Shown: piece after piece, positions 1 through 64,000 of the stretch
Numbering within the stretch: the first letter of the stretch is position 1
Layout: the number at the start of each line of letters is the position of its first letter
Source of the DNA: Chloroflexota bacterium
GTDB lineage: Bacteria; Chloroflexota; Dehalococcoidia; JACPEP01
Direction of reading: 5' to 3'
Length of the DNA: 64,000 nt
Assembly: GCA_016183425.1 (NCBI GenBank)
Contig: JACPEP010000037.1
Coordinates: forward strand, 1-64,000
Position numbers and translations under genes: made by a program
Notes under the pieces: model-generated
The model's input: only the letters and a program-made list of their open reading frames with translations
What the model was told of the DNA's origin: nothing
The model's database searches: none

Positions 1-157
1 ATGACCCGGGGGCCTGGCTGAACGTGAATCTGCCAGCTCTACAAGGCCCCCATCACAACCGCCCTTGGGCCCTTGCCTTGCGCCGCATGGCCCATACCCG
101 TTCCGTCCCTGGATTCAGACCGACTAAGCCTTGACAGTAACAGTGTAACTTCGGTGC

Positions 158-187
158 TGGACAAGGAGAAGCCTCGTATGCTATACT
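158..187 (+). promoter_or_regulatory. Promoter of the SufT-like gene
   Basis: TGGACA (158-163) and TATACT (182-187) lie 18 bases apart. TG at 179-180 gives an extended -10 (TGCTATACT). The predicted start, near 194, leaves a leader of about 44 bases before the ATG at 238. Bases 1-157 hold no gene that I can support. Confidence 0.6.
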
Positions 188-237
188 GAGCCTAGTTTGG
201 CGAGATTTCCCTGTCAATACTAAAGGGAGAGTAGGAC

Positions 238-537
238 ATGATAACTAAAGAGGCCGTTATAGAAGCACTAAGGGATGTATACGACCCGGAGATACCGGTT
301 AATGTGGTGGACCTGGGCCTTATATACGCCGTCGATGTGGAGGGGGACAAGGTGAGTGTCCAGATGACCCTCACCGCCCCCGGTTGCCCCATGCACTCCT
401 TTATCACCGCCGATGCCCGAAAACACGTGGCGCAAATCCAGGGGGTAAAGGATGTCACCGTGGACATGGTTTGGGACCCCCCCTGGACTCCGGAACGCAT
501 GAGCGACGAGGCGAAGGCACTTCTGGGTTGGAAGTAG
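238..537 (+). CDS. SufT/MIP18-family (DUF59) Fe-S cluster assembly protein
   Basis: This 99-residue protein is one MIP18/DUF59 domain. The family includes SufT and PaaD and acts in the maturation of iron-sulfur proteins in the cytosol. The family pattern is plain: an N-terminal helix ending in YDPEIPVNVVDLGLIY (about 15-30), then the TAPGCP motif near residue 45 with its single conserved cysteine, then the WDPPWTPERMS tail. It is full length for a stand-alone member. The ATG follows AAAGGGAGAGTAGGAC. No suf or paa genes are next to it, so its client proteins are unknown. Family assignment is firm; SufT rather than another MIP18 role is inference. Confidence 0.88.
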   Translation: MITKEAVIEALRDVYDPEIPVNVVDLGLIYAVDVEGDKVSVQMTLTAPGCPMHSFITADARKHVAQIQGVKDVTVDMVWDPPWTPERMSDEAKALLGWK

Positions 538-606
538 CTCTTAGCTGAAAAGCGAGAAGAGCGACAGAGGCAACACCTATAAGGGTGACCCGTCCCATAG
601 ATAAGC

Positions 607-625
607 GCCTCACCGATTCTGAGGC
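607..625 (+). terminator. Short hairpin between two small genes
   Basis: GCCTCA (607-612) and TGAGGC (620-625) form a six-base-pair stem with a seven-base loop. There is no T run after it, so it is at best a weak terminator. Confidence 0.25.
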
Positions 626-640
626 CTAAAAGGGGCTGAC

Positions 641-895
641 ATGGACTTGGAAAAGTTTTGTCCCGGCAGCCGGAGCCTAAAAAACCCCACCCCGGAGTAT
701 ATTCCCTGCCCCAACTGTGGCACTGAGGTGGAGATCTGGTCCGATGAGACCAGCGTCAAGTGCCATAGCTGCCATGGTACTGTGGCCCGAGACCGCAATA
801 TGTCCTGCATCGACTGGTGTCAATTTGCCGAGAAGTGCTTCGGCCCTCAGGTGGTGGCTAAGGTCAAAGGCTCCCAAGCACAACAAGCCTCTTAG
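641..895 (+). CDS. Small zinc-ribbon protein, function unknown
   Basis: An 84-residue protein with CPNC (residues 23-26) and CHSC (41-44), which look like the two knuckles of a zinc ribbon, and further cysteines in the MSCIDWCQFAEKC stretch (residues 54-66). The last group could bind a second metal. I do not recognise a named family with certainty; similar short ribbons occur in Dehalococcoidia-like genomes, sometimes beside HD hydrolases. The start is supported by AAGGGG about seven bases before the ATG. It is convergent with the broken hicA and only 33 bases from its end. Confidence 0.7.
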   Translation: MDLEKFCPGSRSLKNPTPEYIPCPNCGTEVEIWSDETSVKCHSCHGTVARDRNMSCIDWCQFAEKCFGPQVVAKVKGSQAQQAS

Positions 896-928
896 TTCGG
901 CTCCTCCAACCTTTTCACGCCCACAATC

Positions 929-1052
929 TCATTCCCGAAAAAGCCTCCAAAATTCCTCTGGCGTCACGCCCATGGTGATCAAAGACAAACCCCAGTCGGA
1001 TGGCTACACGCACCACCTCTCTGGCTTTGACCACGGGAAGTTTTGGACTCAA
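929..1052 (-). pseudogene. hicA toxin remnant with internal deletion
   Basis: Right after hicB, a TTG (1052-1050) overlaps the hicB stop as TTGA. It opens a frame reading SPKLPVVKAREVVRVAIRLGFVFD, which matches the N-terminal part of HicA (KLPxVxGKEVIKALxKxGF). After that point the HicA C-terminal pattern continues in another frame: ITMGVTPEEFWRLFRE followed by a stop at 929. The middle of the protein, including the GSH segment with the catalytic histidine, is missing. The best reading is an internal deletion plus frameshift that inactivated the mRNase while the antitoxin stayed intact. The joins are read by eye; the family match at both ends is good. Confidence 0.75.
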
Positions 1053-1273
1053 AGGGCAACCTCTACGGGCTTGATCAGGATGTCCTCCACGGGCACAGCT
1101 TCGCCATGCTTCTGAAGGCTCTCCAGGTACGCCTCTATCGCCTCCCGCACATTAGCCAGTGCCTCTTCCAGGGTGTCTCCCTGAGTATGACACCCTTTGA
1201 GGGAAGGGCAGAAGGCATGATAGCCCCCATCCTCCTCCCGTTCCAGGATGACCGTGTAGTGATGTTTCTCCAT
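1049..1273 (-). CDS. hicB: HicB-family antitoxin
   Basis: A 74-residue HicB N-terminal (partial RNase H-like) domain: YTVILEREEDGGYHAFCPSLKGCHTQGDTLEEALANVREAIEAYL is the family signature. No DNA-binding extension is visible, so this is the short HicB type. HicB normally binds and neutralises the HicA mRNase and represses the operon. Here the partner next to it is broken, so this is an orphan antitoxin. AGGAGA six bases before the ATG supports the start at 1273. The hicB-hicA order is known in part of the family. Confidence 0.88.
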   Translation of the reverse strand: MEKHHYTVILEREEDGGYHAFCPSLKGCHTQGDTLEEALANVREAIEAYLESLQKHGEAVPVEDILIKPVEVAL

Positions 1274-1679
1274 AGTCGTCTCCTATTAGGGCGCTATTGC
1301 CAGCCACTTTTAGGCTAACTATCCTATTAATGTCTGGATAGGCCACCCTTTTGGCCGCCATGGCGGAGCTGAATTTTGATCATCTCCTGTGCCTTCTCAC
1401 CCATTGGGTTCCTACGGCACGCCCTTTGCCACCGGGCTAAGCACAAGGGCTTTTGAAGCTATTTTACCGCAGGTTCCGCTTGTGAGCTCCCTTCTGATAT
1501 GGGAACTCCAGGCTTATCTCTAGTACCCATCTCGAACGATGTCCCTCGGCGCTAGAAACCATGGCGTCCTTAGTGGCTTTGTCCTTGTAGCCAACAACCC
1601 CCCTTGTACCCCCCACTGACCGATGCTAGAATGGCGTCACCAAATGGGAAAGAATTAAGAGCAGAAGGAGGATGGGGAG
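1274..1679. other. Gap between hicB and ubiD with their control sites
   Basis: About 400 bases without a gene between two divergent genes. CTATCC (1319-1324) and GGATAG (1336-1341) form an inverted repeat 45-68 bases upstream of hicB, a plausible but unproven HicB operator. The ubiD promoter lies at the other end. I see nothing supportable between 1345 and 1600. Confidence 0.5.
1604..1632 (+). promoter_or_regulatory. Promoter of ubiD-like gene
   Basis: TTGTAC (1604-1609), 17 bases, then TAGAAT (1627-1632) with TG at 1624-1625, that is an extended -10. The predicted start near 1639 is about 40 bases ahead of the TTG codon at 1680. Confidence 0.55.
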
Positions 1680-3113
1680 TTGACCACCACCTATAGAGAC
1701 CTAAGAGACTGGCTGCTGATGGTAGACGAGATGGGGGAGTTGCGCCATTTGAACAATGTGGGCTGGCAAGAGGATATGGGCCGCATCGCCGAGATGCTAG
1801 CCCATACCGACGAAGCCCCGGCGGTGCTTTTCGATAACATTCCTGACTATCCCCCCGGCTATCGCCTCCTGATTCATGGCAATGGGGCACGGCGACGCCT
1901 GGCTTTTACCCTGGGCCTGCCCACGGACATCGGCCGGGAGGCTCTGATGACCCGCTTCCTGGACATGGTCAATGCCATCCAACCCCTTCCCGTCGAAGAG
2001 GTGACCAGCGGCCCTATCTTGGAGAACGTCCTCACCGAGGATGAGGTGAACCTGTGGCAGTTTCCCGCCCCCAAGTGGCATCAAGAGGACGGAGGACGCT
2101 ACCTGGGCACTGGCTGCCTGGATATCACCAAGGACCCCGACAGCGACTGGGTGAACATAGGCACCTACCGGATTATGATTCACGATGAGAAGAGAGCCGG
2201 CTTCTATATCTCTCCAGGCAAACACGGACGTCTCCATCGGGACAAGTACTTCGCCCGCAACGAGCCCTGCCCGGTGGTGGTGGTGGTGGGCGGCGATCCC
2301 CTTCTTTTCATCGCCAGCACGCTGGAGGTGCCCCTGGGTGTCTCCGAGTACGAGTGGGCAGGCAGCCTGCGGGGACGGCCCTACCAGGTTATCCGGGGAC
2401 GCTACACCGGCCTCCCCATTCCCGCCGACGCCGAGGTAGCCCTGGAAGGCTTCGCCTACCCCAACGAAACCCTTCTCGAGGGGCCCTTTGGTGAATGGAC
2501 GGGCTATTACGCCAGTGCCTCCCGCCAGGAGCCGGTCATTCACGTGAAGGCCGTCTATCACCGCAACGACCCCATCGTCCTGGGCTGTCCCCCCCAGAAG
2601 CCACCCTACGAGGCCCATCGCTATCGTGTCTACCTGCGCTCCGCCTTGCTGCGTCGGGCCCTGGAGCAGGCGGGGGTGCCTGATGTGGTGGGCGCCTGGT
2701 GCCACGAGGCGGGAGGCTGTCGCCTTCTCAACGTGGTAGCCATCAAGCAGCGCTACCCCGGTCACGCCCGCCAGGCAGGTCACATCGCCAGCCAGTGCCG
2801 CGTGGGAGCTTACCTGGGACGCATCGTCATCGTTGTAGACGAGGACATCGACCCCAGCGACCTCAACGACGTCATGTGGGCGGTGTGCACCCGCTCCGAC
2901 CCCTCCCGTTCCTTGGACATCATCAATAGGGCGTGGAGCGGCCCCCTGGACCCCGCCATCCGCCCCGGCGACAAAGGGTTCAACTCCCGCCTCATCATCG
3001 ACGCCTGCAAGCCCTGGGAGTGGCTGGAGGAGTTTCCCCCGGCCATCGGCCCGTCGCCAGAGTATCGACGGGAGACCAGAGACAAATGGGGCTGGATTCT
3101 ACGGGGAGGGTGA
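1680..3113 (+). CDS. UbiD-family (prenylated-FMN) decarboxylase
   Basis: A 477-residue member of the UbiD family, which decarboxylates aromatic or alpha,beta-unsaturated acids, or carboxylates in reverse, with prenylated FMN. Length is normal. Family blocks are visible: an N-terminal DLRDWL...GELRHL segment, the PxxxxHxEDGGRYLGTG region near residues 130-145, and EGPFGEWTGYY near 265-275, which contains the conserved acidic residue of the active site. TTG is the start, preceded by AAGGAGG about ten bases upstream. No ubiX-like prenyltransferase is in the window. It faces a PaaX-like regulator whose family controls aromatic degradation, so an aromatic-acid substrate is a reasonable guess; the exact substrate cannot be read from sequence. 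Confidence 0.9.
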   Translation: MTTTYRDLRDWLLMVDEMGELRHLNNVGWQEDMGRIAEMLAHTDEAPAVLFDNIPDYPPGYRLLIHGNGARRRLAFTLGLPTDIGREALMTRFLDMVNAIQPLPVEEVTSGPILENVLTEDEVNLWQFPAPKWHQEDGGRYLGTGCLDITKDPDSDWVNIGTYRIMIHDEKRAGFYISPGKHGRLHRDKYFARNEPCPVVVVVGGDPLLFIASTLEVPLGVSEYEWAGSLRGRPYQVIRGRYTGLPIPADAEVALEGFAYPNETLLEGPFGEWTGYYASASRQEPVIHVKAVYHRNDPIVLGCPPQKPPYEAHRYRVYLRSALLRRALEQAGVPDVVGAWCHEAGGCRLLNVVAIKQRYPGHARQAGHIASQCRVGAYLGRIVIVVDEDIDPSDLNDVMWAVCTRSDPSRSLDIINRAWSGPLDPAIRPGDKGFNSRLIIDACKPWEWLEEFPPAIGPSPEYRRETRDKWGWILRGG

Positions 3114-3155
3114 CTCTGGAGTCTGCCCTGAGTGAAGTGAAGGGGCTGCCTGACT

Positions 3156-4010
3156 TCAGGCGCTGACCAGAGCCTGGGGACTGGCCTTGGGTTTGGCCTG
3201 GAAAAGGGAGTCGAAGTAGCGGTTAGCCCCCTCTGCCAGCAGATTGTGGTAGCTCTGGAATAGGGCCGCCGCCTCGGACCCCAGCCATCCCTGGGGCACC
3301 AGCTCTTTCGGGAGCTGGGGGTCGAAAAAAGAAAAGCGGCGATACTCGTGAATGAGCATAAAACGCTCTATGAAGCATTCCTGCTCCCCTGGTGGGTCTC
3401 CCGCCTCTAAGCGCCGGAGGCAGCCCTCGTAACGAGGGCGGTACCGCTCCAGAAAGGCAGCGCACTTCTGGCGCGTCTTTTCCATATTCCAGCATCGATG
3501 GACGAGGTCTTGTAGAGAGCCCGGACCTTGATATTGGGCGCGGAAGACCTGAATGCAGTCGGCTACTTTCCAAACATTGGCCAGGACCATTACCTCTTGC
3601 CGCCGGTCGTAGGGGCAGATCCAGGTGGCGTTGCTCAACGTACCGTAGCCCAGGCCGAGGAGGTCCTGGCGCAACCGATCCCGCACCTCTCGGCGCCGCT
3701 CCGGTATGGAGTAGGTGACCACATCCCACTGGCCGTCCCAGGGCTCCTGATGACGCTGGAAAATGCGGCGCGCCCCCACATCCAGCATCTCCCGGCCCCG
3801 GCGCGTCAGAGTGTAGTAGCTATTCTTGCCCACTCGTTTGGTCTGGAGAAGACCCTTGCGCGTCATCCGTGACAGAGCAGAGCGGATGGCCTGCTCCGAT
3901 AGGCCGAAACTAGACAATACCTGGATCAGACTGGCGACCCATATTTCGCCACCTCGATGACGAATATAATCGCCGTAAAGAGTTAGAATCATCGATTGGG
4001 GGCGAAACAC
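3156..4010 (-). CDS. PaaX-like transcriptional repressor
   Basis: About 284 residues from a GTG at 4010. PaaX represses phenylacetate-catabolism genes and is released by an acyl-CoA. The family pattern is clear: RPQSMILTLYGDYI at the start, a winged helix (ASLIQVLSSFGLSEQAIRSALSRMTRKGLL), the central WDVVTYSIPERRREVRDRLR block and a C-terminal PaaX domain. The frame stays open upstream to 4232, but that part mostly translates two copies of an interspersed repeat, so I exclude it. An ATG at 3992 is another possible start; no good ribosome site is seen for either. It is convergent with the UbiD gene. The effector and target are unknown. Confidence 0.82.
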   Translation of the reverse strand: MFRPQSMILTLYGDYIRHRGGEIWVASLIQVLSSFGLSEQAIRSALSRMTRKGLLQTKRVGKNSYYTLTRRGREMLDVGARRIFQRHQEPWDGQWDVVTYSIPERRREVRDRLRQDLLGLGYGTLSNATWICPYDRRQEVMVLANVWKVADCIQVFRAQYQGPGSLQDLVHRCWNMEKTRQKCAAFLERYRPRYEGCLRRLEAGDPPGEQECFIERFMLIHEYRRFSFFDPQLPKELVPQGWLGSEAAALFQSYHNLLAEGANRYFDSLFQAKPKASPQALVSA

Positions 4011-4017
4011 GACAAAA

Positions 4018-4183
4018 GCGTCATTCCGGCTTCCGCCGGAATCCACCACTACGATGACTCCCTGTTTTGTTTGATTGTATGTCACAAAAATATATTGCGT
4101 CCTCCAAAATGACATATCATATATCAGAGCCCTTGTCAAGCTTTCAACAAAAGCGTCATCCCGGCGGAAGCCGGAATCCACCT
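4018..4183. repeat. Two copies of a palindromic interspersed repeat
   Basis: GCGTCATTCCGGCTTCCGCC at 4018-4037 (running on to about 4047) and a close copy at 4153-4183 share a CGTCATYCCGGC...GCCGGAATCCACC core. They differ in the orientation of the centre, as expected of palindromic repeats that occur in many genomes. They lie 135 bases apart, just upstream of the PaaX-like gene. Confidence 0.75.
4108..4142 (-). promoter_or_regulatory. Possible promoter of the PaaX-like gene
   Basis: On the minus strand TTGACA reads near 4138-4133 and, 17 bases later, TATGTC. The -35 is perfect and the -10 is weak. If used, the leader would contain one copy of the palindromic repeat. Confidence 0.35.
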
Positions 4184-4263
4184 GCATGGGGGTTACCGGG
4201 AATGCCCCGATTCCCAACCCCCTCCGTACCACGGCGAGAGGGACAGGGGGTGAGGTTCCTATA

Positions 4264-4599
4264 TTACTTGAATACCCGATGCAGGAAGGAGTTGAAAATT
4301 GATAGCAGCAATCCGAAAATCAGAGCCCACCAAAAACTGTCCACGCTAAAGCCGCTTACTATGACGGTGGTAAACATAATAAGCACCGCGTTGATCACCA
4401 GGGTAAAGAGCCCCAAAGTTAAGATGTTAATGGGCAGGGTAAGTATCAGAAGAACCGGCTTGAGAATCACATTGATAATTCCCAAAACCAGCGCCACTAC
4501 CAGGGCCGTAACAAAGCTTTGAACATGGACGCCAGGAAGGAGATAGGCGGCCGCCGTAATCGCCAAAGCGCTGAACAACCAGCGGAAAAGCAAGCTCAT
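4264..4599 (-). CDS. Phage-holin-IV-like membrane protein (PF04020 type)
   Basis: A 111-residue integral membrane protein with about four hydrophobic segments: residues 5-25, 28-50, 52-75 and 85-105. The pattern ...YLLPGVHV...LVLGIINVILKPVLLILTLPINILTLGLFTLVINA is typical of the 4-TM holin superfamily IV, which is widespread in bacterial chromosomes and is usually not in prophages. The function of the chromosomal members is not known. There is no phage gene nearby, so a lysis role is unlikely. Confidence 0.85.
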   Translation of the reverse strand: MSLLFRWLFSALAITAAAYLLPGVHVQSFVTALVVALVLGIINVILKPVLLILTLPINILTLGLFTLVINAVLIMFTTVIVSGFSVDSFWWALIFGLLLSIFNSFLHRVFK

Positions 4600-4838
4600 A
4601 ACTTTATCTTAGCCGACATCTAAATCCCAGTCAACGAGATCAAGAGTTGGGCTCTGCTGGCTGATGGAGGCAGCAAATAGGCGACCGGGCTTCCCATCTG
4701 CGGCTGCCCACCCGAGGGCAAATAATGCTAGCGCTAAGCTGTTCGCGTCTTCTCAAACAGGATAAAGACTGTCATTCTGAGCCCGAGCGTAGCGAGGCGA
4801 AGAATCTCGATTAGCACGCCTATTTACGCAACTTAGCA
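4600..4838. other. Short gap with an interspersed repeat
   Basis: No gene seen. Bases 4771-4809 hold a GTCATTCTGAGC...GAAGAATCTCG element of the same kind as one at about 6866-6902. Confidence 0.5.
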
Positions 4839-6638
4839 CTAGCCGTCCTCCCGGCCCGCCTTTCGCCAGACGTCGAAACCCTCAAGCTCCTGTGCCTCCG
4901 CCTCATCGGCAATGACCCTGGCCAAGGTTTGGAGCAATCCTGGGTACGGGTGTCCATCCTTAACACCCCGCTCCACATTGTCCTGGAGGTTCCAGCCGGG
5001 TGACCTGACCCCCGCTTCTATCATCTCCTTAATCCTGGCCAGGCTCTTGTTCCTGATGTCTTCGTCTCTATGGTGAGCGTAGCGATAGAAAAAACACTCA
5101 AGTAAGAGCGCCTGTTCATCTGGGCCAGCCAGGCTGAGAGCTTTGTCCAACATGCTGAGTCCTTTGTCATAGTCGCCCCTGGCGAGGAGGAGCCCGGCGT
5201 AATTGCCCAGTTTGATGGCGCTCCCGGGGTCGGCCTCTAGTGCCCGCTTGTAGTACCCCTCGGCCCCCTCATAGTCCTTGCGAATAGTCCAGAGGAAGAG
5301 GGCGTAATTGCCCAGGGCGGTGGCGTGCCCGGGGTCGGCCTCTATGGCCCGCCGGTAGTACCCCTCGGCCCCCTCATAGTCCTTGCGAATAGTCCAGAGG
5401 AAGTTGGCGTAATTGCCCAGGGCGGTGGCGTACCCGGGGTCGGCCTCCAGGGCCCGCTGGTAGTACCCCTCGGCCCCCCCATAGTCCTTGCGAACAGTCT
5501 TGAGGAAGCCGGCGTAAACCCCGAGCAAATCTGCGCTCTGAGGAAACTTCTTAAGCCCCTCCTGGTATATTTGGTCGGCCCTCTCCGGGTCCGTCTTCTC
5601 ATATCTGGACGCCTCCAGCCAGACCCCTATCCAGGAGGTGAACTCCCGGGCTGCCTGCTCCACAGCCTTCTCAAGAGTCCTCTTCTCTGCGCTTTCGGGC
5701 TTGGCGGCCACCTTGTCACTCAGGCTCTTGAAGGTTTCGGAGTAGGTCTTTTCCAACTTCTCGAAGCGCTTGAAGTCCGGGTGTTTCTCCAGCTCGAATT
5801 CATTCCGCACCAGGAGCATCAGCTCATCAAAGTCATGGTGCTGGACCCAGGTTGCGTGCCTGCTCTCCAGCCATCCGCCCATATCATTATTCGGGACGCT
5901 GCTGCTTACCCAATAAATCCCCAGGGGTAAAGAGTCTCTAGGCAGCTTATGGAGCATGGCAGCTATGCTGCGGTCGTTGCCGCCGTAGCCAATGAAGACC
6001 AGGCCCGTCTCCCTGAGCAGCCTTATGAGCACCTCTTCTACATCAGGGTCCAACACTCTGGTCTGCTCCGCTGTGCTCCGAGGCGCCAATAGCGCATCGC
6101 CATGTAGCTTTATCACCAGGGGACTCGTCCGGGTCAAGCGCACGAAGCCTATGAGAGACTCATGGAGAATCACCAGCGGTTTCTTGCTTGTGTAAAGATA
6201 AAGAGCGTCAGCCACCAGGTTATCGAAGTTGGTAGTCAGAACGAAGTTACAGTGCCTGCCGCACCGTTCGTGAGACATGATCTGGGCCAGGACACCGTAG
6301 CCGAAGCCAGGGTCTTTCTCCTCCACCAGTTTTTCGATTTCCCGTTGTTGTTCCTGTTCTGAATCGAATAGTTGTTTGAAGACGGGCGCGTAAGAGAGCG
6401 CCGCATTTTCGGGAGCATAGTCGGGAAATTCTTTCTTCACCCACTCATCAAGGTTGTCCTCTGATCTGGTTTTGAACATCTTGAGTCTGGGCAGCCAGCT
6501 CTTGACCAGTGTTCCGGCGGCGGGAATGCCGGAGGAGACGGAACAGCCGGCGCCCAGAAAGAAGGTGAACCGGCACTCAGGATCCTCCATCTTCCCCCTG
6601 AGCCGCATGACGAATTCGCTGGCTTGCATCTCTATCAT
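4839..6638 (-). CDS. SIR2-domain protein with C-terminal TPR repeats (possible defence gene)
   Basis: A 599-residue protein. Residues 20-275 form a SIR2_2-type domain: GAGCS (29-33), TTNFDN (135-140), KLHGD (177-181) with the likely catalytic His179, and GYGGND (217-222). Proteins of this group are NAD+ hydrolases in several phage-defence systems, killing or stalling the cell after sensing infection. Residues 345-510 are TPR repeats, three of them almost identical (386-420, 421-455, 456-489). The tail (520-599) is unknown. There is no partner gene on either side, so it would be a single-gene system. The upstream region is AT-rich. NADase chemistry is inferred from motifs; defence is inferred from architecture. 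Confidence 0.8.
   Translation of the reverse strand: MIEMQASEFVMRLRGKMEDPECRFTFFLGAGCSVSSGIPAAGTLVKSWLPRLKMFKTRSEDNLDEWVKKEFPDYAPENAALSYAPVFKQLFDSEQEQQREIEKLVEEKDPGFGYGVLAQIMSHERCGRHCNFVLTTNFDNLVADALYLYTSKKPLVILHESLIGFVRLTRTSPLVIKLHGDALLAPRSTAEQTRVLDPDVEEVLIRLLRETGLVFIGYGGNDRSIAAMLHKLPRDSLPLGIYWVSSSVPNNDMGGWLESRHATWVQHHDFDELMLLVRNEFELEKHPDFKRFEKLEKTYSETFKSLSDKVAAKPESAEKRTLEKAVEQAAREFTSWIGVWLEASRYEKTDPERADQIYQEGLKKFPQSADLLGVYAGFLKTVRKDYGGAEGYYQRALEADPGYATALGNYANFLWTIRKDYEGAEGYYRRAIEADPGHATALGNYALFLWTIRKDYEGAEGYYKRALEADPGSAIKLGNYAGLLLARGDYDKGLSMLDKALSLAGPDEQALLLECFFYRYAHHRDEDIRNKSLARIKEMIEAGVRSPGWNLQDNVERGVKDGHPYPGLLQTLARVIADEAEAQELEGFDVWRKAGREDG
5172..5483 (-). repeat. Three near-identical 105-base tandem repeats encoding TPR units
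   Basis: The repeats code for YxGAEGYYxRAxEADPGxATALGNY-type units of 35, 35 and 34 residues. Identity is high at DNA level, including stretches such as TCATAGTCCTTGCGAATAGT, which points to recent copying or gene conversion. Confidence 0.85.
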
Positions 6639-7048
6639 GACACGGCCCTCAACCTATCAGTAGCTGCTCGGAGGTATTCGGATGTAATGTGACTTACTCT
6701 TCATTCTTACAACACATTTATCGGATTTCTGAAAATCATTGACCTGTCTCATTATAACCATAATCATCAAAAAGCCTAGCTTTTTCTGGCTTTGTTTTTT
6801 GTTTTTTGCACAAACATATTAGAAATCAGGCTCTAGAGACTGGTGAATTTTGAAGCCTGCCATTCTGAGTAACCTGTCATTCTGAACGAAGTGAAGAATC
6901 TCAGAGCTTCCTCGTCCCCCACCCTTGGCGGGAGATTGCTCAGGAAAGGCCAAACCCGTTCCCGTTGACAGGCGTCCCAGCCCCAGACTATCATTGCTGA
7001 ACACAAAGTTTTTTGCCAGCTTGTAATAGAGTAAGGGGTTGCTGGAGT
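6639..7048. other. AT-rich gap with divergent signals and a repeat
   Basis: No gene seen. A TATAAT reads on the minus strand at 6756-6751 and could serve the SIR2 gene, but no good -35 is present. AAAAAGC-CTA-GCTTTTT (6770-6786) forms a small hairpin next to T runs. Bases 6859-6902 hold two pieces of the CATTCTGA...GAAGAATCTC repeat. The stretch 6680-6830 is clearly AT-richer than its surroundings. Confidence 0.45.
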
Positions 7049-7774
7049 ATGAAATTCCTGGTCTTGCAACATATCCCCCACGAAACCCCCGGCCTCTTCG
7101 CGGATCTGGCCAGAGAGCACGGTATCTCTCTTGAGTACGTCAATCTCTGGGAAGGAGCCGCCATCCCGCCCTTGAGCAGATATGAGGCCCTCCTTATCAT
7201 GGGCGGCCCCATGGGGGTCTACGACGAGGGGGAGCATCCCTGGCTCCGGGAGGAGCTGGCCGTCCTGGGCCGGGCGGCGTGGGGCGGAATGCCCATCCTG
7301 GGCATCTGCCTCGGCGCCCAGCTCCTGGCCCGCGCCCTGGGGGCGCGCGTGAGCCGAAACGCCGAAGGCGAGTTCGGCTTTCAAGAAGTGGCGCTAACGG
7401 AGGAGGGAAGGCGAGAGCCCCTCTTTCGTGGTTTCGGCGCTGGGGTGCCCGTCTTCCAGTGGCACCACGATACCTTCGCTCTACCCACCGGAGCCTCCCT
7501 CCTGGCCACCTCCCCCCTCTGCCCTCACCAGGCTTTCCGGTTCGGCTCCAAGGCCTACGGCCTCCAGTTCCACGTAGAGACAACGCCGGAGATGGTGGCT
7601 CGCTGGGTGGAGGAGGGAGCTGGGGAGTTGAAGGAAGAGGGTATATCGGGACAGGCCTTGGTGCATGAGGCATTCCAAACCCAAAACCTCCTTCAAGAGG
7701 CCGCCCAAAGGCTGTTCCTGAACTTCCTCTCCCTTGCGTCGAAGGAACCCGAAAATAGCGATAGGCCCCGGTAG
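7049..7774 (+). CDS. Class I glutamine amidotransferase (GMP-synthase-like)
   Basis: A 241-residue stand-alone class I glutamine amidotransferase domain, which would release ammonia from glutamine. The catalytic triad can be seen: the nucleophile in GICLGAQLLAR (Cys near residue 89) and FHVETTPE (His and Glu near residues 173-175). GGPMGVYDE (near 52) is the oxyanion-region block. It resembles the GuaA N-terminal half and the YfeJ/GMP-synthase-like group, but the ATP-pyrophosphatase half is absent, so the acceptor is unknown. I chose the ATG at 7049 because MKFLVLQHIPHETPGLF is the family start. It is followed by two hairpins and then the sulfur-relay genes. Confidence 0.85.
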   Translation: MKFLVLQHIPHETPGLFADLAREHGISLEYVNLWEGAAIPPLSRYEALLIMGGPMGVYDEGEHPWLREELAVLGRAAWGGMPILGICLGAQLLARALGARVSRNAEGEFGFQEVALTEEGRREPLFRGFGAGVPVFQWHHDTFALPTGASLLATSPLCPHQAFRFGSKAYGLQFHVETTPEMVARWVEEGAGELKEEGISGQALVHEAFQTQNLLQEAAQRLFLNFLSLASKEPENSDRPR

Positions 7775-7829
7775 GGCAGGTTCCCCAACCTGCCCGGCCG
7801 CGTAGGTCGGGTTTCCCAACCCGACCTAC
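7774..7829. repeat. Two tandem hairpins after the amidotransferase
   Basis: GGGCAGGTT-CCCC-AACCTGCCC (7774-7795) is followed by GTAGGTCGGGTT-TCCC-AACCCGACCTAC (7802-7829). Both stems are perfect and share the GGTT-YCCC-AACC core. This looks like a REP-type pair; it may also act as a terminator, though there is no T run. Confidence 0.7.
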
Positions 7830-7907
7830 GAATTGAATCGCTGATTTCGGGGACCAAACTCCAGGGTGACAGAAGACAACGATGATGCTATCATCTATAG
7901 AGAAGAG

Positions 7908-8204
7908 ATGAAACTGGCCATTGAACTGATGACCGGTGTCGGCGCCGAGGATGTTCACACTGTAAAAAGGATCGCCGAGGCCGCCCTGAGGCAGCAGCAC
8001 GAGGTGGCCATTTTCCTCATGGGCGATGGGGTCTATCACTTTCACCGCCTCAAAGACCTGGCCCATAAGGGCGTTCGCGTCACCATGTGCACCCAGAACG
8101 CCTACGAACGAAAGGTAGACCCCGGGGACGATGCCCTATCCGGCAGCCAGTATGACTGGGCCCACATAGTCCACGATGCGGACCGGGTGATTGTCTTTGG
8201 CTAA
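7908..8204 (+). CDS. DsrE-like sulfur-relay protein
   Basis: A 98-residue DsrE/F-type alpha/beta domain. The family pattern is the start MKLAIELMTGVGAEDVHTVKRIAEAAL, then HEVAIFLMGDGVYHF and a cysteine in RVTMCTQNAYERK (near residue 67), where DsrE proteins carry the persulfide-bearing cysteine. The frame is open from a GTG at 7866, but the ATG at 7908 follows AGAGAAGAG and matches the family start. First of four sulfur-relay-like genes read in one direction; sulfur transfer is inferred from the family. Confidence 0.75.
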   Translation: MKLAIELMTGVGAEDVHTVKRIAEAALRQQHEVAIFLMGDGVYHFHRLKDLAHKGVRVTMCTQNAYERKVDPGDDALSGSQYDWAHIVHDADRVIVFG

Positions 8205-8541
8205 AAAGAAGGTCGTCGTCTTGGCGCGGCGTTCCCCCACCAATACCCGTCACAGCGCAGAGGCTCTCCGTCAGAGCATCGGCCTCACCCTGGCCCCCAA
8301 CGACGTAACCGTCATCCTGATGGACTCCGCCGCCTGGCTGGCCGTGCCCGGGGTGGGGGGAGATGAAATCCAAAAGCACCTGGACACTTTGAAGCTGCTG
8401 AAAGTGACGGTGGCGGCGGAAGAGGACGCCCTGGCCCGCTATGGCGTGCCTCGGGAAGAGGTCCCTCCCCATATCGTCATCCTCGGCCCGGAAAAGATAG
8501 GGGAGACCCTCGCCGCCGCCGAAGCGGTCATCGCCTTTTAG
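8197..8541 (+). CDS. Second DsrE/F-like protein
   Basis: About 114 residues; overlaps the end of the previous gene by eight bases, starting at a TTG (8197; TTG 8191 is an alternative). The start KKKVVVLARRSPTNTRHSAEALRQSIGLTL, the following VTVILMDSAAWLAVPG block and the loop after it match the DsrE/DsrF fold (compare DsrF or TusC). No cysteine is present, so it cannot itself carry a persulfide; that is also true of TusC-type subunits in part. A complex with its neighbours, like TusBCD or DsrEFH, is a reasonable inference. Confidence 0.65.
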   Translation: MAKKKVVVLARRSPTNTRHSAEALRQSIGLTLAPNDVTVILMDSAAWLAVPGVGGDEIQKHLDTLKLLKVTVAAEEDALARYGVPREEVPPHIVILGPEKIGETLAAAEAVIAF

Positions 8542-8548
8542 AGTCGGG

Positions 8549-8854
8549 ATGCGAATTCTGCACATTCTGCGTAACCTGGACGAGAAGCCTGTCCTGAGCA
8601 GAGCCGAAGGGCCTGTCCTGAGCAGAGCCGAAGGGCCTGTCCTGACCATCATCAGAGAACACCTGAAACAGGGCCACCAGGTCACCCTCCTCCTGTTGCA
8701 CGATGCCGTTCTGGGCAACTTCCCCGTGGAAACCAGCACCTTCGCATGCCTGGAGGATGTTCGCGCCCGAGGGGGAAAGACCAACCACCCCACCCTGGAC
8801 TACGATGACATCCTTCGCCTCATCTTCGATAACGAGCGGACTATCTCCTGGTAG
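8549..8854 (+). CDS. DsrH/TusB-like protein carrying an in-frame repeat
   Basis: A 101-residue protein. MRILHILRNLDEKP, then VLTIIREHLKQGHQVTLLLLHDAVL and the loop with a cysteine (TFACLEDVRARG) fit a DsrH/TusB-like third subunit. Residues 13-32 come from a 24-base tandem repeat (PVLSRAEG twice) that was inserted without breaking the frame. The repeat lies between the first beta strand and the following helix, where a loop is expected. Function is inferred from position after two DsrE-like genes and from the fold pattern; sequence similarity alone is weak. Confidence 0.6.
   Translation: MRILHILRNLDEKPVLSRAEGPVLSRAEGPVLTIIREHLKQGHQVTLLLLHDAVLGNFPVETSTFACLEDVRARGGKTNHPTLDYDDILRLIFDNERTISW
8587..8645 (+). 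repeat. 24-base tandem repeat inside the TusB-like gene
   Basis: Two exact 24-base units (8587-8610 and 8611-8634), each made of GCCTGTCCTGAGC and AGAGCCGAAGG, and eleven bases of a third (8635-8645). The motif belongs to the CCCTTCGGCTCTGCTCAG-like interspersed family also seen near 46620-46740. Confidence 0.85.
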
Positions 8855-8882
8855 ATAGGACCATCACCCCAAGCTTGCGAAG

Positions 8883-9281
8883 ATGTTCCACCTACCTCGC
8901 CACTACGCCCAGGAGATGATCGCCCATGCCCAGGAAGAGGCTCCTAACGAGTGCTGCGGGGTAATGGCGGGGATAGGCGGGAAGGTTACCGCCCTTTTCC
9001 GGACCCAAAACGCCGCCCGAAGCCCCACCCGCTATCAGGTTGACCCCCTGGAGCTTCTCCGCATCGACAAAGAGATAGAAGCCAACCACTGGGAATGGCT
9101 GGGCATCTACCACTCCCACCCCTTCTCTGAGGCCTATCCCTCCGCCACAGACATCCGTCTCGCCTTCTGGCCCGACTCCCTCTATTTCATCATATCCCTC
9201 AAAGAGGAAAACGATCCCCAGATACGAGCCTTCTGGATAAGGGAGAGTCAGGTCAACGAAGAGCCCCTGATAATAGAATAA
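8883..9281 (+). CDS. JAMM/Mov34 (M67) metallopeptidase
   Basis: A 132-residue JAB1/MPN domain. The zinc and catalytic residues are complete: Glu23 in NECCG, HSHP near residues 78-81 and Ser and Asp of PSATD about ten residues on. Small bacterial members (Mec, QbsD) remove a C-terminal residue or tail from ubiquitin-like sulfur carriers (CysO, ThiS/MoaD type). Its place 28 bases after the DsrE/F/H-like genes suggests that it works in sulfur-carrier maturation. No carrier gene is in the window. Family assignment is firm; the substrate is inferred. Confidence 0.87.
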   Translation: MFHLPRHYAQEMIAHAQEEAPNECCGVMAGIGGKVTALFRTQNAARSPTRYQVDPLELLRIDKEIEANHWEWLGIYHSHPFSEAYPSATDIRLAFWPDSLYFIISLKEENDPQIRAFWIRESQVNEEPLIIE

Positions 9282-9322
9282 AAAGGGGGTATACCCCAGG
9301 CTAGTGATACCTTCCTGACCCT

Positions 9323-9385
9323 GCCCTGAAGGACAGGGCTATAAGTTCGCCCGTAGGCCCGCCCTTCAGGGCGGCGGCTTATTTT
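9323..9385 (+). terminator. Terminator of the sulfur-relay genes
   Basis: GCCCTG-aagga-CAGGGC (9323-9339) is followed by CCGCCC-ttca-GGGCGG (9359-9374) and then TTATTTTGT. The second hairpin with the T-rich stretch is the likelier terminator; it sits in a convergent gap. Confidence 0.55.
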
Positions 9386-9436
9386 GTCAAAGACCATCAG
9401 CCGGGGGTGTTAGTAAACGAACTCATAAAAGCCGCT

Positions 9437-10057
9437 TTATTTTCTGATATAAGGCGTAGACTCCTGGCGCCACCGCCAAAAGGCGGCGCCGCCCAGGAAG
9501 ACCAGGGTCACCAGCAAGAACAGCTCCAGCCAACGAAGTGCCGGCACCGCCCTGGTGGACTCCTCCCCGGCCACGGGAGACGCGGGGGGGGCGGAAGGCG
9601 CTACCCCTCGATCCTTGCTCTCCCCAGGAGCGGGCACCGGCGCCAGGCGAGCCCCCGTCTCTGGAGCCCCGAGGCGGGAGGGGGTAGGGGCCGCCTGAGG
9701 AACAGTGGATTCCATCTCCGGAGCGGCAGCTCGCTGAGGGGAGGTAAAAAGGTATTCCCCCCCGGTCAGGAAAAGAAGCAGCAGGGCGGCCGCCAGGCTC
9801 GCCATACGGAGAACTGGAAAAAGACGCACCCTGGGAGCGACCACCGCCGGCGAAAGAGTGAAGGAACGCCGGGGCGTCAACGGGGGCAACTGCCGCAGCA
9901 GGCCCACCGTGGCCCGCAGCTCCTCTAACTCCCAACGACATTCCGGGCAAGCCGCTAGGTGCTCCTCAACCCTTCGACGCTCCCCTTCCTTGAGGCGTCC
10001 GTCCATATACTCCGATAGCCTGTCTCGCACCTGACGACATCTGACGTCCATGACCAA
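9437..10057 (-). CDS. Membrane anti-sigma factor with zinc-finger (zf-HC2) domain
   Basis: A 206-residue protein. Residues 1-60 form an anti-sigma zinc finger: a CRQVRDRLSEYMDGRL start and HLAACPEC (HxxxCxxC). A hydrophobic segment at about 85-105 crosses the membrane. A proline/serine-rich outer region follows and a second hydrophobic segment lies near 180-198. It is 28 bases downstream of the ECF sigma gene on the same strand and probably holds that sigma factor inactive at the membrane. The two-TM layout differs from the most common one-TM RsiW form. The signal it senses is unknown. Confidence 0.85.
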   Translation of the reverse strand: MVMDVRCRQVRDRLSEYMDGRLKEGERRRVEEHLAACPECRWELEELRATVGLLRQLPPLTPRRSFTLSPAVVAPRVRLFPVLRMASLAAALLLLFLTGGEYLFTSPQRAAAPEMESTVPQAAPTPSRLGAPETGARLAPVPAPGESKDRGVAPSAPPASPVAGEESTRAVPALRWLELFLLVTLVFLGGAAFWRWRQESTPYIRK

Positions 10058-10085
10058 CTGGCTCCTTGCCTCCCTGACCTATCCT

Positions 10086-10676
10086 CTATGTTCTATGACG
10101 ATAGAGGGAGGGTAAAAGTTCCCGGTGCTCCTTGAAAAAATCTCGCAATCGCGCCCGACCCCGGCTCAGGCGAGACTTCACCGTCCCTAGAGACGACCTG
10201 GTTGCCTCCGCCGCCTCCTCATAGCTGAAGCCTTGAACGTCGCACAAAACAACGGCCAGCCGCTGCTCCTCTGGCAGTTGACCCAGCCCCTCCTCAATGA
10301 GACGGGCCAGCTCCCCCCTCAGGACATGCTCCTCTGGCGAGGCAATGTGCCCCGGCAACGGGTTGCCACTCTCCGACTCCAACACGTCCAGAGAAACGGT
10401 AGGCCGTCGGCGACGGAAACGGAGATGGTCGTAGCAAGCATTGGCGGCAATTCGCAACAACCACGCCCTAAAGCTGCCGCCCCGAAACCGAGCCACGCCC
10501 TGGAAAGCGGAGAGGAAGGCCTCCTGGGTGACGTCTTCTGCCTCCTGCCGATGGCCCAGCATCCTGAAAACCACGCTGTAGACCATCCGCTGGTATCTCT
10601 CCACCAGCAGGTTGAAGGCGTTTACATCCCCCCCTCGACTGCGGGCGATTAGCGCCTCTTCCTCCTCAGCCATCAT
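10086..10676 (-). CDS. ECF-family RNA polymerase sigma factor
   Basis: A 196-residue ECF sigma factor, close to RpoE/SigW. Region 2 spans about 10-85 (FNLLVERYQRMVYSVVFRMLGHRQEAEDVTQEAFL), with RAWLLRIAANACYDHLRFRRRR as the DNA-melting/-10 part. Region 4 spans about 125-185 (LPEEQRLAVVLCDVQGFSYEEAAEATRSSLGTVKSRLSRGRARL). It is complete and is followed at once by its likely anti-sigma gene. A matching ECF promoter sits in front of the divergent DUF4349 gene (10717-10744), so that gene is a likely target. Confidence 0.93.
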   Translation of the reverse strand: MMAEEEEALIARSRGGDVNAFNLLVERYQRMVYSVVFRMLGHRQEAEDVTQEAFLSAFQGVARFRGGSFRAWLLRIAANACYDHLRFRRRRPTVSLDVLESESGNPLPGHIASPEEHVLRGELARLIEEGLGQLPEEQRLAVVLCDVQGFSYEEAAEATRSSLGTVKSRLSRGRARLRDFFKEHRELLPSLYRHRT

Positions 10677-10716
10677 CTACCTCGCCCCCATGGTATCACA
10701 TCTCACAACAAGGGAG

Positions 10717-10744
10717 GGAACCTTTTGCCCTTGGCCAGCGTCTA
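10717..10744 (+). promoter_or_regulatory. ECF-type promoter of the DUF4349 gene
   Basis: GGAACC (10717-10722), 16 bases, then CGTCTA (10739-10744). This is the standard layout for RpoE-like ECF sigma factors (GGAAC, 16-17 bases, GTCTA). It lies between the ECF sigma gene and the divergent DUF4349 gene. Confidence 0.6.
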
Positions 10745-10781
10745 TGAAGATAAGAGTGGATTTCAAAGAAAGGAGTGCGTC

Positions 10782-11699
10782 ATGAATAGAAAAAGGGTTC
10801 TCGTCATAGCTCTGGCAGTGGTGATGGCATTGATAGCCCTGGGGGCCCTCACCCAACTGGGCCCCCGGCGAGCCACCGCCCCTGGGGTCTCGCCGGAGTT
10901 AAAAGGGCCGGAGATGCTAGGGAGGCCAAACCTGGACTTAGCAGCCGAGGTGAGACAGGGGGCTCAGGCCCCTCTGGCCGCCCCGGCTCCGGCCTCTCCA
11001 CCTACCAGCGGCTGGTCCCTTATCTCCCTGGACCGGATGATAATCCGTAACGGCTCCCTGTCCCTGAAAGTGGCCGACGTCGTTCAAACGGTGGCAAAGG
11101 TGGGCGACATCGTCGCTGCCATGCCGGACGCTTTAATCAGCGCCTCCAACCTGCGCCGGGAGGAGGGGAATCTCAAGGCTACCATAGTGGTCACCGTCCC
11201 CAGCGCCCACTTCCAGGAAGCCATGGGACAACTGAGGCAGCTTGGGCTGGAGGTCACTGGCGAGACAGTGACCAGCCAGGACGTGACAGAAGAGTTCGTA
11301 GACCTGGAGTCCCAGCTTAGAAACCAGAAAACCATCGAAGAGCAATATCTGCGTCTTCTGAGCAAGGCGACGAGGATCGAGGATATCCTCTCCATCCAGG
11401 ATCGCCTGAATCAGATTCGAGGTCAGATAGAGCGCACCCAGGGACGTCTCAACTTCTTGGAGCGAAAGGCCCAGATGTCCACCATTACGTTGAACATCCT
11501 ACCCTTCCTTCCTGGAAAAAGCGGGGCCTGGCAACCCGACAAGACGGTTCAGGAGGCTTTTCAAAACCTCTTCCTGGCCCTGGGAAGGATCGCCGATGTC
11601 ACCATCTATCTGGCTATCTACGCCCTGCCTTTTATCCCATTGGCCCTGATCCTTCTCTGGTGGCGGCATCCGGGGAGGGCAACTGGCGCTAGCCAGTAG
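10782..11699 (+). CDS. DUF4349 membrane-anchored envelope protein
   Basis: 305 residues from the ATG at 10782, which follows AGGAG; the frame is open further upstream into the promoter, so the longer form is rejected. A signal anchor covers 5-25, a Pro/Ala-rich linker about 50-80, then the DUF4349 domain: MIIRNGSLSLKVADV, a predicted coiled coil (EEFVDLESQLRNQKTIEEQYLRLLSKA...IEDILSIQDRLNQIRGQIERTQGRLNFLERKAQMSTITL) and a C-terminal transmembrane segment near 275-295. Family function is not known; members are often under ECF control and linked to envelope stress, which fits its promoter and neighbours. Confidence 0.85.
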   Translation: MNRKRVLVIALAVVMALIALGALTQLGPRRATAPGVSPELKGPEMLGRPNLDLAAEVRQGAQAPLAAPAPASPPTSGWSLISLDRMIIRNGSLSLKVADVVQTVAKVGDIVAAMPDALISASNLRREEGNLKATIVVTVPSAHFQEAMGQLRQLGLEVTGETVTSQDVTEEFVDLESQLRNQKTIEEQYLRLLSKATRIEDILSIQDRLNQIRGQIERTQGRLNFLERKAQMSTITLNILPFLPGKSGAWQPDKTVQEAFQNLFLALGRIADVTIYLAIYALPFIPLALILLWWRHPGRATGASQ

Positions 11700-12363
11700 G
11701 CAGTTTGACCAAGTCTCCTCCCAAGACAGGCCTTCGGGCGGGGTAAAAGCGCCCCGCCCGAAGCTCCCGAAGAAGCTGGGCTTCCGTCTCCATGGGGCGC
11801 TGGAAAACGGTAACCGCCCTCCCCAGTCCGATGATGGTGTGGGCATCGCTGCCCGCGACACCCCGCATCCCCAACTTCTGGGCCACCTGAAGGGCAAGCA
11901 GATTTTCCTGGTCGTCGCAAACGGCGTTACAGACCTCTATCTCATCCACCAGGCTGAAGACGGGCCATCGGGCCAACTCATCCAACGACGGCATGCCATC
12001 TTGACCGTTACGTCGCTCGTTGGAGGCGATAAGATAGCGAAAGGGGTGAGCGATGACCATAAACCCCCCCGCTTCCTTCACGATGCGGCGCAATTGGACG
12101 GCACGATGAATGCCGCTGACATAGTGGGGCAACCCAAAGACAAGAATATGGCCCATGTCTGTGGAGACCTCCATGCCGTTGAAAAGAACGAGACGCCGAC
12201 CCTGAGCCAGATGTTGAAACTGGTGCCTGTCCCACATGGTGTCGTGCTCGGTTAGAGCCACTCCATCCAAGCCCATCCTTTCCCCCTCCTCAACCAACTG
12301 CTGGGGAGAGATGGCGCTATCATAAGCCCCGTGGCTGGTATGGACGTGAAGATCCACGATCAC
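11689..12363 (-). CDS. PHP-domain phosphoesterase
   Basis: 224 residues from a GTG at 12363 with AAGGAG seven bases before it. The PHP motifs are complete: DLHVHTSHGAYDS (HxH, residues 4-6), TEHD near 40, MVIAHPFR near 110 and GSDAH near 165. The family hydrolyses phosphodiesters or phosphomonoesters with a trinuclear metal site; TrpH/RNase AM (5'-exonuclease) and histidinol phosphatase are relatives. The substrate is not clear from the sequence. The end overlaps the convergent DUF4349 end by 11 bases; the gene starts 11 bases after the membrane-protein gene. Confidence 0.85.
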   Translation of the reverse strand: MIVDLHVHTSHGAYDSAISPQQLVEEGERMGLDGVALTEHDTMWDRHQFQHLAQGRRLVLFNGMEVSTDMGHILVFGLPHYVSGIHRAVQLRRIVKEAGGFMVIAHPFRYLIASNERRNGQDGMPSLDELARWPVFSLVDEIEVCNAVCDDQENLLALQVAQKLGMRGVAGSDAHTIIGLGRAVTVFQRPMETEAQLLRELRAGRFYPARRPVLGGDLVKLPTG

Positions 12364-12373
12364 GGTACGCTCC

Positions 12374-12790
12374 TTAACGGGCCAACCAGGGCATGAGCCA
12401 GCCAAAAAGACCGGCAAAGATGGTACTGAACATGAGAGCACCACACATCCCTTTTCGAGAAGCTAACACAGGCAGAAAGGGCAGTGCCAAAAGGAAAGCC
12501 GCGCCCGCTACCGAGAGGGTGAAAAAGGCGTTGGGGCTGCCCCACCCCTGGCCGGGGAGATAGAGCCGCGCCAGGCGGTAGAGAACCCCCATCCCCCCTC
12601 CCACCAGACTCCCCCCCAGAGGTAGCGCCACCGCCAGCCCCAGCCAGGCCATGGGCAGATACAAAAGACGCCCCACCCCCCGATGCGGCCCATCTTTGGC
12701 GAGAAGAGGGAAGACCAAAAGCACGGAGGCTACCAGAGCCACCTTCCCCATCAGCAAGCCGGTTATCATCCCAGCCCATACCTCGTTCAC
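12374..12790 (-). CDS. Integral membrane protein, function unknown
   Basis: About 138 residues with four hydrophobic stretches, roughly 8-30, 43-65, 88-108 and 115-135. I do not recognise a family. A GTG at 12790 overlaps the ispE stop as GTGA, which I take as the start; a TTG at 12796 is another option. It sits in a tight minus-strand run between ispE and the PHP gene, so it is probably co-transcribed. Confidence 0.7.
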   Translation of the reverse strand: MNEVWAGMITGLLMGKVALVASVLLVFPLLAKDGPHRGVGRLLYLPMAWLGLAVALPLGGSLVGGGMGVLYRLARLYLPGQGWGSPNAFFTLSVAGAAFLLALPFLPVLASRKGMCGALMFSTIFAGLFGWLMPWLAR

Positions 12791-13653
12791 AACCAAACCC
12801 CAGAGGAGATTGTTCGCACCAGGTAGGCATCCTGGCCCCCGTCCCGAAGACGATGATAGATGGCCTCGCCCTGGGCCTGGTTCGGCACTACGGTGAAAAG
12901 GGTCGGGCCAGTACCGCTTAGGTGAACACTCTCCCCGCCCGCCCCTTCCAGGATGCGCCAGTAGTCAACCAGGCCGGGGAAGGCCCTGAGGGCCACCGGC
13001 TCAAAGACGTTCCCCAGGAGAGTGGACTCCAGCCCCCCTCCCTGTCGCAAGCGTTCCGCCAGGCGGTGGGCACGCTCCCTTGAGCTAAAGTCCTTTCCTG
13101 TCAAGAGGGAATAGAGGCGGGCCGTTTTGTGGGGCAAGATAAGAGGAGGATGCAGCAACACCAGCCACGTCTCCACAAGAGACGGCAGGGGAGATACCCT
13201 TTCCCCCAATCCCTCCACCAGGGCCGTGCCACCGAAAAGGAAGAAGGAGACATCGGCACCCACCTGGGTCGCCACCGCCAGCATCTGGGAGCGGGAAAGA
13301 CCCAGCCTCCACCAACGATTGAGACCGGACAAGGCGGCGGCGGCGTCGCTGCTCCCTCCCCCCAACCCTGCCGACACCGGAATGACCTTGGTAAGCTCTA
13401 TTCTGGCGCCCTCCTCACAACCGGCACTATCTTTAAGAAGGCGGGCCGCCTTCAGCACCAGGTTCTCCTCCCCACCCAGTTGAGAGACGTTGCACTCCAG
13501 GGACTCCCCAAAGTGAAAGGTAAGCGTATCTACCAGGTCCACCGTCTGGAACACGGAAGCGATGTCGTGAAAACCATCCTTCCGTCGCCCCACCACCTCT
13601 AGAGTCAGGTTCACTTTAGCGGGAGCGCCAATGGTTAACGGAGATGCCTCCAT
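12787..13653 (-). CDS. ispE: 4-diphosphocytidyl-2-C-methyl-D-erythritol kinase
   Basis: A 288-residue GHMP kinase that phosphorylates CDP-ME at the 2-position in the MEP isoprenoid pathway. It has the N-terminal APAKVNLTLEVVGRRKDGFHD block (residues 10-30, with the conserved Lys and Asp-containing region) and the ATP-binding loop PVSAGLGGGSSDAAAAL near 93-109. The C-terminal SGTGPTLFTV motif is also present. The length is usual. The gene follows rsmA on the same strand with an 18-base gap, an order also seen in Firmicutes and other groups. Confidence 0.95.
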   Translation of the reverse strand: MEASPLTIGAPAKVNLTLEVVGRRKDGFHDIASVFQTVDLVDTLTFHFGESLECNVSQLGGEENLVLKAARLLKDSAGCEEGARIELTKVIPVSAGLGGGSSDAAAALSGLNRWWRLGLSRSQMLAVATQVGADVSFFLFGGTALVEGLGERVSPLPSLVETWLVLLHPPLILPHKTARLYSLLTGKDFSSRERAHRLAERLRQGGGLESTLLGNVFEPVALRAFPGLVDYWRILEGAGGESVHLSGTGPTLFTVVPNQAQGEAIYHRLRDGGQDAYLVRTISSGVWL

Positions 13654-13671
13654 GCCCGTCTTGTGCCCTCA

Positions 13672-14535
13672 CTAAGAAAGAAGGGGATAAAGGCGCAGCC
13701 ACTCCTCCAGGCTCAAAGACTGGGCCCGTCGTCGCGCCTCGATGCCCGCCTGGATCAGAGCCGCCTCCACCTGGGGGCGGGGAAGATTCAGAGAGGCCGA
13801 TAGACTGTTCTCCACCAGCTTTCGCTTCTGGCTAAAACCGGCTCGGGCGACGCGGAAAAAAGCCTCCGCCTGAGAAGGGGACAACCACGGTCGAGGATGG
13901 ACATGGATAGCCACAATGGCGGAGTCCACCTTTGGTGCCGGATAAAAGCTGCGGGAGGAAACCGATGTCACCACCCGGGGCCGCCCATAAAGCTGGACAC
14001 TCAAGCTCAAAAGGCTCATTCCCCCCGGCCCAGCAACGATGTTCCTCGCCACCTCCTTTTGCACCATGGTCACCATGAGTCGGGGTCGCCTCTCCCTCTC
14101 TAGAAAGTGCCGCAAAACGGCCGCGGTAATATAATAAGGCAAGTTAGCTACCACTTTATACTCTTTGACCGGCCCCAGAAGCTGTTCGGGGTCTACCTTT
14201 AGTATATCCCGGTTGATTATGGAAATATTGGAGCGCTCCCGCATCAGCTCCGCCAGAGCAGCGGCCAGATGCTCATCCAATTCCACTGCGAGGACCGTGC
14301 CTGCCCGCTCCGCTAGCTCTCTGGTCATGAGGCCTAAACCAGGGCCCACCTCCACAACCCAATCATCCGCAGACAGCTCCGCCGCCTCCACCACACGCAA
14401 CATGACCCCTCTATCCACAAGAAAATGCTGGGCCAGGCCCTTCCTCGCTCTGAGGCCAAATCTCTTAAGCAACCACCTGGTTTCCCGAAGCAGGGAACCT
14501 CCGCTCCCCAGCGGCCTTTCCCCGGCCTCGGCCAT
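13672..14535 (-). CDS. rsmA: 16S rRNA dimethyladenosine transferase
   Basis: A 287-residue KsgA/RsmA enzyme, which dimethylates A1518 and A1519 of 16S rRNA. Seen: the GLAQHFLVD block near 35 (family LGQNFL), the SAM site VVEVGPGLGLMTRELAE, VELDEHL, and the catalytic NLPYYI motif. The Q-H replaces the common Q-N in the first motif. The ATG at 14535 shares its A with the stop of the upstream gene (TGATG), which suggests coupled translation; a GTG at 14553 would add six residues. Confidence 0.94.
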   Translation of the reverse strand: MAEAGERPLGSGGSLLRETRWLLKRFGLRARKGLAQHFLVDRGVMLRVVEAAELSADDWVVEVGPGLGLMTRELAERAGTVLAVELDEHLAAALAELMRERSNISIINRDILKVDPEQLLGPVKEYKVVANLPYYITAAVLRHFLERERRPRLMVTMVQKEVARNIVAGPGGMSLLSLSVQLYGRPRVVTSVSSRSFYPAPKVDSAIVAIHVHPRPWLSPSQAEAFFRVARAGFSQKRKLVENSLSASLNLPRPQVEAALIQAGIEARRRAQSLSLEEWLRLYPLLS

Positions 14536-16067
14536 CAATCGGGCAACATCCACAAAATCTGCGTCGAGGGAGGAGGAGGGCCTAAAAGATAGATATCCAT
14601 GTAGCGGATGAGCCAGGTGTGCTCTTCGCCTTCGTCGAAGGCTAGGTCAATGATGTTGCCCTTCACAGCGCCACCGGTATCTGCCGCCACCCCCACGCCA
14701 TAGCCAGGCACATACATCTTGGTCCAAAAAGGAATCACCGTGGGGTCAATAGCGATAATCCCCCGACCGGCTTGGAGCCCCATTCGAGTGAGGCCGTAAT
14801 TGGGATCGTCTCTGCTCCTTCCACCCTGACGAGCATCGTACCAGGATGCCAGAACGCGCATCTTGCGCCAATACTCCATAGGGCCTTCCGGGGTGTCCAC
14901 CTGTCGAACCACAACATTGGTGCCATAACTAATTATCTTCTCTCGGGGCTCCTTTTCCATCCACTCCCGAACTATCCCCCGTCCCACCTCCACTCCGTTT
15001 TCGTAGACGATGCGGGTAGTCCACCGGCGCTCGCCCCCACTGCCCTCTTGCACCACCCTTTTCGTGTCCAGCTCCAGGGCTGGGTCGGGCCGATAGACGG
15101 TTTTATAGCCCACTGTCTCAGCGTCGGTAACAAAGGCCTCCCCCACCCTTACTATCTGAATGCGAAGACCATTGACTATCGGGCTTCCCGGGGAGGGATT
15201 CAACCGGTCCAAAGGACCCAAAGTCACTCCTTGCCCGGCCAGCAGCTCGGCTACATTCTCCTTAAGGGTTCGCAGCACCCGGCTATCATTGCCCACAGTG
15301 ATAGTCACTTCCTTTGCCCGGGTGATAAACACCCGACTGTCCGGCATAACCATCGTCTCTGGGGAAGGCCATATAAAATCACCCGGCAAAAGGCGAATGT
15401 TGGCCTCGGCCAGACTCTCAGCCACCGTTTCCCGAGCCGTCATAATCTTTATGGGCCATCCATTCTCATATACATAGATAGGAACGGCTCGTTTTACCGA
15501 CAGCACCACGGACGCATCGGGACGGGATGGCACGGCCCTCAAAGAGGGACCCAATTCCTCCCCATTTCCGGCCGGCCGGACCGCAACCAAAGGGCTGGAG
15601 GTGGGGGGTTCCCCCAAGGGTTCATCCTGAGAAATGACGCGACCTTCCTTAAAAACCAGGTCGCCCCCTCCCACCTTTACACCGGCTTCAGCCAGAGCCT
15701 GAAGCACAGTGCCGGCAGTGGTGGCATAAGAGACATCTTTGCCGTCGGCCATCAACCTAACGGGAACCGCCCATTGAAGATGAATGGAGCCTCCCGAGGG
15801 GACAACCTGCCGCGCCTGGGGAACCAAAAAATCCTCCCGGCCTGGTCTTAAACCCCATTCCCGTAGCACATCCTCCACCCGACCCTGGTGAGTTTTGGCG
15901 GGAAACAGGTAACCATCCACGTTGATGGTAATCTGACGAATAGGCCAGGCACGCGGATAAAAGGCGAGGGCCATAAGAGTCACCGCCAAGAATGGAACAT
16001 GACTAAAGAAAAAGCGCCTTCTTAGCACAAAGCGTCGGGAGAATTCGTAAAAGCGGCTGTTTTTCAT
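14535..16067 (-). CDS. YabE-like cell-wall protein (DUF348, G5 and 3D domains)
   Basis: A 510-residue exported protein. A signal anchor spans about 20-38. Three DUF348/ubiquitin-like segments follow (ITINVDGYLFPAKTHQGRVEDVLREWGL near 47; VPVRLMADGKDVSYATTAGTVLQALAEAGV near 100; a third near 230-260). Then comes a G5 domain near 320-400 and a C-terminal 3D domain (YGLTRMGLQAGRGIIAIDPTVIPFWTKMYVPGYGVGVAADTGGAVKGNIIDL), where the aspartates of the MltA-like double-psi barrel are present. Such proteins (YabE, Rpf-like) are putative lytic transglycosylases that remodel peptidoglycan. Gene order with rsmA and ispE matches Bacillus yabE-ksgA-ispE. Confidence 0.87.
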   Translation of the reverse strand: MKNSRFYEFSRRFVLRRRFFFSHVPFLAVTLMALAFYPRAWPIRQITINVDGYLFPAKTHQGRVEDVLREWGLRPGREDFLVPQARQVVPSGGSIHLQWAVPVRLMADGKDVSYATTAGTVLQALAEAGVKVGGGDLVFKEGRVISQDEPLGEPPTSSPLVAVRPAGNGEELGPSLRAVPSRPDASVVLSVKRAVPIYVYENGWPIKIMTARETVAESLAEANIRLLPGDFIWPSPETMVMPDSRVFITRAKEVTITVGNDSRVLRTLKENVAELLAGQGVTLGPLDRLNPSPGSPIVNGLRIQIVRVGEAFVTDAETVGYKTVYRPDPALELDTKRVVQEGSGGERRWTTRIVYENGVEVGRGIVREWMEKEPREKIISYGTNVVVRQVDTPEGPMEYWRKMRVLASWYDARQGGRSRDDPNYGLTRMGLQAGRGIIAIDPTVIPFWTKMYVPGYGVGVAADTGGAVKGNIIDLAFDEGEEHTWLIRYMDIYLLGPPPPSTQILWMLPD

Positions 16068-16459
16068 TGCCTTGAGGACGGGCTGAACTTTTAGGGCGAC
16101 GGCATTCCCTTTTATACTAATTTTGAAGCGGGGGGCTATCAGCTCGCCTCCGCCATATCGGGCCTCAAATGCTTGGTGAAAGATAGTCTGGTGGACGGGG
16201 ACGTTGCCCCCTCCTTCACTAAAGTAATCTTCGGGATATTATGGTGCTTGTCTTTAGACTGCATGTTCACCTCCAGCACGATTGGGGTGATTCTAGCAAG
16301 TATAATGGTTAATGTCAAATTTTTGTTCAGCGCCTTGACATTTCATCTAAAGGGAGCTACAATGGCCTTCGCTTGGTAGTCAAAAAGGACAACGAAGGCA
16401 TTGTAAGGGGCATTCAAAATAGCCCCTTTGTTGTATAATCTATCAGAAGAGGAGGTCTC
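16068..16459. other. Divergent gap with the promoter of the UPF0173 gene
   Basis: About 390 bases without a supportable gene. AAGGGGC...GCCCCTT (16405-16428) forms a hairpin, and TATAAT at 16434-16439 follows it 21 bases before the ATG, without a clear -35. A 68-codon open frame at 16173-16379 has no ribosome site or family pattern and is left out. Confidence 0.45.
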
Positions 16460-17167
16460 ATGAGCGCACAGCAATCAAAATCTGGCGTCCAAGTTACTTG
16501 GCTTGGTCACTCCGCCTTTAAGCTAGTGTCTCCGGAGGGCAAGGTTGTCCTTATCGACCCTTTTTTGGCCAACCCCAAGTGCCCCGCGGAGTACAAAGAC
16601 GCCAGCAAGGTTAAGGCAGACTTCATCTGTGTCACCCATGATCACGTAGATCACTTAGGTGACGCCTTGGCCATCGCCAAAAACACGGGCGCCCGCATCG
16701 TCGCCGTCACCGACGTGGGCCGCAGCATCATCGAGCAAGGCATCGAAGGCAGCAAAGTGAGCGCCTTCCACGTAGGCGGCACCGTGAAGGTAGACAACCT
16801 TAGCTTCAGCTTAGTGAAAGCCTTTCACAGCTCCGCTCACGGCGTCCCTGTGGGGGTGATAGTCGGCTTCTCCAGCGGCTTCAAGGTTTATCACGCCGGA
16901 GACACCGAAATCTTTGGTGACATGGCCTTTGTGCGGCGACTCTACCAGCCTGACCTGGCCCTGGTGCCCATCGGCGGCTTCTACACCATGGACGCCAAAG
17001 CCGCCAGCATCGCCTGCCGCGAGCTCATCCAGGCTCAGCATGTCATTCCTATGCACTATGGCACCATGCCCGTCCTCGCCCCGGACGCCGATGAGTTCAA
17101 GCAGCTCATGATGGGAAGCAATATCCAGGTCATCACTCCCCAGCCGGGAGACACAGTGACCTTTTAA
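16460..17167 (+). CDS. UPF0173 metal-dependent hydrolase (metallo-beta-lactamase fold)
   Basis: A 235-residue MBL-fold protein of the UPF0173 (YtkL) group. Motifs: TWLGHSAFKL at the start, THDHVDHLGDA (HxHxDH, near residues 58-63), SAHG near 117, HAGDTEIFGDM near 141 and a C-terminal HYGTMP near 196. Metal ligands for a dinuclear site are therefore complete. Substrate unknown for the family. AGGAGG five to ten bases ahead supports the ATG. It is just upstream of the tRNA-tuf operon. Confidence 0.9.
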   Translation: MSAQQSKSGVQVTWLGHSAFKLVSPEGKVVLIDPFLANPKCPAEYKDASKVKADFICVTHDHVDHLGDALAIAKNTGARIVAVTDVGRSIIEQGIEGSKVSAFHVGGTVKVDNLSFSLVKAFHSSAHGVPVGVIVGFSSGFKVYHAGDTEIFGDMAFVRRLYQPDLALVPIGGFYTMDAKAASIACRELIQAQHVIPMHYGTMPVLAPDADEFKQLMMGSNIQVITPQPGDTVTF

Positions 17168-17196
17168 AGGAGTTAAAAAATAAAACAATCAAATCT

Positions 17197-17269
17197 GCCC
17201 CAGTGGCGCAACGGTAGCGCAACCGACTTGTAATCGGTAGGCTAGCGGGTTCGAATCCCCTCTGGGGCT
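17197..17269 (+). tRNA. tRNA-Thr (TGT)
   Basis: The acceptor stem GCCCCAG pairs with CTGGGGC. The anticodon stem ACCGA/TCGGT holds loop CTTGTAA, so the anticodon is TGT. The T arm is GGGTTCGAATCCC-like. No CCA is encoded. Confidence 0.95.
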
Positions 17270-17315
17270 AGGTGGGTAACAGCATCGTCTTTCCATATGA
17301 AAGAGGCGATACCCG

Positions 17316-17403
17316 GGAGGGGTGCCGGAGTGGTTAATCGGAGCAGACTGTAAATCTGCCGCCTGAAATGGCTTCGCAGGTTCGAATCCTGCCCCCTCCA
17401 CCA
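17316..17403 (+). tRNA. tRNA-Tyr (GTA)
   Basis: The acceptor GGAGGGG pairs with CCCCTCC, with discriminator A at 17400 and an encoded CCA (17401-17403). The anticodon stem GCAGA/TCTGC has loop CTGTAAA, so the anticodon is GTA. The long variable arm of class II tRNAs is present. Confidence 0.95.
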
Positions 17404-17462
17404 GGCAAGTCTTTTTCCGGGGGCGGGTTTCAAAGTGTAAAGAGAGAAAGAAATTGAATGTA

Positions 17463-17535
17463 GCCCACATAGCTCAGCTGGAAGAGCACGTTCTTGGTAA
17501 GAACGGGGTCACTGGTTCGAATCCAGTTGTGGGCT
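17463..17535 (+). tRNA. tRNA-Thr (GGT)
   Basis: The acceptor GCCCACA pairs with TGTGGGC. The anticodon stem CGTTC/GAACG has loop TTGGTAA, anticodon GGT. It ends 27 bases before tuf, as in the usual tRNA-tuf transcription unit. Confidence 0.95.
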
Positions 17536-17562
17536 CTGTTGAACGAGGAGGAAAAGGAAGCC

Positions 17563-18762
17563 ATGGCCAAGCAAAAATTTGAGCGTACCAAGCCCCACGT
17601 CAACGTAGGAACCATCGGACACGTGGATCACGGCAAAACCACCCTTACTTCCGCCATCACCAAGGTGTTGGCCATGGAGGGAAAGGCCCAATATCGGCCC
17701 TATGATTCCATCGACAACGCCCCCGAAGAGAAAGCCCGTGGCCTCACCATCGCCATCGCCCACGTGGAGTATGAAACAGCCAAACGGCACTACGCCCACG
17801 TGGATTGTCCGGGCCACGCCGACTACATTAAAAATATGATCACGGGCGCCGCCCAGATGGACGGGGCTATTTTGGTGGTCGCGGCTCCCGAAGGCCCCAT
17901 GCCTCAGACCAGAGAACACATCCTCCTCGCTCGCCAGGTGGAGGTGCCCAGCCTGGTGATCTTCCTGAACAAGGTAGACCAGATGGACGACCCAGAGCTA
18001 CTGGACCTGGTAGAGCTGGAGTTGAGAGAGCTTCTGAGTAAGTACGGCTTTCCCGGCGACGACATCCCCATAATTAGAGGCAGCGCCCTCAAGGCCCAAG
18101 AGAGCACCTCCACCGATCCCAATGCTCCTGAGTACCAGTGCATACGTGAGCTTATGGAGGCGGTGGACGCCTACATCCCCACCCCCCAAAGGCCCAAAGA
18201 CAAGCCATTCCTTATGCCCATCGAAGACGTCTTTGGTATCAAAGGCCGCGGCACCGTTGTCACGGGTCGCGTGGAGCGGGGCACCGTCAAAGTCGGCGAG
18301 GAGATGGAAATCATAGGCATCAAGGACACTCAGAAAACAGTGGTGACGGGCGTGGAGATGTTCCGTAAAATCCTGGATGTGGGAGAAGCGGGAGACAACA
18401 TTGGCTGCCTGCTTCGTGGCATCGATCGTGAAGCCGTAGAGAGGGGCCAGGTGCTGGCAAAGCCCGGCAGTATCACACCCCACACCGAGTTTGAGGCTGC
18501 CGTCTACGTCCTGAGCAAAGAGGAAGGCGGGCGACACACTCCCTTTTTCTCCGGGTATCGACCTCAGTTCTACATCCGGACCACGGATGTTACGGGAAAT
18601 GTCGACCTGCCCGAGGGCGTGGAGATGGTCATGCCGGGAGACGACGTGCGTCTCAAGGTAAAGCTCCTCCAGCCCGTAGCTTTGGAGGAGGGGGTGCGCT
18701 TCGCCATTCGCGAGGGGGGCCGTACGGTGGGGGCCGGCGTCCTGACCAAGGTCCTCGCCTAG
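17563..18762 (+). CDS. tuf: Elongation factor Tu
   Basis: A 399-residue EF-Tu, the GTPase that brings aminoacyl-tRNA to the ribosome. G1 is GHVDHGKT (19-26), G3 is DCPGHADY (about 82), G4 is NKVD (about 137) and G5 is GSAL (about 175). Domain 2 ([14 protein letters not shown]) and domain 3 ([12 protein letters not shown]) are intact. Residues about 60-68 read [15 protein letters not shown], where most bacteria have ARGITINTAHVEYET; I recall this variant from Dehalococcoidia. The ATG is supported by AAGGAAG; the open frame extends upstream through the tRNA and is not coding there. Confidence 0.98.
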
Positions 18763-18781
18763 AATAGTCGCAGCGGGTAAC

Positions 18782-18949
18782 ATGGCAAAGAAGGCCGGAA
18801 CCAGGATAATAATACACCTTGCTTGCAACCAGTGCAAAGAAAGGAACTATACTACCTCCAAGAACCGAAGGAATGACCCCGATCGTCTGGAGCTATCTAA
18901 GTATTGCTTCCATTGTCGAGCCCATACCGCGCATCGGGAGATAAGATAG
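18782..18949 (+). CDS. rpmG: 50S ribosomal protein L33
   Basis: A 55-residue bL33 read directly from the sequence: [20 protein letters not shown] starts it, and [16 protein letters not shown] and [11 protein letters not shown] follow. The zinc-binding form is present (C-N-Q-C and C-F-H-C). It lies between tuf and secE, as in many bacteria. Confidence 0.95.
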
Positions 18950-18955
18950 AAGGCC

Positions 18956-19192
18956 ATGAAAGCACCCCGAGAAATAAGCCGGCGGCCGATAGCATTACCG
19001 CGGCAGGAACGGCTCAAACTCGTCAACGAAACCGTGGCTGAGCTAAAGAAAGTGGTCTGGCCAACGAGACAGGAGGCTATTAACCTCACCACCGTAGTTA
19101 TTATCATCTCGGTAGCCGTTGGTGTCATCCTTGGCCTAATCGACCTGATATTTACCCGCATTGTGAACGATATTCTATTAAAGGTGTTCTAA
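18956..19192 (+). CDS. secE: Preprotein translocase subunit SecE
   Basis: A 78-residue SecE, the small essential subunit that clamps SecY in the membrane. The amphipathic helix ERLKLVNETVAELKKVVWPTRQEAINLT (about 18-45, with the conserved WPTR) is followed by one transmembrane helix (about 46-70). It is seven bases after rpmG and directly abuts nusG. Confidence 0.95.
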   Translation: MKAPREISRRPIALPRQERLKLVNETVAELKKVVWPTRQEAINLTTVVIIISVAVGVILGLIDLIFTRIVNDILLKVF

Positions 19193-19786
19193 ATGGACGA
19201 GAAAGTCAAACAATTGGCCTCGGCCACCGGCAACAAGACGAGCAAAGAAAAGGTCGCTGATGAAGAGACACGGTGGTATGTAATTCATACCTATTCGGGA
19301 TACGAAAGTCGGGTCAAGGCCAACCTGGAACATCGCATCGACTCCATGGACGTGAGGGACAAAATTTTCGATGTCGTTGTGCCCACTGAGGAAGAGATCG
19401 AGGTGCACGAAGGTCAGCGACGTACCGTATCAAAGAAGATTTTCCCAGGCTACGTTCTGGTACGTATGAAAATGACGGACGATAGCTGGTACGTTGTCCG
19501 CAACACTCCTGGAGTAACTGGCTTCGTGGGCACGGGGAACAAGCCCGTACCCTTAGAAGACCAGGAGGTAGAGGCAATTATGAAGCAAGCCAGAGCGGAG
19601 GCTCCCCGTCTCAAGATCGGCTTCAGCAAGGGACAGAGCGTCCGCATCATAGATGGTCCCTTCGTGGACTTTGTGGGGACTGTTGACGCCACCTTCCCCG
19701 AGAAAGGCAAAATTCGCGTGCTGGTCTCTTTTTTCGGGCGAGAAACGCCGGTGGAGTTGGATTTTCTTCAGGTAGAGAAACTATAG
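19193..19786 (+). CDS. nusG: Transcription termination/antitermination protein NusG
   Basis: A 197-residue NusG. The NGN domain begins at about 29 (WYVIHTYSGYESRVKANLEHRI) and includes IFPGYVLVRMKMTDDSWYVVRNTPGVTGFVG. The KOW domain is at about 140-190 (GQSVRIIDGPFVDFVGTVD...VLVSFFGRETPVELDFLQVEKL). The 28-residue N-terminal extension is Lys/Thr-rich. It binds RNA polymerase and links it to Rho or the ribosome. Confidence 0.97.
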   Translation: MDEKVKQLASATGNKTSKEKVADEETRWYVIHTYSGYESRVKANLEHRIDSMDVRDKIFDVVVPTEEEIEVHEGQRRTVSKKIFPGYVLVRMKMTDDSWYVVRNTPGVTGFVGTGNKPVPLEDQEVEAIMKQARAEAPRLKIGFSKGQSVRIIDGPFVDFVGTVDATFPEKGKIRVLVSFFGRETPVELDFLQVEKL

Positions 19787-19936
19787 AGGCCAATTATGAG
19801 TCAAATGTGGTAATATGCCCTTTAGATAGAGCACGTCGAGAGAATCTGGTGACACTGAACCGTAGCCAGGTTTTCATCCGATGCGAAATCATCCGCTAAC
19901 TTTAGAAAATATAATCAAAAAATTGAAAGGTCACCA

Positions 19937-20359
19937 TTGGCAAAAAAAGTCAAGGCCATCGTAAGGCTACAGCTTCAGGCGGGTAAAGCTACCCCCGCCC
20001 CTCCCGTGGGGCCGGCCTTAGGTCAGCATGGAGTCAACATCATGGCCTTCTGCAAAGAGTACAACGAGCGGACTGCCCCACAAGCAGGCTTTGTGGTCCC
20101 GGCAGAGATAACCATCTACGAGGATCGCTCTTTCATCTTTGTCACCAAGACACCTCCTACCGCCGACCTCATAAAACGGGCATTGACCATAGAGAAGGGA
20201 AGCAGCGACCAGAAGCAAAAGATAGTGGGCAAGCTCAGTCAGGATAAGGTTTTGGAGATTGCAAAGGTGAAGATGAAAGACCTGAATTGCGATACTGTCG
20301 AGAGTGCTGTACACATGGTCGAGGGTACCGCTCGCTCTATGGGAGTTCAGGTAGACTAA
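19937..20359 (+). CDS. rplK: 50S ribosomal protein L11
   Basis: A 140-residue uL11: [29 protein letters not shown] is the N-terminal signature and the RNA-binding C-terminal domain follows. The start is TTG with AAAGGT seven bases upstream. The 150-base gap after nusG has a TATAAT (19910-19915) but no clear -35. Confidence 0.97.
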
Positions 20360-20377
20360 ATAGCAAGGCTAACATCT

Positions 20378-21091
20378 ATGGCACAAAGAGGAAAAAAATA
20401 TCAAGAAGTGGCGAAGCTGGTAGAGCCAGGACGCTCGTATGTTCCTGACGAGGCCATCCAGCTAGCCAAACAGGTTGTCTACACGAAGTTCGATGAAACA
20501 GTGGAGTTGCACCTCCGCACCGGACTTGACCCCCGCCGCTCCGACCAACAGGTGCGCGGAGTGGCTGTGCTCCCTCACGGTCTGGGACGTCGGGTACGCA
20601 TCTTGGTGCTGACCCAGGGAGAGGGTGTTCGTATTGCCCAGGAGGCGGATGCCGACTCCGTGGGCAGCGACGAGTATATCAAGAAGATCGAAGAAGGATG
20701 GCTGGAGTTCGACGTGGCGGTCGCCACGCCCGACATGATGGGCAAGGTAGGTCGTTTAGGGCGCATCTTGGGGCGTCGTGGCCTCATGCCTAACCCCAGG
20801 GCAGGCACCGTGGTGCCTGCGGAAGATCTACCACGGGTTATCCGGGAAGCGAGACGAGGGCGGGTAGAGTTTCGTCTGGATAGAACGGCCATCATTCACG
20901 TCCCGGTGGGCAAAGTCAGCTTTGACAACGATAAGCTTCTCGACAATCTGGCCACTATGGTAGACGCCATTGTTCGTGCCCGACCTTCGGGGGCCAAAGG
21001 TCAATACATCAGAAGCGCATATATGGCCACTACCATGGGGCCAGGCATACGCCTGGAACTACCCGCTCTTATGGCTCTGAAACCAGCCTAG
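20378..21091 (+). CDS. rplA: 50S ribosomal protein L1
   Basis: A 237-residue uL1. The pattern [34 protein letters not shown] and the inserted domain with [21 protein letters not shown] are complete. L1 forms the L1 stalk and often represses its own operon. It is 18 bases after rplK. Confidence 0.97.
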
Positions 21092-21139
21092 ACGGAGGAC
21101 AACGGGAGTCGGACACAAAGAAAAAAGACATTCAGCAAA

Positions 21140-21277
21140 GAAAAACTACGTCCATAGACAGCGGGCGCCGGGGAGGCTTAATAGACTGCCCGCCGAGGCG
21201 GGGTAGATAAACTTGAATTGGCGGTACTGATACACTGGAAAGCCCTTACGTTTATGGACGTAAGGGCTCATTTTTTG
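21140..21277 (+). promoter_or_regulatory. Ribosomal protein L10 leader with attenuator
   Basis: The segment from 21147 has the pattern of the L10 leader that binds L10(L12)4 (TAGACAGCGGGCGCC...GGCTTAATAGACTGCCCGCCGAGGC). It ends in a perfect ten-base-pair terminator: AGCCCTTACG (21241-21250), loop, CGTAAGGGCT (21259-21268), then CATTTTTT. TACGTCCATA (21147-21156) is the exact complement of TATGGACGTA (21253-21262), and the pairing can extend to 13 base pairs (21147-21159 with 21250-21262). It would break the terminator, so two exclusive folds are possible. This fits autogenous attenuation of rplJ-rplL. Confidence 0.85.
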
Positions 21278-21290
21278 AAAGTGAGGTAGT

Positions 21291-21815
21291 ATGTCCCGAG
21301 AAGAAAAACAAAAAGTAGTTGGGGGGTTGGGAGAGAAGTTTTCCCGGAGCACTTTGATCGTCACCACCGATTATCGGGGCCTCAACGCCGCCAATATGCT
21401 AGAAATAAGGCGGTGGCTGCGAGAGCGAGGGATGGAGTTTCGGGTAGTAAAGAATACTCTGGCACATTTGGCCGCCCAAAAAGTGGGCAAACAGGATCTG
21501 ATGCCGTTGGTGGACGGGCCTACTGCTCTCGCCTTAAGCTACGGCGACGTGGTTCAGGCGGCCAAAGCAATAGTAGAGTGCATACGCGTAACCAAAATTC
21601 CGTTGGTCCTTAAGGGTGGGATTACCGACGGTCGTGTGCTTAATGCGGGGGAACTCTCGGCCTTAGCTTTTCTTCCTCCTCGAGAAGTTGTTCTGGGACA
21701 GGTATTAAGAGCTATGGCCAGCCCACTAAGTCAACTTGTGGCGGTGCTCAACGCCCCCCTCTATGGCTTTATGGCGGTGCTTCAAGCCAGGATGCAACAG
21801 TTAGGAGATAAATAG
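21291..21815 (+). CDS. rplJ: 50S ribosomal protein L10
   Basis: A 174-residue uL10. STLIVTTDYRGLNAANMLEIRRWLRERGMEFRVVKNTLAHLA is the family N-terminal block; the C-terminal helix that binds L7/L12 dimers follows. It forms the base of the L7/L12 stalk. The gene starts 14 bases after the attenuator T run, so read-through is needed for its expression. Confidence 0.96.
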   Translation: MSREEKQKVVGGLGEKFSRSTLIVTTDYRGLNAANMLEIRRWLRERGMEFRVVKNTLAHLAAQKVGKQDLMPLVDGPTALALSYGDVVQAAKAIVECIRVTKIPLVLKGGITDGRVLNAGELSALAFLPPREVVLGQVLRAMASPLSQLVAVLNAPLYGFMAVLQARMQQLGDK

Positions 21816-21899
21816 TCCAATTATAGTAAAAGGAAATGAAGGCAAGGATCAGAGAGTTCGTAGCCTCCTAATAAATAATAAAATAGAAAGGAAAGCTAA

Positions 21900-22280
21900 A
21901 TGACGAAGGACGAGATTATCAAAGCCATCAAAGACATGACAGTGATCGACCTGGCGGAGCTAGTAAAAGCGCTGGAAACGGAACTGGGGGTAAGCGCAGC
22001 CGCATCGGTGGCGGTAGCCGCCCCAACAGCAGCCTCCACTCCTCAAGAGGCCCCCGCCGAAGAGGAACAAACTGAGTTTGACGTTATCCTTAAAGAGTTC
22101 GGCGCTAACAAGATAAATGTTATAAAGGCGGTGAGGGAAGTGACCCCTCTCGGGCTAAAAGAGGCCAAGGACCTGGTAGAAGCAGCCCCCCAGGCGGTTC
22201 GGAAGGGGGTAAAGAAGGAGGAGGCGGCCGCCATCAAAGATAAGTTGGAGGCAGCAGGGGCAACGGTGGAAATAAAATAG
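21900..22280 (+). CDS. rplL: 50S ribosomal protein L7/L12
   Basis: A 126-residue bL12: N-terminal dimerisation domain, Ala/Pro-rich hinge at about 38-62, and a C-terminal domain ([38 protein letters not shown]). Recruits translation GTPases. The next gene is not rpoB. Confidence 0.97.
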
Positions 22281-22292
22281 GAGGCAGACGCC

Positions 22293-22793
22293 ATAGAATG
22301 CTCCCTTTGTGGCAAGCCAGCCGTGGGGCAATGTCCCCAATGTGGACGCCCTTTCTGTCGTTCACATCAAGAAGAGCCGTGCCCCAACTGCTCTCATCCT
22401 GGGAAGGGCGTGCCTGGAGTTGGGCTGTACGTGGGAGCGATACTGCTTTTATTGATCTCGGCTGTTACAGCGGGGATCGTATTATACCTGGGTCCCGCCC
22501 CCTTCGTTCCACCAGCTAGGGAGCCGGCTCTGATCCTCGGGGTGGCTACTACCAAAGGGACTCCTGTTTCTACCCCAGAACATTTACCGACGCCAACCCC
22601 CGCCACTATCCCGATACCCCAGCCGACGCTCGCTCCGTCTCCAACTCCGGTTATTTACAAAGTTCAGGCTGGAGACACCCTGAGCAAGATTGCCGAGAAG
22701 TTTGGAACTACCGCCACCGCTATCGCCGAGGCCAACCGTCTGGAGGTCATGGATCGGCTACAAATCGACCAAGAATTGACTATACCGAGATAA
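22293..22793 (+). CDS. Zinc-finger/LysM membrane protein, probable ATA start
   Basis: 166 residues if read from the ATA at 22293. The N-terminus is a small zinc finger: CSLC and CPQC, then FCRSH and CPNC. One transmembrane helix (about 45-65), a Pro/Thr-rich linker, and one LysM domain (YKVQAGDTLSKIAEKFGTTATAIAEAN, about 120-160) for peptidoglycan binding follow. Between the rplL stop and the GTG at 22323 no ATG, GTG or TTG is in frame, yet the first CxxC pair lies in that stretch and AGGAGG (22279-22284) is eight bases before the ATA. A start at 22323 would give 156 residues and lose one metal knuckle. Confidence 0.75.
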   Translation: MECSLCGKPAVGQCPQCGRPFCRSHQEEPCPNCSHPGKGVPGVGLYVGAILLLLISAVTAGIVLYLGPAPFVPPAREPALILGVATTKGTPVSTPEHLPTPTPATIPIPQPTLAPSPTPVIYKVQAGDTLSKIAEKFGTTATAIAEANRLEVMDRLQIDQELTIPR

Positions 22794-22808
22794 CATAAGG
22801 CAAAAGCC

Positions 22809-23072
22809 ATGAGTCGGCGTAAGGATAAAGAGCGATTTCAACGCATGAAGCGCCTCGACGCTGGGTATAAGGGGTTTCGGGGCCATCAGGAAGAGCCCTC
22901 GGTGCCGCCCCGAATTCAGGAAGTGGTTCCGGTGGTTTGCATCATGTGTGGGCGCAAACGAAACGTTGCCTATGGCACTTCGATACCTCAGGAAGGCTAC
23001 ATTTGCCTCACCTGTAAGGACTCTACGATAACCAAACCCACTGAAACAACGGATAATGGTCAGCCCCTATAG
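22809..23072 (+). CDS. Small zinc-ribbon protein, function unknown
   Basis: An 87-residue basic protein. CIMC (about 45-48) and CLTC (about 70-73) form a zinc ribbon (VCIMCGRKRNVAYGTSIPQEGYICLTC). The first 30 residues are Lys/Arg-rich (RRKDKERFQRMKRLDAGYKGF), suggesting nucleic-acid contact. I do not recognise the family. It sits between the LysM gene and radC in the same direction. Confidence 0.7.
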   Translation: MSRRKDKERFQRMKRLDAGYKGFRGHQEEPSVPPRIQEVVPVVCIMCGRKRNVAYGTSIPQEGYICLTCKDSTITKPTETTDNGQPL

Positions 23073-23117
23073 AAGCACAAGGACGATGGCAGAGAAAAGT
23101 GGGAAAGGCGTTAAGGG

Positions 23118-23834
23118 TTGACTGAAGACACTTCAACAATAGTGGAGTATCACGCCACTATTAAAGCTCTTCCCCTTTCCGAGCGCCCTCGTGAGCGCCT
23201 TCGAGACCAGGGCGCCGATTCTTTGAGCAACTCGGAGCTTCTCGCCATATTGTTACGTACCGGTACCGCCACCGAGAATGCCCTGGAAATCGCCTCTCGT
23301 CTCCTGGCCTACTTCGGAGGCCTGCCCGGACTCATGAAAACCAGCTTTGACGAGCTGCGATCACAGCATGGTATGGGAGAGGCCAAAGTAGCTCAAATAA
23401 AGGCTGCCCTTGAATTGGGCAAACGCCTGGTGTCTTTCCAGGGGGAGGAAAGGGTAGTCGTAAAATCCCCCGCCGACGTCGCCCGTCTTCTCTTGTCCGA
23501 AATGAGCTACTTGGAGCAGGAAGAAATGAGAGTTGTCCTGCTTAATACCAAAAACCATGTTATGAGGGTGAGTTCCGTATATCGTGGAAGTGTCAACAAA
23601 TCCATAATACGGGTAGGAGAGCTATTTCGAGAGGCAGTGAGGCTGAACAGTCCCGCCATTATTGTCGTCCACAACCACCCCTCCGGCGATCCCACACCTA
23701 GCGATGATGATATTCAAGTGACCGGCGAATTGGTTCGAGCAGGCAAGGTGCTGGATATAGAGGTACTAGACCACCTTATCGTCGGGGAACAGAATTACGT
23801 CAGCCTCAGGGAGCGTGGTTTAGGATTTTCATAG
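23118..23834 (+). CDS. radC: RadC-family JAMM-domain protein
   Basis: A 238-residue RadC. Residues 1-100 are the UPF0758 N-terminal helix-hairpin-helix part (IKALPLSERPRERLRDQGADSLSNSELLAILLRTGT). The C-terminal JAMM domain has HNHPSGDPTPSDDD with all metal-binding residues. Despite its name the protein is not shown to act in DNA repair in general; the role is open. TTG is the start. Confidence 0.92.
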   Translation: MTEDTSTIVEYHATIKALPLSERPRERLRDQGADSLSNSELLAILLRTGTATENALEIASRLLAYFGGLPGLMKTSFDELRSQHGMGEAKVAQIKAALELGKRLVSFQGEERVVVKSPADVARLLLSEMSYLEQEEMRVVLLNTKNHVMRVSSVYRGSVNKSIIRVGELFREAVRLNSPAIIVVHNHPSGDPTPSDDDIQVTGELVRAGKVLDIEVLDHLIVGEQNYVSLRERGLGFS

Positions 23835-23863
23835 TCGAAGTTGCCTAAAAAGGGAGGTTGGGC

Positions 23864-25030
23864 ATGGCTGTCGCTAAAAGCAAAAGGTTGAGTTTCTGGG
23901 AAGATGCCCTGTTGGGCTGTCCCGGGAGAGAAGTGCTTCGCCTTTTGCCCGGAGTAGCCCTGGCCGGTGCCATCGTTTTCTTCTCCATCTGGCTGGCCGA
24001 TTGGATAAATGCTAGCTGGGGGTTCAAAGGCGTAGTAAGTCACATTATGGTGGCTATCATCGTTGGTATCGCGGTGCGAAATACAGTTGGCCTGCCCTCT
24101 ATAGCAACGCCTGGAGTGAACTTTTGCGTCCGGAAACTCCTCCGCTTGGGCATTATCGCCATGGGTATTAGGCTAAGTATCTTCGACGCTATACGCATTG
24201 GTGCCTGGGGTATACCTATAGTAGTCATCAGCATTGTCACCGGGCTGATAGTAACTACCTATTTCACCCGCCTACTTCGCTTGTCTGATCGCCTGAGCAC
24301 CCTTATTGCTGTGGGCACAGGCATTTGCGGAGCCTCAGCGATTGTTGCTACCGCTCCCGCCATCGAGGCTAAGGACGAGGAGGTCACCTACGCTGTGGCC
24401 AACATCACTATCTTTGGCATTCTAGCCATGCTCCTCTATCCCTACCTGGCCAACTTTGTCTTTCAGGGCAATCTAGTTATGGCAGGGCTTTTCTCTGGTA
24501 CCTCCATCCACGAAACAGCCCAAGTAACGGGCGCTGGCCTAATCTACGACCAAATCTATAAGGTGACCAGCCGCCCTTCAGTGGCCGACGTTGCTGTGGT
24601 AACTAAACTGGTTAGAAACGTGTTTATGGCCATTGTCATTCCTCTTATGGCTTACATCTATGCCCGACGCATAGCTAGAGAAGGGAAAGAAAGAAGTAGC
24701 CGGATCAATGCCCTGAGCTTGTTTCCCCTCTTCATCCTCGGATTCGTTGCCATGGCTGCCATTCGCTCCTTTGGAGATGCTTCTCTCCAGGACAGCGGAC
24801 AGTTTCTGATATGGAATGCGAAGCAATGGCAAGGGTCGACTAGCGCCATTACCTACTGGTCAGGGAACATCCTGGCAGTTGCTATGGCTGGAGTGGGGCT
24901 TGGGACAGCCTTCAATACCCTTCGTGGTCTAGGCATTCGGCCCTTCTACGTTGGTCTCTTTTCGGCGGCTATGGTGGGATTGAGCAGTGTCATAATAATC
25001 CTTCTGCTGGGTCCGGCAGTACATTTCTAG
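23864..25030 (+). CDS. YeiH/UPF0324-family transporter (putative sulfate exporter)
   Basis: A 388-residue membrane protein with about ten to eleven hydrophobic segments. Family blocks: GVNFCVRKLLRLGIIAMGIRLS, VGTGICGASAIVATAPAIEAKDEEVTYAVANITIFG, GTSIHETAQVTGAG and VVTKLVRNVFM. The group is annotated as Cons_hypoth698/putative sulfate exporter; direct evidence for a substrate is thin. The ATG at 23864 follows GGGAGG by seven bases. Confidence 0.88.
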   Translation: MAVAKSKRLSFWEDALLGCPGREVLRLLPGVALAGAIVFFSIWLADWINASWGFKGVVSHIMVAIIVGIAVRNTVGLPSIATPGVNFCVRKLLRLGIIAMGIRLSIFDAIRIGAWGIPIVVISIVTGLIVTTYFTRLLRLSDRLSTLIAVGTGICGASAIVATAPAIEAKDEEVTYAVANITIFGILAMLLYPYLANFVFQGNLVMAGLFSGTSIHETAQVTGAGLIYDQIYKVTSRPSVADVAVVTKLVRNVFMAIVIPLMAYIYARRIAREGKERSSRINALSLFPLFILGFVAMAAIRSFGDASLQDSGQFLIWNAKQWQGSTSAITYWSGNILAVAMAGVGLGTAFNTLRGLGIRPFYVGLFSAAMVGLSSVIIILLLGPAVHF

Positions 25031-25267
25031 TCACCTTGCAAACCTAAAACGAGTTTTTCACCCTTGGGCAAAGCTTAAAGATGCACTAACAGTCGTGCAC
25101 AAATGGGAAAACCGTCACAATATAGTCGCAACTTCTTCATGGATTCTCCAACATTTTTTGCTAAATTGTAATAGAATGTTTTGCATGCTGCCTATTTATT
25201 CAAACACCACACATAGAGGATAGGTAAGTGCATCAGCTTGCCAAGAATCAAAAAACAGTAATGAGCT

Positions 25268-26839
25268 TGTCCCATAAACCCCCATTCCGGGGCTGAGGCT
25301 GAAGTTGTAGAATAGAGGAAAGCTTTGGTGAGAGGGAGGAAGCCATGGCCTACAACCTGCTGCCTTGTGATCGGGAGCAAAGCTATTTGATGCCTCCGTC
25401 TCTGAAGGAGTGGTTGAGCGAGGGCCATCTGGCCTGGTTCATCGTGGATGCCGTAGGGGAGATGGACCTGACAGAGTTTTACGCTGTCTACCGGAATGAT
25501 GGCTGGGGTGCGGCGGCCTACGATCCTGGGATGATGGTGACGGTGCTGTTGTACGCTCTGCCAGGCCTGCGGAGTTCCCGGCGCATTGCCCGGGCCCTGG
25601 AAAGAGACGTAGGCTTCCGAGTGGTGGCGGCCAACCAGAGGCCGGACTTCCGGACGCTATGTCGGTTCCGGACCAAACATGAGAAGGCGTTGGAGAGGCT
25701 CTTTGTGGAAGTGCTGCGGCTATGTAGTGAGGCGGGTCTGGTGAAGCTAGGAGTAGTAGCTCTGGATGGGACCAAAGTGGCCGCTAACGCGGCTCTGGCG
25801 GCGAATCGGAGCTACGAGGCTATTGAGAAAGAGGTTCAGGGGACACTGGCGGAGAACCAAGAAGGTGGATGCCGAGGAGAGTTCCCTGTTTGGACCTGAG
25901 CGCCGGGGCAACGAGTTACCTGAAGGGCTGAGGCGGAGGACGGGGCGGCTGAAGCGGTTGCAGGAAGCCAGGGCTCGGCTGGAGCGGGAGGCGGCGCAGG
26001 CAGCTCAGGAGCACCTGGCCCAGAGGCAGGCAGAAGAGGTAGCCACAGGCAAGAAGAGGTGGGGCAGGAAGCCCCAGGTGGTGGAAGCACCCCTTCTGAA
26101 GAGGCCAAGGCTAACACGACTGACCCAGATAGCCGTATCATGAAGACCGGGCAAGGGCACTCGCAAGGCTACAATGCCCAGGCGGTGGTAAGTGAGGATC
26201 AGATTATAGTAGCTGTTGGGGTGACCCAGGAGGCCAACGATGTGCAACAACTGGAGCCGATGCTTCTGACCATGGGGCATACCCTGGGAGACGGCGGGTA
26301 TAGAAGAGAGGCCGCGGGTGGGCTTGGGCGATGCGGGCCTCTAGAGTGAGGCCAACATTAAGGCTTGCTCCCGCCCCGAGATGCCAGAACTCCTCATTGC
26401 CACCACCAAGGACTGGAAACAACGGAAGCTGCTACGGGAGTGGGGTTGTCCCCCAGGGCGTATTCCCAAAGGGCTGAGCCCGAAGGACAGATGGAGCGCA
26501 AGCTGCTGACGAAGCGAGGGCTGGCCCTATACAAGCTGCGGGGTGCACTCGTGGAGCCGGTGCTGGGCCAGGTCAAGGAAGGACAGGGGTTCAGGCGGTT
26601 TATGAGACGGAGGCTTGGGGCTGTCCAGAGTGAGTGGTCCCTGATAGGGATGACCCATAGCTTGCTCAAGCTATGGCGAAGTGGCGAGGCCCCTTGGGGA
26701 TGGGCCAAGGCCGGGTGGAACTGAGCCGGGTAGCGAGAATCTTGAGAGCGTTCGGGGTCTGATGGTGCTAAGCGAAGGACAACATTCAGGCGGCCTCGCC
26801 GCCGCCACGGCCAGGGTCACAAAAGAGGTTTACGGGACA
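25268..26839 (+). mobile_element. Degraded IS1182-like insertion sequence
   Basis: Ends carry an inverted repeat: TGTCCCATAAACC (25268-25280) and GGTTTACGGGACA (26827-26839), twelve of thirteen positions matching. One transposase coding region, broken by frameshifts, lies between them. The total is about 1.57 kb, normal for the family. I could not find a convincing target duplication. The gap 25031-25267 in front of it is AT-rich and holds no gene that I can support. Confidence 0.8.
25345..26724 (+). pseudogene. IS1182-family transposase, frameshifted
   Basis: The N-terminal DUF772 part is intact (LPPSLKEWLSEGHLAWFIVDAV-like start, PGMMVTVLLYALPGLRSSRRIARALERDVGFRVVAANQRPDFRTLCRFR) and leads to the first catalytic Asp in VVALDGTKVAANA. 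Then the frame is lost near 25855, goes on as DAEESSLFGPERRGNELPEG and later as GQGHSQGYNAQAVVSEDQIIVAVGVTQEANDVQQLEPM, is interrupted near 26300-26350, and ends as LYKLRGALVEPVLGQVKEGQGFRRFMRR with the last catalytic region. At least four frame changes are needed, so the copy cannot make transposase. Confidence 0.88.
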
Positions 26840-26879
26840 GCCTCCTATGGAAAAGATATACCCTGAAAGAGGTGACTCT

Positions 26880-27290
26880 ATGGACAAGAGAGGGAGGGAC
26901 GAGTTGCGCCACACCTTTGGCATGGCAGAAGGGGACATTGCCCGGGTCTCGCCCCGAATAGTCGCTGCCCTGCCTCGCTTACCGGCTTGGCAGCGATGCC
27001 GCATTGTGGCCCAGGTTACCGAGTCTCAATACTGCTTGGGCGGACTGGAAGCAGGGCACCGCTTCGTTTTTGATGGGGGAATGCTCAACACGGCGGAGTC
27101 CACCGCCCCCCTCTGCCTGCGCGCCCTGGCCCCATTAGCCTGGTATGTGGAGTTGGCTTTCGACCGTATTATGGACGGTCGGGACCCCAATGCTATCTTG
27201 ATTAGCACCGCCCAATGTATGGATCCCGGCCTGGAGGGAGGCGGAGTAGGAAACGTTAAGTTTCGCCTTTACGCTCAAGAAGTGCCCTAG
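26880..27290 (+). CDS. TIGR04076-like small protein
   Basis: 136 residues from the ATG at 26880 (AGAGGTG eight bases upstream). The C-terminal 95 residues fit the TIGR04076 pattern: CRIVAQVTESQYCLGGLEAGHRFVFDGGMLN, then CLRALAPLAWYVELAFDRIMDGRDP, then a CMDPGLEGGGVGNVKFRLY end. Cysteines near 40, 50, 87 and 111 may bind metal or a cofactor. The family's role is unknown; members occur in anaerobes, often beside redox enzymes. It begins 41 bases after the IS end. Confidence 0.6.
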   Translation: MDKRGRDELRHTFGMAEGDIARVSPRIVAALPRLPAWQRCRIVAQVTESQYCLGGLEAGHRFVFDGGMLNTAESTAPLCLRALAPLAWYVELAFDRIMDGRDPNAILISTAQCMDPGLEGGGVGNVKFRLYAQEVP

Positions 27291-28384
27291 GTAGCCTGTC
27301 CAGATGGAATTATGTAGATGGCGCTTTTCTTGAGAGAAATGGTAACCGCTTTTCGCTGCTCCAGGTTCAAGCGCCAGTAGGCATGGCTGGGAAGCTCTAT
27401 TTCCAGGTCGTAGTGGTCGGGTGAGCCTTGGCAGCGAAAATACAGAGTATAGACGCTGCCTCGTGCCACCTCATGAACGATATCACCGTGAAGGATGTTT
27501 TCCCTCACTCCGGAACGCAAGGGACGGTCGGGGCGAATAAGCATTATCTCACTGGGTCGGATGCAGAAGTCCACCTCGCCATGGGAGACCCCAGAATAGG
27601 GTAGTGCTTGGAAGCTTCGATTCTGCCACTCTAAGCAAACCTCGTCCGGGGCGACGCTGGTGATCATCCCCCGTAGGATGTTTTTGACCCCCACGAAGCG
27701 AGCTATTTCGCGGCTGGCCGGGCGGTAGAAAACCTCCTCCCGACTCCCCACCTGCTGAATGCGCCTCTGAAAGACAACTCCGATGCGATCGGCAAGAATG
27801 AAGGCCTCCTCGAAATCTTGAGTAACGTGGATCGTTGTTATTCGTAGCTTCTTCTGAATATCCTTCAACTCCAGCCTCAACTGGCCTTTGGTATTGGGAT
27901 CCAGGGCAGAGAAGGGCTCGTCCAGCAGAAGTACCTTAGGCTCCGTCACCAGGGCTCGGGCCAGAGCCACCCGTTGTCTTTCGCCACCGCTCAGCGTCTC
28001 TGGAAAGCGCGCCAACAAGGGAAGAAGACCCAAGAGTTGGGCTACCTGATTTGCCTTTTCCCGAGCTCGGTCAGGGGCCAATCGCCTTGTTTCTAACCCG
28101 AAGGTGATGTTTTTGTACACCGTGAGGTGAGGAAAAAGGGCATAGTCTTGAGGCAGGTACCCTACTCCTCTTCCCTCAGCGGGGATGCGAGTTACTTCCT
28201 GGCCGTTAAGCCATATCTCGCCCCTGGAGGGCCGACATAGGCCGGCCACACACTCCAGCAGGGTACTCTTACCGGCCCCGGTGGGGCCAAGGAGGACAAA
28301 GTACTCGCCTTCTCTGATATCCAGGTGGATATCTATTAGGGCGAAATCCCCAAGGCGGAGAGACAGGCCGCGAATGGAAATCAA
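27287..28384 (-). CDS. ABC transporter ATPase, molybdate/tungstate type
   Basis: A 365-residue ATPase. Walker A GPTGAGKS (33-40), signature [15 protein letters not shown] (about 130), Walker [13 protein letters not shown] and the switch His in [15 protein letters not shown]-terminal regulatory (TOBE-like) part spans about 240-360. The set is of the ModC/WtpC/TupC kind. It overlaps the convergent gene end by four bases. It is one base from the permease gene, so the two are co-transcribed. Confidence 0.85.
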
Positions 28385-28385
28385 A

Positions 28386-29198
28386 CTACAACCCCCTGCC
28401 CCCCACCCAACGAAACCCCAGGAGGGCTACCAGAGATAAACCAACAAGGATAAGGGTGACAGCAATGGCTCTCTCAATGTGGATGGTAGACAGGTTCAGG
28501 AAGATGGCGATGGGCAAGGTTTCCGTCTTGAACGCAGTAGCACCAGCCAGAATAACCGTCGCCCCGAAGTCTCCCACGGCCCGGGCCCAGGTAAGGACAG
28601 CCGCCGCTAGGATGCCCCTTCGCGCCAGAGGCAGGGTCACCCGCCAAAAGATGGCACCCTGGTGACAACCCAAGGTCTGTGCCACCTTCTCGTAGCGAGG
28701 GTCAATGCTATCGAAGCTGGCCTTCATCATGCGCAGGGCAAAGGTAGATACCAGGGTAAACTGGGCGAGAACAATGCCCAAAGGTGTGAACACAAATCTA
28801 ACTCCCGTAGCCTCTATCCCCTGGCCCACCGGAGTACGGAAGAAGACAAGAAGAGCCATCCCCAGGGCGATGGGCGGCATTACCAGGGGAAGATCTAAAA
28901 GGGTCTCCACAATACTCTTGCCCCAGAAGTGGGCCCGAGACAGGGCATAGGCGGCCGGGATGGCTATAACCAGACTCGCCCCGGCCGATAGCGTAGCTGT
29001 AATCAGACTGAGACGAACGGAAAAGAGGGTCTCCGGAGAGACCAAGGATGTGGCAAACTGAGCGGAGTTAGTATGTGAGGCTAGAGATAGCAGAAGACCG
29101 AGGATGAACAATACATAGCCCACGAGGAAGGCAAAGACCACGCCGCGGAAAACCAGGGTGCTCCATAGCCGGTAGCTAGGGTAAGGAATGGTGCTCAT
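28386..29198 (-). CDS. ABC transporter permease, molybdate/tungstate type
   Basis: A 270-residue permease with about six transmembrane helices and the coupling motif EKVAQTLGCHQGAIFWRVTLPLARRGILAAAVLTWARAVGDFGATVILAG (EAA-loop with G), typical of ModB/WtpB/TupB. AGGAGG six to eight bases before the ATG supports the start. The expected periplasmic binding protein gene is missing on both sides. Confidence 0.87.
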   Translation of the reverse strand: MSTIPYPSYRLWSTLVFRGVVFAFLVGYVLFILGLLLSLASHTNSAQFATSLVSPETLFSVRLSLITATLSAGASLVIAIPAAYALSRAHFWGKSIVETLLDLPLVMPPIALGMALLVFFRTPVGQGIEATGVRFVFTPLGIVLAQFTLVSTFALRMMKASFDSIDPRYEKVAQTLGCHQGAIFWRVTLPLARRGILAAAVLTWARAVGDFGATVILAGATAFKTETLPIAIFLNLSTIHIERAIAVTLILVGLSLVALLGFRWVGGRGL

Positions 29199-29378
29199 AC
29201 TCTACCTCCTAATCTAGCAGATGCTGAAAAATGATGCCACCAGCCATTTTTAATGTATCACAAACTGTCCGCCGCGTCAGCCACCCGTCGGCACCCAAGA
29301 TTTGAGATCCAGAGACATCTCCAGACCCCCAAGGAGCCCCCTGGAAAGCCCCGTTTTAAACACCATCGGTTCATGCTT

Positions 29379-29407
29379 TTGACACTGGGGAAAACATACA
29401 CTAGAAT
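29379..29407 (+). promoter_or_regulatory. Strong promoter of the radical SAM gene
   Basis: TTGACA (29379-29384), exactly 17 bases, TAGAAT (29402-29407). Transcription should start near 29414, which is the first base of an in-frame GTG codon. Confidence 0.75.
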
Positions 29408-29413
29408 ATGGGC

Positions 29414-30700
29414 GTGAAGGTCGCTCTCATTCAGGTTCCTTGCCCCCAGGTGGCCAATGACCGCCTAGAGCCCAATCAGGGCCTTCTGTATCTGGCCACC
29501 TACCTCAATTACCATGGTCACGAGGCCACTTTGGTAGACCTGTCCTCTACCACTGAAGATACCTGGGTGCGTCTTATCCCTCCCGCCGATGTTTACGGCT
29601 TTCACACCTACACCGCTACCTACGACACTGCCCTGGAGGTGGCGAGGGTGGCGCGGGGGGTAAACCCCAGGGCGGCCCTGGTAGCTGGAGGACCCCATGT
29701 CTCAGCACTACCCCAGGAAGCCCTAACCCATTTCGACTACGTGGTGGTGGGAGAGGGAGAAACGTCCCTTTTACGTCTGGTGGAGGCACTGGGGAAGGAA
29801 GACGCGCCGCCTCGTGTTCTACGGGAGCCACCGGTGGCAGACCTGGATTCTCTCCCTCTACCCAACTACCGGCTGGTGGATTTAGACAGCTATCGTCGCC
29901 AGGTGGCGGGCAAGCGCAGCCTGAGCATGATATCGTCTCGGGGCTGCCCCTACCGCTGCACCTTCTGTGCTGGCCACATGATGGGGGCCAACGAAAGGGT
30001 GCGCTTTCGCTCTCCAGAGGGGCTGGTTCGAGAGGCGGTTTATCTGGCCACAGAGATGGGAGTGACGAACCTTAAGGTCAACGATGACATCTTCACCGCT
30101 CAACTGCCCCGTTTGCGACGCATAAATGAGCTTTTGAAGCCGCTGAACCTGAACTATCGCTGCTATGGAGAAGCCCATCGCTGCTCTTCGGAGGTGACCG
30201 ACCTTCTGGCCCAAAGCGGCTGCCGACACATCTCCTTCGGTGTGGAATCGGGTTCCCGCAAGATGCTTCGTCTTATGAAGAAGCCTCATACGCCGGCCCA
30301 GGTAAGGGCAGCCATCGCCTGCGCCAAGGCCTCGGGGCTGACGGTAAGGGCCTATCTCATCGTAGGTTTCCCTGGCGAGACGTGGGAAACGGTGCGGGAG
30401 ACGGTGGAGCTGATGCTGGAGTGTTGTCCCCACGAGTATATCGTCAGCGCCTTCATGCCCTACCCGGGCACCCCACCCTACCACCATCCGGAGCAGTTCG
30501 GCATCACCGAGCTTGATACCGACTTTTCTCATTACCTTCAGGTCAAAGGGAACCGAGAAACGGGCTACGTTTTTGCCACCCGAGAGCTGAATGGGGACAT
30601 CCTGGCTGCCATGCGGGATTGCATAATAAAGGAGCTTTCCCCCTGTATCACCTGGTCTGGGGAGGCCAAGGCCTACAGCGGGATCTCTAGCACCGGCTAG
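29414..30700 (+). CDS. B12-binding-domain radical SAM protein
   Basis: 428 residues from the GTG at 29414; an ATG at 29408 directly abuts the -10 box and would be upstream of the transcript. Residues 1-135 are a cobalamin-binding-like Rossmann domain (VADRLEPNQGLLYLATYLNYHGHEATLVDLS-type start; GGPHVSALPQEAL). The radical SAM core has SSRGCPYRCTFC (CxxxCxxC near 175-182) and a TIM-barrel remainder to about 380. Members catalyse methylations and ring rearrangements (BchE, PhpK, hopanoid or lipid methylases); no DxHxxG cobalamin motif is seen, so B12 use is uncertain. Neighbours give no substrate. Confidence 0.85.
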   Translation: MKVALIQVPCPQVANDRLEPNQGLLYLATYLNYHGHEATLVDLSSTTEDTWVRLIPPADVYGFHTYTATYDTALEVARVARGVNPRAALVAGGPHVSALPQEALTHFDYVVVGEGETSLLRLVEALGKEDAPPRVLREPPVADLDSLPLPNYRLVDLDSYRRQVAGKRSLSMISSRGCPYRCTFCAGHMMGANERVRFRSPEGLVREAVYLATEMGVTNLKVNDDIFTAQLPRLRRINELLKPLNLNYRCYGEAHRCSSEVTDLLAQSGCRHISFGVESGSRKMLRLMKKPHTPAQVRAAIACAKASGLTVRAYLIVGFPGETWETVRETVELMLECCPHEYIVSAFMPYPGTPPYHHPEQFGITELDTDFSHYLQVKGNRETGYVFATRELNGDILAAMRDCIIKELSPCITWSGEAKAYSGISSTG

Positions 30701-30720
30701 CGGAGCTGTGAATAGGGGGC

Positions 30721-31017
30721 TTAGACCTCTTCTTCGTACAGAATGGGAGGGGCATGTTCCGGCAGAGGCTCCATCTCCTCAACGTGTAGCAGCTTCCGCA
30801 TCATAGGCAATAGATAGATATCCTCTTTCTTGGCATGTACCAGGAGGCGGTACATTGTATCCCGACAGTTTCTGAAGAAGTCCTCCGATGCTATCCCTTC
30901 CCGGTTCAGGCCCAGAAAAGCTATAAAGGAATCCCGCAAGGCAAGGTGATCAGCGAGCAGTTCATCTCGGAGTGTCTTTTCTTGTGGGGAGCCCTGGGCC
31001 AGATTGGGCACCCTCAC
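30721..31017 (-). CDS. Hemerythrin-like (HHE) small protein
   Basis: 98 residues from a GTG at 31017, which overlaps the stop of the zinc-ribbon gene as GTGA. LLADHLALRDSFIAFL and YRLLVHAKKEDIYLLPMMRKLL match the DH and HxxxED-LLP parts of hemerythrin/HHE domains, which bind a di-iron or heme-related site. Only part of the four-helix set of ligands can be recognised. The same frame is open to 31119, but there the zinc-ribbon gene is read in another frame. Function unknown; a role in oxygen or NO sensing would be a guess. Confidence 0.65.
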   Translation of the reverse strand: MRVPNLAQGSPQEKTLRDELLADHLALRDSFIAFLGLNREGIASEDFFRNCRDTMYRLLVHAKKEDIYLLPMMRKLLHVEEMEPLPEHAPPILYEEEV

Positions 31018-31154
31018 TGCCTGTCCAAAGGTACTCTCACTGTCTTGGCCACCAGGCGGCTGCCGCACAGGGGACAGCGTTTTGTTTCGAGGGGATACTC
31101 CTTCTGACACTGAAGGCAAAACCCCGTTTCCTTAACGGCCCACGGCTGGCTCAC
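31014..31154 (-). CDS. 46-residue zinc-ribbon protein
   Basis: A very small gene, starting at a GTG (31154) that overlaps the peptidase stop as GTGA and ending in a TGA that overlaps the next GTG. The protein reads SQPWAVKETGF, then CLQC, KEYPLETKR, CPLC, GSRLVAKTVRV. Two CxxC knuckles 14 residues apart form a rubredoxin-like zinc ribbon. The two four-base overlaps argue that it is translated and coupled to both neighbours. A frameshift joining it to the hemerythrin-like gene is possible, but the overlaps favour separate proteins. Confidence 0.7.
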   Translation of the reverse strand: MSQPWAVKETGFCLQCQKEYPLETKRCPLCGSRLVAKTVRVPLDRQ

Positions 31155-32509
31155 TGGCGAGAGCCTCCTTGAGCCAGTCGTTCTACTACCCCCAGGGCGA
31201 TGCGTCCCGCTGTTTGCAGATGTTCTGGCCTCACATACTCTGCCTTATCCTCGGCGGTGTGGTAGCGGGGGTCTTCTCTCAGGTGAATGAAGAGGACAGG
31301 GATGCTCGCTGCCTGGAAGCTGGCGTGGTCGCTGGATAGCTCAGGGGCAAGGCGAAATTCCTGAGCGGCCACTCGCCATTCCTCCGCCACTGCCTGTCCC
31401 AGGGCGACCATCTCTGAGGTGCCCGCCAGCCCCCAGGAGTCCCCCACCCCCACCATGTCCAGATTAACCATGACCTCCATGGCCTGTCGCTCTCGGGGGG
31501 AGAGAGAATCAACATAGTGCCGGCTGCCGAACAACCCCAGTTCCTCCACGTCGAAGGCGACGAAACAAAGGCCCGAGGCCCAGGGGGCGAAGGCGGCACG
31601 GCGGGCCACCTCAAGGACAACCGCCACCCCAGAGGCATTGTCGTTGGCCCCTGGCCCGGCGGCCACAGAGTCATAGTGGGCCCCCAGAAGCCAGCGACAG
31701 GGCTTGGTGACGTCTTTTTTGGCGATAACATTCAGCCCCTCCCCCTCCTGGATGTGACCCTTGACAACCAGCCTCACCCTCACCGGCGACTGACCCAAGG
31801 CTGACAGTAGCGCCTCCCCCTCCTCCTGAGAAAGAGCCACCGCGGGAATGCGGCTCAGAGAACCCAAAGAACCCCGAAAATTTCCAGCCTGGTTGTTATA
31901 GACTATGACGGCCACTGCTCCGGCTCGGGCAGCGTTCTCCACTTTTTCGGAAAAGCGAAGGACGCCTCGTTCTACCAGGGCTATTTTCCCTTTCACCCCT
32001 TGGGTGTCTTTGTCCTCACCTATACCTGCGGCCACCACCTCCCCCTCCCCCTCCCCTCCCAAGGAATAAAAGAGGGTATTGGGGTGGAGCTCCTTAGGCG
32101 GGGAGCTAAGAACGGTCGCCTCCGCCCCCTCGTCCAGATATTGCCGAAAAGAGAATCCCTGCTTTTGAACCTGATAGCCGCCATCTTGAAACTGCTGCGC
32201 AATGTAGATAGAGGCCTCTTTTACTGCTTCCGAGCCAGCCGGTCGGGAACCGACCTTGACGGCGAGAGCCTGAACAAGGCGATAGGCGTCCTCTCCAGAG
32301 ATGTTCCCCGCTAAGGAGGAGGGAGAGGCGCTGCCTTTGGTGCTCGCAGGAGGGAATGGGGTGACGGGCACGCCCTTGGTTGGGGAAGGGGTGACGGGGG
32401 CCAAAGGAGAGCAGGCGATAAAAATGAAGGTGGCCAAGAGCACCGCCATTGCTGAAAACACGGCCAACCCTCTCCGCCATGTTCCACGAGGGAAGAATAG
32501 TGCTTTCAT
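31151..32509 (-). CDS. M28-family secreted aminopeptidase (lipoprotein)
   Basis: 452 residues from the ATG at 32509. A lipoprotein signal ends in FIFIACSP (Cys near 32). A PA domain is at about 120-220 (GVKGKIALVERGVLRFSEKVENAARAGAVAVIVYNN). The peptidase domain has the M28 zinc ligands: LLGAHYDSVAAGPGANDNASGVAVVLE, FVAFDVEELGLFGSRHYV, NLDMVGVG, and the last His in LSSDHASFQ. The ligand set H-D-E-D-H is complete. Other starts upstream (32536 ATG) are possible. Confidence 0.88.
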   Translation of the reverse strand: MKALFFPRGTWRRGLAVFSAMAVLLATFIFIACSPLAPVTPSPTKGVPVTPFPPASTKGSASPSSLAGNISGEDAYRLVQALAVKVGSRPAGSEAVKEASIYIAQQFQDGGYQVQKQGFSFRQYLDEGAEATVLSSPPKELHPNTLFYSLGGEGEGEVVAAGIGEDKDTQGVKGKIALVERGVLRFSEKVENAARAGAVAVIVYNNQAGNFRGSLGSLSRIPAVALSQEEGEALLSALGQSPVRVRLVVKGHIQEGEGLNVIAKKDVTKPCRWLLGAHYDSVAAGPGANDNASGVAVVLEVARRAAFAPWASGLCFVAFDVEELGLFGSRHYVDSLSPRERQAMEVMVNLDMVGVGDSWGLAGTSEMVALGQAVAEEWRVAAQEFRLAPELSSDHASFQAASIPVLFIHLREDPRYHTAEDKAEYVRPEHLQTAGRIALGVVERLAQGGSRQ

Positions 32510-32552
32510 GGCAGTCGCTCTATACGTATGTGCCATAGTAGCTCTTAGATTT

Positions 32553-32581
32553 AGTATAGCACCATCTGCAATCACTCTTAA
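32553..32581 (-). promoter_or_regulatory. Promoter of the M28 peptidase operon
   Basis: On the minus strand TTAAGA, 17 bases, TATACT (32558-32553), with TGC directly before the -10 (TGCTATACT). Predicted start near 32546. Confidence 0.5.
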
Positions 32582-32645
32582 GATAATTATGGTTGAAATA
32601 TCCTGGGAGTTTCTTTATCTTTGTATTTGAAAGGGGTAGCATTTT

Positions 32646-33365
32646 ATGGCTTGTATCCTCATCGTTGACAGGAATGTCAATCTCGTTGAAGCAGTAACCC
32701 AGTCCTTGCACGCTGAAGGCCACATCGTCATCGGCCTGCGCAGGGGGGCGCAAGCCATTAGATCGCTGCAGGAGGTCATTGTCCATCTGATGATCGTCGA
32801 CGCATTCACTTGTTCTAGAGAGGGCACTGAGGTATGTCGTGCCCTGGGAACCCTGGCCCTGGCTAAGGGCGTACCTATTATCCTCTTGATGCATCCCGGG
32901 CTAGGAAAGGAGGGGGAAGCCTGTTTGGAGACTCTCGGTGCTGGGGTTGGCACCACCTTGGTAAAACCCTTTGAAATAGCGGCGTTGGAAAAGCAAGTAA
33001 CAACCCTGTTAGAGGGCGTCCCCCAGGGAGCGCGCCAGACCTTAAAGATCGGCTCCCTGGTCCTGGATCTCCACACTTTTAAGGCATCCATCCATGGTAG
33101 AGACGTCACCCTAACCCCCACTGAATTTGCACTGCTCCGCCATTTGATGGAGCACGCCGGAGAGGTGGTTTCCAGCGAAACCTTGCTTCATGATGTCTGG
33201 AAATTCCCTCCTAACACCGGCAACCCAGAAGTGGTGAGGACTCATATAAGAAATCTGCGGGCTAAGATCGGTCCCTCCGAGGGACAAATCATTCAAACTA
33301 TCCCTCGCCATGGCTACACCATCTCATTGCAACTAGAGGGGGGAAAGAAAACGACTGCCATCTGA
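32646..33365 (+). CDS. OmpR-type response regulator with altered receiver
   Basis: 239 residues. Receiver domain about 1-120: ILIVDRNVNL near 4-13, MIVDAFT with the likely phospho-Asp near 52, and LVKPFE near 108. The usual acidic pair after IVD is DR rather than DD or DE, so Mg2+ binding may be weak. The winged-helix domain covers 130-230 (LTPTEFALLRHLMEHAGEVVSSETLLHDVW, VRTHIRNLRAKIG, RHGY). No histidine kinase is adjacent, so it is an orphan. It is divergent from the M28 peptidase. Confidence 0.88.
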   Translation: MACILIVDRNVNLVEAVTQSLHAEGHIVIGLRRGAQAIRSLQEVIVHLMIVDAFTCSREGTEVCRALGTLALAKGVPIILLMHPGLGKEGEACLETLGAGVGTTLVKPFEIAALEKQVTTLLEGVPQGARQTLKIGSLVLDLHTFKASIHGRDVTLTPTEFALLRHLMEHAGEVVSSETLLHDVWKFPPNTGNPEVVRTHIRNLRAKIGPSEGQIIQTIPRHGYTISLQLEGGKKTTAI

Positions 33366-33494
33366 ACCCCCTCCTTCTCCCAAGTTGACCTTGTCCTGGT
33401 TAAGGCACTACAATAGCAGATGCATTTAAGGCTCATTTTCCGGGTAGCGATAGCGGAAATTGGCTATTAGTAAAGAGGTAGGAAGAGGAGTCAC

Positions 33495-34823
33495 ATGGAG
33501 ACAAACTTCACTTTAGCCGTTACCGGCGACGCCATTATCAACCGTCGGTTGTCCGTCCATAGCGATGAGAGGTTTTTGTCTCTGATAAACATTCTTCGCC
33601 AGGCGGATGTCGCCTACACGCATTTGGAGACCTTGATCCACGACTATGATGGCCCTGAGGTGTACCCGGCGGCCGAGGCGGGCTGGACGTGGATGCGCTC
33701 CCCTCGCTTCGTGGTGGATGAGCTGAAGTGGGCCGGCTTCGATATTGTGTCCCATGCCTCGAATCACAGCCTGGATTACTCCTACGGCGGCCTTATGTCC
33801 ACCTGGCAGGCGCTCAGAGAGGCTGGTTTGCCCTGGGCGGGCACCGGGATGAACCTGGGGGAGGCCCGAGAGCCGGCCTACCTGGATACGGGAAAGGGGA
33901 GAGTAGCCCTCATATCCATGTGTTCATCCTTTATGGGGTGGGCCAAGGCCGGCGAGACAAGGCGAGATATGAAGGGCAGACCAGGCTTGAATCCCCTTCG
34001 CTTTTACTATCAGGTGGACGCCAAAACTTTGGAATCCATTAAACAGTTGGCCCATAATATGGGGTGGTGGATAACCCAGGTAGGCAAGACATGGTTGTTC
34101 AATCCAGCGGGCCTTCACAACGCAGTCAATAGATTTGAGGAAATAAACGAGCCGGGAATCACCCCCGTAGCCGATGAGGAGGATGTCAGGGGCAACTTGA
34201 ACTCCATTAAGGACGCCAAGAGGCAAGCAGACTATGTGATGGTGCATATCCATAGCCATGAATGGGATCCGGACAAAGGTTTGAGTGTCCCCGCTAAGTT
34301 CCTGCCTCCCTTTGCTAGAGCCTGTATCGATGCTGGAGCCGATGTGTTCGTTGCCCAGGGGAGCCATTCCCCCCTCAGGGGAATTGAGATCTATAGGAAC
34401 CGGCCCATTTTCTATGACCCGGGGGATTTCATGAGGATGAGCAACACGGTGAAGAAGCTTCCCTCCGATTACTACTGGCGGGCGGGGTATGGGGGGGAGG
34501 CCCGCCGCTGGGAGGCGACGCCCGCCGATGCCTTCGATGCTCGAGAGGAGCTACCGCCGCCCTCGAGTCCGGCTGGAGGCTACATCACGGCGCGGGTGCC
34601 CGCCTCCATAGTCGGTGTTTGTTCTTTTGCGGAGCCAGGGAGGCTAACCCAACTTAAGATCCATCCCGTGGTCTGGGCTGTGAAACCTCGCTCTCAGGGT
34701 GGCCTCCCCAGGCTGGCCGACCCGGAGACGGCCCGAAAAGCCATTGAGTACCTGAACGAGTTGTCGGCCCCCTTCGGTACCACGATAGAGTTCAAGGACG
34801 GGGTGGGGCTGGTTAAGATGTAG
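33495..34823 (+). CDS. CapA/PgsA-family metallophosphatase-like protein
   Basis: A 442-residue CapA-type (PGA_cap) protein. TGDAIINRR (near 9), AYTHLETLIHDYDGP (near 43), SHASNHSLDYSYGGLMSTWQALREAGLPWAGTGMN (near 90) and MVHIHSHEW, QGSHSPLRGIEIYRNRPIFYDPGDF are the family's metal-site motifs. CapA members take part in poly-gamma-glutamate capsule synthesis, but many, like this one without pgsB or pgsC nearby, are of unknown substrate. AAGAGGAG before the ATG supports the start. No signal peptide is apparent, which is unusual for the family. Confidence 0.85.
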   Translation: METNFTLAVTGDAIINRRLSVHSDERFLSLINILRQADVAYTHLETLIHDYDGPEVYPAAEAGWTWMRSPRFVVDELKWAGFDIVSHASNHSLDYSYGGLMSTWQALREAGLPWAGTGMNLGEAREPAYLDTGKGRVALISMCSSFMGWAKAGETRRDMKGRPGLNPLRFYYQVDAKTLESIKQLAHNMGWWITQVGKTWLFNPAGLHNAVNRFEEINEPGITPVADEEDVRGNLNSIKDAKRQADYVMVHIHSHEWDPDKGLSVPAKFLPPFARACIDAGADVFVAQGSHSPLRGIEIYRNRPIFYDPGDFMRMSNTVKKLPSDYYWRAGYGGEARRWEATPADAFDAREELPPPSSPAGGYITARVPASIVGVCSFAEPGRLTQLKIHPVVWAVKPRSQGGLPRLADPETARKAIEYLNELSAPFGTTIEFKDGVGLVKM

Positions 34824-34853
34824 CTGAGTTTTGACAAAAGAAAGGAATCGCCT

Positions 34854-36344
34854 TTGGCTCGCCCAACGACCTCTAAATACGACGTCATTGTGGTGGGGGC
34901 AGGGAACGCCGCTCTAACAGCCGCCCTATCGGCCTGCGAGGCCGGTGCCTCTAAGGTATTGGTTCTGGAGAAGGCCTCCTACGCCTTGAGAGGGGGTAAC
35001 AGCCGCTTCACGGGGGGCATCTTTCGCTTCACCTACAGCGGCCTTCCGGACATCAAGGAGTTGATACCTACCCTCACCCCAGCGGAACTAGCGGCCATGG
35101 AGGTGGGCACGTATGACCACGATGACTACTACAAAGCCATTATGCGGGTCACCGAGGGCCTGGCCGATCCCGAGCTTACCCGAGTTGTCATCGAAGAGTC
35201 CGCCTCTACCGCTCGGTGGATGGCCCACCTGGGGGTAGAGTGGGACCTCACTTTCCTCTTTGCTCGCACCGTGGGCGGTGTACGCTACTTCAACCCTGGT
35301 ACGGTGATAGAAGCCAAAGGAAGGGGCCCGGGACTTGTCGTCGCCCTTTTTAAAGCCGCCGAGAAGAAGGAGGCAATAGAGATTCGCTACGAGACCAAGA
35401 TGACGCGCCTCCTCATGGATTCCCGAGGCGTGGTTTATGGTGTTACCATAAAGAACAGAGAGGGCTTCCACGACATTCATAGCAAGGCCGTCATCCTGGC
35501 CTGTGGAGGCTTCGAGGCCAACACCGAGATGCGGGTAAAATATCTGGGCCCGGAGTGGAATACCGTCAAAGTTCGGGGAACCAGGTACGATACTGGGGAC
35601 GGCCTGAGGGCGGCCCTGGAAATGGGAGCTCAACCCTTCGGCCAGTGGTCCGGATGCCATGCCACGCCCATAGAGGCCAATGCTCCACCAGTGGGTGACG
35701 TGGAAATCTTCGATCGAACGAATCGCGTCGCATATATGTATAGCATAATGCTTAATGCCCGGGGCGAGCGATTCGTGGACGAGGGGGAGGACCTGGGGTC
35801 ATATACCTACGCCAAGACGGGCCGCGCCATCCTGGGCCAGCCCCGCGGCATCGCCTTTCAGGTATTCGATGCAAAAACCCATGATTTGCGAGAGGAGCGC
35901 TATTCCGTCTTGAGCACGCCAGCCTCCGCCAATACTCTTGATGAACTGGCAGAGAAGCTGGCCATAGACTCCGATGTTCTGGTATCTACCGTGCGCCGGT
36001 TCAACGAAGGAGTGAGGGGAGGAGAGTTCAACCCCGGCCTAAAGGATGGTAAAGGCACCAGAGGAGTTGTGCCTCCCAAGTCCAACTGGGCCCTTCCTCT
36101 AGATACACCTCCCTTTGTCGCCTACCCGGTATGTTGCGGCATCACTTTCACCTTCGGCGGCCTCAAGGTCAACACCAGGGCGCAGATGCTGGATACTGAA
36201 GACAACGTTATACCCGGTCTCTATGCAACAGGAGAGATTACCGGAGGCTTCTTTTATCACAACTACACCGCCGGAGCCGGTCTCATGCGGGGTGCCGTCT
36301 TCGGTCGCCTCGCCGGGGGAAATGCCGTAGTCGATATGCGTTAG
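34854..36344 (+). CDS. FAD-dependent tricarballylate-dehydrogenase-like flavoprotein
   Basis: A 496-residue FAD_binding_2 protein of the fumarate-reductase/TcuA group. The FAD-binding start is YDVIVVGAGNAALTAALSACEAGASKVLVLEKA (residues 8-40). The GGNSRFTGGIFRF region and the C-terminal GGLKVNTRAQMLDTEDNVIPGLYATGEITGGFFYHNYTAGAGLMRGAVFGRLAG follow. TcuA oxidises tricarballylate to cis-aconitate; here no tcuB or tcuC is seen, so the substrate is open. TTG start. Confidence 0.85.
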   Translation: MARPTTSKYDVIVVGAGNAALTAALSACEAGASKVLVLEKASYALRGGNSRFTGGIFRFTYSGLPDIKELIPTLTPAELAAMEVGTYDHDDYYKAIMRVTEGLADPELTRVVIEESASTARWMAHLGVEWDLTFLFARTVGGVRYFNPGTVIEAKGRGPGLVVALFKAAEKKEAIEIRYETKMTRLLMDSRGVVYGVTIKNREGFHDIHSKAVILACGGFEANTEMRVKYLGPEWNTVKVRGTRYDTGDGLRAALEMGAQPFGQWSGCHATPIEANAPPVGDVEIFDRTNRVAYMYSIMLNARGERFVDEGEDLGSYTYAKTGRAILGQPRGIAFQVFDAKTHDLREERYSVLSTPASANTLDELAEKLAIDSDVLVSTVRRFNEGVRGGEFNPGLKDGKGTRGVVPPKSNWALPLDTPPFVAYPVCCGITFTFGGLKVNTRAQMLDTEDNVIPGLYATGEITGGFFYHNYTAGAGLMRGAVFGRLAGGNAVVDMR

Positions 36345-36371
36345 GGGTGGGCACTCAGGAGGCGTCTCGGT

Positions 36372-36890
36372 GTGAAACTAGAGGTGTTCCTGGACCAGCA
36401 CCAAATCTCCCAGGCGGTGGAGCGCCTGGCGGGAGAAATCCAGCGGGATTATGAGGGGATGGACCTCTTGATGCTCGGCGTCCTCAAAGGGAGCTTTATC
36501 TTTATGGCTGACTTGGTGCGTCACCTCCGCCTGCCCCTGGAGATGGACTTCGTCCGCCTGTCCAGCTACGGCGATGCCACGGAGTCTTCCGGCCGGGTGA
36601 GCATGACCCAGGGTCCGAGCGGCGAAGTAAAAGGGCGTCCGGTGCTAATAGTGGAGGATATAGTAGATAGCGGCCTCACGGTGGATTTTCTGATGAAGCA
36701 TCTGGCGCGCCAGGGGCCCGCCTCAGTGCGTATCTGTGCCCTGTTGGACAAGCCCTCCCGAAGACAAGTCCCTCTCTCTATCCACTATCTGGGGTTTCAA
36801 ATCCCCGACCTCTTCGTTGTCGGTTATGGATTGGACTATGGAGAGAAATATCGTCACCTTCCCGATATCTGTGTGTTGAAACAGGAGTGA
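36372..36890 (+). CDS. hpt: Hypoxanthine phosphoribosyltransferase
   Basis: 172 residues, GTG start with GGAGG about ten bases upstream. A PRTase fold: LMLGVLKGSFIFMADLVRHL, the dipeptide-containing SYGDATESSGRV flexible loop, and the PRPP loop LIVEDIVDSGLTVDFL (about 96-111). VGYGLDYGEKYRHLPDI near the end is the purine-recognition part of Hpt. Salvages hypoxanthine or guanine. The next gene, ade, starts one base after its stop. Confidence 0.94.
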   Translation: MKLEVFLDQHQISQAVERLAGEIQRDYEGMDLLMLGVLKGSFIFMADLVRHLRLPLEMDFVRLSSYGDATESSGRVSMTQGPSGEVKGRPVLIVEDIVDSGLTVDFLMKHLARQGPASVRICALLDKPSRRQVPLSIHYLGFQIPDLFVVGYGLDYGEKYRHLPDICVLKQE

Positions 36891-36891
36891 G

Positions 36892-38607
36892 ATGGGGCTA
36901 GCCGATTATATAGCCGTAGCCAAAGAAGAGGCCCCAGCGGACCTCCTCCTCAAGAATGCCCGCGTCGTAAACACCCTCAGCGCTCAGGTGGAGGAGGCGG
37001 ATGTGGCCATCTATGGCGGACGTATCGTGGGTGTGGGGAGCTATTCCCGGGGCCGTAGGACGATGAACCTGAAGGGCAAATACCTCCTTCCTGGCCTTAT
37101 CGACGGTCACACCCATGTGGAAAGCTCTCTCCTGCACGTGCCCCAATATGCTCGGGCGGTGGTGCCTCATGGTACCGTGGCTGCCGTCACCGACCTCCAC
37201 GAGATGGCCAACGTGGCTGGCCTGGAGGGGGTGCGTTACCTTATGGATTGTGCCCGACCCCTGCCCTTGGATCTTTACTTTATGCTTCCCTCCTGTGTCC
37301 CGGCCACGTCTTTAGAGACGGCGGGGGCTCGCCTCAGCGCGCGAGAGCTTCGGCCCGCCCGGCGTTGGCGGCGGGTGCTGGGGCTAGGGGAGGTGATGAA
37401 TTTCCCTGGAGTGCTGACTGGCGATGCCGATGTTTTGGCCAAGCTGGACTTTTCCCAGGAGGGGGTGATAGACGGCCATGCCCCAGAGCTGAGAGGCAAG
37501 GAGTTGAACGCCTATCTGTCTGCCGGCATCGGCTCCGACCACGAGTGCACCACCTACCAGGAGGCTCAAGAGAAGCTGCGCCGGGGAATGTATATCATGA
37601 TTCGGGAGGGCTCCGCAGAAAAGAACCTGGAGGCGCTCCTGCCCCTGGCCCAGGGCGACGCCCATCGCCGGTGTATGCTGGTGGTGGACGACCGTAGCGC
37701 CACCGACCTGTTGCGAGATGGCGACATGGACGCTGTGGTGAGGCGGGCTATCCGACTGGGTCTGGAACCGATACGGGCCATTCAACTAGCTACCATCAAT
37801 CCAGCTCAGTATTTCGGCTTGCGCCGTTTGGGGGCCATAGCCCCCAGCTATGAGGCCAGCGTAATCGTGGTGGACGACCTGCGCAGCTTCCAGGTAGAGA
37901 AGGTATTCCGTAGGGGACGACTGGTGGCTCAGGAGGGAAAGGCCCTCTTCTCACCTCAAGCCAGCGTATCAGAGGAGATAGGGCATACGGTACGCATCAA
38001 GGCCTTCACCGTGGAAGATCTGTTCCTCCCTGTCACTAGGGACACATGGCCCATTATAGAAGTTGTTCCCGGGCAGGTTATCACCAAGAAGAAGGTGGCA
38101 AAGGCAGCCGTCCAGGATGGTCGGGTGGTATCAGATACCGAACGAGATATTCTAAAGCTGGCGGTGGTGGAGCGGCACCGAGCTACGGGAAACATCGGTC
38201 TGGGGCTAGTCACCGGCTTTAGCCTGAAAAGAGGCGCTCTGGCCTCCTCGGTGGCCCATGACTCTCATAATGTGGTAGTGGTAGGAACGGACGATGGAGA
38301 CATGTACCAAGCGGTCAAGGAGGTAGAGGAGCGTCAGGGGGGCTTGGTGGCGGTGGCGGGGGGCCGACTGGAGGCGGCCCTGGCTCTACCCGTGGCCGGC
38401 ATCCTCTCACCGGAGCCCCTTGAGGCTGTGGTGGCCCACCTGGAGAAGCTGAATCAGGCCGCCAGGGATATGGGCTGTTCTCTGCCCGCCCCCTTTGATA
38501 CCCTTTCTTTTCTTGCCCTCCCTGTCATCCCAGAGCTGCGTCTCACCGATCTGGGGTTGGTGGAGGTAACCCCGGGCTATATCGCCAGGTGGTCATGGAA
38601 GACTTGA
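36892..38607 (+). CDS. ade: Adenine deaminase
   Basis: A 571-residue amidohydrolase that turns adenine into hypoxanthine, the substrate of Hpt next door. Motifs: PGLIDGHTHVESSLL (HxH, near 73-79), DLHEMANV, VIDGHAPEL, IGSDHECTTYQEA and the C-terminal Ade domain with GFSLKRGALASSVAHDSHNVVVVGTDDGDM. Length and motifs are complete. Deaminase plus Hpt gives a two-step adenine salvage route. Confidence 0.95.
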   Translation: MGLADYIAVAKEEAPADLLLKNARVVNTLSAQVEEADVAIYGGRIVGVGSYSRGRRTMNLKGKYLLPGLIDGHTHVESSLLHVPQYARAVVPHGTVAAVTDLHEMANVAGLEGVRYLMDCARPLPLDLYFMLPSCVPATSLETAGARLSARELRPARRWRRVLGLGEVMNFPGVLTGDADVLAKLDFSQEGVIDGHAPELRGKELNAYLSAGIGSDHECTTYQEAQEKLRRGMYIMIREGSAEKNLEALLPLAQGDAHRRCMLVVDDRSATDLLRDGDMDAVVRRAIRLGLEPIRAIQLATINPAQYFGLRRLGAIAPSYEASVIVVDDLRSFQVEKVFRRGRLVAQEGKALFSPQASVSEEIGHTVRIKAFTVEDLFLPVTRDTWPIIEVVPGQVITKKKVAKAAVQDGRVVSDTERDILKLAVVERHRATGNIGLGLVTGFSLKRGALASSVAHDSHNVVVVGTDDGDMYQAVKEVEERQGGLVAVAGGRLEAALALPVAGILSPEPLEAVVAHLEKLNQAARDMGCSLPAPFDTLSFLALPVIPELRLTDLGLVEVTPGYIARWSWKT

Positions 38608-38776
38608 GCCACTACCAGGCGGCGACGGTCTTCCCTGGGCATCCTCCCTCGAGGCCGACCATGAGGGGTTTTCCTGAAGTGGGAACTTGATGCCTTGTGC
38701 TATGCGCCTTGTTCATTCTAAAATACGGCGTAAAGAATTAATAAACTGTGGAGAAATAGAAGGAGAAATAGAAAAA

Positions 38777-39292
38777 ATGGCCCTATTAAAAGACTACATT
38801 AGAGACGTCCCTGATTTTCCCCAAACAGGCATCATATTCAGGGATATCTGTCCCTTATTGCAAGACAGACGGGCATTTAAAGAAGCTGTAAACACCTTGG
38901 CAAATAAACATAGAAACCAGGGCATAGACTTGGTAGTTGCGGTTGAGGCAAGAGGCTTTATCTTTGGTGGCGCTATTGCCTATGAGTTGGGCGCAGGATT
39001 TGTGCCTGTGCGCAAGAAAGGGAAACTTCCTGCTGAAAAGTATTCCGTAACCTACGATTTGGAATATGGCACCGATACATTAGAGATACATCAGGATGCC
39101 ATAAATCCGGGTGCTAAAGTTTTGATCGTGGATGACCTTTTGGCTACAGGGGGTACAGTTGATAGTGTAACAGCGTTAATACAACAACTTCAAGGAAATG
39201 TTGTGGGTATTGCTTTCTTAATTGAGCTTACTGCCTTAAACGGTAGAGAGAAATTAAACAAATACCCGGTCTATTCACTAATTAAGTATTAG
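38777..39292 (+). CDS. apt: Adenine phosphoribosyltransferase, probably acquired
   Basis: 171 residues from the ATG at 38777 (GAAGGAG ten bases upstream; the open frame begins earlier). Apt converts adenine and PRPP to AMP. Seen: LKDYIRDVPDFPQTGIIFRDICPLLQD, VAVEARGFIFGGAIAYELG, RKKGKLPAEKYSVTYDLEYGTD and the PRPP loop VLIVDDLLATGGTVDS. The gene is clearly AT-richer than hpt and ade, with codons such as AAA, TTA and ATA used freely. It lies between ade and a remnant of an ade 3' end, which suggests insertion by recombination. Confidence 0.93.
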   Translation: MALLKDYIRDVPDFPQTGIIFRDICPLLQDRRAFKEAVNTLANKHRNQGIDLVVAVEARGFIFGGAIAYELGAGFVPVRKKGKLPAEKYSVTYDLEYGTDTLEIHQDAINPGAKVLIVDDLLATGGTVDSVTALIQQLQGNVVGIAFLIELTALNGREKLNKYPVYSLIKY

Positions 39293-39379
39293 GATTGGCC
39301 CAGGAACTCCGGTCGTCAAGGCAAATAGGTAATAGACGGGGCGGAAAGAGCCGATCCCTGGTTTTATCGGCGGTCCACT

Positions 39380-39470
39380 CTCTTTGCCCTCCTGTCATCC
39401 CTCAGAGCTCCGCCTCACCGACCTGGGGTTGGTAGAGATGGGGCTGGCCCCTAAGCTGATTGACCGATAG
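39380..39470 (+). pseudogene. Remnant of an ade 3' end
   Basis: Bases 39383-39438 are closely similar to the end of ade (38510-38569): both contain CTGTCATCCC, CAGAGCT, CTCACCGA and CTGGGGTTGGT in the same order. A two-base insertion and other changes break the frame in the middle. The last part reads in frame as LGLVEMGLAPKLIDR and a stop at 39468-39470. Confidence 0.75.
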
Positions 39471-39586
39471 TGTCCCCTTTATTCCTGCTTTAGGGGGATA
39501 GGAAGCTTCTTTCCCGGTGTCAGAGGGCGGCAAAGGAAAGACCCGAATCACCCAGGAGGGTGCTCGTGAATAATTTGGACACTATC

Positions 39587-39615
39587 TTGTTCCTGTCACC
39601 TGGAAGTGCTAGACT
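39587..39615 (+). promoter_or_regulatory. Promoter of the PAC2 gene
   Basis: TTGTTC (39587-39592), 17 bases, TAGACT (39610-39615), with TG at 39607-39608 giving the extended TGCTAGACT. Confidence 0.5.
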
Positions 39616-39683
39616 TGTTACGCCGCCCGGGGAAGCATGACCTCCAGGGAGTAATGCGAAGTAGTGCTGGCTGAAGGTATGAC

Positions 39684-40583
39684 GTGGAGAATGTGGTTAT
39701 TCACCAGCTACCATCTCTAAGAGAAGCCACCATGGTAGCCGCCTTTACCGGATGGCCAGATGCGGGACAGGTAGCCAGCGGAGGGGTAGCCTATCTGCGG
39801 GATAAGCTGGAGGCCAGGAAGTTCGCCCATATCCAGGCGGAGGAATTCTACATTTTTACCCGACACCGGCCCCACATCGTCATCGATGAGGGTGCCGTGC
39901 GACGGCTGAGCTGGCCTGTAAACGAATTCTACTACTGGCAGGGCCAAACACCAGCTCCGGATCTGGTCATCTTTTTGGGTGCCGAGCCCCATCTCAAGTG
40001 GCACACCTACGTGGACTGTATCCTGGACATCGCTCAGGAGTGTCATGTGGAACGCTTAATCTCTTTGGGAGGAACCTTAGACAGCGTGCCCCACACCATG
40101 GACTGCCCTATATCGGGTTCCGCCAGTGAGCCAAGGCTCAGAGAGAAGTTGCAGCGGCTGTCAGTTCGCTCCTCGAATTATCAGGGCCCCACCAGCATTC
40201 ACTCCCTTCTCATGGATACCGCCGCTGGGAGGGGAATGGCCACCGCCAGCCTTTGGGGCCACGCCCCCCACTATCTTCAGTCCATCCCCAACCCCAAAGT
40301 GACCTATCGTCTTCTGGACAGACTGAGCCATTTACTGGAGATGGAAACAGACCTGGAAGAGCTGAAAATAGCCGCCGCCACTCTGGTACAGAAGGTGGAT
40401 GAGGCACTGCTACGCAACCCCGAGCTTCTCAGCTACGTGCGCCGTTTAGAAGAGATATACCAAGAAACCGCCACCCCTCCAGAGGAATCCACCGTCTCCG
40501 ACTCCATCTTTCAGGAGTTAGAGGACTTCCTTCGGCAGCACCGAGAGAAAAGAACCCAGGACGACGACCCTCTTTGGCAATAA
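39684..40583 (+). CDS. PAC2-family protein
   Basis: A 299-residue PAC2 (proteasome assembly chaperone 2-like) protein, also called the ATP-grasp-associated or DUF75 group. The N-terminal MVAAFTGWPDAGQVASGGVAYLRDKLEARKFAHIQAEEFYIFTRHRP block and the central GTLDSVPHTMDCPISGSAS motif are typical. The C-terminal helix region (about 220-295) is charged and coiled-coil-like. Bacterial members have no established job. GTG start; the gene is convergent with the Opp operon. Confidence 0.85.
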   Translation: MENVVIHQLPSLREATMVAAFTGWPDAGQVASGGVAYLRDKLEARKFAHIQAEEFYIFTRHRPHIVIDEGAVRRLSWPVNEFYYWQGQTPAPDLVIFLGAEPHLKWHTYVDCILDIAQECHVERLISLGGTLDSVPHTMDCPISGSASEPRLREKLQRLSVRSSNYQGPTSIHSLLMDTAAGRGMATASLWGHAPHYLQSIPNPKVTYRLLDRLSHLLEMETDLEELKIAAATLVQKVDEALLRNPELLSYVRRLEEIYQETATPPEESTVSDSIFQELEDFLRQHREKRTQDDDPLWQ

Positions 40584-40590
40584 ACGGGGA

Positions 40591-41568
40591 CTAAACTCGT
40601 ATGCAGGCCACTACGTGACCTGGCCTCTCTTCTTTCAGGGGCGGCTCAATCTCGGCGCACTCCACGATGGCCTTGGGACAACGGGTGCGGAATCGGCAGC
40701 CGCTGGGCGGATTGGCCGGACTGGGAGTCTCACCATGGATAACGACCCTCTCCGTCCTTCGGGCACGGGGAGACGGGGGAGGCACGGCGGCCAGCAAAGC
40801 CTGGGTATAGGGATGTAACGGCTCCCGATATAGGTCATCTCCTGTAGCCAGCTCCATCAACTTTCCTAGGTAGATAACGGCCACCCGATCGCTGACATGC
40901 TGCACCACGCTCAGGTCGTGGGATATAAAGAGGTAGGTGAGGTGAAACTCGTCCTGAAGGTCTTTGAGCAGATTCAGAACCTGACCCCGGATGGAAACGT
41001 CCAGGGCGGATACTGGCTCGTCTCCGATGATGAACTTGGGGCTGGCCGCCAGGGCGCGCGCCACGCCAATGCGTTGCCGCTGCCCTCCGCTGAACTGATG
41101 GGGATAACGCTTGGCGTGGAAGTCTGTCAAGCCTACCGTGTTCAGAATCTCCCCCACCTTCTCCTTCTGCTCGGCGTTGGAATACAAGTTGAAGGCCTTC
41201 ATGGGTGTTCTAACGATGGCCTCCACTGTCATACGGGGATTGAGGGAAGCGTAGGGGTCCTGAAAGACTAGCTGCATATCCTTGCGAAGGAGGCGTAGCT
41301 TCTCCCCTTTCAGAGAGCATACGTCCTCGCCATCGAAATAAACATGCCCCGAAGTAGCCGGCATTAACCCCAGGATCACCCGAGCCAAAGTTGTCTTGCC
41401 GCAGCCGGACTCCCCTACCATACCCAGGGTTTCCCCCCGACGGATGGTAAAACTGATCTTGTCCACCGCCTGCACCGACCCCGTGATTCGCTCGAAGATG
41501 ATCCCCCGCCTTATAGGGAAGTGCTTCGTCAGGTTCTGTACATCGATGAGAATGTTATCTTCAGCCAT
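40591..41568 (-). CDS. Oligopeptide/dipeptide ABC transporter ATPase (OppF type)
   Basis: 325 residues. Walker A GESGCGKT, Q-loop QLVFQDPYASLNPRMTV, signature FSGGQRQRIGVARALA, Walker B IIGDEPVSALDVS. The C-terminal oligo_HPY part has CRFRTRCPKA, whose cysteines can bind an Fe-S cluster in related proteins. The ATG at 41568 is two bases after the OppD stop. Last gene of the five-gene set. Confidence 0.9.
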   Translation of the reverse strand: MAEDNILIDVQNLTKHFPIRRGIIFERITGSVQAVDKISFTIRRGETLGMVGESGCGKTTLARVILGLMPATSGHVYFDGEDVCSLKGEKLRLLRKDMQLVFQDPYASLNPRMTVEAIVRTPMKAFNLYSNAEQKEKVGEILNTVGLTDFHAKRYPHQFSGGQRQRIGVARALAASPKFIIGDEPVSALDVSIRGQVLNLLKDLQDEFHLTYLFISHDLSVVQHVSDRVAVIYLGKLMELATGDDLYREPLHPYTQALLAAVPPPSPRARRTERVVIHGETPSPANPPSGCRFRTRCPKAIVECAEIEPPLKEERPGHVVACIRV

Positions 41569-41570
41569 GG

Positions 41571-42584
41571 CTATTCCACCAACCAGCACCGAACCCAGTG
41601 CCCCGGATCAACCTCCCTTAGCTCTTGGGGGGTGGAGATACAGTCGGGCCTGGCAACCGAACAACGAATAGCAAAGCTGCATCCCTTGGGCAAGCGAGCC
41701 AGGTTGGGAGGTTGCCCCTCGATGGTCGTCAACCGGCTGCGCCGCTGATCCAACCGGGGTAGGGAGTTAAAAAGCCCGATGGTGTAGGGATGCCGCGGCG
41801 TCTCAAAAAGGGGCTCGATCTTGGCCAACTCCACGATCTTTCCCGCATACATCACCGCAACCCTCTGGCACAGATCGGCCACCACCCCCAGGTCATGGGT
41901 GATAAGGAGAACGCCCATGCCGTGCTCCCCTTGGATGTCCCGCACCAGATCCATAATCTGAGCCTGAATGGTAACGTCCAGAGCCGTGGTAGGCTCGTCC
42001 AAGATGATAAGCTCGGGATCGTTGGCGATGGCCATGGCGATCATCACCCTCTGCCTCATACCACCGCTAAACTGGAAGGGGTAATCTTTGGCCCGATCGG
42101 CGGCGTCAACGATGCGCACCGATTCCATCAACTCCACCGAGCGTTTCCAAGCCTCCTCTCGACTGATATTCTGGTGGATTAGGAGCCCTTCGGCGATCTG
42201 ATCCCCGATCCTGAACACCGGATTGAGGTAGGTCATGGGGTCCTGAAAGACGATGGAGATACGGTTGCCCCGCAACGAGCAAATCTCATCGTAGTCCGAC
42301 GCCATCAAGTTATGGTCTCTGAGGTACACCTTCCCGCCCATGATCTTCCCCGGCGGTGGCACCAAACGCAAAATGGAGAGGGCAGTCATGCTTTTGCCGC
42401 AGCCCGACTCCCCCACCAGACCAAACGCTTCGTTGGGGTAGATTTCAAAGTTTATTCCATCTACCGCCCTGACCACCCCCTCGCGGGTGAAGAAATATGT
42501 CCTTAGGTCCTCCACTTTCAGCGCCGGCTGATTGGAGACTTTTTTGTCCCGGGCCAACTTGTGTTTTTGTACCTGCTGCTTCAT
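41571..42584 (-). CDS. Oligopeptide/dipeptide ABC transporter ATPase (OppD type)
   Basis: 337 residues. The start at 42584 overlaps the permease stop as ATGA. Walker A GESGCGKS, Q-loop SIVFQDPMTYLNPVF, signature FSGGMRQRVMIAMAIA, Walker B LIILDEPTTALDVT, and C-terminal CSFAIRCSVARPDC. Pairs with the OppF-type subunit to power import. Confidence 0.9.
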   Translation of the reverse strand: MKQQVQKHKLARDKKVSNQPALKVEDLRTYFFTREGVVRAVDGINFEIYPNEAFGLVGESGCGKSMTALSILRLVPPPGKIMGGKVYLRDHNLMASDYDEICSLRGNRISIVFQDPMTYLNPVFRIGDQIAEGLLIHQNISREEAWKRSVELMESVRIVDAADRAKDYPFQFSGGMRQRVMIAMAIANDPELIILDEPTTALDVTIQAQIMDLVRDIQGEHGMGVLLITHDLGVVADLCQRVAVMYAGKIVELAKIEPLFETPRHPYTIGLFNSLPRLDQRRSRLTTIEGQPPNLARLPKGCSFAIRCSVARPDCISTPQELREVDPGHWVRCWLVE

Positions 42585-43498
42585 TCTTTCAGCTCCGGAT
42601 CCATGACGTCCCGCAGGAAGTCCCCCAACAGATTCCCTCCCAAGCACGCGAACATAATTATAAAACCCGGAATAGTGGACACCCACCAAGCAGTGGAAAG
42701 ATAGTCCTGGCCATCGGCCACCATGCTCCCCCAGGAAGGAGTGGGGGGCGGGACACCCAGACCCAGATAGCTCAAGGAGGCCTCTGACAGAATGAAACGC
42801 CCAAGATCAAAGGTGGCTAGCACCAGGATGGGAGTGGCGGCGTTGGGTAAAATCTGGCCCAAAAGGATGGACCAAGTACGCTGCCCCGAGGCCCGGGCGG
42901 CCACAATGTATTCCCTTTCCTTAATAGACAACACCTCCGCCCGAACTAGCCGGCACGGCGTGGCCCAAGTGGTGATGCCAAGAACGATGACTACGTTCTG
43001 GAGGCTGGCCCCCATAACGGAAACCAGGGCGATGGCCAGCAGTATAAAGGGAAAGGCCAGCTGGATATCCACCAGACGCATGATGAGGTCGTCCACCTTG
43101 CGCCCGCTGAACCCCGCCAGTAACCCCAGGCTGGCGCCAATGCCTATGGATAGGGCGGTGGCCCCCACCGCCACCGTTAGAGAGATGCGGGCACCCCAGA
43201 TAAGACGACTAAGGATATCTCGCCCCAGGGCGTCCGTTCCCAGAATGTGGCCCGCCTTCGCTCCCGCCATCCAGATAGGAGGTGAGATACGGATATTCAG
43301 CTCCTGCTTCAGGGGGTCGTATGGGGAGACATAAGGGGCGAAAATACCCACAAACAACAAACTGAAGAGGATAACCCCCCCGACAAAGACCACCTTCTTC
43401 TTCCACAGCTCGCCCAGGATGGACAGCAGACGGTTTTTTTCGGCGCCCGCCAGTAGGTCAGCTTCAAGGATTCTGGCCTGGATAGCTTCTGCACTCAT
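42581..43498 (-). CDS. Oligopeptide/dipeptide ABC transporter permease (OppC type)
   Basis: A 305-residue permease. The OppC_N segment is near 25-70 (LWKKKVVFVGGVILFSLLFVGIFAPYVSPYDPLKQ), followed by HILGTDALGRDILSRLIWGARISL and five further transmembrane helices. The coupling loop is EYIVAARASGQRTWSILLGQILPNAATPILV. Confidence 0.92.
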   Translation of the reverse strand: MSAEAIQARILEADLLAGAEKNRLLSILGELWKKKVVFVGGVILFSLLFVGIFAPYVSPYDPLKQELNIRISPPIWMAGAKAGHILGTDALGRDILSRLIWGARISLTVAVGATALSIGIGASLGLLAGFSGRKVDDLIMRLVDIQLAFPFILLAIALVSVMGASLQNVVIVLGITTWATPCRLVRAEVLSIKEREYIVAARASGQRTWSILLGQILPNAATPILVLATFDLGRFILSEASLSYLGLGVPPPTPSWGSMVADGQDYLSTAWWVSTIPGFIIMFACLGGNLLGDFLRDVMDPELKE

Positions 43499-43517
43499 TC
43501 TAGTACCCTTCTACCTC

Positions 43518-44435
43518 TCAGGCGTAGCGTATCTGAGGATTCAGATAGGCATACAAAATGTCTACACCCAGGTTGATAAAAACATAGAGAGTGGATACCA
43601 TGAACACCACCCCTTGTACTATGGGGTAATCCAAGCTATAGATGGCCATCACTGCCAGCCGGCCCATACCCGGCCAAGCGAAGACCATCTCGATGATGAA
43701 GATACCCCCTAGAAGGTGCCCAATGGAAAGGCCGATAACGGTGACCACGGGGATAAGGCAGTTACGCAAGGCGTGCTTGGTCACCACCCATATCTCTTTG
43801 AGCCCTTTGGCGCGGGCGGTCTTAATATAGTCCTGGATCAGCACATCCAGCATAGTGGAGCGGGTGAGGCGGGCGTAAAGGGCCATACTAAAGAAACCAG
43901 CCGTAAAGGCGGGCAAAATTAGATGCTGAATTGACCCCCGCCCTGCCACTGGTAGCCAGCGAAGCTGCACTCCAAAAAAAAGGATGAAGATGATCCCGAT
44001 CCAGAACGATGGTGCCGACTGGCCCACCAGCGCCCCCAACATGACCAGCCCATCTAAGGCTGTCCTTCTCTTCAAAGCGGCTAACACCCCTAAGGGCAGG
44101 CCAATGAAGATACTCAGGAGGAGAGCGCCTCCCGCCAACTCCAGAGTAGCCGGTACCCGCTCAAAGATGAGTTTGGTCACCGGCTGCTCGTGGTGCAAAG
44201 ACATGCCGAAATCCCCTCGCACCGCTCCTGATATGAACTTCAGGTACTGAATGTGGATCGGCTCGTCCAAGCCCAGCACCTTCCGAATGCGCTGAATGTC
44301 CTGCAAACTAGCATCCTCGGGAAGCATGAGGGAAACGGGGTCCCCGGTGAGGCGAATAAGAACAAAAACGACAACCGAGACCCCCAGAATAACGATAATC
44401 CCCTGGAGAAACCTCTTTATTATATATGCCTGCAT
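43518..44435 (-). CDS. Oligopeptide/dipeptide ABC transporter permease (OppB type)
   Basis: 305 residues from the ATG at 44435 (GGGAGGGG before it). Typical OppB: YIIKRFLQGIIVILGVSVVVFVLIRLTGDP at the start, six transmembrane helices and the coupling loop DYIKTARAKGLKEIWVVTKHALRNCLIPVVT. Confidence 0.92.
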   Translation of the reverse strand: MQAYIIKRFLQGIIVILGVSVVVFVLIRLTGDPVSLMLPEDASLQDIQRIRKVLGLDEPIHIQYLKFISGAVRGDFGMSLHHEQPVTKLIFERVPATLELAGGALLLSIFIGLPLGVLAALKRRTALDGLVMLGALVGQSAPSFWIGIIFILFFGVQLRWLPVAGRGSIQHLILPAFTAGFFSMALYARLTRSTMLDVLIQDYIKTARAKGLKEIWVVTKHALRNCLIPVVTVIGLSIGHLLGGIFIIEMVFAWPGMGRLAVMAIYSLDYPIVQGVVFMVSTLYVFINLGVDILYAYLNPQIRYA

Positions 44436-44507
44436 AGTCCCCTCCCCCACCGAATGTGATAAAAATTAAGAGGCCACCTTTCCCCTAACGACAGCCTCTT
44501 AGTTGAC

Positions 44508-44536
44508 AACATATCGCATTTCCTTTAATCTGTCAA
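44508..44536 (-). promoter_or_regulatory. Promoter in front of oppB-type gene
   Basis: On the minus strand TTGACA (44536-44531), 17 bases, TATGTT (44513-44508). It lies between the binding-protein gene and the permease genes, so the latter may be transcribed on their own. Confidence 0.6.
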
Positions 44537-44596
44537 TCCCTTTTGGGAAAAGTTTTAGGCAAAAGCGAAAATATGGTAATAGGTTACCCCCAAAAA

Positions 44597-46252
44597 CTAG
44601 ACTTTGGCATCCCCTTCTGGCCCGTAGTTGTAGAAGGTGGCCATCCACATCACGGGGTTGAAGTTGGGGAGCTTCTTTTTGTTATAGGCAAAGTCGTAGG
44701 TCACCTGGAACATGAATATCCAGGGGGCTTCATCCTTGATGAGAGTTAGAAGCTTCTTGTAGATGGCCTTTCTCTCCTCCACTTTTACCGTGCTGCGCCC
44801 CTGGTCGATGAGCTTGTCCACCTCTGGGTTGTTGTAGTAGCCATGGTTGCGGGTACCCTTGCTGTGGATGTTCTGGTTGACGATGAAGTCGATGTCCAGG
44901 GTGGAGGTGCCCCGACAGGACTCGATGAGGCCATAGGGTCCGTCCTTCTTCGCTAAGGACGTCTCTCTGAACTGGAGCGACGCGGCGTGGGGTGTCAGCT
45001 TGGCCTTGACTCCCACATCGGCCAGGTAACCGGCGATGGCCGGAACGTACTCCGAACCGCCGGGGTAGCACACGGGGTCGTTGTGGTCGAAGACCACCTC
45101 GAAGCCATTGGCATAGCCCGCCTGGGCCAGAAGCTCTTTGGCCTTCTTGGGGTCGTAGGGGTAGGGTTTCAGGTCTTTATCGAAGCCGAAGTAGGAGGAG
45201 CCCACAGCGCTGGCCTGGCGTTCCGGGTTGCCCTTCATGATTTTTTTAATTATGGTATCCATGTCCACGGCGTAGTTCAGGGCCTGGCGGACCCGCTTAT
45301 CCTGAAGGGGACTCTTCTTATCGAAGACGCTGAGTATAATATGGGGGGAGCCGCCGCTCTTATTGGGCAAGAAGGTAAAGTTGGGGTCGGCCTTTATGGC
45401 ATCGATCTCCTCCATGGCGGGACCGAAGATGACGTCCGCCTCCCCCGTTTTCAGCGCCGCCATCCTGCCCGCCGACTGGGGAATAACACGATAGATTAGC
45501 TTCTTGGGGCCTTTTATAGCTTTCTCCCACGGCATGCCCTTCTGCCATCCCCACCAGTCATCGTTCCTTTCCATTTCTACCCGGTCGTCCTTAAACCACT
45601 TAACGTAGCGGTAAGGCCCGGTGCCGATGGGGTTGTCCGACTGGGCCTTGTTCCCCGTTGGCCCTTGGTTGTACTTCATGGGCACCATCCCAGTCTGGAT
45701 GTACTTCAGAGGCATGGTGGGGTCAGGTGCTTCGCTGTAGACTCGGGCAGTGTACTCGTCCACCACCTCCACCTTCTTTATCGCCTTGAAGTCGCTGATG
45801 TAGCGGGGCTTGAAGTCGGCATTTTGCTGTCGCTCGGTGTTGAACTTCACCACCTCGGCGTTCATGGGCTCGCCGTTGTGGAACTTGATGCCCTTGCGCA
45901 GCTTCACCTCCCAGATCTTGGGATCGTCCAGCCAGCGGTGGCTCTCTGCCAGGGCGGGCACTATCGCCAGGCTCGCCGACCGTTTGAAGAGGCCATCATA
46001 GATGTGGTCCTGGACGGCCACCCCCATGATTGTGGAGTCCAGGTGGGCATCGTTGTTGATCTGATCGACGATGTAAGCCACCGTAATCTGCTCTGGCAGT
46101 TGGGCCGCTGGTGCTCCGGGGGCGGCGCCAGGGGCACAACCCAGGAGGGACAGCCCCGCCAGCCCCAGGCCAGCCCTGGCCGCGGTCCCCAAGGCTTGGC
46201 GGCGGCTTAGGCGCTTTGCAAAAACGTGGGTCCAATAATTTCGTTCCCTCAT
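44597..46252 (-). CDS. Oligopeptide/dipeptide-type ABC substrate-binding lipoprotein
   Basis: 551 residues from the ATG at 46252 with GAGGGGG upstream. A twin-arginine-like RRQALG is at about 15-20 and a lipobox (LSLLGCAP) near 36. The SBP_bac_5 domain spans 60-530 with WEVKLRKGIKFHNGEPMNAEVVKFN as the family signature. Family members bind peptides, but also nickel, heme or sugars; the ligand cannot be read. First gene of the five-gene importer. Confidence 0.9.
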   Translation of the reverse strand: MRERNYWTHVFAKRLSRRQALGTAARAGLGLAGLSLLGCAPGAAPGAPAAQLPEQITVAYIVDQINNDAHLDSTIMGVAVQDHIYDGLFKRSASLAIVPALAESHRWLDDPKIWEVKLRKGIKFHNGEPMNAEVVKFNTERQQNADFKPRYISDFKAIKKVEVVDEYTARVYSEAPDPTMPLKYIQTGMVPMKYNQGPTGNKAQSDNPIGTGPYRYVKWFKDDRVEMERNDDWWGWQKGMPWEKAIKGPKKLIYRVIPQSAGRMAALKTGEADVIFGPAMEEIDAIKADPNFTFLPNKSGGSPHIILSVFDKKSPLQDKRVRQALNYAVDMDTIIKKIMKGNPERQASAVGSSYFGFDKDLKPYPYDPKKAKELLAQAGYANGFEVVFDHNDPVCYPGGSEYVPAIAGYLADVGVKAKLTPHAASLQFRETSLAKKDGPYGLIESCRGTSTLDIDFIVNQNIHSKGTRNHGYYNNPEVDKLIDQGRSTVKVEERKAIYKKLLTLIKDEAPWIFMFQVTYDFAYNKKKLPNFNPVMWMATFYNYGPEGDAKV

Positions 46253-46352
46253 GGATTTACCCCCTCTTACCTTGCTTCTTCCTGTCTGCGGCAAATGAGG
46301 TTTTCCTCAGGTGCAACGACAACAACCTCTTTGACCAGCAAAGATTTTGTGT

Positions 46353-46380
46353 ATTATAGCACCCATTTCTCAATTTGCAA
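46353..46380 (-). promoter_or_regulatory. Promoter of the ABC binding-protein gene
   Basis: On the minus strand TTGCAA (46380-46375), 16 bases, TATAAT (46358-46353), preceded by TGC. The leader would be about 95 bases. Confidence 0.6.
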
Positions 46381-46617
46381 TAGGAATCGGGGCTATTTTT
46401 CGTAATTTCTTCCGCATTCTCACGAAAATACCGCTGTGGCAACTGCCCAGGAGAGATGCCGCGATATCCCCTCTGGGGGTCCAGGGGGCTTTGGGGTGTC
46501 CCCCAAATATCATCCATCTCCCCTTCTCCCTCGGGGAGAAGGGGATTAAGGAGATGAGGGTGAAGAGGCATTTTCATACTTCGTGGTGCCCAGCGCAAGC
46601 GGGCATGGGGGATTACC

Positions 46618-46755
46618 CTGAAAATAGCCCGCTTGCCCTTCGACAGGCTTCGTCGTGAGCCTTCGGCGTGAGCTCAGTCGAACGCTCAGCCGAGCGGCTC
46701 AGGGTGAACGGGCGGCGACATCGCTCGTGGTGAGCTTGTCGAACCATGAGCGGAT
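46618..46755. repeat. Cluster of TTCGACAGGCT/GAGCTTGTCGAA interspersed repeats
   Basis: Several partly overlapping units: CCCTTCGACAGGCTTCG, GAGCTCAGTCGAACGCTCAG, GGCTCAGGGTGAACGG and GTGGTGAGCTTGTCGAAC. Such repeats are found between genes in many environmental genomes. The same family gave the in-frame repeat at 8587-8645. Confidence 0.65.
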
Positions 46756-46809
46756 ATTTTTATCCTTTGTGGTGTCGGTGTCAACCGACATGGACGATTC
46801 TTAGAATAA

Positions 46810-46838
46810 TTGACAAAGGCGCTCTGGCTCCTTAACAT
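46810..46838 (+). promoter_or_regulatory. Promoter of the KstD-like flavoprotein gene
   Basis: TTGACA (46810-46815), 17 bases, TAACAT (46833-46838); about 35 bases before the ATG at 46873. Confidence 0.5.
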
Positions 46839-46872
46839 CACCATTATGAAATGGGACAAGAAAGGTGGACCC

Positions 46873-48393
46873 ATGAACAACTGGGATATGGAAACGGAAG
46901 TTCTGGTGATAGGTTACGGCCTGGCGGGGGCGGTGGCGGCGGTAGTGGCCCATGACGCGGGGTCCCAGGTACTCATGCTGGAGAAAGGAAAATATCCGGG
47001 GGGCTGCTCCATCCTGGCCGGAGGAGGCATCAAATGCGTGGCAGACGTACCCGGGGCGATAGACTATTTCACAGCCCTCTCCGGAGGACGGGTGGAACCC
47101 AGCCTTATCACCGCCTTCGCTGAGGCCATGTCCGGCAACGAAGCCTTCGTCCGCCGTCTGGCGGCCACCGACGGGGCTGAGATAAAGGCAGTGTACAAAG
47201 TGGGTGACGAACCCATCGCCGTATACCCCTTCCTCGGTCGGGAGAGCCTCTACGAGGTTCGAGTGACCAAGGTACCCGGTTTCTCCGGTTTTCCCTGGGT
47301 AATAGCCAGTCGCCTCAACGGGGTCAATATGTTCAAGATGGCCATGGACAACGTGGAGGCAAGAAAGTTACCCCTAATGCTGTCCACGGCAGCGACGCGG
47401 TTGGTAACTAACGCCCAGGGAGAGGTGATCGGAGCGGTGGCCCAAAGCCAGGAGGGAGAGAGGCGGATAAGGGCACGCCGGAGCGTTATCCTCGCCTGCG
47501 GCGGCTTTGAGCAGAGCCCGTGGCTGAAGCACCAGTACCTGCAAGGCACCCCTTTCCACTCTATGGCCCCCCTGACTCACACCGGCGACGGCATCCTTAT
47601 GGCACAAAAGGTGGGCGCCGCTTTGTGGCATATGTGGCACGTCCATGGCTCCTACGGGTTCAAATTCCCCCAGTACCCCATCGCCTTTCGCCACGCCTTC
47701 GGTGGCCGTCGCCTGGCCAAGCGGCCCATGCCCTGGATCGTTGTGGATCGACTGGGCAAACGCTATATGAATGAGTATCCCCCCGCCCCTCAGGATACCT
47801 CCCATCGGCCCATGGAGGTCTTTGACCCCGATTTGCCCGGCTACCCCCGCATACCATCCTACATAGTATTCGACGAGGCGGGGCGCCGCCGAGGTCCCAT
47901 CGCCCAGCCCCTGGCCATCGCCGACTATTTGTACCGTTGGAGCAACGACAATAGCCAGGAAGTGGAGAGGGGCTGGATAATACGTCGAGATAACCTGACC
48001 GAGCTGGCCGAGGTTATCAGGACCACCCCCGAAAACGAGGGGAAGATGAATCCCCAAAACCTGGAGGACACGGTGGCGAGATGGAACGAGGCTGTGGTGG
48101 TGGGAATGGATGCCCTGGGGCGGCTGCCCGGAACTATGATGCCCATAAAAGCGCCCCCTTTCTATGCAGTACCCGTCTGGCCTGTCATAACCAATACCCA
48201 GGGAGGGCCGGTGCACAACGAAAAACAACAGGTGCTCGACCCCTTGGGCCAGCCCATTCCCCACCTCTATGCCGCAGGCGAGCTGGGGTCCTTCTTCGGC
48301 CACCTCTACGAGCTAGGAGGCAACCTGGGGGAGTGCTTCGCCTCCGGACGCATCGCCGGGGAGGCAGTGGCCGCCGAGGAACTTCTACCCTGA
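46873..48393 (+). CDS. FAD-binding dehydrogenase (fumarate reductase/ketosteroid dehydrogenase group)
   Basis: 506 residues from the ATG at 46873 (AAAGGTGG upstream). FAD domain start TEVLVIGYGLAGAVAAVVAHDAGSQVLMLEKGKYPGGCSILAGGG (about 8-50), a substrate (cap) domain in the middle, and the C-terminal QGGPVHNEKQQVLDPLGQPIPHLYAAGELGSFFGHLYELGGNLGECFASGRIAGE. The set of motifs is of the KstD/urocanate-reductase/fumarate-reductase group. Substrate unknown. A second flavoprotein of another family follows. Confidence 0.85.
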   Translation: MNNWDMETEVLVIGYGLAGAVAAVVAHDAGSQVLMLEKGKYPGGCSILAGGGIKCVADVPGAIDYFTALSGGRVEPSLITAFAEAMSGNEAFVRRLAATDGAEIKAVYKVGDEPIAVYPFLGRESLYEVRVTKVPGFSGFPWVIASRLNGVNMFKMAMDNVEARKLPLMLSTAATRLVTNAQGEVIGAVAQSQEGERRIRARRSVILACGGFEQSPWLKHQYLQGTPFHSMAPLTHTGDGILMAQKVGAALWHMWHVHGSYGFKFPQYPIAFRHAFGGRRLAKRPMPWIVVDRLGKRYMNEYPPAPQDTSHRPMEVFDPDLPGYPRIPSYIVFDEAGRRRGPIAQPLAIADYLYRWSNDNSQEVERGWIIRRDNLTELAEVIRTTPENEGKMNPQNLEDTVARWNEAVVVGMDALGRLPGTMMPIKAPPFYAVPVWPVITNTQGGPVHNEKQQVLDPLGQPIPHLYAAGELGSFFGHLYELGGNLGECFASGRIAGEAVAAEELLP

Positions 48394-48459
48394 GCCTTCG
48401 TTTTTGACACGGTGAGCGCCCTTCGTGTAGAATGCGAATGGCGGCAAAGGCGGCCTGAT

Positions 48460-49851
48460 GTGAAGAAAAAATACGACGTTATCATCGTTGGAGCAGGACC
48501 AGCGGGCATTTTCACCGCCCTGGAGATAGTTCATAATTCCAGCTTGGAGACCCTCATTCTGGAAAAGGGGCGGGACATCCATGAGCGGGTCTGCCCCATT
48601 ATTGGCACCAACAGAGTCTGTCCCCCGTGTCGGCCTTGCAGTCTGGTGAGCGGCTGGGGTGGCGCCGGCGCCTTTAGCGACGGCAAGCTTACCCTGTCCC
48701 CCCATGTGGGGGGAAACCTGAAAGATTACCTGGGGCTGGAACGAACCACGGAACTTTTGAACTATGCGGACAGCACCTACCTCAATTTCGGCGCTACCGA
48801 TCATCTCTATGGTGTGGCAGATGAGGTGGAGGGTCTTCAGCGCCGGGCCAGCCTGGCGGAGCTATCCCTGGTTCCCGTACCCCTGCGCCACGTGGGCACC
48901 GAACGCTGTCGTCAAGTGCTGCTGGCTATAAGGGACCACCTCCAGGGACGCGTGGACAGCTACATCGGCACCGAGGCCAAGAGCATCGTCGTCCACGATG
49001 GGAAGGTGCAAGGAGTGATTACCACTGACGATCAGCACCTGGAGTGCCGCTACCTGGTGCTGGCCCCGGGTCGAGAGGGGGCTGAATGGCTGGTGAGGGA
49101 ATCCCAACGCTTGGGATTGACCCTCCACAACAACGCCGTGGATGTGGGGGTTCGGGTGGAGGTACCAGCGGCGGTACTGGAGGAGATCACCAGTATCCTC
49201 TACGAGCCCAAGCTGGAATATTACTCCCCAACCTTTGATGACCGGATCCGCACCTTCTGCGTCTGTCCCCACGGAGAGGTTACCATGGAATCCACCGCTG
49301 GCAGCGATCCGGTGACCACCGTTAATGGCCACTCCTATGCCGACCGTAAGACAAATAACACCAATTTCGCCCTCCTGGTAAGCACCACCTTCACTGAGCC
49401 CTTTAAAGACCCTATAGGTTACGGTCGATATCTGACGCGTTTGGCCAATCTCCTTAGCCACGGCGTGTTGGTGCAGCGCCTGGGCGACCTTATGGAGGGC
49501 CACCGCTCCACGCCGGCCCGCATCCAGCGCGGAATAGTACAGCCGACCCTCACAAGCGCCACCCCAGGCGACCTGAGCTTTGTCCTTCCCTACCGCCACC
49601 TTAAGGGAATTATAGAAATGCTGGAGGCCATGGACCGTCTAGCGCCAGGGGTCGCCTCTCGACATACCCTCCTCTACGGGGTAGAGGTAAAATTCTACTC
49701 CGCCCGTTTACAGCTCACTTCCAACCTGGAAAGCCAGATAGCCGGCCTCTTTGCTGCCGGAGACGGCGCTGGGGTGACCCGTGGGCTGACACAGGCCTCC
49801 GCCTCCGGGGTGGTAGCGGCCCAGGAGATAATAAGACGGACAACCGGGTAG
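48460..49851 (+). CDS. FAD-dependent oxidoreductase (COG2509-like)
   Basis: 463 residues from a GTG at 48460 (AAGGCGG upstream). The Rossmann start is YDVIIVGAGPAGIFTALEIVHNSSLETLILEKGRDI. A cysteine-rich stretch CPIIGTNRVCPPCRPCSLVSGWGGAGAFSDGKLTLSP follows, typical of the COG2509 uncharacterised FAD-dependent dehydrogenases, and the C-terminal GLFAAGDGAGVTRGLTQASASGVVAAQEI closes the FAD site. The role of this family is not established; some are near RiPP or menaquinone genes. The open frame upstream of 48460 lacks the family pattern. Confidence 0.85.
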   Translation: MKKKYDVIIVGAGPAGIFTALEIVHNSSLETLILEKGRDIHERVCPIIGTNRVCPPCRPCSLVSGWGGAGAFSDGKLTLSPHVGGNLKDYLGLERTTELLNYADSTYLNFGATDHLYGVADEVEGLQRRASLAELSLVPVPLRHVGTERCRQVLLAIRDHLQGRVDSYIGTEAKSIVVHDGKVQGVITTDDQHLECRYLVLAPGREGAEWLVRESQRLGLTLHNNAVDVGVRVEVPAAVLEEITSILYEPKLEYYSPTFDDRIRTFCVCPHGEVTMESTAGSDPVTTVNGHSYADRKTNNTNFALLVSTTFTEPFKDPIGYGRYLTRLANLLSHGVLVQRLGDLMEGHRSTPARIQRGIVQPTLTSATPGDLSFVLPYRHLKGIIEMLEAMDRLAPGVASRHTLLYGVEVKFYSARLQLTSNLESQIAGLFAAGDGAGVTRGLTQASASGVVAAQEIIRRTTG

Positions 49852-49888
49852 CCCATATCGAGACTGAGAACCTGCTCAGAGGAAACTA

Positions 49889-50680
49889 GTGCGAAACTAT
49901 GGCCTGGCCAGTCTAATGATTCTGGTAGTCACTCTGGGATTGGGGTGGTCTTTACGGTGGCCCCCAACGCCGGGTGGAATGGGGCTTCCCGAGGCACCCC
50001 AGCTATGGCTTCTCCTGGGCGCCCTGGGGCTGCTGAATGGGGTGGGCAGTGAAAGGCTTCTCCGCGCTCATCCCCGCTGGCCCGGATACCCCACCGCCCA
50101 CCCCCTGAAAATATGCCTTCTTTCCACTCTTCTGGTACCCGTGGCATCCCTTTTCATCCGTTCCGTGGTAAATGACTACTGGATGGTGATGGGGGTAGCC
50201 ATAAGCGGGGCTTTGGCGGCCGCCATCCTCCTGGCAGAGTTTGGAGCCCTGGACTATCGCAATCGGGGGTACTCTGTGGCCCGCTTTTTCATCACTACGA
50301 TGAATTACCTCCTTATCTTCGGAACCTACTACGTTGTAGACACTTTGAGATTACCTATTTGGGGAGCGATAACGGTGGTAATGATAGTCAGCAGCCTTAT
50401 GGCCCGAGAGCTTTTCCGGGATGAAAGTCATGGTCAGCGGCCCGAAGTATACGCCGCCGTAGTCGGCCTGATTATGGGCGAGATACGCTGGGGCCTGGAG
50501 TTCTGGTCCATGGGCGCGGTGCAGGCTGGCCTCTTTATGCTCCTCATCTTCTACATGGTTAGCGGCTTGGTACAACACCATCTCACCCTCTCCCTAGATA
50601 AAAAGACCGTCATGGAGTTCATGGTTGTGGCTGGGGTAAGTTTGGCCCTCCTATTTAGCTCACCCTTGTGGCTGGGGTAA
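49889..50680 (+). CDS. Polytopic membrane protein, function unknown
   Basis: 263 residues with seven or eight hydrophobic stretches (about 5-20, 40-52, 75-92, 100-120, 135-150, 155-172, 190-225, 240-258). I do not recognise a family with certainty; it resembles DUF5656-type proteins of Chloroflexota. GTG start. Its end overlaps the possible start of the next gene by 13 bases. Confidence 0.7.
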   Translation: MRNYGLASLMILVVTLGLGWSLRWPPTPGGMGLPEAPQLWLLLGALGLLNGVGSERLLRAHPRWPGYPTAHPLKICLLSTLLVPVASLFIRSVVNDYWMVMGVAISGALAAAILLAEFGALDYRNRGYSVARFFITTMNYLLIFGTYYVVDTLRLPIWGAITVVMIVSSLMARELFRDESHGQRPEVYAAVVGLIMGEIRWGLEFWSMGAVQAGLFMLLIFYMVSGLVQHHLTLSLDKKTVMEFMVVAGVSLALLFSSPLWLG

Positions 50681-51177
50681 ACGTGGGACAGATTGTCTCC
50701 CGAGAGGAAATGGTCAGAATCCGAAGGGAGCTGGCAAGAGGGGAGAAAAGAGTAGTCTTTACCAACGGCTGTTTCGACCTTCTCCACCTGGGTCACGTCC
50801 GCTATCTACAACAAGCCAAGGAGCTGGGCGATGTCTTAGTAATCGGCGTTAATAGCGACGCCTCCACCGCCCGCATAAAAGGCCCCCCCAGGCCCATCAT
50901 TCCCCAGGCCGATCGGGGAGAGATACTATCGGCCCTGGCGGCGGTGGACTATGTGGTAATCTTCGATGAAGACACCGCCGAAAACCTGGTGATGGCGTTG
51001 AAGCCCGATGTATACATCAAGGGTGGCGACTACGCTCGTGGCAATTCCAAGGCCAAAGCGTGGCCGGAGGCCGATGTTGTGATTAAATACGGTGGCCTGG
51101 TGGTGGTTCTCCCCTTCCTCCCCGGACGCTCTACCAGCAACATAATCGAAAAGATCGCCGGGCTTGCAAAAGAATGA
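50668..51177 (+). CDS. RfaE2/HldE-C-like nucleotidyltransferase
   Basis: 169 residues. The nucleotidyltransferase motif is VFTNGCFDLLHLGHVRYLQQAKELGD (HxGH at about 37-40), with KGGDYARG and GRSTSNIIEKI (ISSTKIR-like) later. In E. coli the HldE C-terminal domain makes ADP-heptose from heptose-1-phosphate. In a Chloroflexota without typical LPS the product may be another ADP- or CDP-activated compound for glycan synthesis. A GTG at 50683 is a possible later start. Confidence 0.85.
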   Translation: MAGVNVGQIVSREEMVRIRRELARGEKRVVFTNGCFDLLHLGHVRYLQQAKELGDVLVIGVNSDASTARIKGPPRPIIPQADRGEILSALAAVDYVVIFDEDTAENLVMALKPDVYIKGGDYARGNSKAKAWPEADVVIKYGGLVVVLPFLPGRSTSNIIEKIAGLAKE

Positions 51178-51197
51178 CCGGTTGAGATGGTGAAGCC

Positions 51198-51229
51198 TTA
51201 AAGGGAGGGCCAAAAGGCCCTCCCTTTAA
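51198..51229. terminator. Perfect 14-base-pair hairpin between rfaE2-like gene and murJ
   Basis: TTAAAGGGAGGGCC (51198-51211), AAAA, GGCCCTCCCTTTAA (51216-51229). A T-rich end of the stem can serve as the T tract in either direction, so termination is plausible. Confidence 0.6.
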
Positions 51230-51254
51230 GTAAGATAGGAACAAGGACAGCAAA

Positions 51255-52916
51255 GTGGGGATCGCTAAGGCGGCCTTAATCATTATGGCGGGCAACATCG
51301 TCAGCCGCCTGCTGGGGATAGTGCGAGAGCAGATTATCGCCGCTCTCTTCGGCGCTTCCGCCGCCACCGACGCCTTCACCGCCGCCTCCCGAGTGCCCAC
51401 CACCGTGTACGACTTCCTGGTAGGAGGTATGCTCTCCGCTGCCCTCATTCCCGTCCTGGCAGACTACGTGCACCACCGCGATGAAGCCGAGTTGTGGCGC
51501 ACCGTGAGCCTGGTGCTAAACCTTATACTTCTGGCCCTGGCCTTCCTTTTAGCCCTCTTAGCCTGGCTGGCGGAGCCCCTTATGGGCTTTCTCGCCTTCG
51601 GGTTCTCTCCTCAGGTTAGGTCTCTGTCTGTGGGGCTGGTTCAGCTCATGCTGCCATCGGTGCTCTTCATGGGGGTCGCTGGAGTGTTCACCTCTCTCCT
51701 TTATGCCCGGCGGAGCTTTCTCCTACCTGCCTTCTCCGCCGCCGCCTACAACGCCGGTATCGTCATCATGGCCCTCCTTTTCCACAATGCCTTGGGCATT
51801 CACAGCCTGGTACTGGGGGTAATGGTGGGGGCTTTCTTTCAGGTGGCTATTCAGTGGCCGGGAGTGAGGGGAATGCGCTACACCTTCTCCCTCTCTCTAT
51901 CCCATCCCGGAGTGCGGCGCATCATGGGCCTGTACCTTCCTGTCGCCCTGGGTCTGCTGGTATCGGCGGCGGGCATCGCCATCGATAGCAACCTGGCTTC
52001 CCGCACCGGGGAAGGGGGAATGGCCGCCATGCGTTTCGCCACCACCTTAGTTCAGTTCCCTCTCGGCCTGGTGGCTACTGCCATGGGTTACGCCCTCCTT
52101 CCCACCCTCTCTTACCACGCCGGCCCGGTGGTCGGCAGAAGCGGCGTCCCTGAACCCACCTTGGCCTTCTCCCAAGACGAGGTTGACGTTGGCCGAGCCA
52201 GACAAAAAGAGGCCTCGGAGGCCTATCGGGCCACCCTGGCGTTGGGCATGAAGCTGGTGCTGCTGACCACGGTTCCCGCCGCCGCTGGCCTGGTTATGCT
52301 CCGCGTCCCTATCATTCGCTTGCTCTTTCAACACGGTGTTTTCAACCCTCAAGACACGCAGCGCACTGCCCTGGCCTTCTTAGGCTACGCTCCCGGAATG
52401 GTGGCGGCGGCTGTGGACCAGATCCTGGTATTCGCCTTCTACGCCCGCAAGAACACAGTAACCCCAGTGATAGTAGGCGTCGTGGGAGTGGCGGCTTACG
52501 TAGTAGTGGGGCTGGCCCTCGTCCAACCCTTGGGGGTGCTGGGGCTCACCATCGCCAACTCTGTGCAGTGGACCCTCCACGCCCTGGTGCTTCTCTTCCT
52601 CATGGGACGAGTGATGGGGGGCTTTAGAGGCACTGGCCTCAGTGGTACTTTTGTTCGAAGCCTCGGGGCCGGCGGCGCCATGATGGTAGCGCTGGCGGCC
52701 ATGGAGTTCTTCTTGACGGGATGGGTTTCTTCCCAGGGAGGGGCGGCCCAGGTGGCCTACCTGGCCCTGGCTGTCCTTTTGGGGGCTGGGGCGTATGTCG
52801 GCGCTATGGCGGCGGTAGGGCAGAAAGAGCTGAAAGTATTGAGGCAGGCCCTGAGGACACGAGGCACAGTGCCGGTAACGGAGGCGCCCGGTACATCTGA
52901 TGTCAACTTAAGATAA
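51255..52916 (+). CDS. murJ: Lipid II flippase MurJ
   Basis: A 553-residue MOP-superfamily protein with about 13-14 transmembrane helices. It flips lipid II across the membrane in peptidoglycan synthesis. Family blocks: MAGNIVSRLLGIVREQIIAALFGASAATDAFTAASRVPTTVYDFLVGGMLSAALIPVLADY, then LYARRSFLLPAFSAAAYNAGII, and RLLFQHGVFNPQDTQRTALAFLGYAPGMVAAAVDQILVFAFYARKNTVTPV. The start is GTG, with AAGGA about ten bases before it. Its presence indicates that the cell makes peptidoglycan. Confidence 0.92.
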   Translation: MGIAKAALIIMAGNIVSRLLGIVREQIIAALFGASAATDAFTAASRVPTTVYDFLVGGMLSAALIPVLADYVHHRDEAELWRTVSLVLNLILLALAFLLALLAWLAEPLMGFLAFGFSPQVRSLSVGLVQLMLPSVLFMGVAGVFTSLLYARRSFLLPAFSAAAYNAGIVIMALLFHNALGIHSLVLGVMVGAFFQVAIQWPGVRGMRYTFSLSLSHPGVRRIMGLYLPVALGLLVSAAGIAIDSNLASRTGEGGMAAMRFATTLVQFPLGLVATAMGYALLPTLSYHAGPVVGRSGVPEPTLAFSQDEVDVGRARQKEASEAYRATLALGMKLVLLTTVPAAAGLVMLRVPIIRLLFQHGVFNPQDTQRTALAFLGYAPGMVAAAVDQILVFAFYARKNTVTPVIVGVVGVAAYVVVGLALVQPLGVLGLTIANSVQWTLHALVLLFLMGRVMGGFRGTGLSGTFVRSLGAGGAMMVALAAMEFFLTGWVSSQGGAAQVAYLALAVLLGAGAYVGAMAAVGQKELKVLRQALRTRGTVPVTEAPGTSDVNLR

Positions 52917-53039
52917 AAAGGGGTATACTTGCTGGGGATATTGGAGTTACTTGCGAGATATTCAGGGTATTTTTGTTTTTGACAAACACCGTATCCTTCA
53001 ATAAACTAACACAAGCAATACAATAGCTTAAAAATAAAT

Positions 53040-53046
53040 GTTAGGC
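53040..53046 (+). other. Integron-type core site at the left end of the cassette array
   Basis: GTTAGGC, matching the GTTRRRY core at which integron integrases cut. It is twelve bases before the first cassette gene. No complete attC can be read upstream, so it may be an attI-like or insertion site. AT-rich sequence (52920-53040) separates it from murJ. Confidence 0.55.
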
Positions 53047-53057
53047 AGCAAAAGAAC

Positions 53058-53612
53058 ATGCGGACGCTAATTGATCAAGTGGAACGCTCCCTACAATCAG
53101 GCTTGTATTACCTGTCACTCTTCGGGGCACTCGCCATTCCTGATATTGCAGGAGCCTTTGACTCTGACGATGGCCAAGCCAACGGAGAAAGGTATAAGGC
53201 ATGGTATGAAGAATGGGTGCGTCCAAGGTTCAGGGAAAAGGTACTGGAAAGGATACCGCCTGAGGCGCGGCAATACGTAAGTGAGTTAGAGAACCCCTTG
53301 ACGGGAGACGCTTGCTACCGATTCCGCTGCTCGCTTCTTCACCAAGGCAGTTCGCAGCATCCGAAAAGTCCATTTTCACGCATCATCTTTATTGAGCCGG
53401 GGACGACATCCAACATCGTGCATTATGTAGTACTGAACGATGCCTTGTGTATCGACTTAAACAGTTTTTGCCTAGAAGTGATATCCGGAACCCACGTGTG
53501 GCTGGAGAAAGTAGAAAAGACTGAGCGGTACAAATCCAATTATGACAAGTTTGCACGGCGACATCCGGAAGGTCTTAAACCTTATATTGGCGGCGTCCCG
53601 GTGGTTGGGTGA
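53058..53612 (+). CDS. Cassette-borne protein with HEPN-like motif
   Basis: A 184-residue soluble protein of a family that I cannot name. Residues 1-60 look helical (IDQVERSLQSGLYYLSLFGALAIPDIAGAFD). CYRFRCSLLHQGSS holds R90 and H95 spaced as RxxxxH, the motif of HEPN ribonucleases, in a context (RFRxxLLHQG) much like HEPN domains. The C-terminal half has beta-like stretches (IIFIEPG, HYVVLND). The stop is four bases before attC1, as in integron cassettes. HEPN assignment is inference; a toxin or defence role would follow if right. Confidence 0.65.
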   Translation: MRTLIDQVERSLQSGLYYLSLFGALAIPDIAGAFDSDDGQANGERYKAWYEEWVRPRFREKVLERIPPEARQYVSELENPLTGDACYRFRCSLLHQGSSQHPKSPFSRIIFIEPGTTSNIVHYVVLNDALCIDLNSFCLEVISGTHVWLEKVEKTERYKSNYDKFARRHPEGLKPYIGGVPVVG

Positions 53613-53616
53613 TGCT

Positions 53617-53676
53617 GCCTAACAACCGCGTGGAGCCGACGCGCTCCGCACCGGCGGCTGAACCCGACCGTTAGGC
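53617..53676 (+). other. attC site 1 (59-base element-like)
   Basis: R'' GCCTAAC (53617-53623) and R' GTTAGGC (53670-53676) are exact reverse complements and match RYYYAAC/GTTRRRY. Between them GGAGC...GCTCC gives an imperfect stem. Total 60 bases, typical for attC. It follows the first cassette gene's stop by four bases. Confidence 0.8.
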
Positions 53677-53726
53677 CTGAAACTAAATATTAAACGGGTT
53701 ACTTTGAAAACAGAAGGGAGAACTCG

Positions 53727-53927
53727 ATGTTGAAAGTAGATGAAATCAAGGAAGCCATAGAGGTCCTTCCAGAGGAAGACTATATTCAATTAAGGCAGTG
53801 GTTTTCAAGAAAGGATTGGGGAAAATGGGACAAACAGATTGAGGCAGATTCTGAGGCAGGGAAGTTGGATTTGCTAATCAGGGAAGCCCTTGTAGAAAAA
53901 GCGAAGGGGGAGATCAAGGAACTCTAA
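53727..53927 (+). CDS. Antitoxin of a ParE/RelE-type pair (predicted)
   Basis: A 66-residue acidic helical protein: VDEIKEAIEVLPEEDYIQLRQWFSRKDWGKWDKQIEADSEAGKLDLLIREALVEKAKGEI. The LPEEDYIQLRQWF block is found in small antitoxins that precede RelE/ParE-like toxins. AGAAGGGAGA before the ATG is a good ribosome site. It directly abuts the toxin gene, whose ATG follows its stop. First gene of cassette 2. Confidence 0.78.
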   Translation: MLKVDEIKEAIEVLPEEDYIQLRQWFSRKDWGKWDKQIEADSEAGKLDLLIREALVEKAKGEIKEL

Positions 53928-54188
53928 ATGCATCGGACAACAAATCGATTCCGGAAATGCTTCGAAAACCTTCCAGGACTTGTTCAAAAGATATCAAAGA
54001 ATAACTTTGAGCTTCTCAAAAAGAACCCTTCGCATCCATCTCTTCATTTCAAGAAAGTTGGTAAGCTTTGGTCAGTCAGAGCCAGAATGAATCATAGGGC
54101 GCTTGAGTTTGAGGATGGTGAAGACTTTATTTGGGTTTGGATTGGTACTCACGACGAGTATGAACGAATGATTAAAGAATTGGGCTAA
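53928..54188 (+). CDS. ParE/RelE-family toxin
   Basis: An 86-residue toxin of the RelE/ParE fold. RFRKCFENLPGLVQKISKNNFELLKKNPSHPSLHFKKVGKLWSVRARMNHRALEFEDGEDFIWVWIGTHDEYERMI is the family pattern, ending in the usual IGTHDEYE. Whether it cuts mRNA or poisons gyrase is not clear. Its TAA stop lies within R'' of attC2. Toxin-antitoxin cassettes are known to stabilise integron arrays. Confidence 0.85.
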   Translation: MHRTTNRFRKCFENLPGLVQKISKNNFELLKKNPSHPSLHFKKVGKLWSVRARMNHRALEFEDGEDFIWVWIGTHDEYERMIKELG

Positions 54189-54255
54189 CAAGGCGCTGCA
54201 CCTGACCGCTGTTCCGCTGTGCTTCATAGCGGGCAGGTGAGCTTTGTCGTTCGGC
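54183..54255 (+). other. attC site 2
   Basis: R'' GGCTAAC (54183-54189) and R' GTTCGGC (54249-54255), with a long imperfect hairpin between: ACAAGGCGCTGCACCTGACCGCT against AGCGGGCAGGTGAGCTTTGT. The layout is that of many attC sites. R' differs from the GTTAGGC consensus, and R'' and R' match at five of seven positions, so it may be less active. Confidence 0.7.
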
Positions 54256-54294
54256 AACGTGAGAAAGACTTGATTCCCGCGAAGGAGGACAGCA

Positions 54295-55299
54295 ATGCAG
54301 ACGCAGAAGTGGAGTGAGCGTGTCCTGCGCAATCTTGAAACTGCCGCAGAGCATACCAAGGAGGTTGTGAAGAAGCTGGTCCTTCTGGCCATAGACAAGC
54401 CCGGATTTGAAACGCAGTATCAGTTAGGTCCCGACGTTGTCTGTCCCACCTGCGACGAGGAGAGGGACTACCTCGTTCTCGTGGCGTTTATGCATGATGT
54501 CCACAAACTGCTCGACGGACGGGACCACGCTTCTCGCGGAGCCGATGTTGCGGCAAAGCCGGAGACGGTCGACCTGATTCGGTTCCATGATGTCTTGGGC
54601 GTAGCCAGTACAGGTGAGGCTTCGCCGCTCTTCCTGGCTGATCTCGTGAGTGCGGTGAGAAGGCATGCGTCGCCCCGGGATTTCCTCAGGCGTCTCCTGA
54701 TCCTAACGACGGTTGACGTCGCGGCTGCCGGTTTCCTCACACAGGAACGTCTAGAGAACTACGCGTACCTTCTGAGCCTTGTTCAGGAAGCTGGGAGGTC
54801 CAACAATGACACGCTCTCAGAACTTGCAATGAAGGAGACTGGCGAGAGGATCAAGCGGCTCTTGCAGTCGAACGACAGGATAGAGGTTGAAAGCGTAAGG
54901 CTGATTGACGCCGCCTTCGATCGACACTCGAACGGTGGCAAACTCAGAAACGCCTTAGCCTTCGCTCGATTTCACTACGGGGCCTGGGCACTGGAGCCCT
55001 GGTTCTGGCGCAGGCTAGGACAACAGGAGCCAAGACCAAACGATGAGCAGAAGAAGAACAGGATCTTAGTTGAAGACGGTGAAGGCAGTGTCGATCTTCT
55101 CGATCAATTCCTAAACTTGCTGTGGCGCATCGTGAACAATGAGGATTCAAGAGAGATAAAGAGAGAATTCACGACAGTCGCCGGCAAGAAATTGTCCCTG
55201 TACAATCTGGAGGGACTTTCTGTCAAGTTCGGTAGCGGGACGGAAGGCTATGACAATTTTCTCAAATGGTGCATGAATGGAGAAACCAAACTGCCATGA
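54295..55299 (+). CDS. HD-domain protein in the cassette array
   Basis: 334 residues; ATG at 54295 with AAGGAGG ten bases upstream, 40 bases after R' of attC2. An HD phosphohydrolase domain: VAFMHDVHKLL (H67-D68, H70) and LILTTVDVAAAGF with the last Asp, H20 in AEHTKEV as the first His. CPTC (50-53) could bind zinc. The last 150 residues are unknown (FARFHYGAWALEPWFWRRLG). No attC is seen after it; it may be the last cassette with a lost attC. A nucleotide-phosphohydrolase role is likely; defence is possible. Confidence 0.75.
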   Translation: MQTQKWSERVLRNLETAAEHTKEVVKKLVLLAIDKPGFETQYQLGPDVVCPTCDEERDYLVLVAFMHDVHKLLDGRDHASRGADVAAKPETVDLIRFHDVLGVASTGEASPLFLADLVSAVRRHASPRDFLRRLLILTTVDVAAAGFLTQERLENYAYLLSLVQEAGRSNNDTLSELAMKETGERIKRLLQSNDRIEVESVRLIDAAFDRHSNGGKLRNALAFARFHYGAWALEPWFWRRLGQQEPRPNDEQKKNRILVEDGEGSVDLLDQFLNLLWRIVNNEDSREIKREFTTVAGKKLSLYNLEGLSVKFGSGTEGYDNFLKWCMNGETKLP

Positions 55300-55301
55300 A
55301 T

Positions 55302-55321
55302 AGTTTCCTTGTCGGGAAACT
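55302..55321 (+). terminator. Hairpin after the HD gene
   Basis: AGTTTCC (55302-55308), loop TTGTCG, GGAAACT (55315-55321). No T run; weak terminator at best. Confidence 0.3.
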
Positions 55322-55334
55322 GGAGTATGGGAGA

Positions 55335-55364
55335 TTGTGTGCCGACCCCACGGCGATATATAAT
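55335..55364 (+). promoter_or_regulatory. Promoter of the beta-helix gene
   Basis: TTGTGT (55335-55340), 18 bases, TATAAT (55359-55364). Start predicted near 55371, only about eight bases before the GTG at 55379, so the leader is very short. Confidence 0.55.
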
Positions 55365-55378
55365 GCGCTTTAGTCGCC

Positions 55379-57208
55379 GTGAGCAAGAGACAAGCCGCCC
55401 TCTGCTGCTACCGAGTTGCCAGCCTCCTGGCAACGATCCTGGTTTTTTCTATCTCGTTGCTCCTCCCCGGTAATGCGGAGGCCGAAGGCCCCCCCACCAG
55501 GGTGGGCGGCGTCATCATCTCAGATACCTGGTGGAAAGCCTCCGAGAGCCCCTACATCGTTACCGCGCCTATCACCGTAGCCCAGGGCATCGCTCTGACC
55601 GTGGAGCCGGGGGTGGAGGTAAGGTTCAATTCCAAAACGTACCTTCAGGTGGAGGGAACCCTACACGCCCAAGGCACCGCTTCCCGTCCCATCGCCTTCA
55701 CCTCCAGCGCCCCCATCCCCACCCCTGGCGACTGGGGTTACATCCGCTTCCGCCCCTCCAGCCAGGCTGCTGACTTCGATCCCTGGCATCGCTACCTTCA
55801 GGGCTCGACTCTTCAGTACGCCACCGTGGAATACGCTGGCGCCGCGGGGAGGGGCGCTATATGGGTGGAGGACGCCGCCCCCTACATCGACCACAGTATC
55901 ATTCGTCGCAACGGTGCCAGCGGCATCTACGCCGAAACTATCCGCCCCCTCTATATCACAAATAATATCATCGCCGAGAACTCCTCACCCACCGTCGGGG
56001 GCGGCATCTACGCTCAAGGCCCGTTGACCATCGTTGGCAATCAAGTCGCCGCCAACCGGGCGCCCGTCTATTCCGGCCTCTTTATCCAAGGTGATGCCGT
56101 CAACCTGCGCCAGAACAGCATCGTAAGAAACGAGGTCATCTCCACCTCTTCAGACAAGGGTGGCAGCCTCTACTTCCAAGGCGACGGCGATTTCAGTTGC
56201 AACACGGTGGTGAGCAATACCGCCGGCACGTGGGGCGGCGTAACCATAGATGGGCGCCCGACCAACTTTGTCGGCAACAGCATATATGGCAACACCGCTT
56301 ATCAGCTCTACAACCTGAACCCGCGGAGCCCTTCGATACTAAACGCTATAAACAACTATTGGGGAACCACGGACCCCAACTCTATCGCCCGCCTCATCTA
56401 TGACTCTCAAGACGATGCCACCAAAGACACCGTCAACTACGGCTCCCCTCTGGCCATGCCCGCCCCATGCGCTCCTCCCAGCCCCCCCGCCGGGCTGGTG
56501 GCGGTATCTCAGCTCGGCACCGTAGCCCTGTCTTGGAAGGCCGACGAGGGGCAAAACATCGTCGGCTATCGGGTTTACTACAGCCCCCAGCCGGGCTTCC
56601 CTTATGCCAACGCCATTACCCTGGACAAGACAACGGCTTACACCATTACCAGCTCCGTCCCCCTCACCTACTACCTGGCAGTGACCGCCTACGATGCCCG
56701 GGGAGCCGAAAGTTGGTACTCCAAGGAGATTTCAGCCACTATGACTGTTATCGAGCCCGTGGCCCCTCCTGCCCCGGTTACCATAGTGGGCCAGGTGGAG
56801 CGCCAGGGTTGGGGAGACCACCGCGACGCCGTGGTTTCTTTAGAAGGCACCCCTTACATGGCGACTACCACAGCCAAAGGGCTGTATACCATAACCAACG
56901 TCGCCCCCGGCATTTACACAGCATCGGCAACTACCCCCGGCTACCTTCCCCAAAAGCGGCGCAACCTGGAGGTGATTACCAGAAGCAGCACCATCATCCT
57001 ACCTACCTTCAAGCTCATGGGCGGCGACGCTAACGGCGATGGCGCCATCGACATTTTCGACCTGGTGCTCATGGCGGCTAATTTTGGAACCACCGTTCCC
57101 CCCGCCCCCCTCGGCGCCGACGCCAACAGCGACCACGTGGTCAATATTTACGACCTCGTCCTGGCCGCCACTAACCTGGATCGGACCACAGCGAACCTGG
57201 GCGATTGA
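55379..57208 (+). CDS. Secreted beta-helix protein with Fn3-like, carboxypeptidase-regulatory-like and dockerin-like domains
   Basis: A 609-residue exported protein. Signal peptide about 1-35 (SLLATILVFSISLLLPGNAEAEG). Residues 50-350 form a right-handed beta-helix (repeats such as IWVEDAAPYIDHSIIRRNGASGIYAE and NNIIAENSSPTVGGGIY), found in surface proteins and polysaccharide lyases. A fibronectin-III-like domain is at about 365-455, a CarboxypepD_reg-like domain at about 465-545, and a type I dockerin-like pair at about 550-605 (GDANGDGAIDIFDLVLMAANFG and ADANSDHVVNIYDLVLAATNL). No catalytic residues are evident. GTG start, no clear ribosome site. Confidence 0.85.
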   Translation: MSKRQAALCCYRVASLLATILVFSISLLLPGNAEAEGPPTRVGGVIISDTWWKASESPYIVTAPITVAQGIALTVEPGVEVRFNSKTYLQVEGTLHAQGTASRPIAFTSSAPIPTPGDWGYIRFRPSSQAADFDPWHRYLQGSTLQYATVEYAGAAGRGAIWVEDAAPYIDHSIIRRNGASGIYAETIRPLYITNNIIAENSSPTVGGGIYAQGPLTIVGNQVAANRAPVYSGLFIQGDAVNLRQNSIVRNEVISTSSDKGGSLYFQGDGDFSCNTVVSNTAGTWGGVTIDGRPTNFVGNSIYGNTAYQLYNLNPRSPSILNAINNYWGTTDPNSIARLIYDSQDDATKDTVNYGSPLAMPAPCAPPSPPAGLVAVSQLGTVALSWKADEGQNIVGYRVYYSPQPGFPYANAITLDKTTAYTITSSVPLTYYLAVTAYDARGAESWYSKEISATMTVIEPVAPPAPVTIVGQVERQGWGDHRDAVVSLEGTPYMATTTAKGLYTITNVAPGIYTASATTPGYLPQKRRNLEVITRSSTIILPTFKLMGGDANGDGAIDIFDLVLMAANFGTTVPPAPLGADANSDHVVNIYDLVLAATNLDRTTANLGD

Positions 57209-57564
57209 CACTCCCCGCTGTTCTCTCCCAGGGGAGCCGCCACCCGTTTGCTTAATGGCCAACTAATGTCAACAAAAGGGCCTTGCAGTCCATTTTATCG
57301 CTAGTAGAAGGGGGTCAAGGAGCCGGATGCCCCCCCTGGCGGTCCTTCCCGGGAAGGATAGGGGTGTCCCCCTCCCCGCTTCTGCGGGGACAAATTTCCA
57401 GGGCGAGTGGGCAAGAGAAAATATTGAACACCCTCCCCCAAATACTTCTTGACAAAAAACATTTCCTGGCTACAATTTAGCGTGACCAGGCCCTGCCTCG
57501 ATCTCTATCACAGGGTTTGGGGAGGAAAGCGGACGAGGGACGACCCCGAAAAAGGAGGTGAGCT
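57209..57564. other. Gap with the promoter of the tct genes
   Basis: About 355 bases without a gene. CTCCCCGCTTCTGCGGGG (57374-57391 region) contains a CCCCGC-ttct-GCGGGG palindrome. The promoter is at 57449-57476. Nothing else that I can support. Confidence 0.45.
57449..57476 (+). promoter_or_regulatory. Promoter of the tctC-tctA-tctB operon
   Basis: TTGACA (57449-57454), 16 bases, TACAAT (57471-57476). The leader is about 80 bases; AAAGGAGG precedes the ATG at 57565. Confidence 0.65.
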
Positions 57565-58659
57565 ATGATTAAAAGCTTTTTTGTCTTCACTGGGTTGCTG
57601 GCTAGCCTGATTCTGGTGGCCTGTGCCACCGCAGCGCCTCCCCCACCTACCCCATCGACGGGGGTCACAGCAACACCATCTCCCAGAGTCATACCAACAG
57701 CCACGCCTACTCCCGTCCCCTTCTATTCTGGCAAAACTATTCGCGTCATAGTTGGATATGCCGCGGGGGGCGGCTATGATACCTACGCCCGTCTTATCGC
57801 CAAGCACATCGGCAAGTACATTCCGGGCACCCCGACCACGGTGGTGGAGAACATGGCCGGCGCCGGCAGCCTGGTGGCGGCCAACTACCTGTACAAAGTA
57901 GCCAAGCCCGATGGCCTCACCCTGGGGACCTTTGGCGAGGGCCTGGTGTTGCAGCAGGCCCTGGGGGCGGAAGGCATCGAGTTCGATAGTCGCAAGTTCA
58001 ACTGGCTGGGGGCAGCGGACAAGGCTACCCAGGCCTGTGCCGTGCGTACCGACCGGGGTTTTAAGATTATCTCTGATGCCGTCGGCGCCCCCAAACCCCT
58101 GATTTTAGGGGCCACCGCCCCCGGCTCCAACACCTGGGACTTTCCCAAGGTATTAGAGGCGGCGCTAGGTATTAACGTGAAGCTGGTGGGGGGCTACGAT
58201 GGCACCGCCAAGATCCGCCTCGCAGCGGAGGCCGGAGAGGTGGAGGGGGGCTGCTGGACCTGGGAATCCATTAAAGTTACCTGGAAAGATGCCCTGGACA
58301 GGGGTTTTGTCAAAATCCTGGTTCACCAGGCCCCCGCCAAAAACCCAGACCTGGCCGATATCCCCCTAGCTACGGACCTGGCCAAGACCGCCGAAGGGCG
58401 CCAACTCATCCTTCTCGCCACCAGTCCCGCCGCCATGACCAAGCCTTTTGCCACTCACCCGGAGACGCCTCCCGACCGGGTGAAAATCCTCCAGGACGCC
58501 TTTGCCAAGGTCCTGAAGGACCCAGAGCTTATGGAAGAAGCCAACAAGGCCCAACTGGAGGTCCATCTGGTGTCAGCGGAAGAAGTGCGTAAGCTGGTGG
58601 CCGAGGCGCTGGCCACCCCGCCCGATGTAGCTAAGAAGCTAAAAGAGGTCCTGAAATAG
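57565..58659 (+). CDS. Tripartite tricarboxylate transporter binding protein (TctC/Bug)
   Basis: A 364-residue lipoprotein. Signal and lipobox LVACAT (Cys near 20), a Pro/Thr-rich linker, then the Bug fold: KTIRVIVGYAAGGGYDTYARLIAKHIGKYIPGTPTTVVENMAGAGSLVAANYLY. Binds small carboxylates and hands them to TctAB. The ligand cannot be told. First gene of the three. Confidence 0.9.
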   Translation: MIKSFFVFTGLLASLILVACATAAPPPPTPSTGVTATPSPRVIPTATPTPVPFYSGKTIRVIVGYAAGGGYDTYARLIAKHIGKYIPGTPTTVVENMAGAGSLVAANYLYKVAKPDGLTLGTFGEGLVLQQALGAEGIEFDSRKFNWLGAADKATQACAVRTDRGFKIISDAVGAPKPLILGATAPGSNTWDFPKVLEAALGINVKLVGGYDGTAKIRLAAEAGEVEGGCWTWESIKVTWKDALDRGFVKILVHQAPAKNPDLADIPLATDLAKTAEGRQLILLATSPAAMTKPFATHPETPPDRVKILQDAFAKVLKDPELMEEANKAQLEVHLVSAEEVRKLVAEALATPPDVAKKLKEVLK

Positions 58660-58714
58660 TTCCCAAAGGATTTTCTCCCGGGGTAGTGCCCCATTCCCTG
58701 GGAGAGGACAGAAA

Positions 58715-60202
58715 ATGCTAGAGGCCTTCCTTTCCGGCCTGGTGCAGGTCTTTATGTGGCCGGCCTTCGGCTATATGCTGATAGGGGTCGCCATTGGCTT
58801 CGTCGTGGGAATCTTGCCCGGGCTGGGCGGGGTGACCACCATGGCTCTGATGCTCCCTTTCATCTTCACCATGAAGCCGGTGGAGGCCTTCGCCTTTCTC
58901 CTGGGGGCCAACGCGGTAGTGGCCACTACCGGAGACATCACCTCTGTTCTCTTTGGGGTGCCCGGGGAGGCGACTACCGCGGCCACCATTGTGGACGGGC
59001 ATCCCATGGCCAAGAAGGGCGAGGCTGGCCGGGCCCTGGGGGCGGCCCTCATGAGCTCCCTGGTGGGCGCGGTCCTGGGAGCTTTCGTCCTGGCCGCTTC
59101 CATTCCAGTTGTCCGGCCCCTGGTGCTCTCCTTCGGCTCCCCGGAGCTCTTCATGCTAACCATCCTGGGGGTGACCTTCGTCGCCTCTTTAAGCGGCGGG
59201 GCCGTGGTCAAGGGGCTGGTGGCGGGCGGCCTGGGTTTCCTCTTTGCCATGGTGGGAATGGACGCCATGACCGCGACCCAACGGTACACCTATGGACAGC
59301 TCTACCTCTGGGAAGGCATTGGCCTGGTGCCCGTGACGGTGGGCATCTTCGCCATCCCAGAGATCGTAGACTTGGCTGTAAAAGGGTCCAGCATCGCCCA
59401 GGTTGGAGAGGGCAAAATGGTGGGAGTGATGGAGGGGGTAAAAGACACCTTCCGCCACTGGTGGCTGGTTCTGCGCTGTAGCGCTCTGGGCACCTTCATC
59501 GGCATCATCCCCGGTCTGGGGGGCAGCGTTGCCCAGTGGGTGGCCTATGCCCACGCCGTTCAAAGCTCCCCGGGCAAAGAGCGCTTTGGTAAGGGGGCAG
59601 TAGAGGGGGTGCTCGGCCCCGGAGCGGCCAACAACTCCAAGGAAGGGGGGGCGCTCATTCCTACCATCGCCTTCGGCGTCCCCGGCAGTGCCTCCATGGC
59701 CATCCTCCTGGGAGGATTCCTCATCCAGGGCCTCGTCCCTGGGCCCAACATGCTCACCAAGCACCTGGACCTCACCTTTGCTATGGTGTGGATCATCGTC
59801 GTCTCCAACATCATCACGGTAGGGGTGTGCTTCCTCTTTCTTCAGCAGCTAGCTCGAATCACCCTGGTGCGAGGAGGGCTGCTTATACCCTTTATCTTGC
59901 TGCTGGTTTACCTAGGGGGATTCACGGCCACCAACAGCTTCGGCGACCTGGTGGTAGTGCTCGCCTTCGGCCTCCTAGGATACCTTATGGTGCTCTTCAA
60001 CTGGCCTCGCCCCCCCCTCATCTTGGGCCTGGTGCTGGGGGGCCTGGCGGAGAAGTACTTGTGGCTATCTACCGATCGCTATGGCACGGAGTGGCTCACT
60101 CGACCCATAGTCCTCATCCTCGCCCTTCTTATTGTCATGGCCCTGATCTACCCCCTCTGGGAGCAGCGGCGGCAGCGGCGTCCTACGGAGGTGGCCCGTT
60201 GA
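58715..60202 (+). CDS. Tripartite tricarboxylate transporter large permease (TctA)
   Basis: A 495-residue permease with about twelve transmembrane helices. The two signature loops are VGILPGLGGVTTMALMLPF (about 30-48) and GIIPGLGGSVAQWVAYAHA (about 265-283). Other blocks, such as GVPGSASMAILLGGFLIQGLVPGP, match TctA. The ATG is 55 bases after tctC. Confidence 0.93.
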   Translation: MLEAFLSGLVQVFMWPAFGYMLIGVAIGFVVGILPGLGGVTTMALMLPFIFTMKPVEAFAFLLGANAVVATTGDITSVLFGVPGEATTAATIVDGHPMAKKGEAGRALGAALMSSLVGAVLGAFVLAASIPVVRPLVLSFGSPELFMLTILGVTFVASLSGGAVVKGLVAGGLGFLFAMVGMDAMTATQRYTYGQLYLWEGIGLVPVTVGIFAIPEIVDLAVKGSSIAQVGEGKMVGVMEGVKDTFRHWWLVLRCSALGTFIGIIPGLGGSVAQWVAYAHAVQSSPGKERFGKGAVEGVLGPGAANNSKEGGALIPTIAFGVPGSASMAILLGGFLIQGLVPGPNMLTKHLDLTFAMVWIIVVSNIITVGVCFLFLQQLARITLVRGGLLIPFILLLVYLGGFTATNSFGDLVVVLAFGLLGYLMVLFNWPRPPLILGLVLGGLAEKYLWLSTDRYGTEWLTRPIVLILALLIVMALIYPLWEQRRQRRPTEVAR

Positions 60203-60693
60203 GGTTTAGACTGGAGGCTCTTTTCACCCTTTTTGTGGTGGGGATTTTCGCCTGGGCGATGTGGGAGGCCCGGATCTGGCCCCTCAAGTCCCGACTTTTC
60301 CCCTGGGCCATCGGCATCCCGGTGTTGGCCCTGGCCCTGACCCAACTTGTTCAGGATCTGAGAAGAAAAGGCGACCAGCCTTCCCCAGATTTAGCAGCGG
60401 CGTATGAGGCCGAACTTACCTTGGATCCCAAGATAGCGCAACGCCGCTCTGCCGCCATTTTGGGATGGATAGTGGGCTTTTTCCTGGCCATCTGGCTACT
60501 AGGTTTTCCCTTGACCGTGGTTCTGGGCACCTTTCTTTACCTGAAATTGGCCGCTGGAGAGAGCTGGCTAATGACCATCCTGGTTACCGTGGTCGCCTGG
60601 GGATTTTTCAACGGCCTTTTCGATATGACCCTGCACATCCCTTTCCCTGAAGGCGAACTGCTGAGCCGGCTAGGATGGCCCCTGAGCCAATAA
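60199..60693 (+). CDS. Tripartite tricarboxylate transporter small permease (TctB)
   Basis: 164 residues from a TTG (60199) that overlaps the TctA stop as TTGA. Four hydrophobic segments: about 8-25, 33-50, 92-125 and 133-150. Size and position fit TctB. The open frame upstream of 60199 lies inside tctA and is not coding. The order C-A-B differs from the common C-B-A. Confidence 0.85.
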   Translation: MRFRLEALFTLFVVGIFAWAMWEARIWPLKSRLFPWAIGIPVLALALTQLVQDLRRKGDQPSPDLAAAYEAELTLDPKIAQRRSAAILGWIVGFFLAIWLLGFPLTVVLGTFLYLKLAAGESWLMTILVTVVAWGFFNGLFDMTLHIPFPEGELLSRLGWPLSQ

Positions 60694-60764
60694 CCTGACC
60701 TGACTCTGAAAACCGGCCTTTTCAACAACCCTCTTCACTGGGCTAACCCGAACCCCGATCCTGC

Positions 60765-63014
60765 CTACCGCCCCAGGCCCATGCTGTTGTGACCACCGGT
60801 ACCGAAGTACATGCTCCGCTCTGCCACCACCGGGAGGTCGCTGTCGATGCGCACCGATAGAGCCGTCCCCGGGACAATATCATCCACTGAGATAGTGAGG
60901 CGGGAGGTAGGGCGCAGGGTGTACTGCCTCTGCACTATAGCCCCCGTCTCGGTCATGAAGGTGGCACTGACTTGGGCAGGGGAGGCGTTGGGGTTCATGA
61001 GCAGCACCCACTCCTGGAAAGGGTAGGCGGTAGACCCCTCAGGAAGGTACCACGTGGTGGCGGGGGCGGTGGCTCCCACCGTGCTGTGTCCAGATACGCC
61101 TCCCGCCCAATACATGGCTCGCTCCACCACCACCGAGCGGTCTGCCTCCACCAGGGCAGCAAATTTCCGGCTGCCGACGATGGAGTTGGCATAAACAGTA
61201 AGACGGCTGGTGGCAGACAGGGTGAAGCTACGGCTCACCTTTTGGCCGTCCTCCATCATGAAGGTGAGGGTGGCCGAGGCGGGGCCAGAATTGGGATTCA
61301 TGATGAGGAACCAGGTGGCGAAGCCACCGTCGGTAGCGCCCTCGGCGAAATACCAACGACGGGAGGTGTAGGTCACCCCCGCCGAACCGTGTCCCCCCTT
61401 GCCACCATCGAAGTACATGGCCCGCTCCGCCACGATGGGCAAGTCCGCCTCTATCAGGGTAGCAAAGGCAGCATCAGGGACATGCTGGTTAGCCCAGACG
61501 TTGAGGCGAGAGGTGGCCCGCAAAGAAAACTCCTTGACTACCGGAGGGCCATCGTCCCGCATAAAGGTCACCCTGGCCGTGGTAGGGGCAGGATTGGGGT
61601 TCATAAGCAGTACCCAGGTATGCACGCCGGGGCCGGTAAAGCCCTCCGGCAGATACCACCTGCGGGCGGGAGAGTTCACCCCCAGGGAATCGTGGCCATC
61701 GTGTCCGAAATACATAGCCCGCTCCACGAAAATGGGCTGATCCGAATCCACCCGAGTGGAGATGGCGGCGTCAGGCACTATCTGGTTGGCAAAAAGACTG
61801 AAACGGGAGGTGGGAGCCACCCGATAACTCCTCTCCACTGTCTGACCATCCTCCTTGAGGAAGGCAACGGAGATATTGGCGGGAGTAGAGTTGGGGTTCA
61901 TTATTAAAATCCAAGTGTGGTAGGGCGGGGCGGTGCTTCCCTCCGCCAGGAGCCAGGTGCGATAGGACAGGCGAGCGTTGAAGCTATTCCAAACCGCCGG
62001 GTCCTCGTGGCCCAAACGCCACCCCGCCGCCCCCGCCAGTCCGTACTGGAAAACCAGGTCTAGCTTAGCATCCTGGCTGCGGGCGTCCTCGTACCAGACC
62101 TCGTGACCCTCGGCAGAGGCACTATAGGTGAAGTGCACTGCCTTATTGGTCTCGTCGTACTCAGGAGCAACGCCATAGCGCCGCACCAGGTCCATAGTCT
62201 GGGGATAGCGCAGGGAGGTGGGGGGACGCCCCGAACCTACCTGCCAGTCGTACCCGTACCACGGCACTCCCAGGATTATTTTCTGAGCCGGGATCTGACT
62301 TACCGCGTAGGCCACAGAACCCTCCACCCAAGGAAAGGGAGCGGTGGCAATGGGCCGAGCCTGGCTGTAGCCATAGGCCATAAGCATCAACAGGTCATTG
62401 GCTTCCCCCAGAGCCCGATAGTCAAAGGCGCCCGCCCATCCGCTGGTCAACTCCCGGTCTTTGGCCACCAGAGCCTGAGTCACTAACTTGCCCCGAGGCC
62501 TCATAACAGCGGCCAATTCCCCCATAAAGGCGGTGAGATAGGGACGGTCGGTGGCATCCACACCTTCAAAGTCGATGTGAACGCCATCGTAGTCTTGGGC
62601 CATAGCAGCGATCCTTTGAATGGCCTGGCGCCGAAGGCCCTGGTCGGCCAGGACGGGGTGAAAGTCGGCGTACTGGGGGATGTTCTTGACCATGGGCAAC
62701 ACCTTAATCCCGTTGGTCCGGGCCAGTTGGAGCACGATCTCCATGTTCCTGTCCGTCACCGTGGGATCATCGGAAATGAGGTTCCCCGCGTTGTCCAGCT
62801 TGAACCACCATGGAGAAAGGTAGTCCAGGTGGCTGATGTGCTCTCTGAGAGAGGTCAAAGAGGTGGAGTCATAGGCTACGTAGTAGGCCCAGCGGATCTT
62901 GCCCACCGGTTCCGGTGCCGCGGCGGCTCTTACCGACGGCCCCCAGCCAGAGAGAAGGAGGAAAAACGATAACAACCCCAGCAGCGCTAAACGCTTCACC
63001 TTGGTGGTTAGCAT
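60765..63014 (-). CDS. GH18-type glycosidase with four tandem C-terminal repeats
   Basis: A 749-residue exported protein. Signal peptide 1-32. GH18 barrel about 38-345, with DGVHIDFE (143-150), the DxxxDxE active-site motif with Glu150 as the acid; it resembles the spore-cortex/YaaH-type enzymes that cut N-acetylglucosamine polymers. Residues about 354-749 hold four repeats of about 100 residues, each with W-[YL]-[LF]-AEG/PEG, WxLxMNPN, TSRxxxxxN and VERAMYF. Such repeats occur in surface proteins of Actinobacteria and Chloroflexota and probably bind or stick out from the wall. Target is likely cell-wall or environmental glycan. Confidence 0.88.
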   Translation of the reverse strand: MLTTKVKRLALLGLLSFFLLLSGWGPSVRAAAAPEPVGKIRWAYYVAYDSTSLTSLREHISHLDYLSPWWFKLDNAGNLISDDPTVTDRNMEIVLQLARTNGIKVLPMVKNIPQYADFHPVLADQGLRRQAIQRIAAMAQDYDGVHIDFEGVDATDRPYLTAFMGELAAVMRPRGKLVTQALVAKDRELTSGWAGAFDYRALGEANDLLMLMAYGYSQARPIATAPFPWVEGSVAYAVSQIPAQKIILGVPWYGYDWQVGSGRPPTSLRYPQTMDLVRRYGVAPEYDETNKAVHFTYSASAEGHEVWYEDARSQDAKLDLVFQYGLAGAAGWRLGHEDPAVWNSFNARLSYRTWLLAEGSTAPPYHTWILIMNPNSTPANISVAFLKEDGQTVERSYRVAPTSRFSLFANQIVPDAAISTRVDSDQPIFVERAMYFGHDGHDSLGVNSPARRWYLPEGFTGPGVHTWVLLMNPNPAPTTARVTFMRDDGPPVVKEFSLRATSRLNVWANQHVPDAAFATLIEADLPIVAERAMYFDGGKGGHGSAGVTYTSRRWYFAEGATDGGFATWFLIMNPNSGPASATLTFMMEDGQKVSRSFTLSATSRLTVYANSIVGSRKFAALVEADRSVVVERAMYWAGGVSGHSTVGATAPATTWYLPEGSTAYPFQEWVLLMNPNASPAQVSATFMTETGAIVQRQYTLRPTSRLTISVDDIVPGTALSVRIDSDLPVVAERSMYFGTGGHNSMGLGR

Positions 63015-63115
63015 TGGCGCTAAGTCTAGCAGGGAACTGTGACGTTGTAAAGGCTACCCCATGACCCCCACCTTTTTATTCTTTAGTTCTTGGCCAATTT
63101 TATTCCCTTAAGATA

Positions 63116-63144
63116 TTGACATACCGTAAAAACCGTGTTATACT
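63116..63144 (+). promoter_or_regulatory. Near-consensus promoter of the 51-residue peptide gene
   Basis: TTGACA (63116-63121), exactly 17 bases, TATACT (63139-63144). Best sigma70-type promoter in the window together with 29379-29407. Confidence 0.8.
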
Positions 63145-63187
63145 AATATCGTCGAATAGGTCATTTAGGGAAGAAGAGGAGGTTACC

Positions 63188-63343
63188 ATGAAGACAGAAT
63201 ACGGACTAGTCACCAGTGCCGAAGAGAGGCGATTGCAGTCCTTCAAGCTGCAAGAGGCTTACCGCCGCTATCGGGACGGCCTCAAAAAAACAGACGACCC
63301 CCGCAACACCAGCGACATCAACAACGTAGTGTGCGCCTGTTAA
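63188..63343 (+). CDS. Small peptide ending in Cys-Ala-Cys, function unknown
   Basis: 51 residues from the ATG at 63188, with GAGGAGG seven to ten bases upstream and a near-consensus promoter. Residues 10-35 are charged and helical (SAEERRLQSFKLQEAYRRYR); the end is TSDINNVVCAC. There is no signal peptide or membrane segment. The layout (charged leader, short tail with two cysteines) recalls RiPP precursors, but no modifying enzyme is adjacent; a small redox or regulatory protein is also possible. I do not recognise the family. Confidence 0.7.
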   Translation: MKTEYGLVTSAEERRLQSFKLQEAYRRYRDGLKKTDDPRNTSDINNVVCAC

Positions 63344-63530
63344 TCAGTTTCGGGGCCGGAACGGATAAAGAGGAGGAAACTCGCCGGACAGAATAGAGCC
63401 TTGTGCCCGGGACTGCCAATGGCAGTCCCTCAGGGTACAGACGGAAGATAGAGAGCAAAACGTAGATATTGTTATCCTATAACGTTTTCCATATTGCATA
63501 GCCTCCTCTTCTAGCCGTCCTTCTACCCGC
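63344..63530 (+). other. Non-coding stretch after the small peptide gene
   Basis: GGGACTGCC (63409-63417), AAT, GGCAGTCCC (63421-63429) is a perfect nine-base-pair hairpin without a T run. I see no known RNA family; the region may be the 3' end of the peptide mRNA. Confidence 0.4.
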
Positions 63531-63566
63531 AAACAAGGCGACCCACAAAATGGGTCGCCTTGTTTT
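63531..63566. terminator. Strong bidirectional terminator
   Basis: AAACAAGGCGACCCA (63531-63545), CAAAA, TGGGTCGCCTTGTTT (63551-63565): a 15-base-pair perfect stem with T/A-rich ends on both sides. It would end both the peptide transcript and the convergent ligase-like gene. Confidence 0.85.
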
Positions 63567-63596
63567 AGTTGATTTAAACAAGAAAACCTGGTGTTT

Positions 63597-64000
63597 CTAC
63601 GGACTCTGTATCTTTGTTTCCCCGCCCAGGCGAGCGGCCACCACCGTAAGGGCCACAAAGAGCCAGAAGAAGGCCACGGTGTGGGGAAACTGGAGGTTAA
63701 AAAAATAATGATCGAAGATTCCCGCTACCAGGGCCCCCACCACCGCTGCCAAGCCACCCAGGTGCACTATACCCAAAGGCTCTTGCCGCGAAATGACACG
63801 CCGGTTGCCAGCCACAAAGAGGGCCATAGTTACTACAAAAACGGACACCCCCACCAGACCCATCTGCTCCGCCATGAGCAAGTAGATGCTGCTGGCGGCT
63901 ACATAGAGATCTACGCTGGGGGCGCTGCCGAACCCCACCCCCAGCCAGGGATAGCTGGAGATCAGGCGCAGGGCATCTCGATACTCCCCCAGACGCATCT
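63597..64000 (-). CDS. O-antigen-ligase/polymerase-like membrane protein (C-terminal part)
   Basis: The gene runs off the right end of the window; about 134 C-terminal residues are visible. The motif RLISSYPWLGVGFGSAP is typical of the WaaL/Wzy family, followed by three hydrophobic segments (SIYLLMAEQMGLVGVSVFVVTMALFVAG; LGGLAAVVGALVAGIFDHYFF; VAFFWLFVALTVVAA) and the HYFF-like loop. Such enzymes join or polymerise surface glycans at the outer face of the membrane. The exact reaction is not clear. Confidence 0.8.
   Translation of the reverse strand, partial: MRLGEYRDALRLISSYPWLGVGFGSAPSVDLYVAASSIYLLMAEQMGLVGVSVFVVTMALFVAGNRRVISRQEPLGIVHLGGLAAVVGALVAGIFDHYFFNLQFPHTVAFFWLFVALTVVAARLGGETKIQSP

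Follow-up and report, generated by a model that had tools for sequence, protein, structure and literature searches.

The locus considered here raises a simple question: is a gene that joins a SIR2 domain to TPR repeats a complete, one-protein defense against phages, and what would its unusually similar repeats be for? We examined the gene within its 64-kb window (the whole stretch of DNA analyzed, 64,000 nucleotides) and compared it with homologues from other genomes, plasmids, and viruses. On balance, we think it probable that the gene encodes a single-chain, stand-alone SIR2–TPR immune receptor that depletes NAD+. Computation establishes the architecture of the protein, its intact motifs, the uncoupling of effector from array, the diversification of the TPR groove, and the position of relatives as prophage cargo. 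The NADase activity, the trigger, and the growth arrest are predicted by analogy, being carried over from DSR2, SPARSA, and Avs5, and the defense role of the window gene is likewise inferred.

The initial annotation had described a full SIR2_2 motif set fused to TPRs, and this description proved correct (Table 1). The catalytic His is intact, GAGCS occupies residues 29–33, and GYGGND occupies residues 217–222. In the Pfam scan, SIR2_2 (PF13289) reaches 40.0 bits, well over its cut-off of 24.5, and several TPR families also exceed their thresholds. Within a 32-member alignment, KLHGD is almost invariant and TTNFD is invariant. The SIR2 domain is followed by helices (residues ~290–345), TPR hairpins (~351–503), and a C-terminal cap with the pattern W.L...I..A...GHP....L..LA.VI in the homologue alignments. 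The AlphaFold2 model, for which the 32-row alignment served as input, has a mean pLDDT of 91.9. The top solved structures retrieved with it by Foldseek are the SPARSA Sir2–APAZ protein and DSR2, with designed TPR and OGT solenoids next in rank.

Table 1. Positions in the window of the SIR2–TPR gene and its parts.
Feature	Position	Strand	Residues	Remarks
SIR2–TPR gene	4839..6638	minus	599 aa	ATG start; real ORF
SIR2_2 (NADase-type) domain	5769..6638	minus	1–290	motifs, Pfam, and predicted fold
KLHGD motif	6096..6110	minus	177–181	predicted catalytic His179
TTNFDN motif	6219..6236	minus	135–140	NAD-site Asn137/Asp139
TPR unit 1	5418..5522	minus	373–407	35 aa
TPR unit 2	5313..5417	minus	408–442	
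TPR unit 3	5208..5312	minus	443–477	
Conserved helical C-terminal cap	4851..5126	minus	~505–596	homologue alignments and predicted helices

Three of the TPR repeats had been singled out as nearly identical in DNA, and the measurements bear this out. Tandem Repeats Finder reports a 105-bp period with 3.1 copies, 89% matches, and a score of 506, the highest among the only three tandem arrays of the window. Pairwise DNA identities among the three 35-codon units (5208–5522) are 88, 83, and 89%. Since random in-frame segment pairs from the same gene average 28% identity and reach just 66% at the 99.9th percentile, the similarity of the units is far above chance. Each unit corresponds to the canonical 34-residue TPR plus one residue, located between helices A and B, and in the predicted structure the three are flanked by more divergent TPR-like helical hairpins.

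The window gene is a member of a family of stand-alone SIR2–TPR genes with a patchy distribution over multiple phyla. Scans for close homologues with the single window sequence returned no match and an alignment query was needed; the alignment-guided search yielded 80 loci in genomes spread over many phyla, and in ~25 of these the homology extends along the full length. Among the 61 genomes searched of the window's class, the level at which the nearest genomes were compared, three hold a close relative. A tree of the SIR2 domain separates two deep groups, both fully supported. The catalytic motif is mostly H-G-D in the window's group and mostly H-R-D in the other, a deep clade that includes L056, L055, L030, and L010. 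Phyla are intermixed within both groups, which fits horizontal transfer, with paralogy and binning errors as further possible causes. In a few members (L049, L062-L064, L086) the catalytic His is replaced by Ser or Tyr; in L062-L064, a low-complexity linker of some 300 residues additionally separates SIR2 from the TPRs. Our literature search, which covered few subscription journals, found no paper or experiment on the SIR2–TPR family or on turnover of its sensor.

An all-against-all comparison of neighboring ORFs across ~90 loci revealed no conserved operon partner, and the neighbor families that recur are generic regulators and transporters. The SIR2–TPR gene thus acts alone or with host components, in agreement with the single-gene organization first proposed for it. 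We also looked for homologues in conserved non-defense loci, an outcome that the initial annotation had named as speaking against its proposal; no such pattern emerged, the contexts being varied and no neighbor conserved. Weighing against defense, most chromosomal homologues lie outside recognizable defense islands.

Across the family, turnover of the TPR array contrasts with conservation of the enzyme and the C-terminal cap. The number of 35-residue units ranges from 1 to 12 per member, with 15 in one Porphyromonas member; other members have units of 34, 42, or 44 residues. Repeat number is polymorphic even between close relatives whose tandem repeats are near-identical: Porphyromonas loveana, P. 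gulae, and a third Porphyromonas species (G351) carry the gene at the same syntenic locus with 4, 10, and 15 units, respectively. The genes of P. gulae and G351 agree at 98.7% of nucleotides over the 392 codons that precede the array, with 387 of 392 residues the same; their arrays have one identical unit in common. One further homologue, L036 + L037 (G008:C131, C70), is apparently split, with both contigs ending in the TPR array, and repeat numbers are therefore undercounted in short-read assemblies.

The differences between units fall on particular positions. When units were compared within 22 homogenized arrays, the changes clustered at canonical TPR positions 2, 3, 9, 12, 13, 33, and 34. 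The ligand-facing concave positions of TPRs were defined by Magliery and Regan as 2, 5, 9, 12, 13, 33, and 34 (PMC1261162); our list of groove positions was set before counting and later confirmed against that source. Codon counts gave a dN/dS of 0.88 at groove positions and 0.19 at other positions for all 22 arrays. In the 11 young arrays with little synonymous change, the values were 1.85 (bootstrap over arrays 1.35–2.60) and 0.31; restricting the set to arrays with so little synonymous change inflates the 1.85 and leaves the sixfold within-array contrast unaffected. SIR2 members with 34-residue units, mainly Bacillota, showed a weaker contrast (0.52 vs 0.22). The window's own three units vary at 4 of 7 groove positions and 6 of 28 others (Fisher P = 0.16), a trend that points the same way as the family's signal in numbers too small to stand alone.

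As a control, we turned to non-SIR2 ORFs of the window's genome and class; eight near-identical TPR arrays found there gave pooled values of 1.40 at the groove vs 0.32 elsewhere. Near-identical TPR arrays thus tend toward groove diversification regardless of fusion partner, and we rejected the signature as evidence specific to defense. Being common to non-SIR2 arrays, it supports a recognition role for the TPR array that is particular neither to SIR2 nor to defense. The initial annotation had also suggested that repeat expansion could reflect changing recognition, and had proposed comparing repeat number among homologues; the family-wide turnover, together with the groove diversification, favors that suggestion.

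The connection to phages comes from relatives. Two Vibrio-type prophages with backbones 93% identical hold a full-architecture SIR2–TPR gene in the same cargo slot, between a replication gene and the baseplate genes; the two copies are 82% identical in the SIR2 part and 37% in the sensor part. More distant cousins (SIR2 33–39% identical, with different C-termini) lie between the portal and gpA genes of P2-like prophages, and the gpA–gpQ interval of P2 phages is a validated defense hotspot (PMC9122126). Cousins also occupy lysogeny regions in viruses of three realms: a 186-like phage, a PM2-like virus, and a haloarchaeal pleolipovirus, whose sirtuin was noted previously (PMC9503650). By sequence, Foldseek, and PADLOC alike, the SIR2 domain of the window protein is closest to those of proven phage-defense NADases. 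Among the cousins, L161:5923-8517, L163, and L176 encode SIR2 proteins of ~870 aa with an unannotated helical C-terminus and sit between portal (gpQ) and gpA. A candidate rule that relatives always adjoin an integrase fitted three annotated viral records and was dropped after a simple, low-sensitivity integrase search found one at 1 of 38 viral loci.

A self/non-self or kin-recognition receptor would share much of this evidence. Its array would sense products of competing strains or of non-phage mobile elements, and its SIR2 domain would kill or arrest. In fungal NLRs the TPRs are near-identical, polymorphic in number, and under positive selection on their concave face (PMC4986451), the same evolutionary signature as found here, and plasmids of Methylobacterium, Rhizobium, and Photobacterium carry some SIR2–TPR members. 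Carriage by prophages and the location of cousins in the P2 defense hotspot, however, match anti-phage use better, and we regard kin recognition as unlikely.

A second alternative dispenses with invaders altogether: SIR2 would ADP-ribosylate or deacylate proteins chosen by the TPR solenoid, in cellular signaling or quality control. In its favor, TPR proteins serve as scaffolds in general, housekeeping genes surround the window gene, and the same genome has other near-identical TPR arrays, one without a recognized effector. A cellular function of this kind accords poorly, though, with occurrence in 3 of 61 class genomes, with phyla mixed on the tree and context not conserved, with turnover of the array in syntenic orthologues, and with a SIR2 domain nearest to defense SIR2 domains. 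We give this possibility a low probability, as we do kin recognition, and retain the NAD+-depleting immune receptor as the better account.

By the tested criteria, the window gene is not SPARSA, Avs5, Thoeris, or Sir2–HerA. A PADLOC search had been proposed as a check on the defense assignment; the SIR2 half matched described families, but no described system spans the whole protein. The best PADLOC models are Argonaute-associated (short-Argonaute) SIR2 proteins (1.5e-35, residues 23–279). SPARSA (PDB 8in8, 8jl0, 8y80) provides the closest SIR2 both by sequence (E 2e-11) and by fold, with the motifs GAG.S, TTNFD, HGD, and GY.G.D in common. These matches could mean that the SIR2 effector belongs to a guide-dependent or multi-gene system and that its partner, such as a short Argonaute, is encoded elsewhere. 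However, the profile match stops at about residue 280, where a TPR array and helical cap replace APAZ; no short pAgo adjoins the window gene, and neither an Argonaute nor any other conserved neighbor appeared in the ~90 loci. We consider such a missing partner very improbable.

DSR1 and DSR2 resemble the window protein in being single chains with an N-terminal SIR2 domain and a C-terminal helical repeat sensor, and DSR2 is activated by phage tail tube protein. The window protein is shorter, however, and has canonical TPRs in near-identical units. DSR2 aligns with its model at a Foldseek E of 1e-7 with partial superposition (TM ~0.3), and PADLOC gave no match to the DSR family. The candidate single-gene system PDC-S65 of PADLOC has a homologous SIR2 half (2e-18), but the match covers only residues 4–277 of 599 and the sensor half is not in common. 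In Avs5, a SIR2–STAND–repeat protein, SIR2 is the effector and C-terminal TPR/Sel1-type repeats form the sensor (PMC12931631); the window protein has this pairing without a STAND NTPase in between, as the Pfam scan detected no NTPase family. Unlike Thoeris ThsA, it shows no SLOG family in the Pfam scan, and its PADLOC match to ThsA is weak and confined to SIR2. Unlike in Sir2–HerA, no HerA ATPase lies beside the gene, whose neighbors are PaaX, holin-like, and GATase genes. TPR partners are marked on the published tree of the SIR2_2/SIRim class (PMC12700824), which includes human FAM118; the window protein is a SIR2_2 member, and its likeness to these proteins holds at the class level only.

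Replication slippage or gene conversion alone, without selection, is already disfavored and scarcely credible as an explanation of the repeats: tandem DNA repeats do amplify spontaneously and near-identical arrays are common in the window's genome, but a neutral process would not place replacements on six or seven groove positions while the convex positions stay fixed.

For the immune receptor that we favor, the most likely mechanism is the following. The concave groove of the TPR solenoid would bind a protein of the invader, or a component of the host that infection has changed. Binding would alter how the N-terminal SIR2 domain is assembled, and this domain would then hydrolyze NAD+ and halt the cell before the invader multiplies. 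Specificity may change as the 105-bp TPR unit is duplicated, lost, and recombined and selection then acts on groove residues, with the effector and the C-terminal cap remaining fixed as the array evolves.

More tentatively, and with rather less confidence than in the receptor itself, the family might be a widespread bacterial equivalent of the NLR-type receptors of fungi and plants, lacking any NTPase: a single polypeptide with a fixed SIR2 executioner and a TPR array that rewrites its specificity through turnover of tandem units and selection directed at the groove, shared among bacteria, plasmids, and prophages. In contrast to fungal NLRs, the window protein is bacterial, has a SIR2 effector, and lacks a NOD/NTPase. 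If this proposal is true, the fungal mode of concerted evolution plus groove selection would extend to an NTPase-free bacterial receptor. Sensor evolution could be read straight from DNA, with the repeat as a 105-bp cassette and the effector constant, and exchanging arrays between the near-identical 10- and 15-unit orthologues would make target acquisition testable.

The surroundings of the window gene comprise a PaaX-family regulator, a small membrane protein of the Phage_holin_4_2 family, a glutamine amidotransferase, a DsrE protein, and a JAB protein; apart from a weak match to the last, PADLOC found no defense match among the neighbors. The GC content (0.58) and GC3 (0.73) of the gene fall inside the neighbors' range, and the idea of an inserted foreign island was abandoned as unsupported. 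Given housekeeping neighbors and neighbor-like GC, the window itself offers no context argument for defense. A HicB-like antitoxin ORF lies at 1049-1273 on the minus strand. Short interspersed repeats (GTCATTCTGAAC..GAAGAATCT) flank the SIR2–TPR gene at 6876-6901 and ~4775-4815. A perfect 24-bp tandem repeat (2.5 copies, 8587-8645) lies in frame within a small ORF (8549-8854), encodes PVLSRAEG repeats, and resembles an interspersed element inserted into a coding region.

Elsewhere in the same genome are two more near-identical TPR arrays, L002 (G000:C47:102938-106228, ORF 775-2106) and L003, whose groove positions diversify like those of the SIR2 gene; one of the two proteins has an N-terminal hydrophobic segment and no recognized effector domain. 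A further locus, L004 (G000:C3:28105-29937, ORF 244-1833), encodes a membrane/coiled-coil protein that combines a weak nSTAND3-type NTPase with TPRs in 102-bp units that are 99% identical. Its contig terminates within the array, and L004 may be a second repeat receptor cut by assembly.
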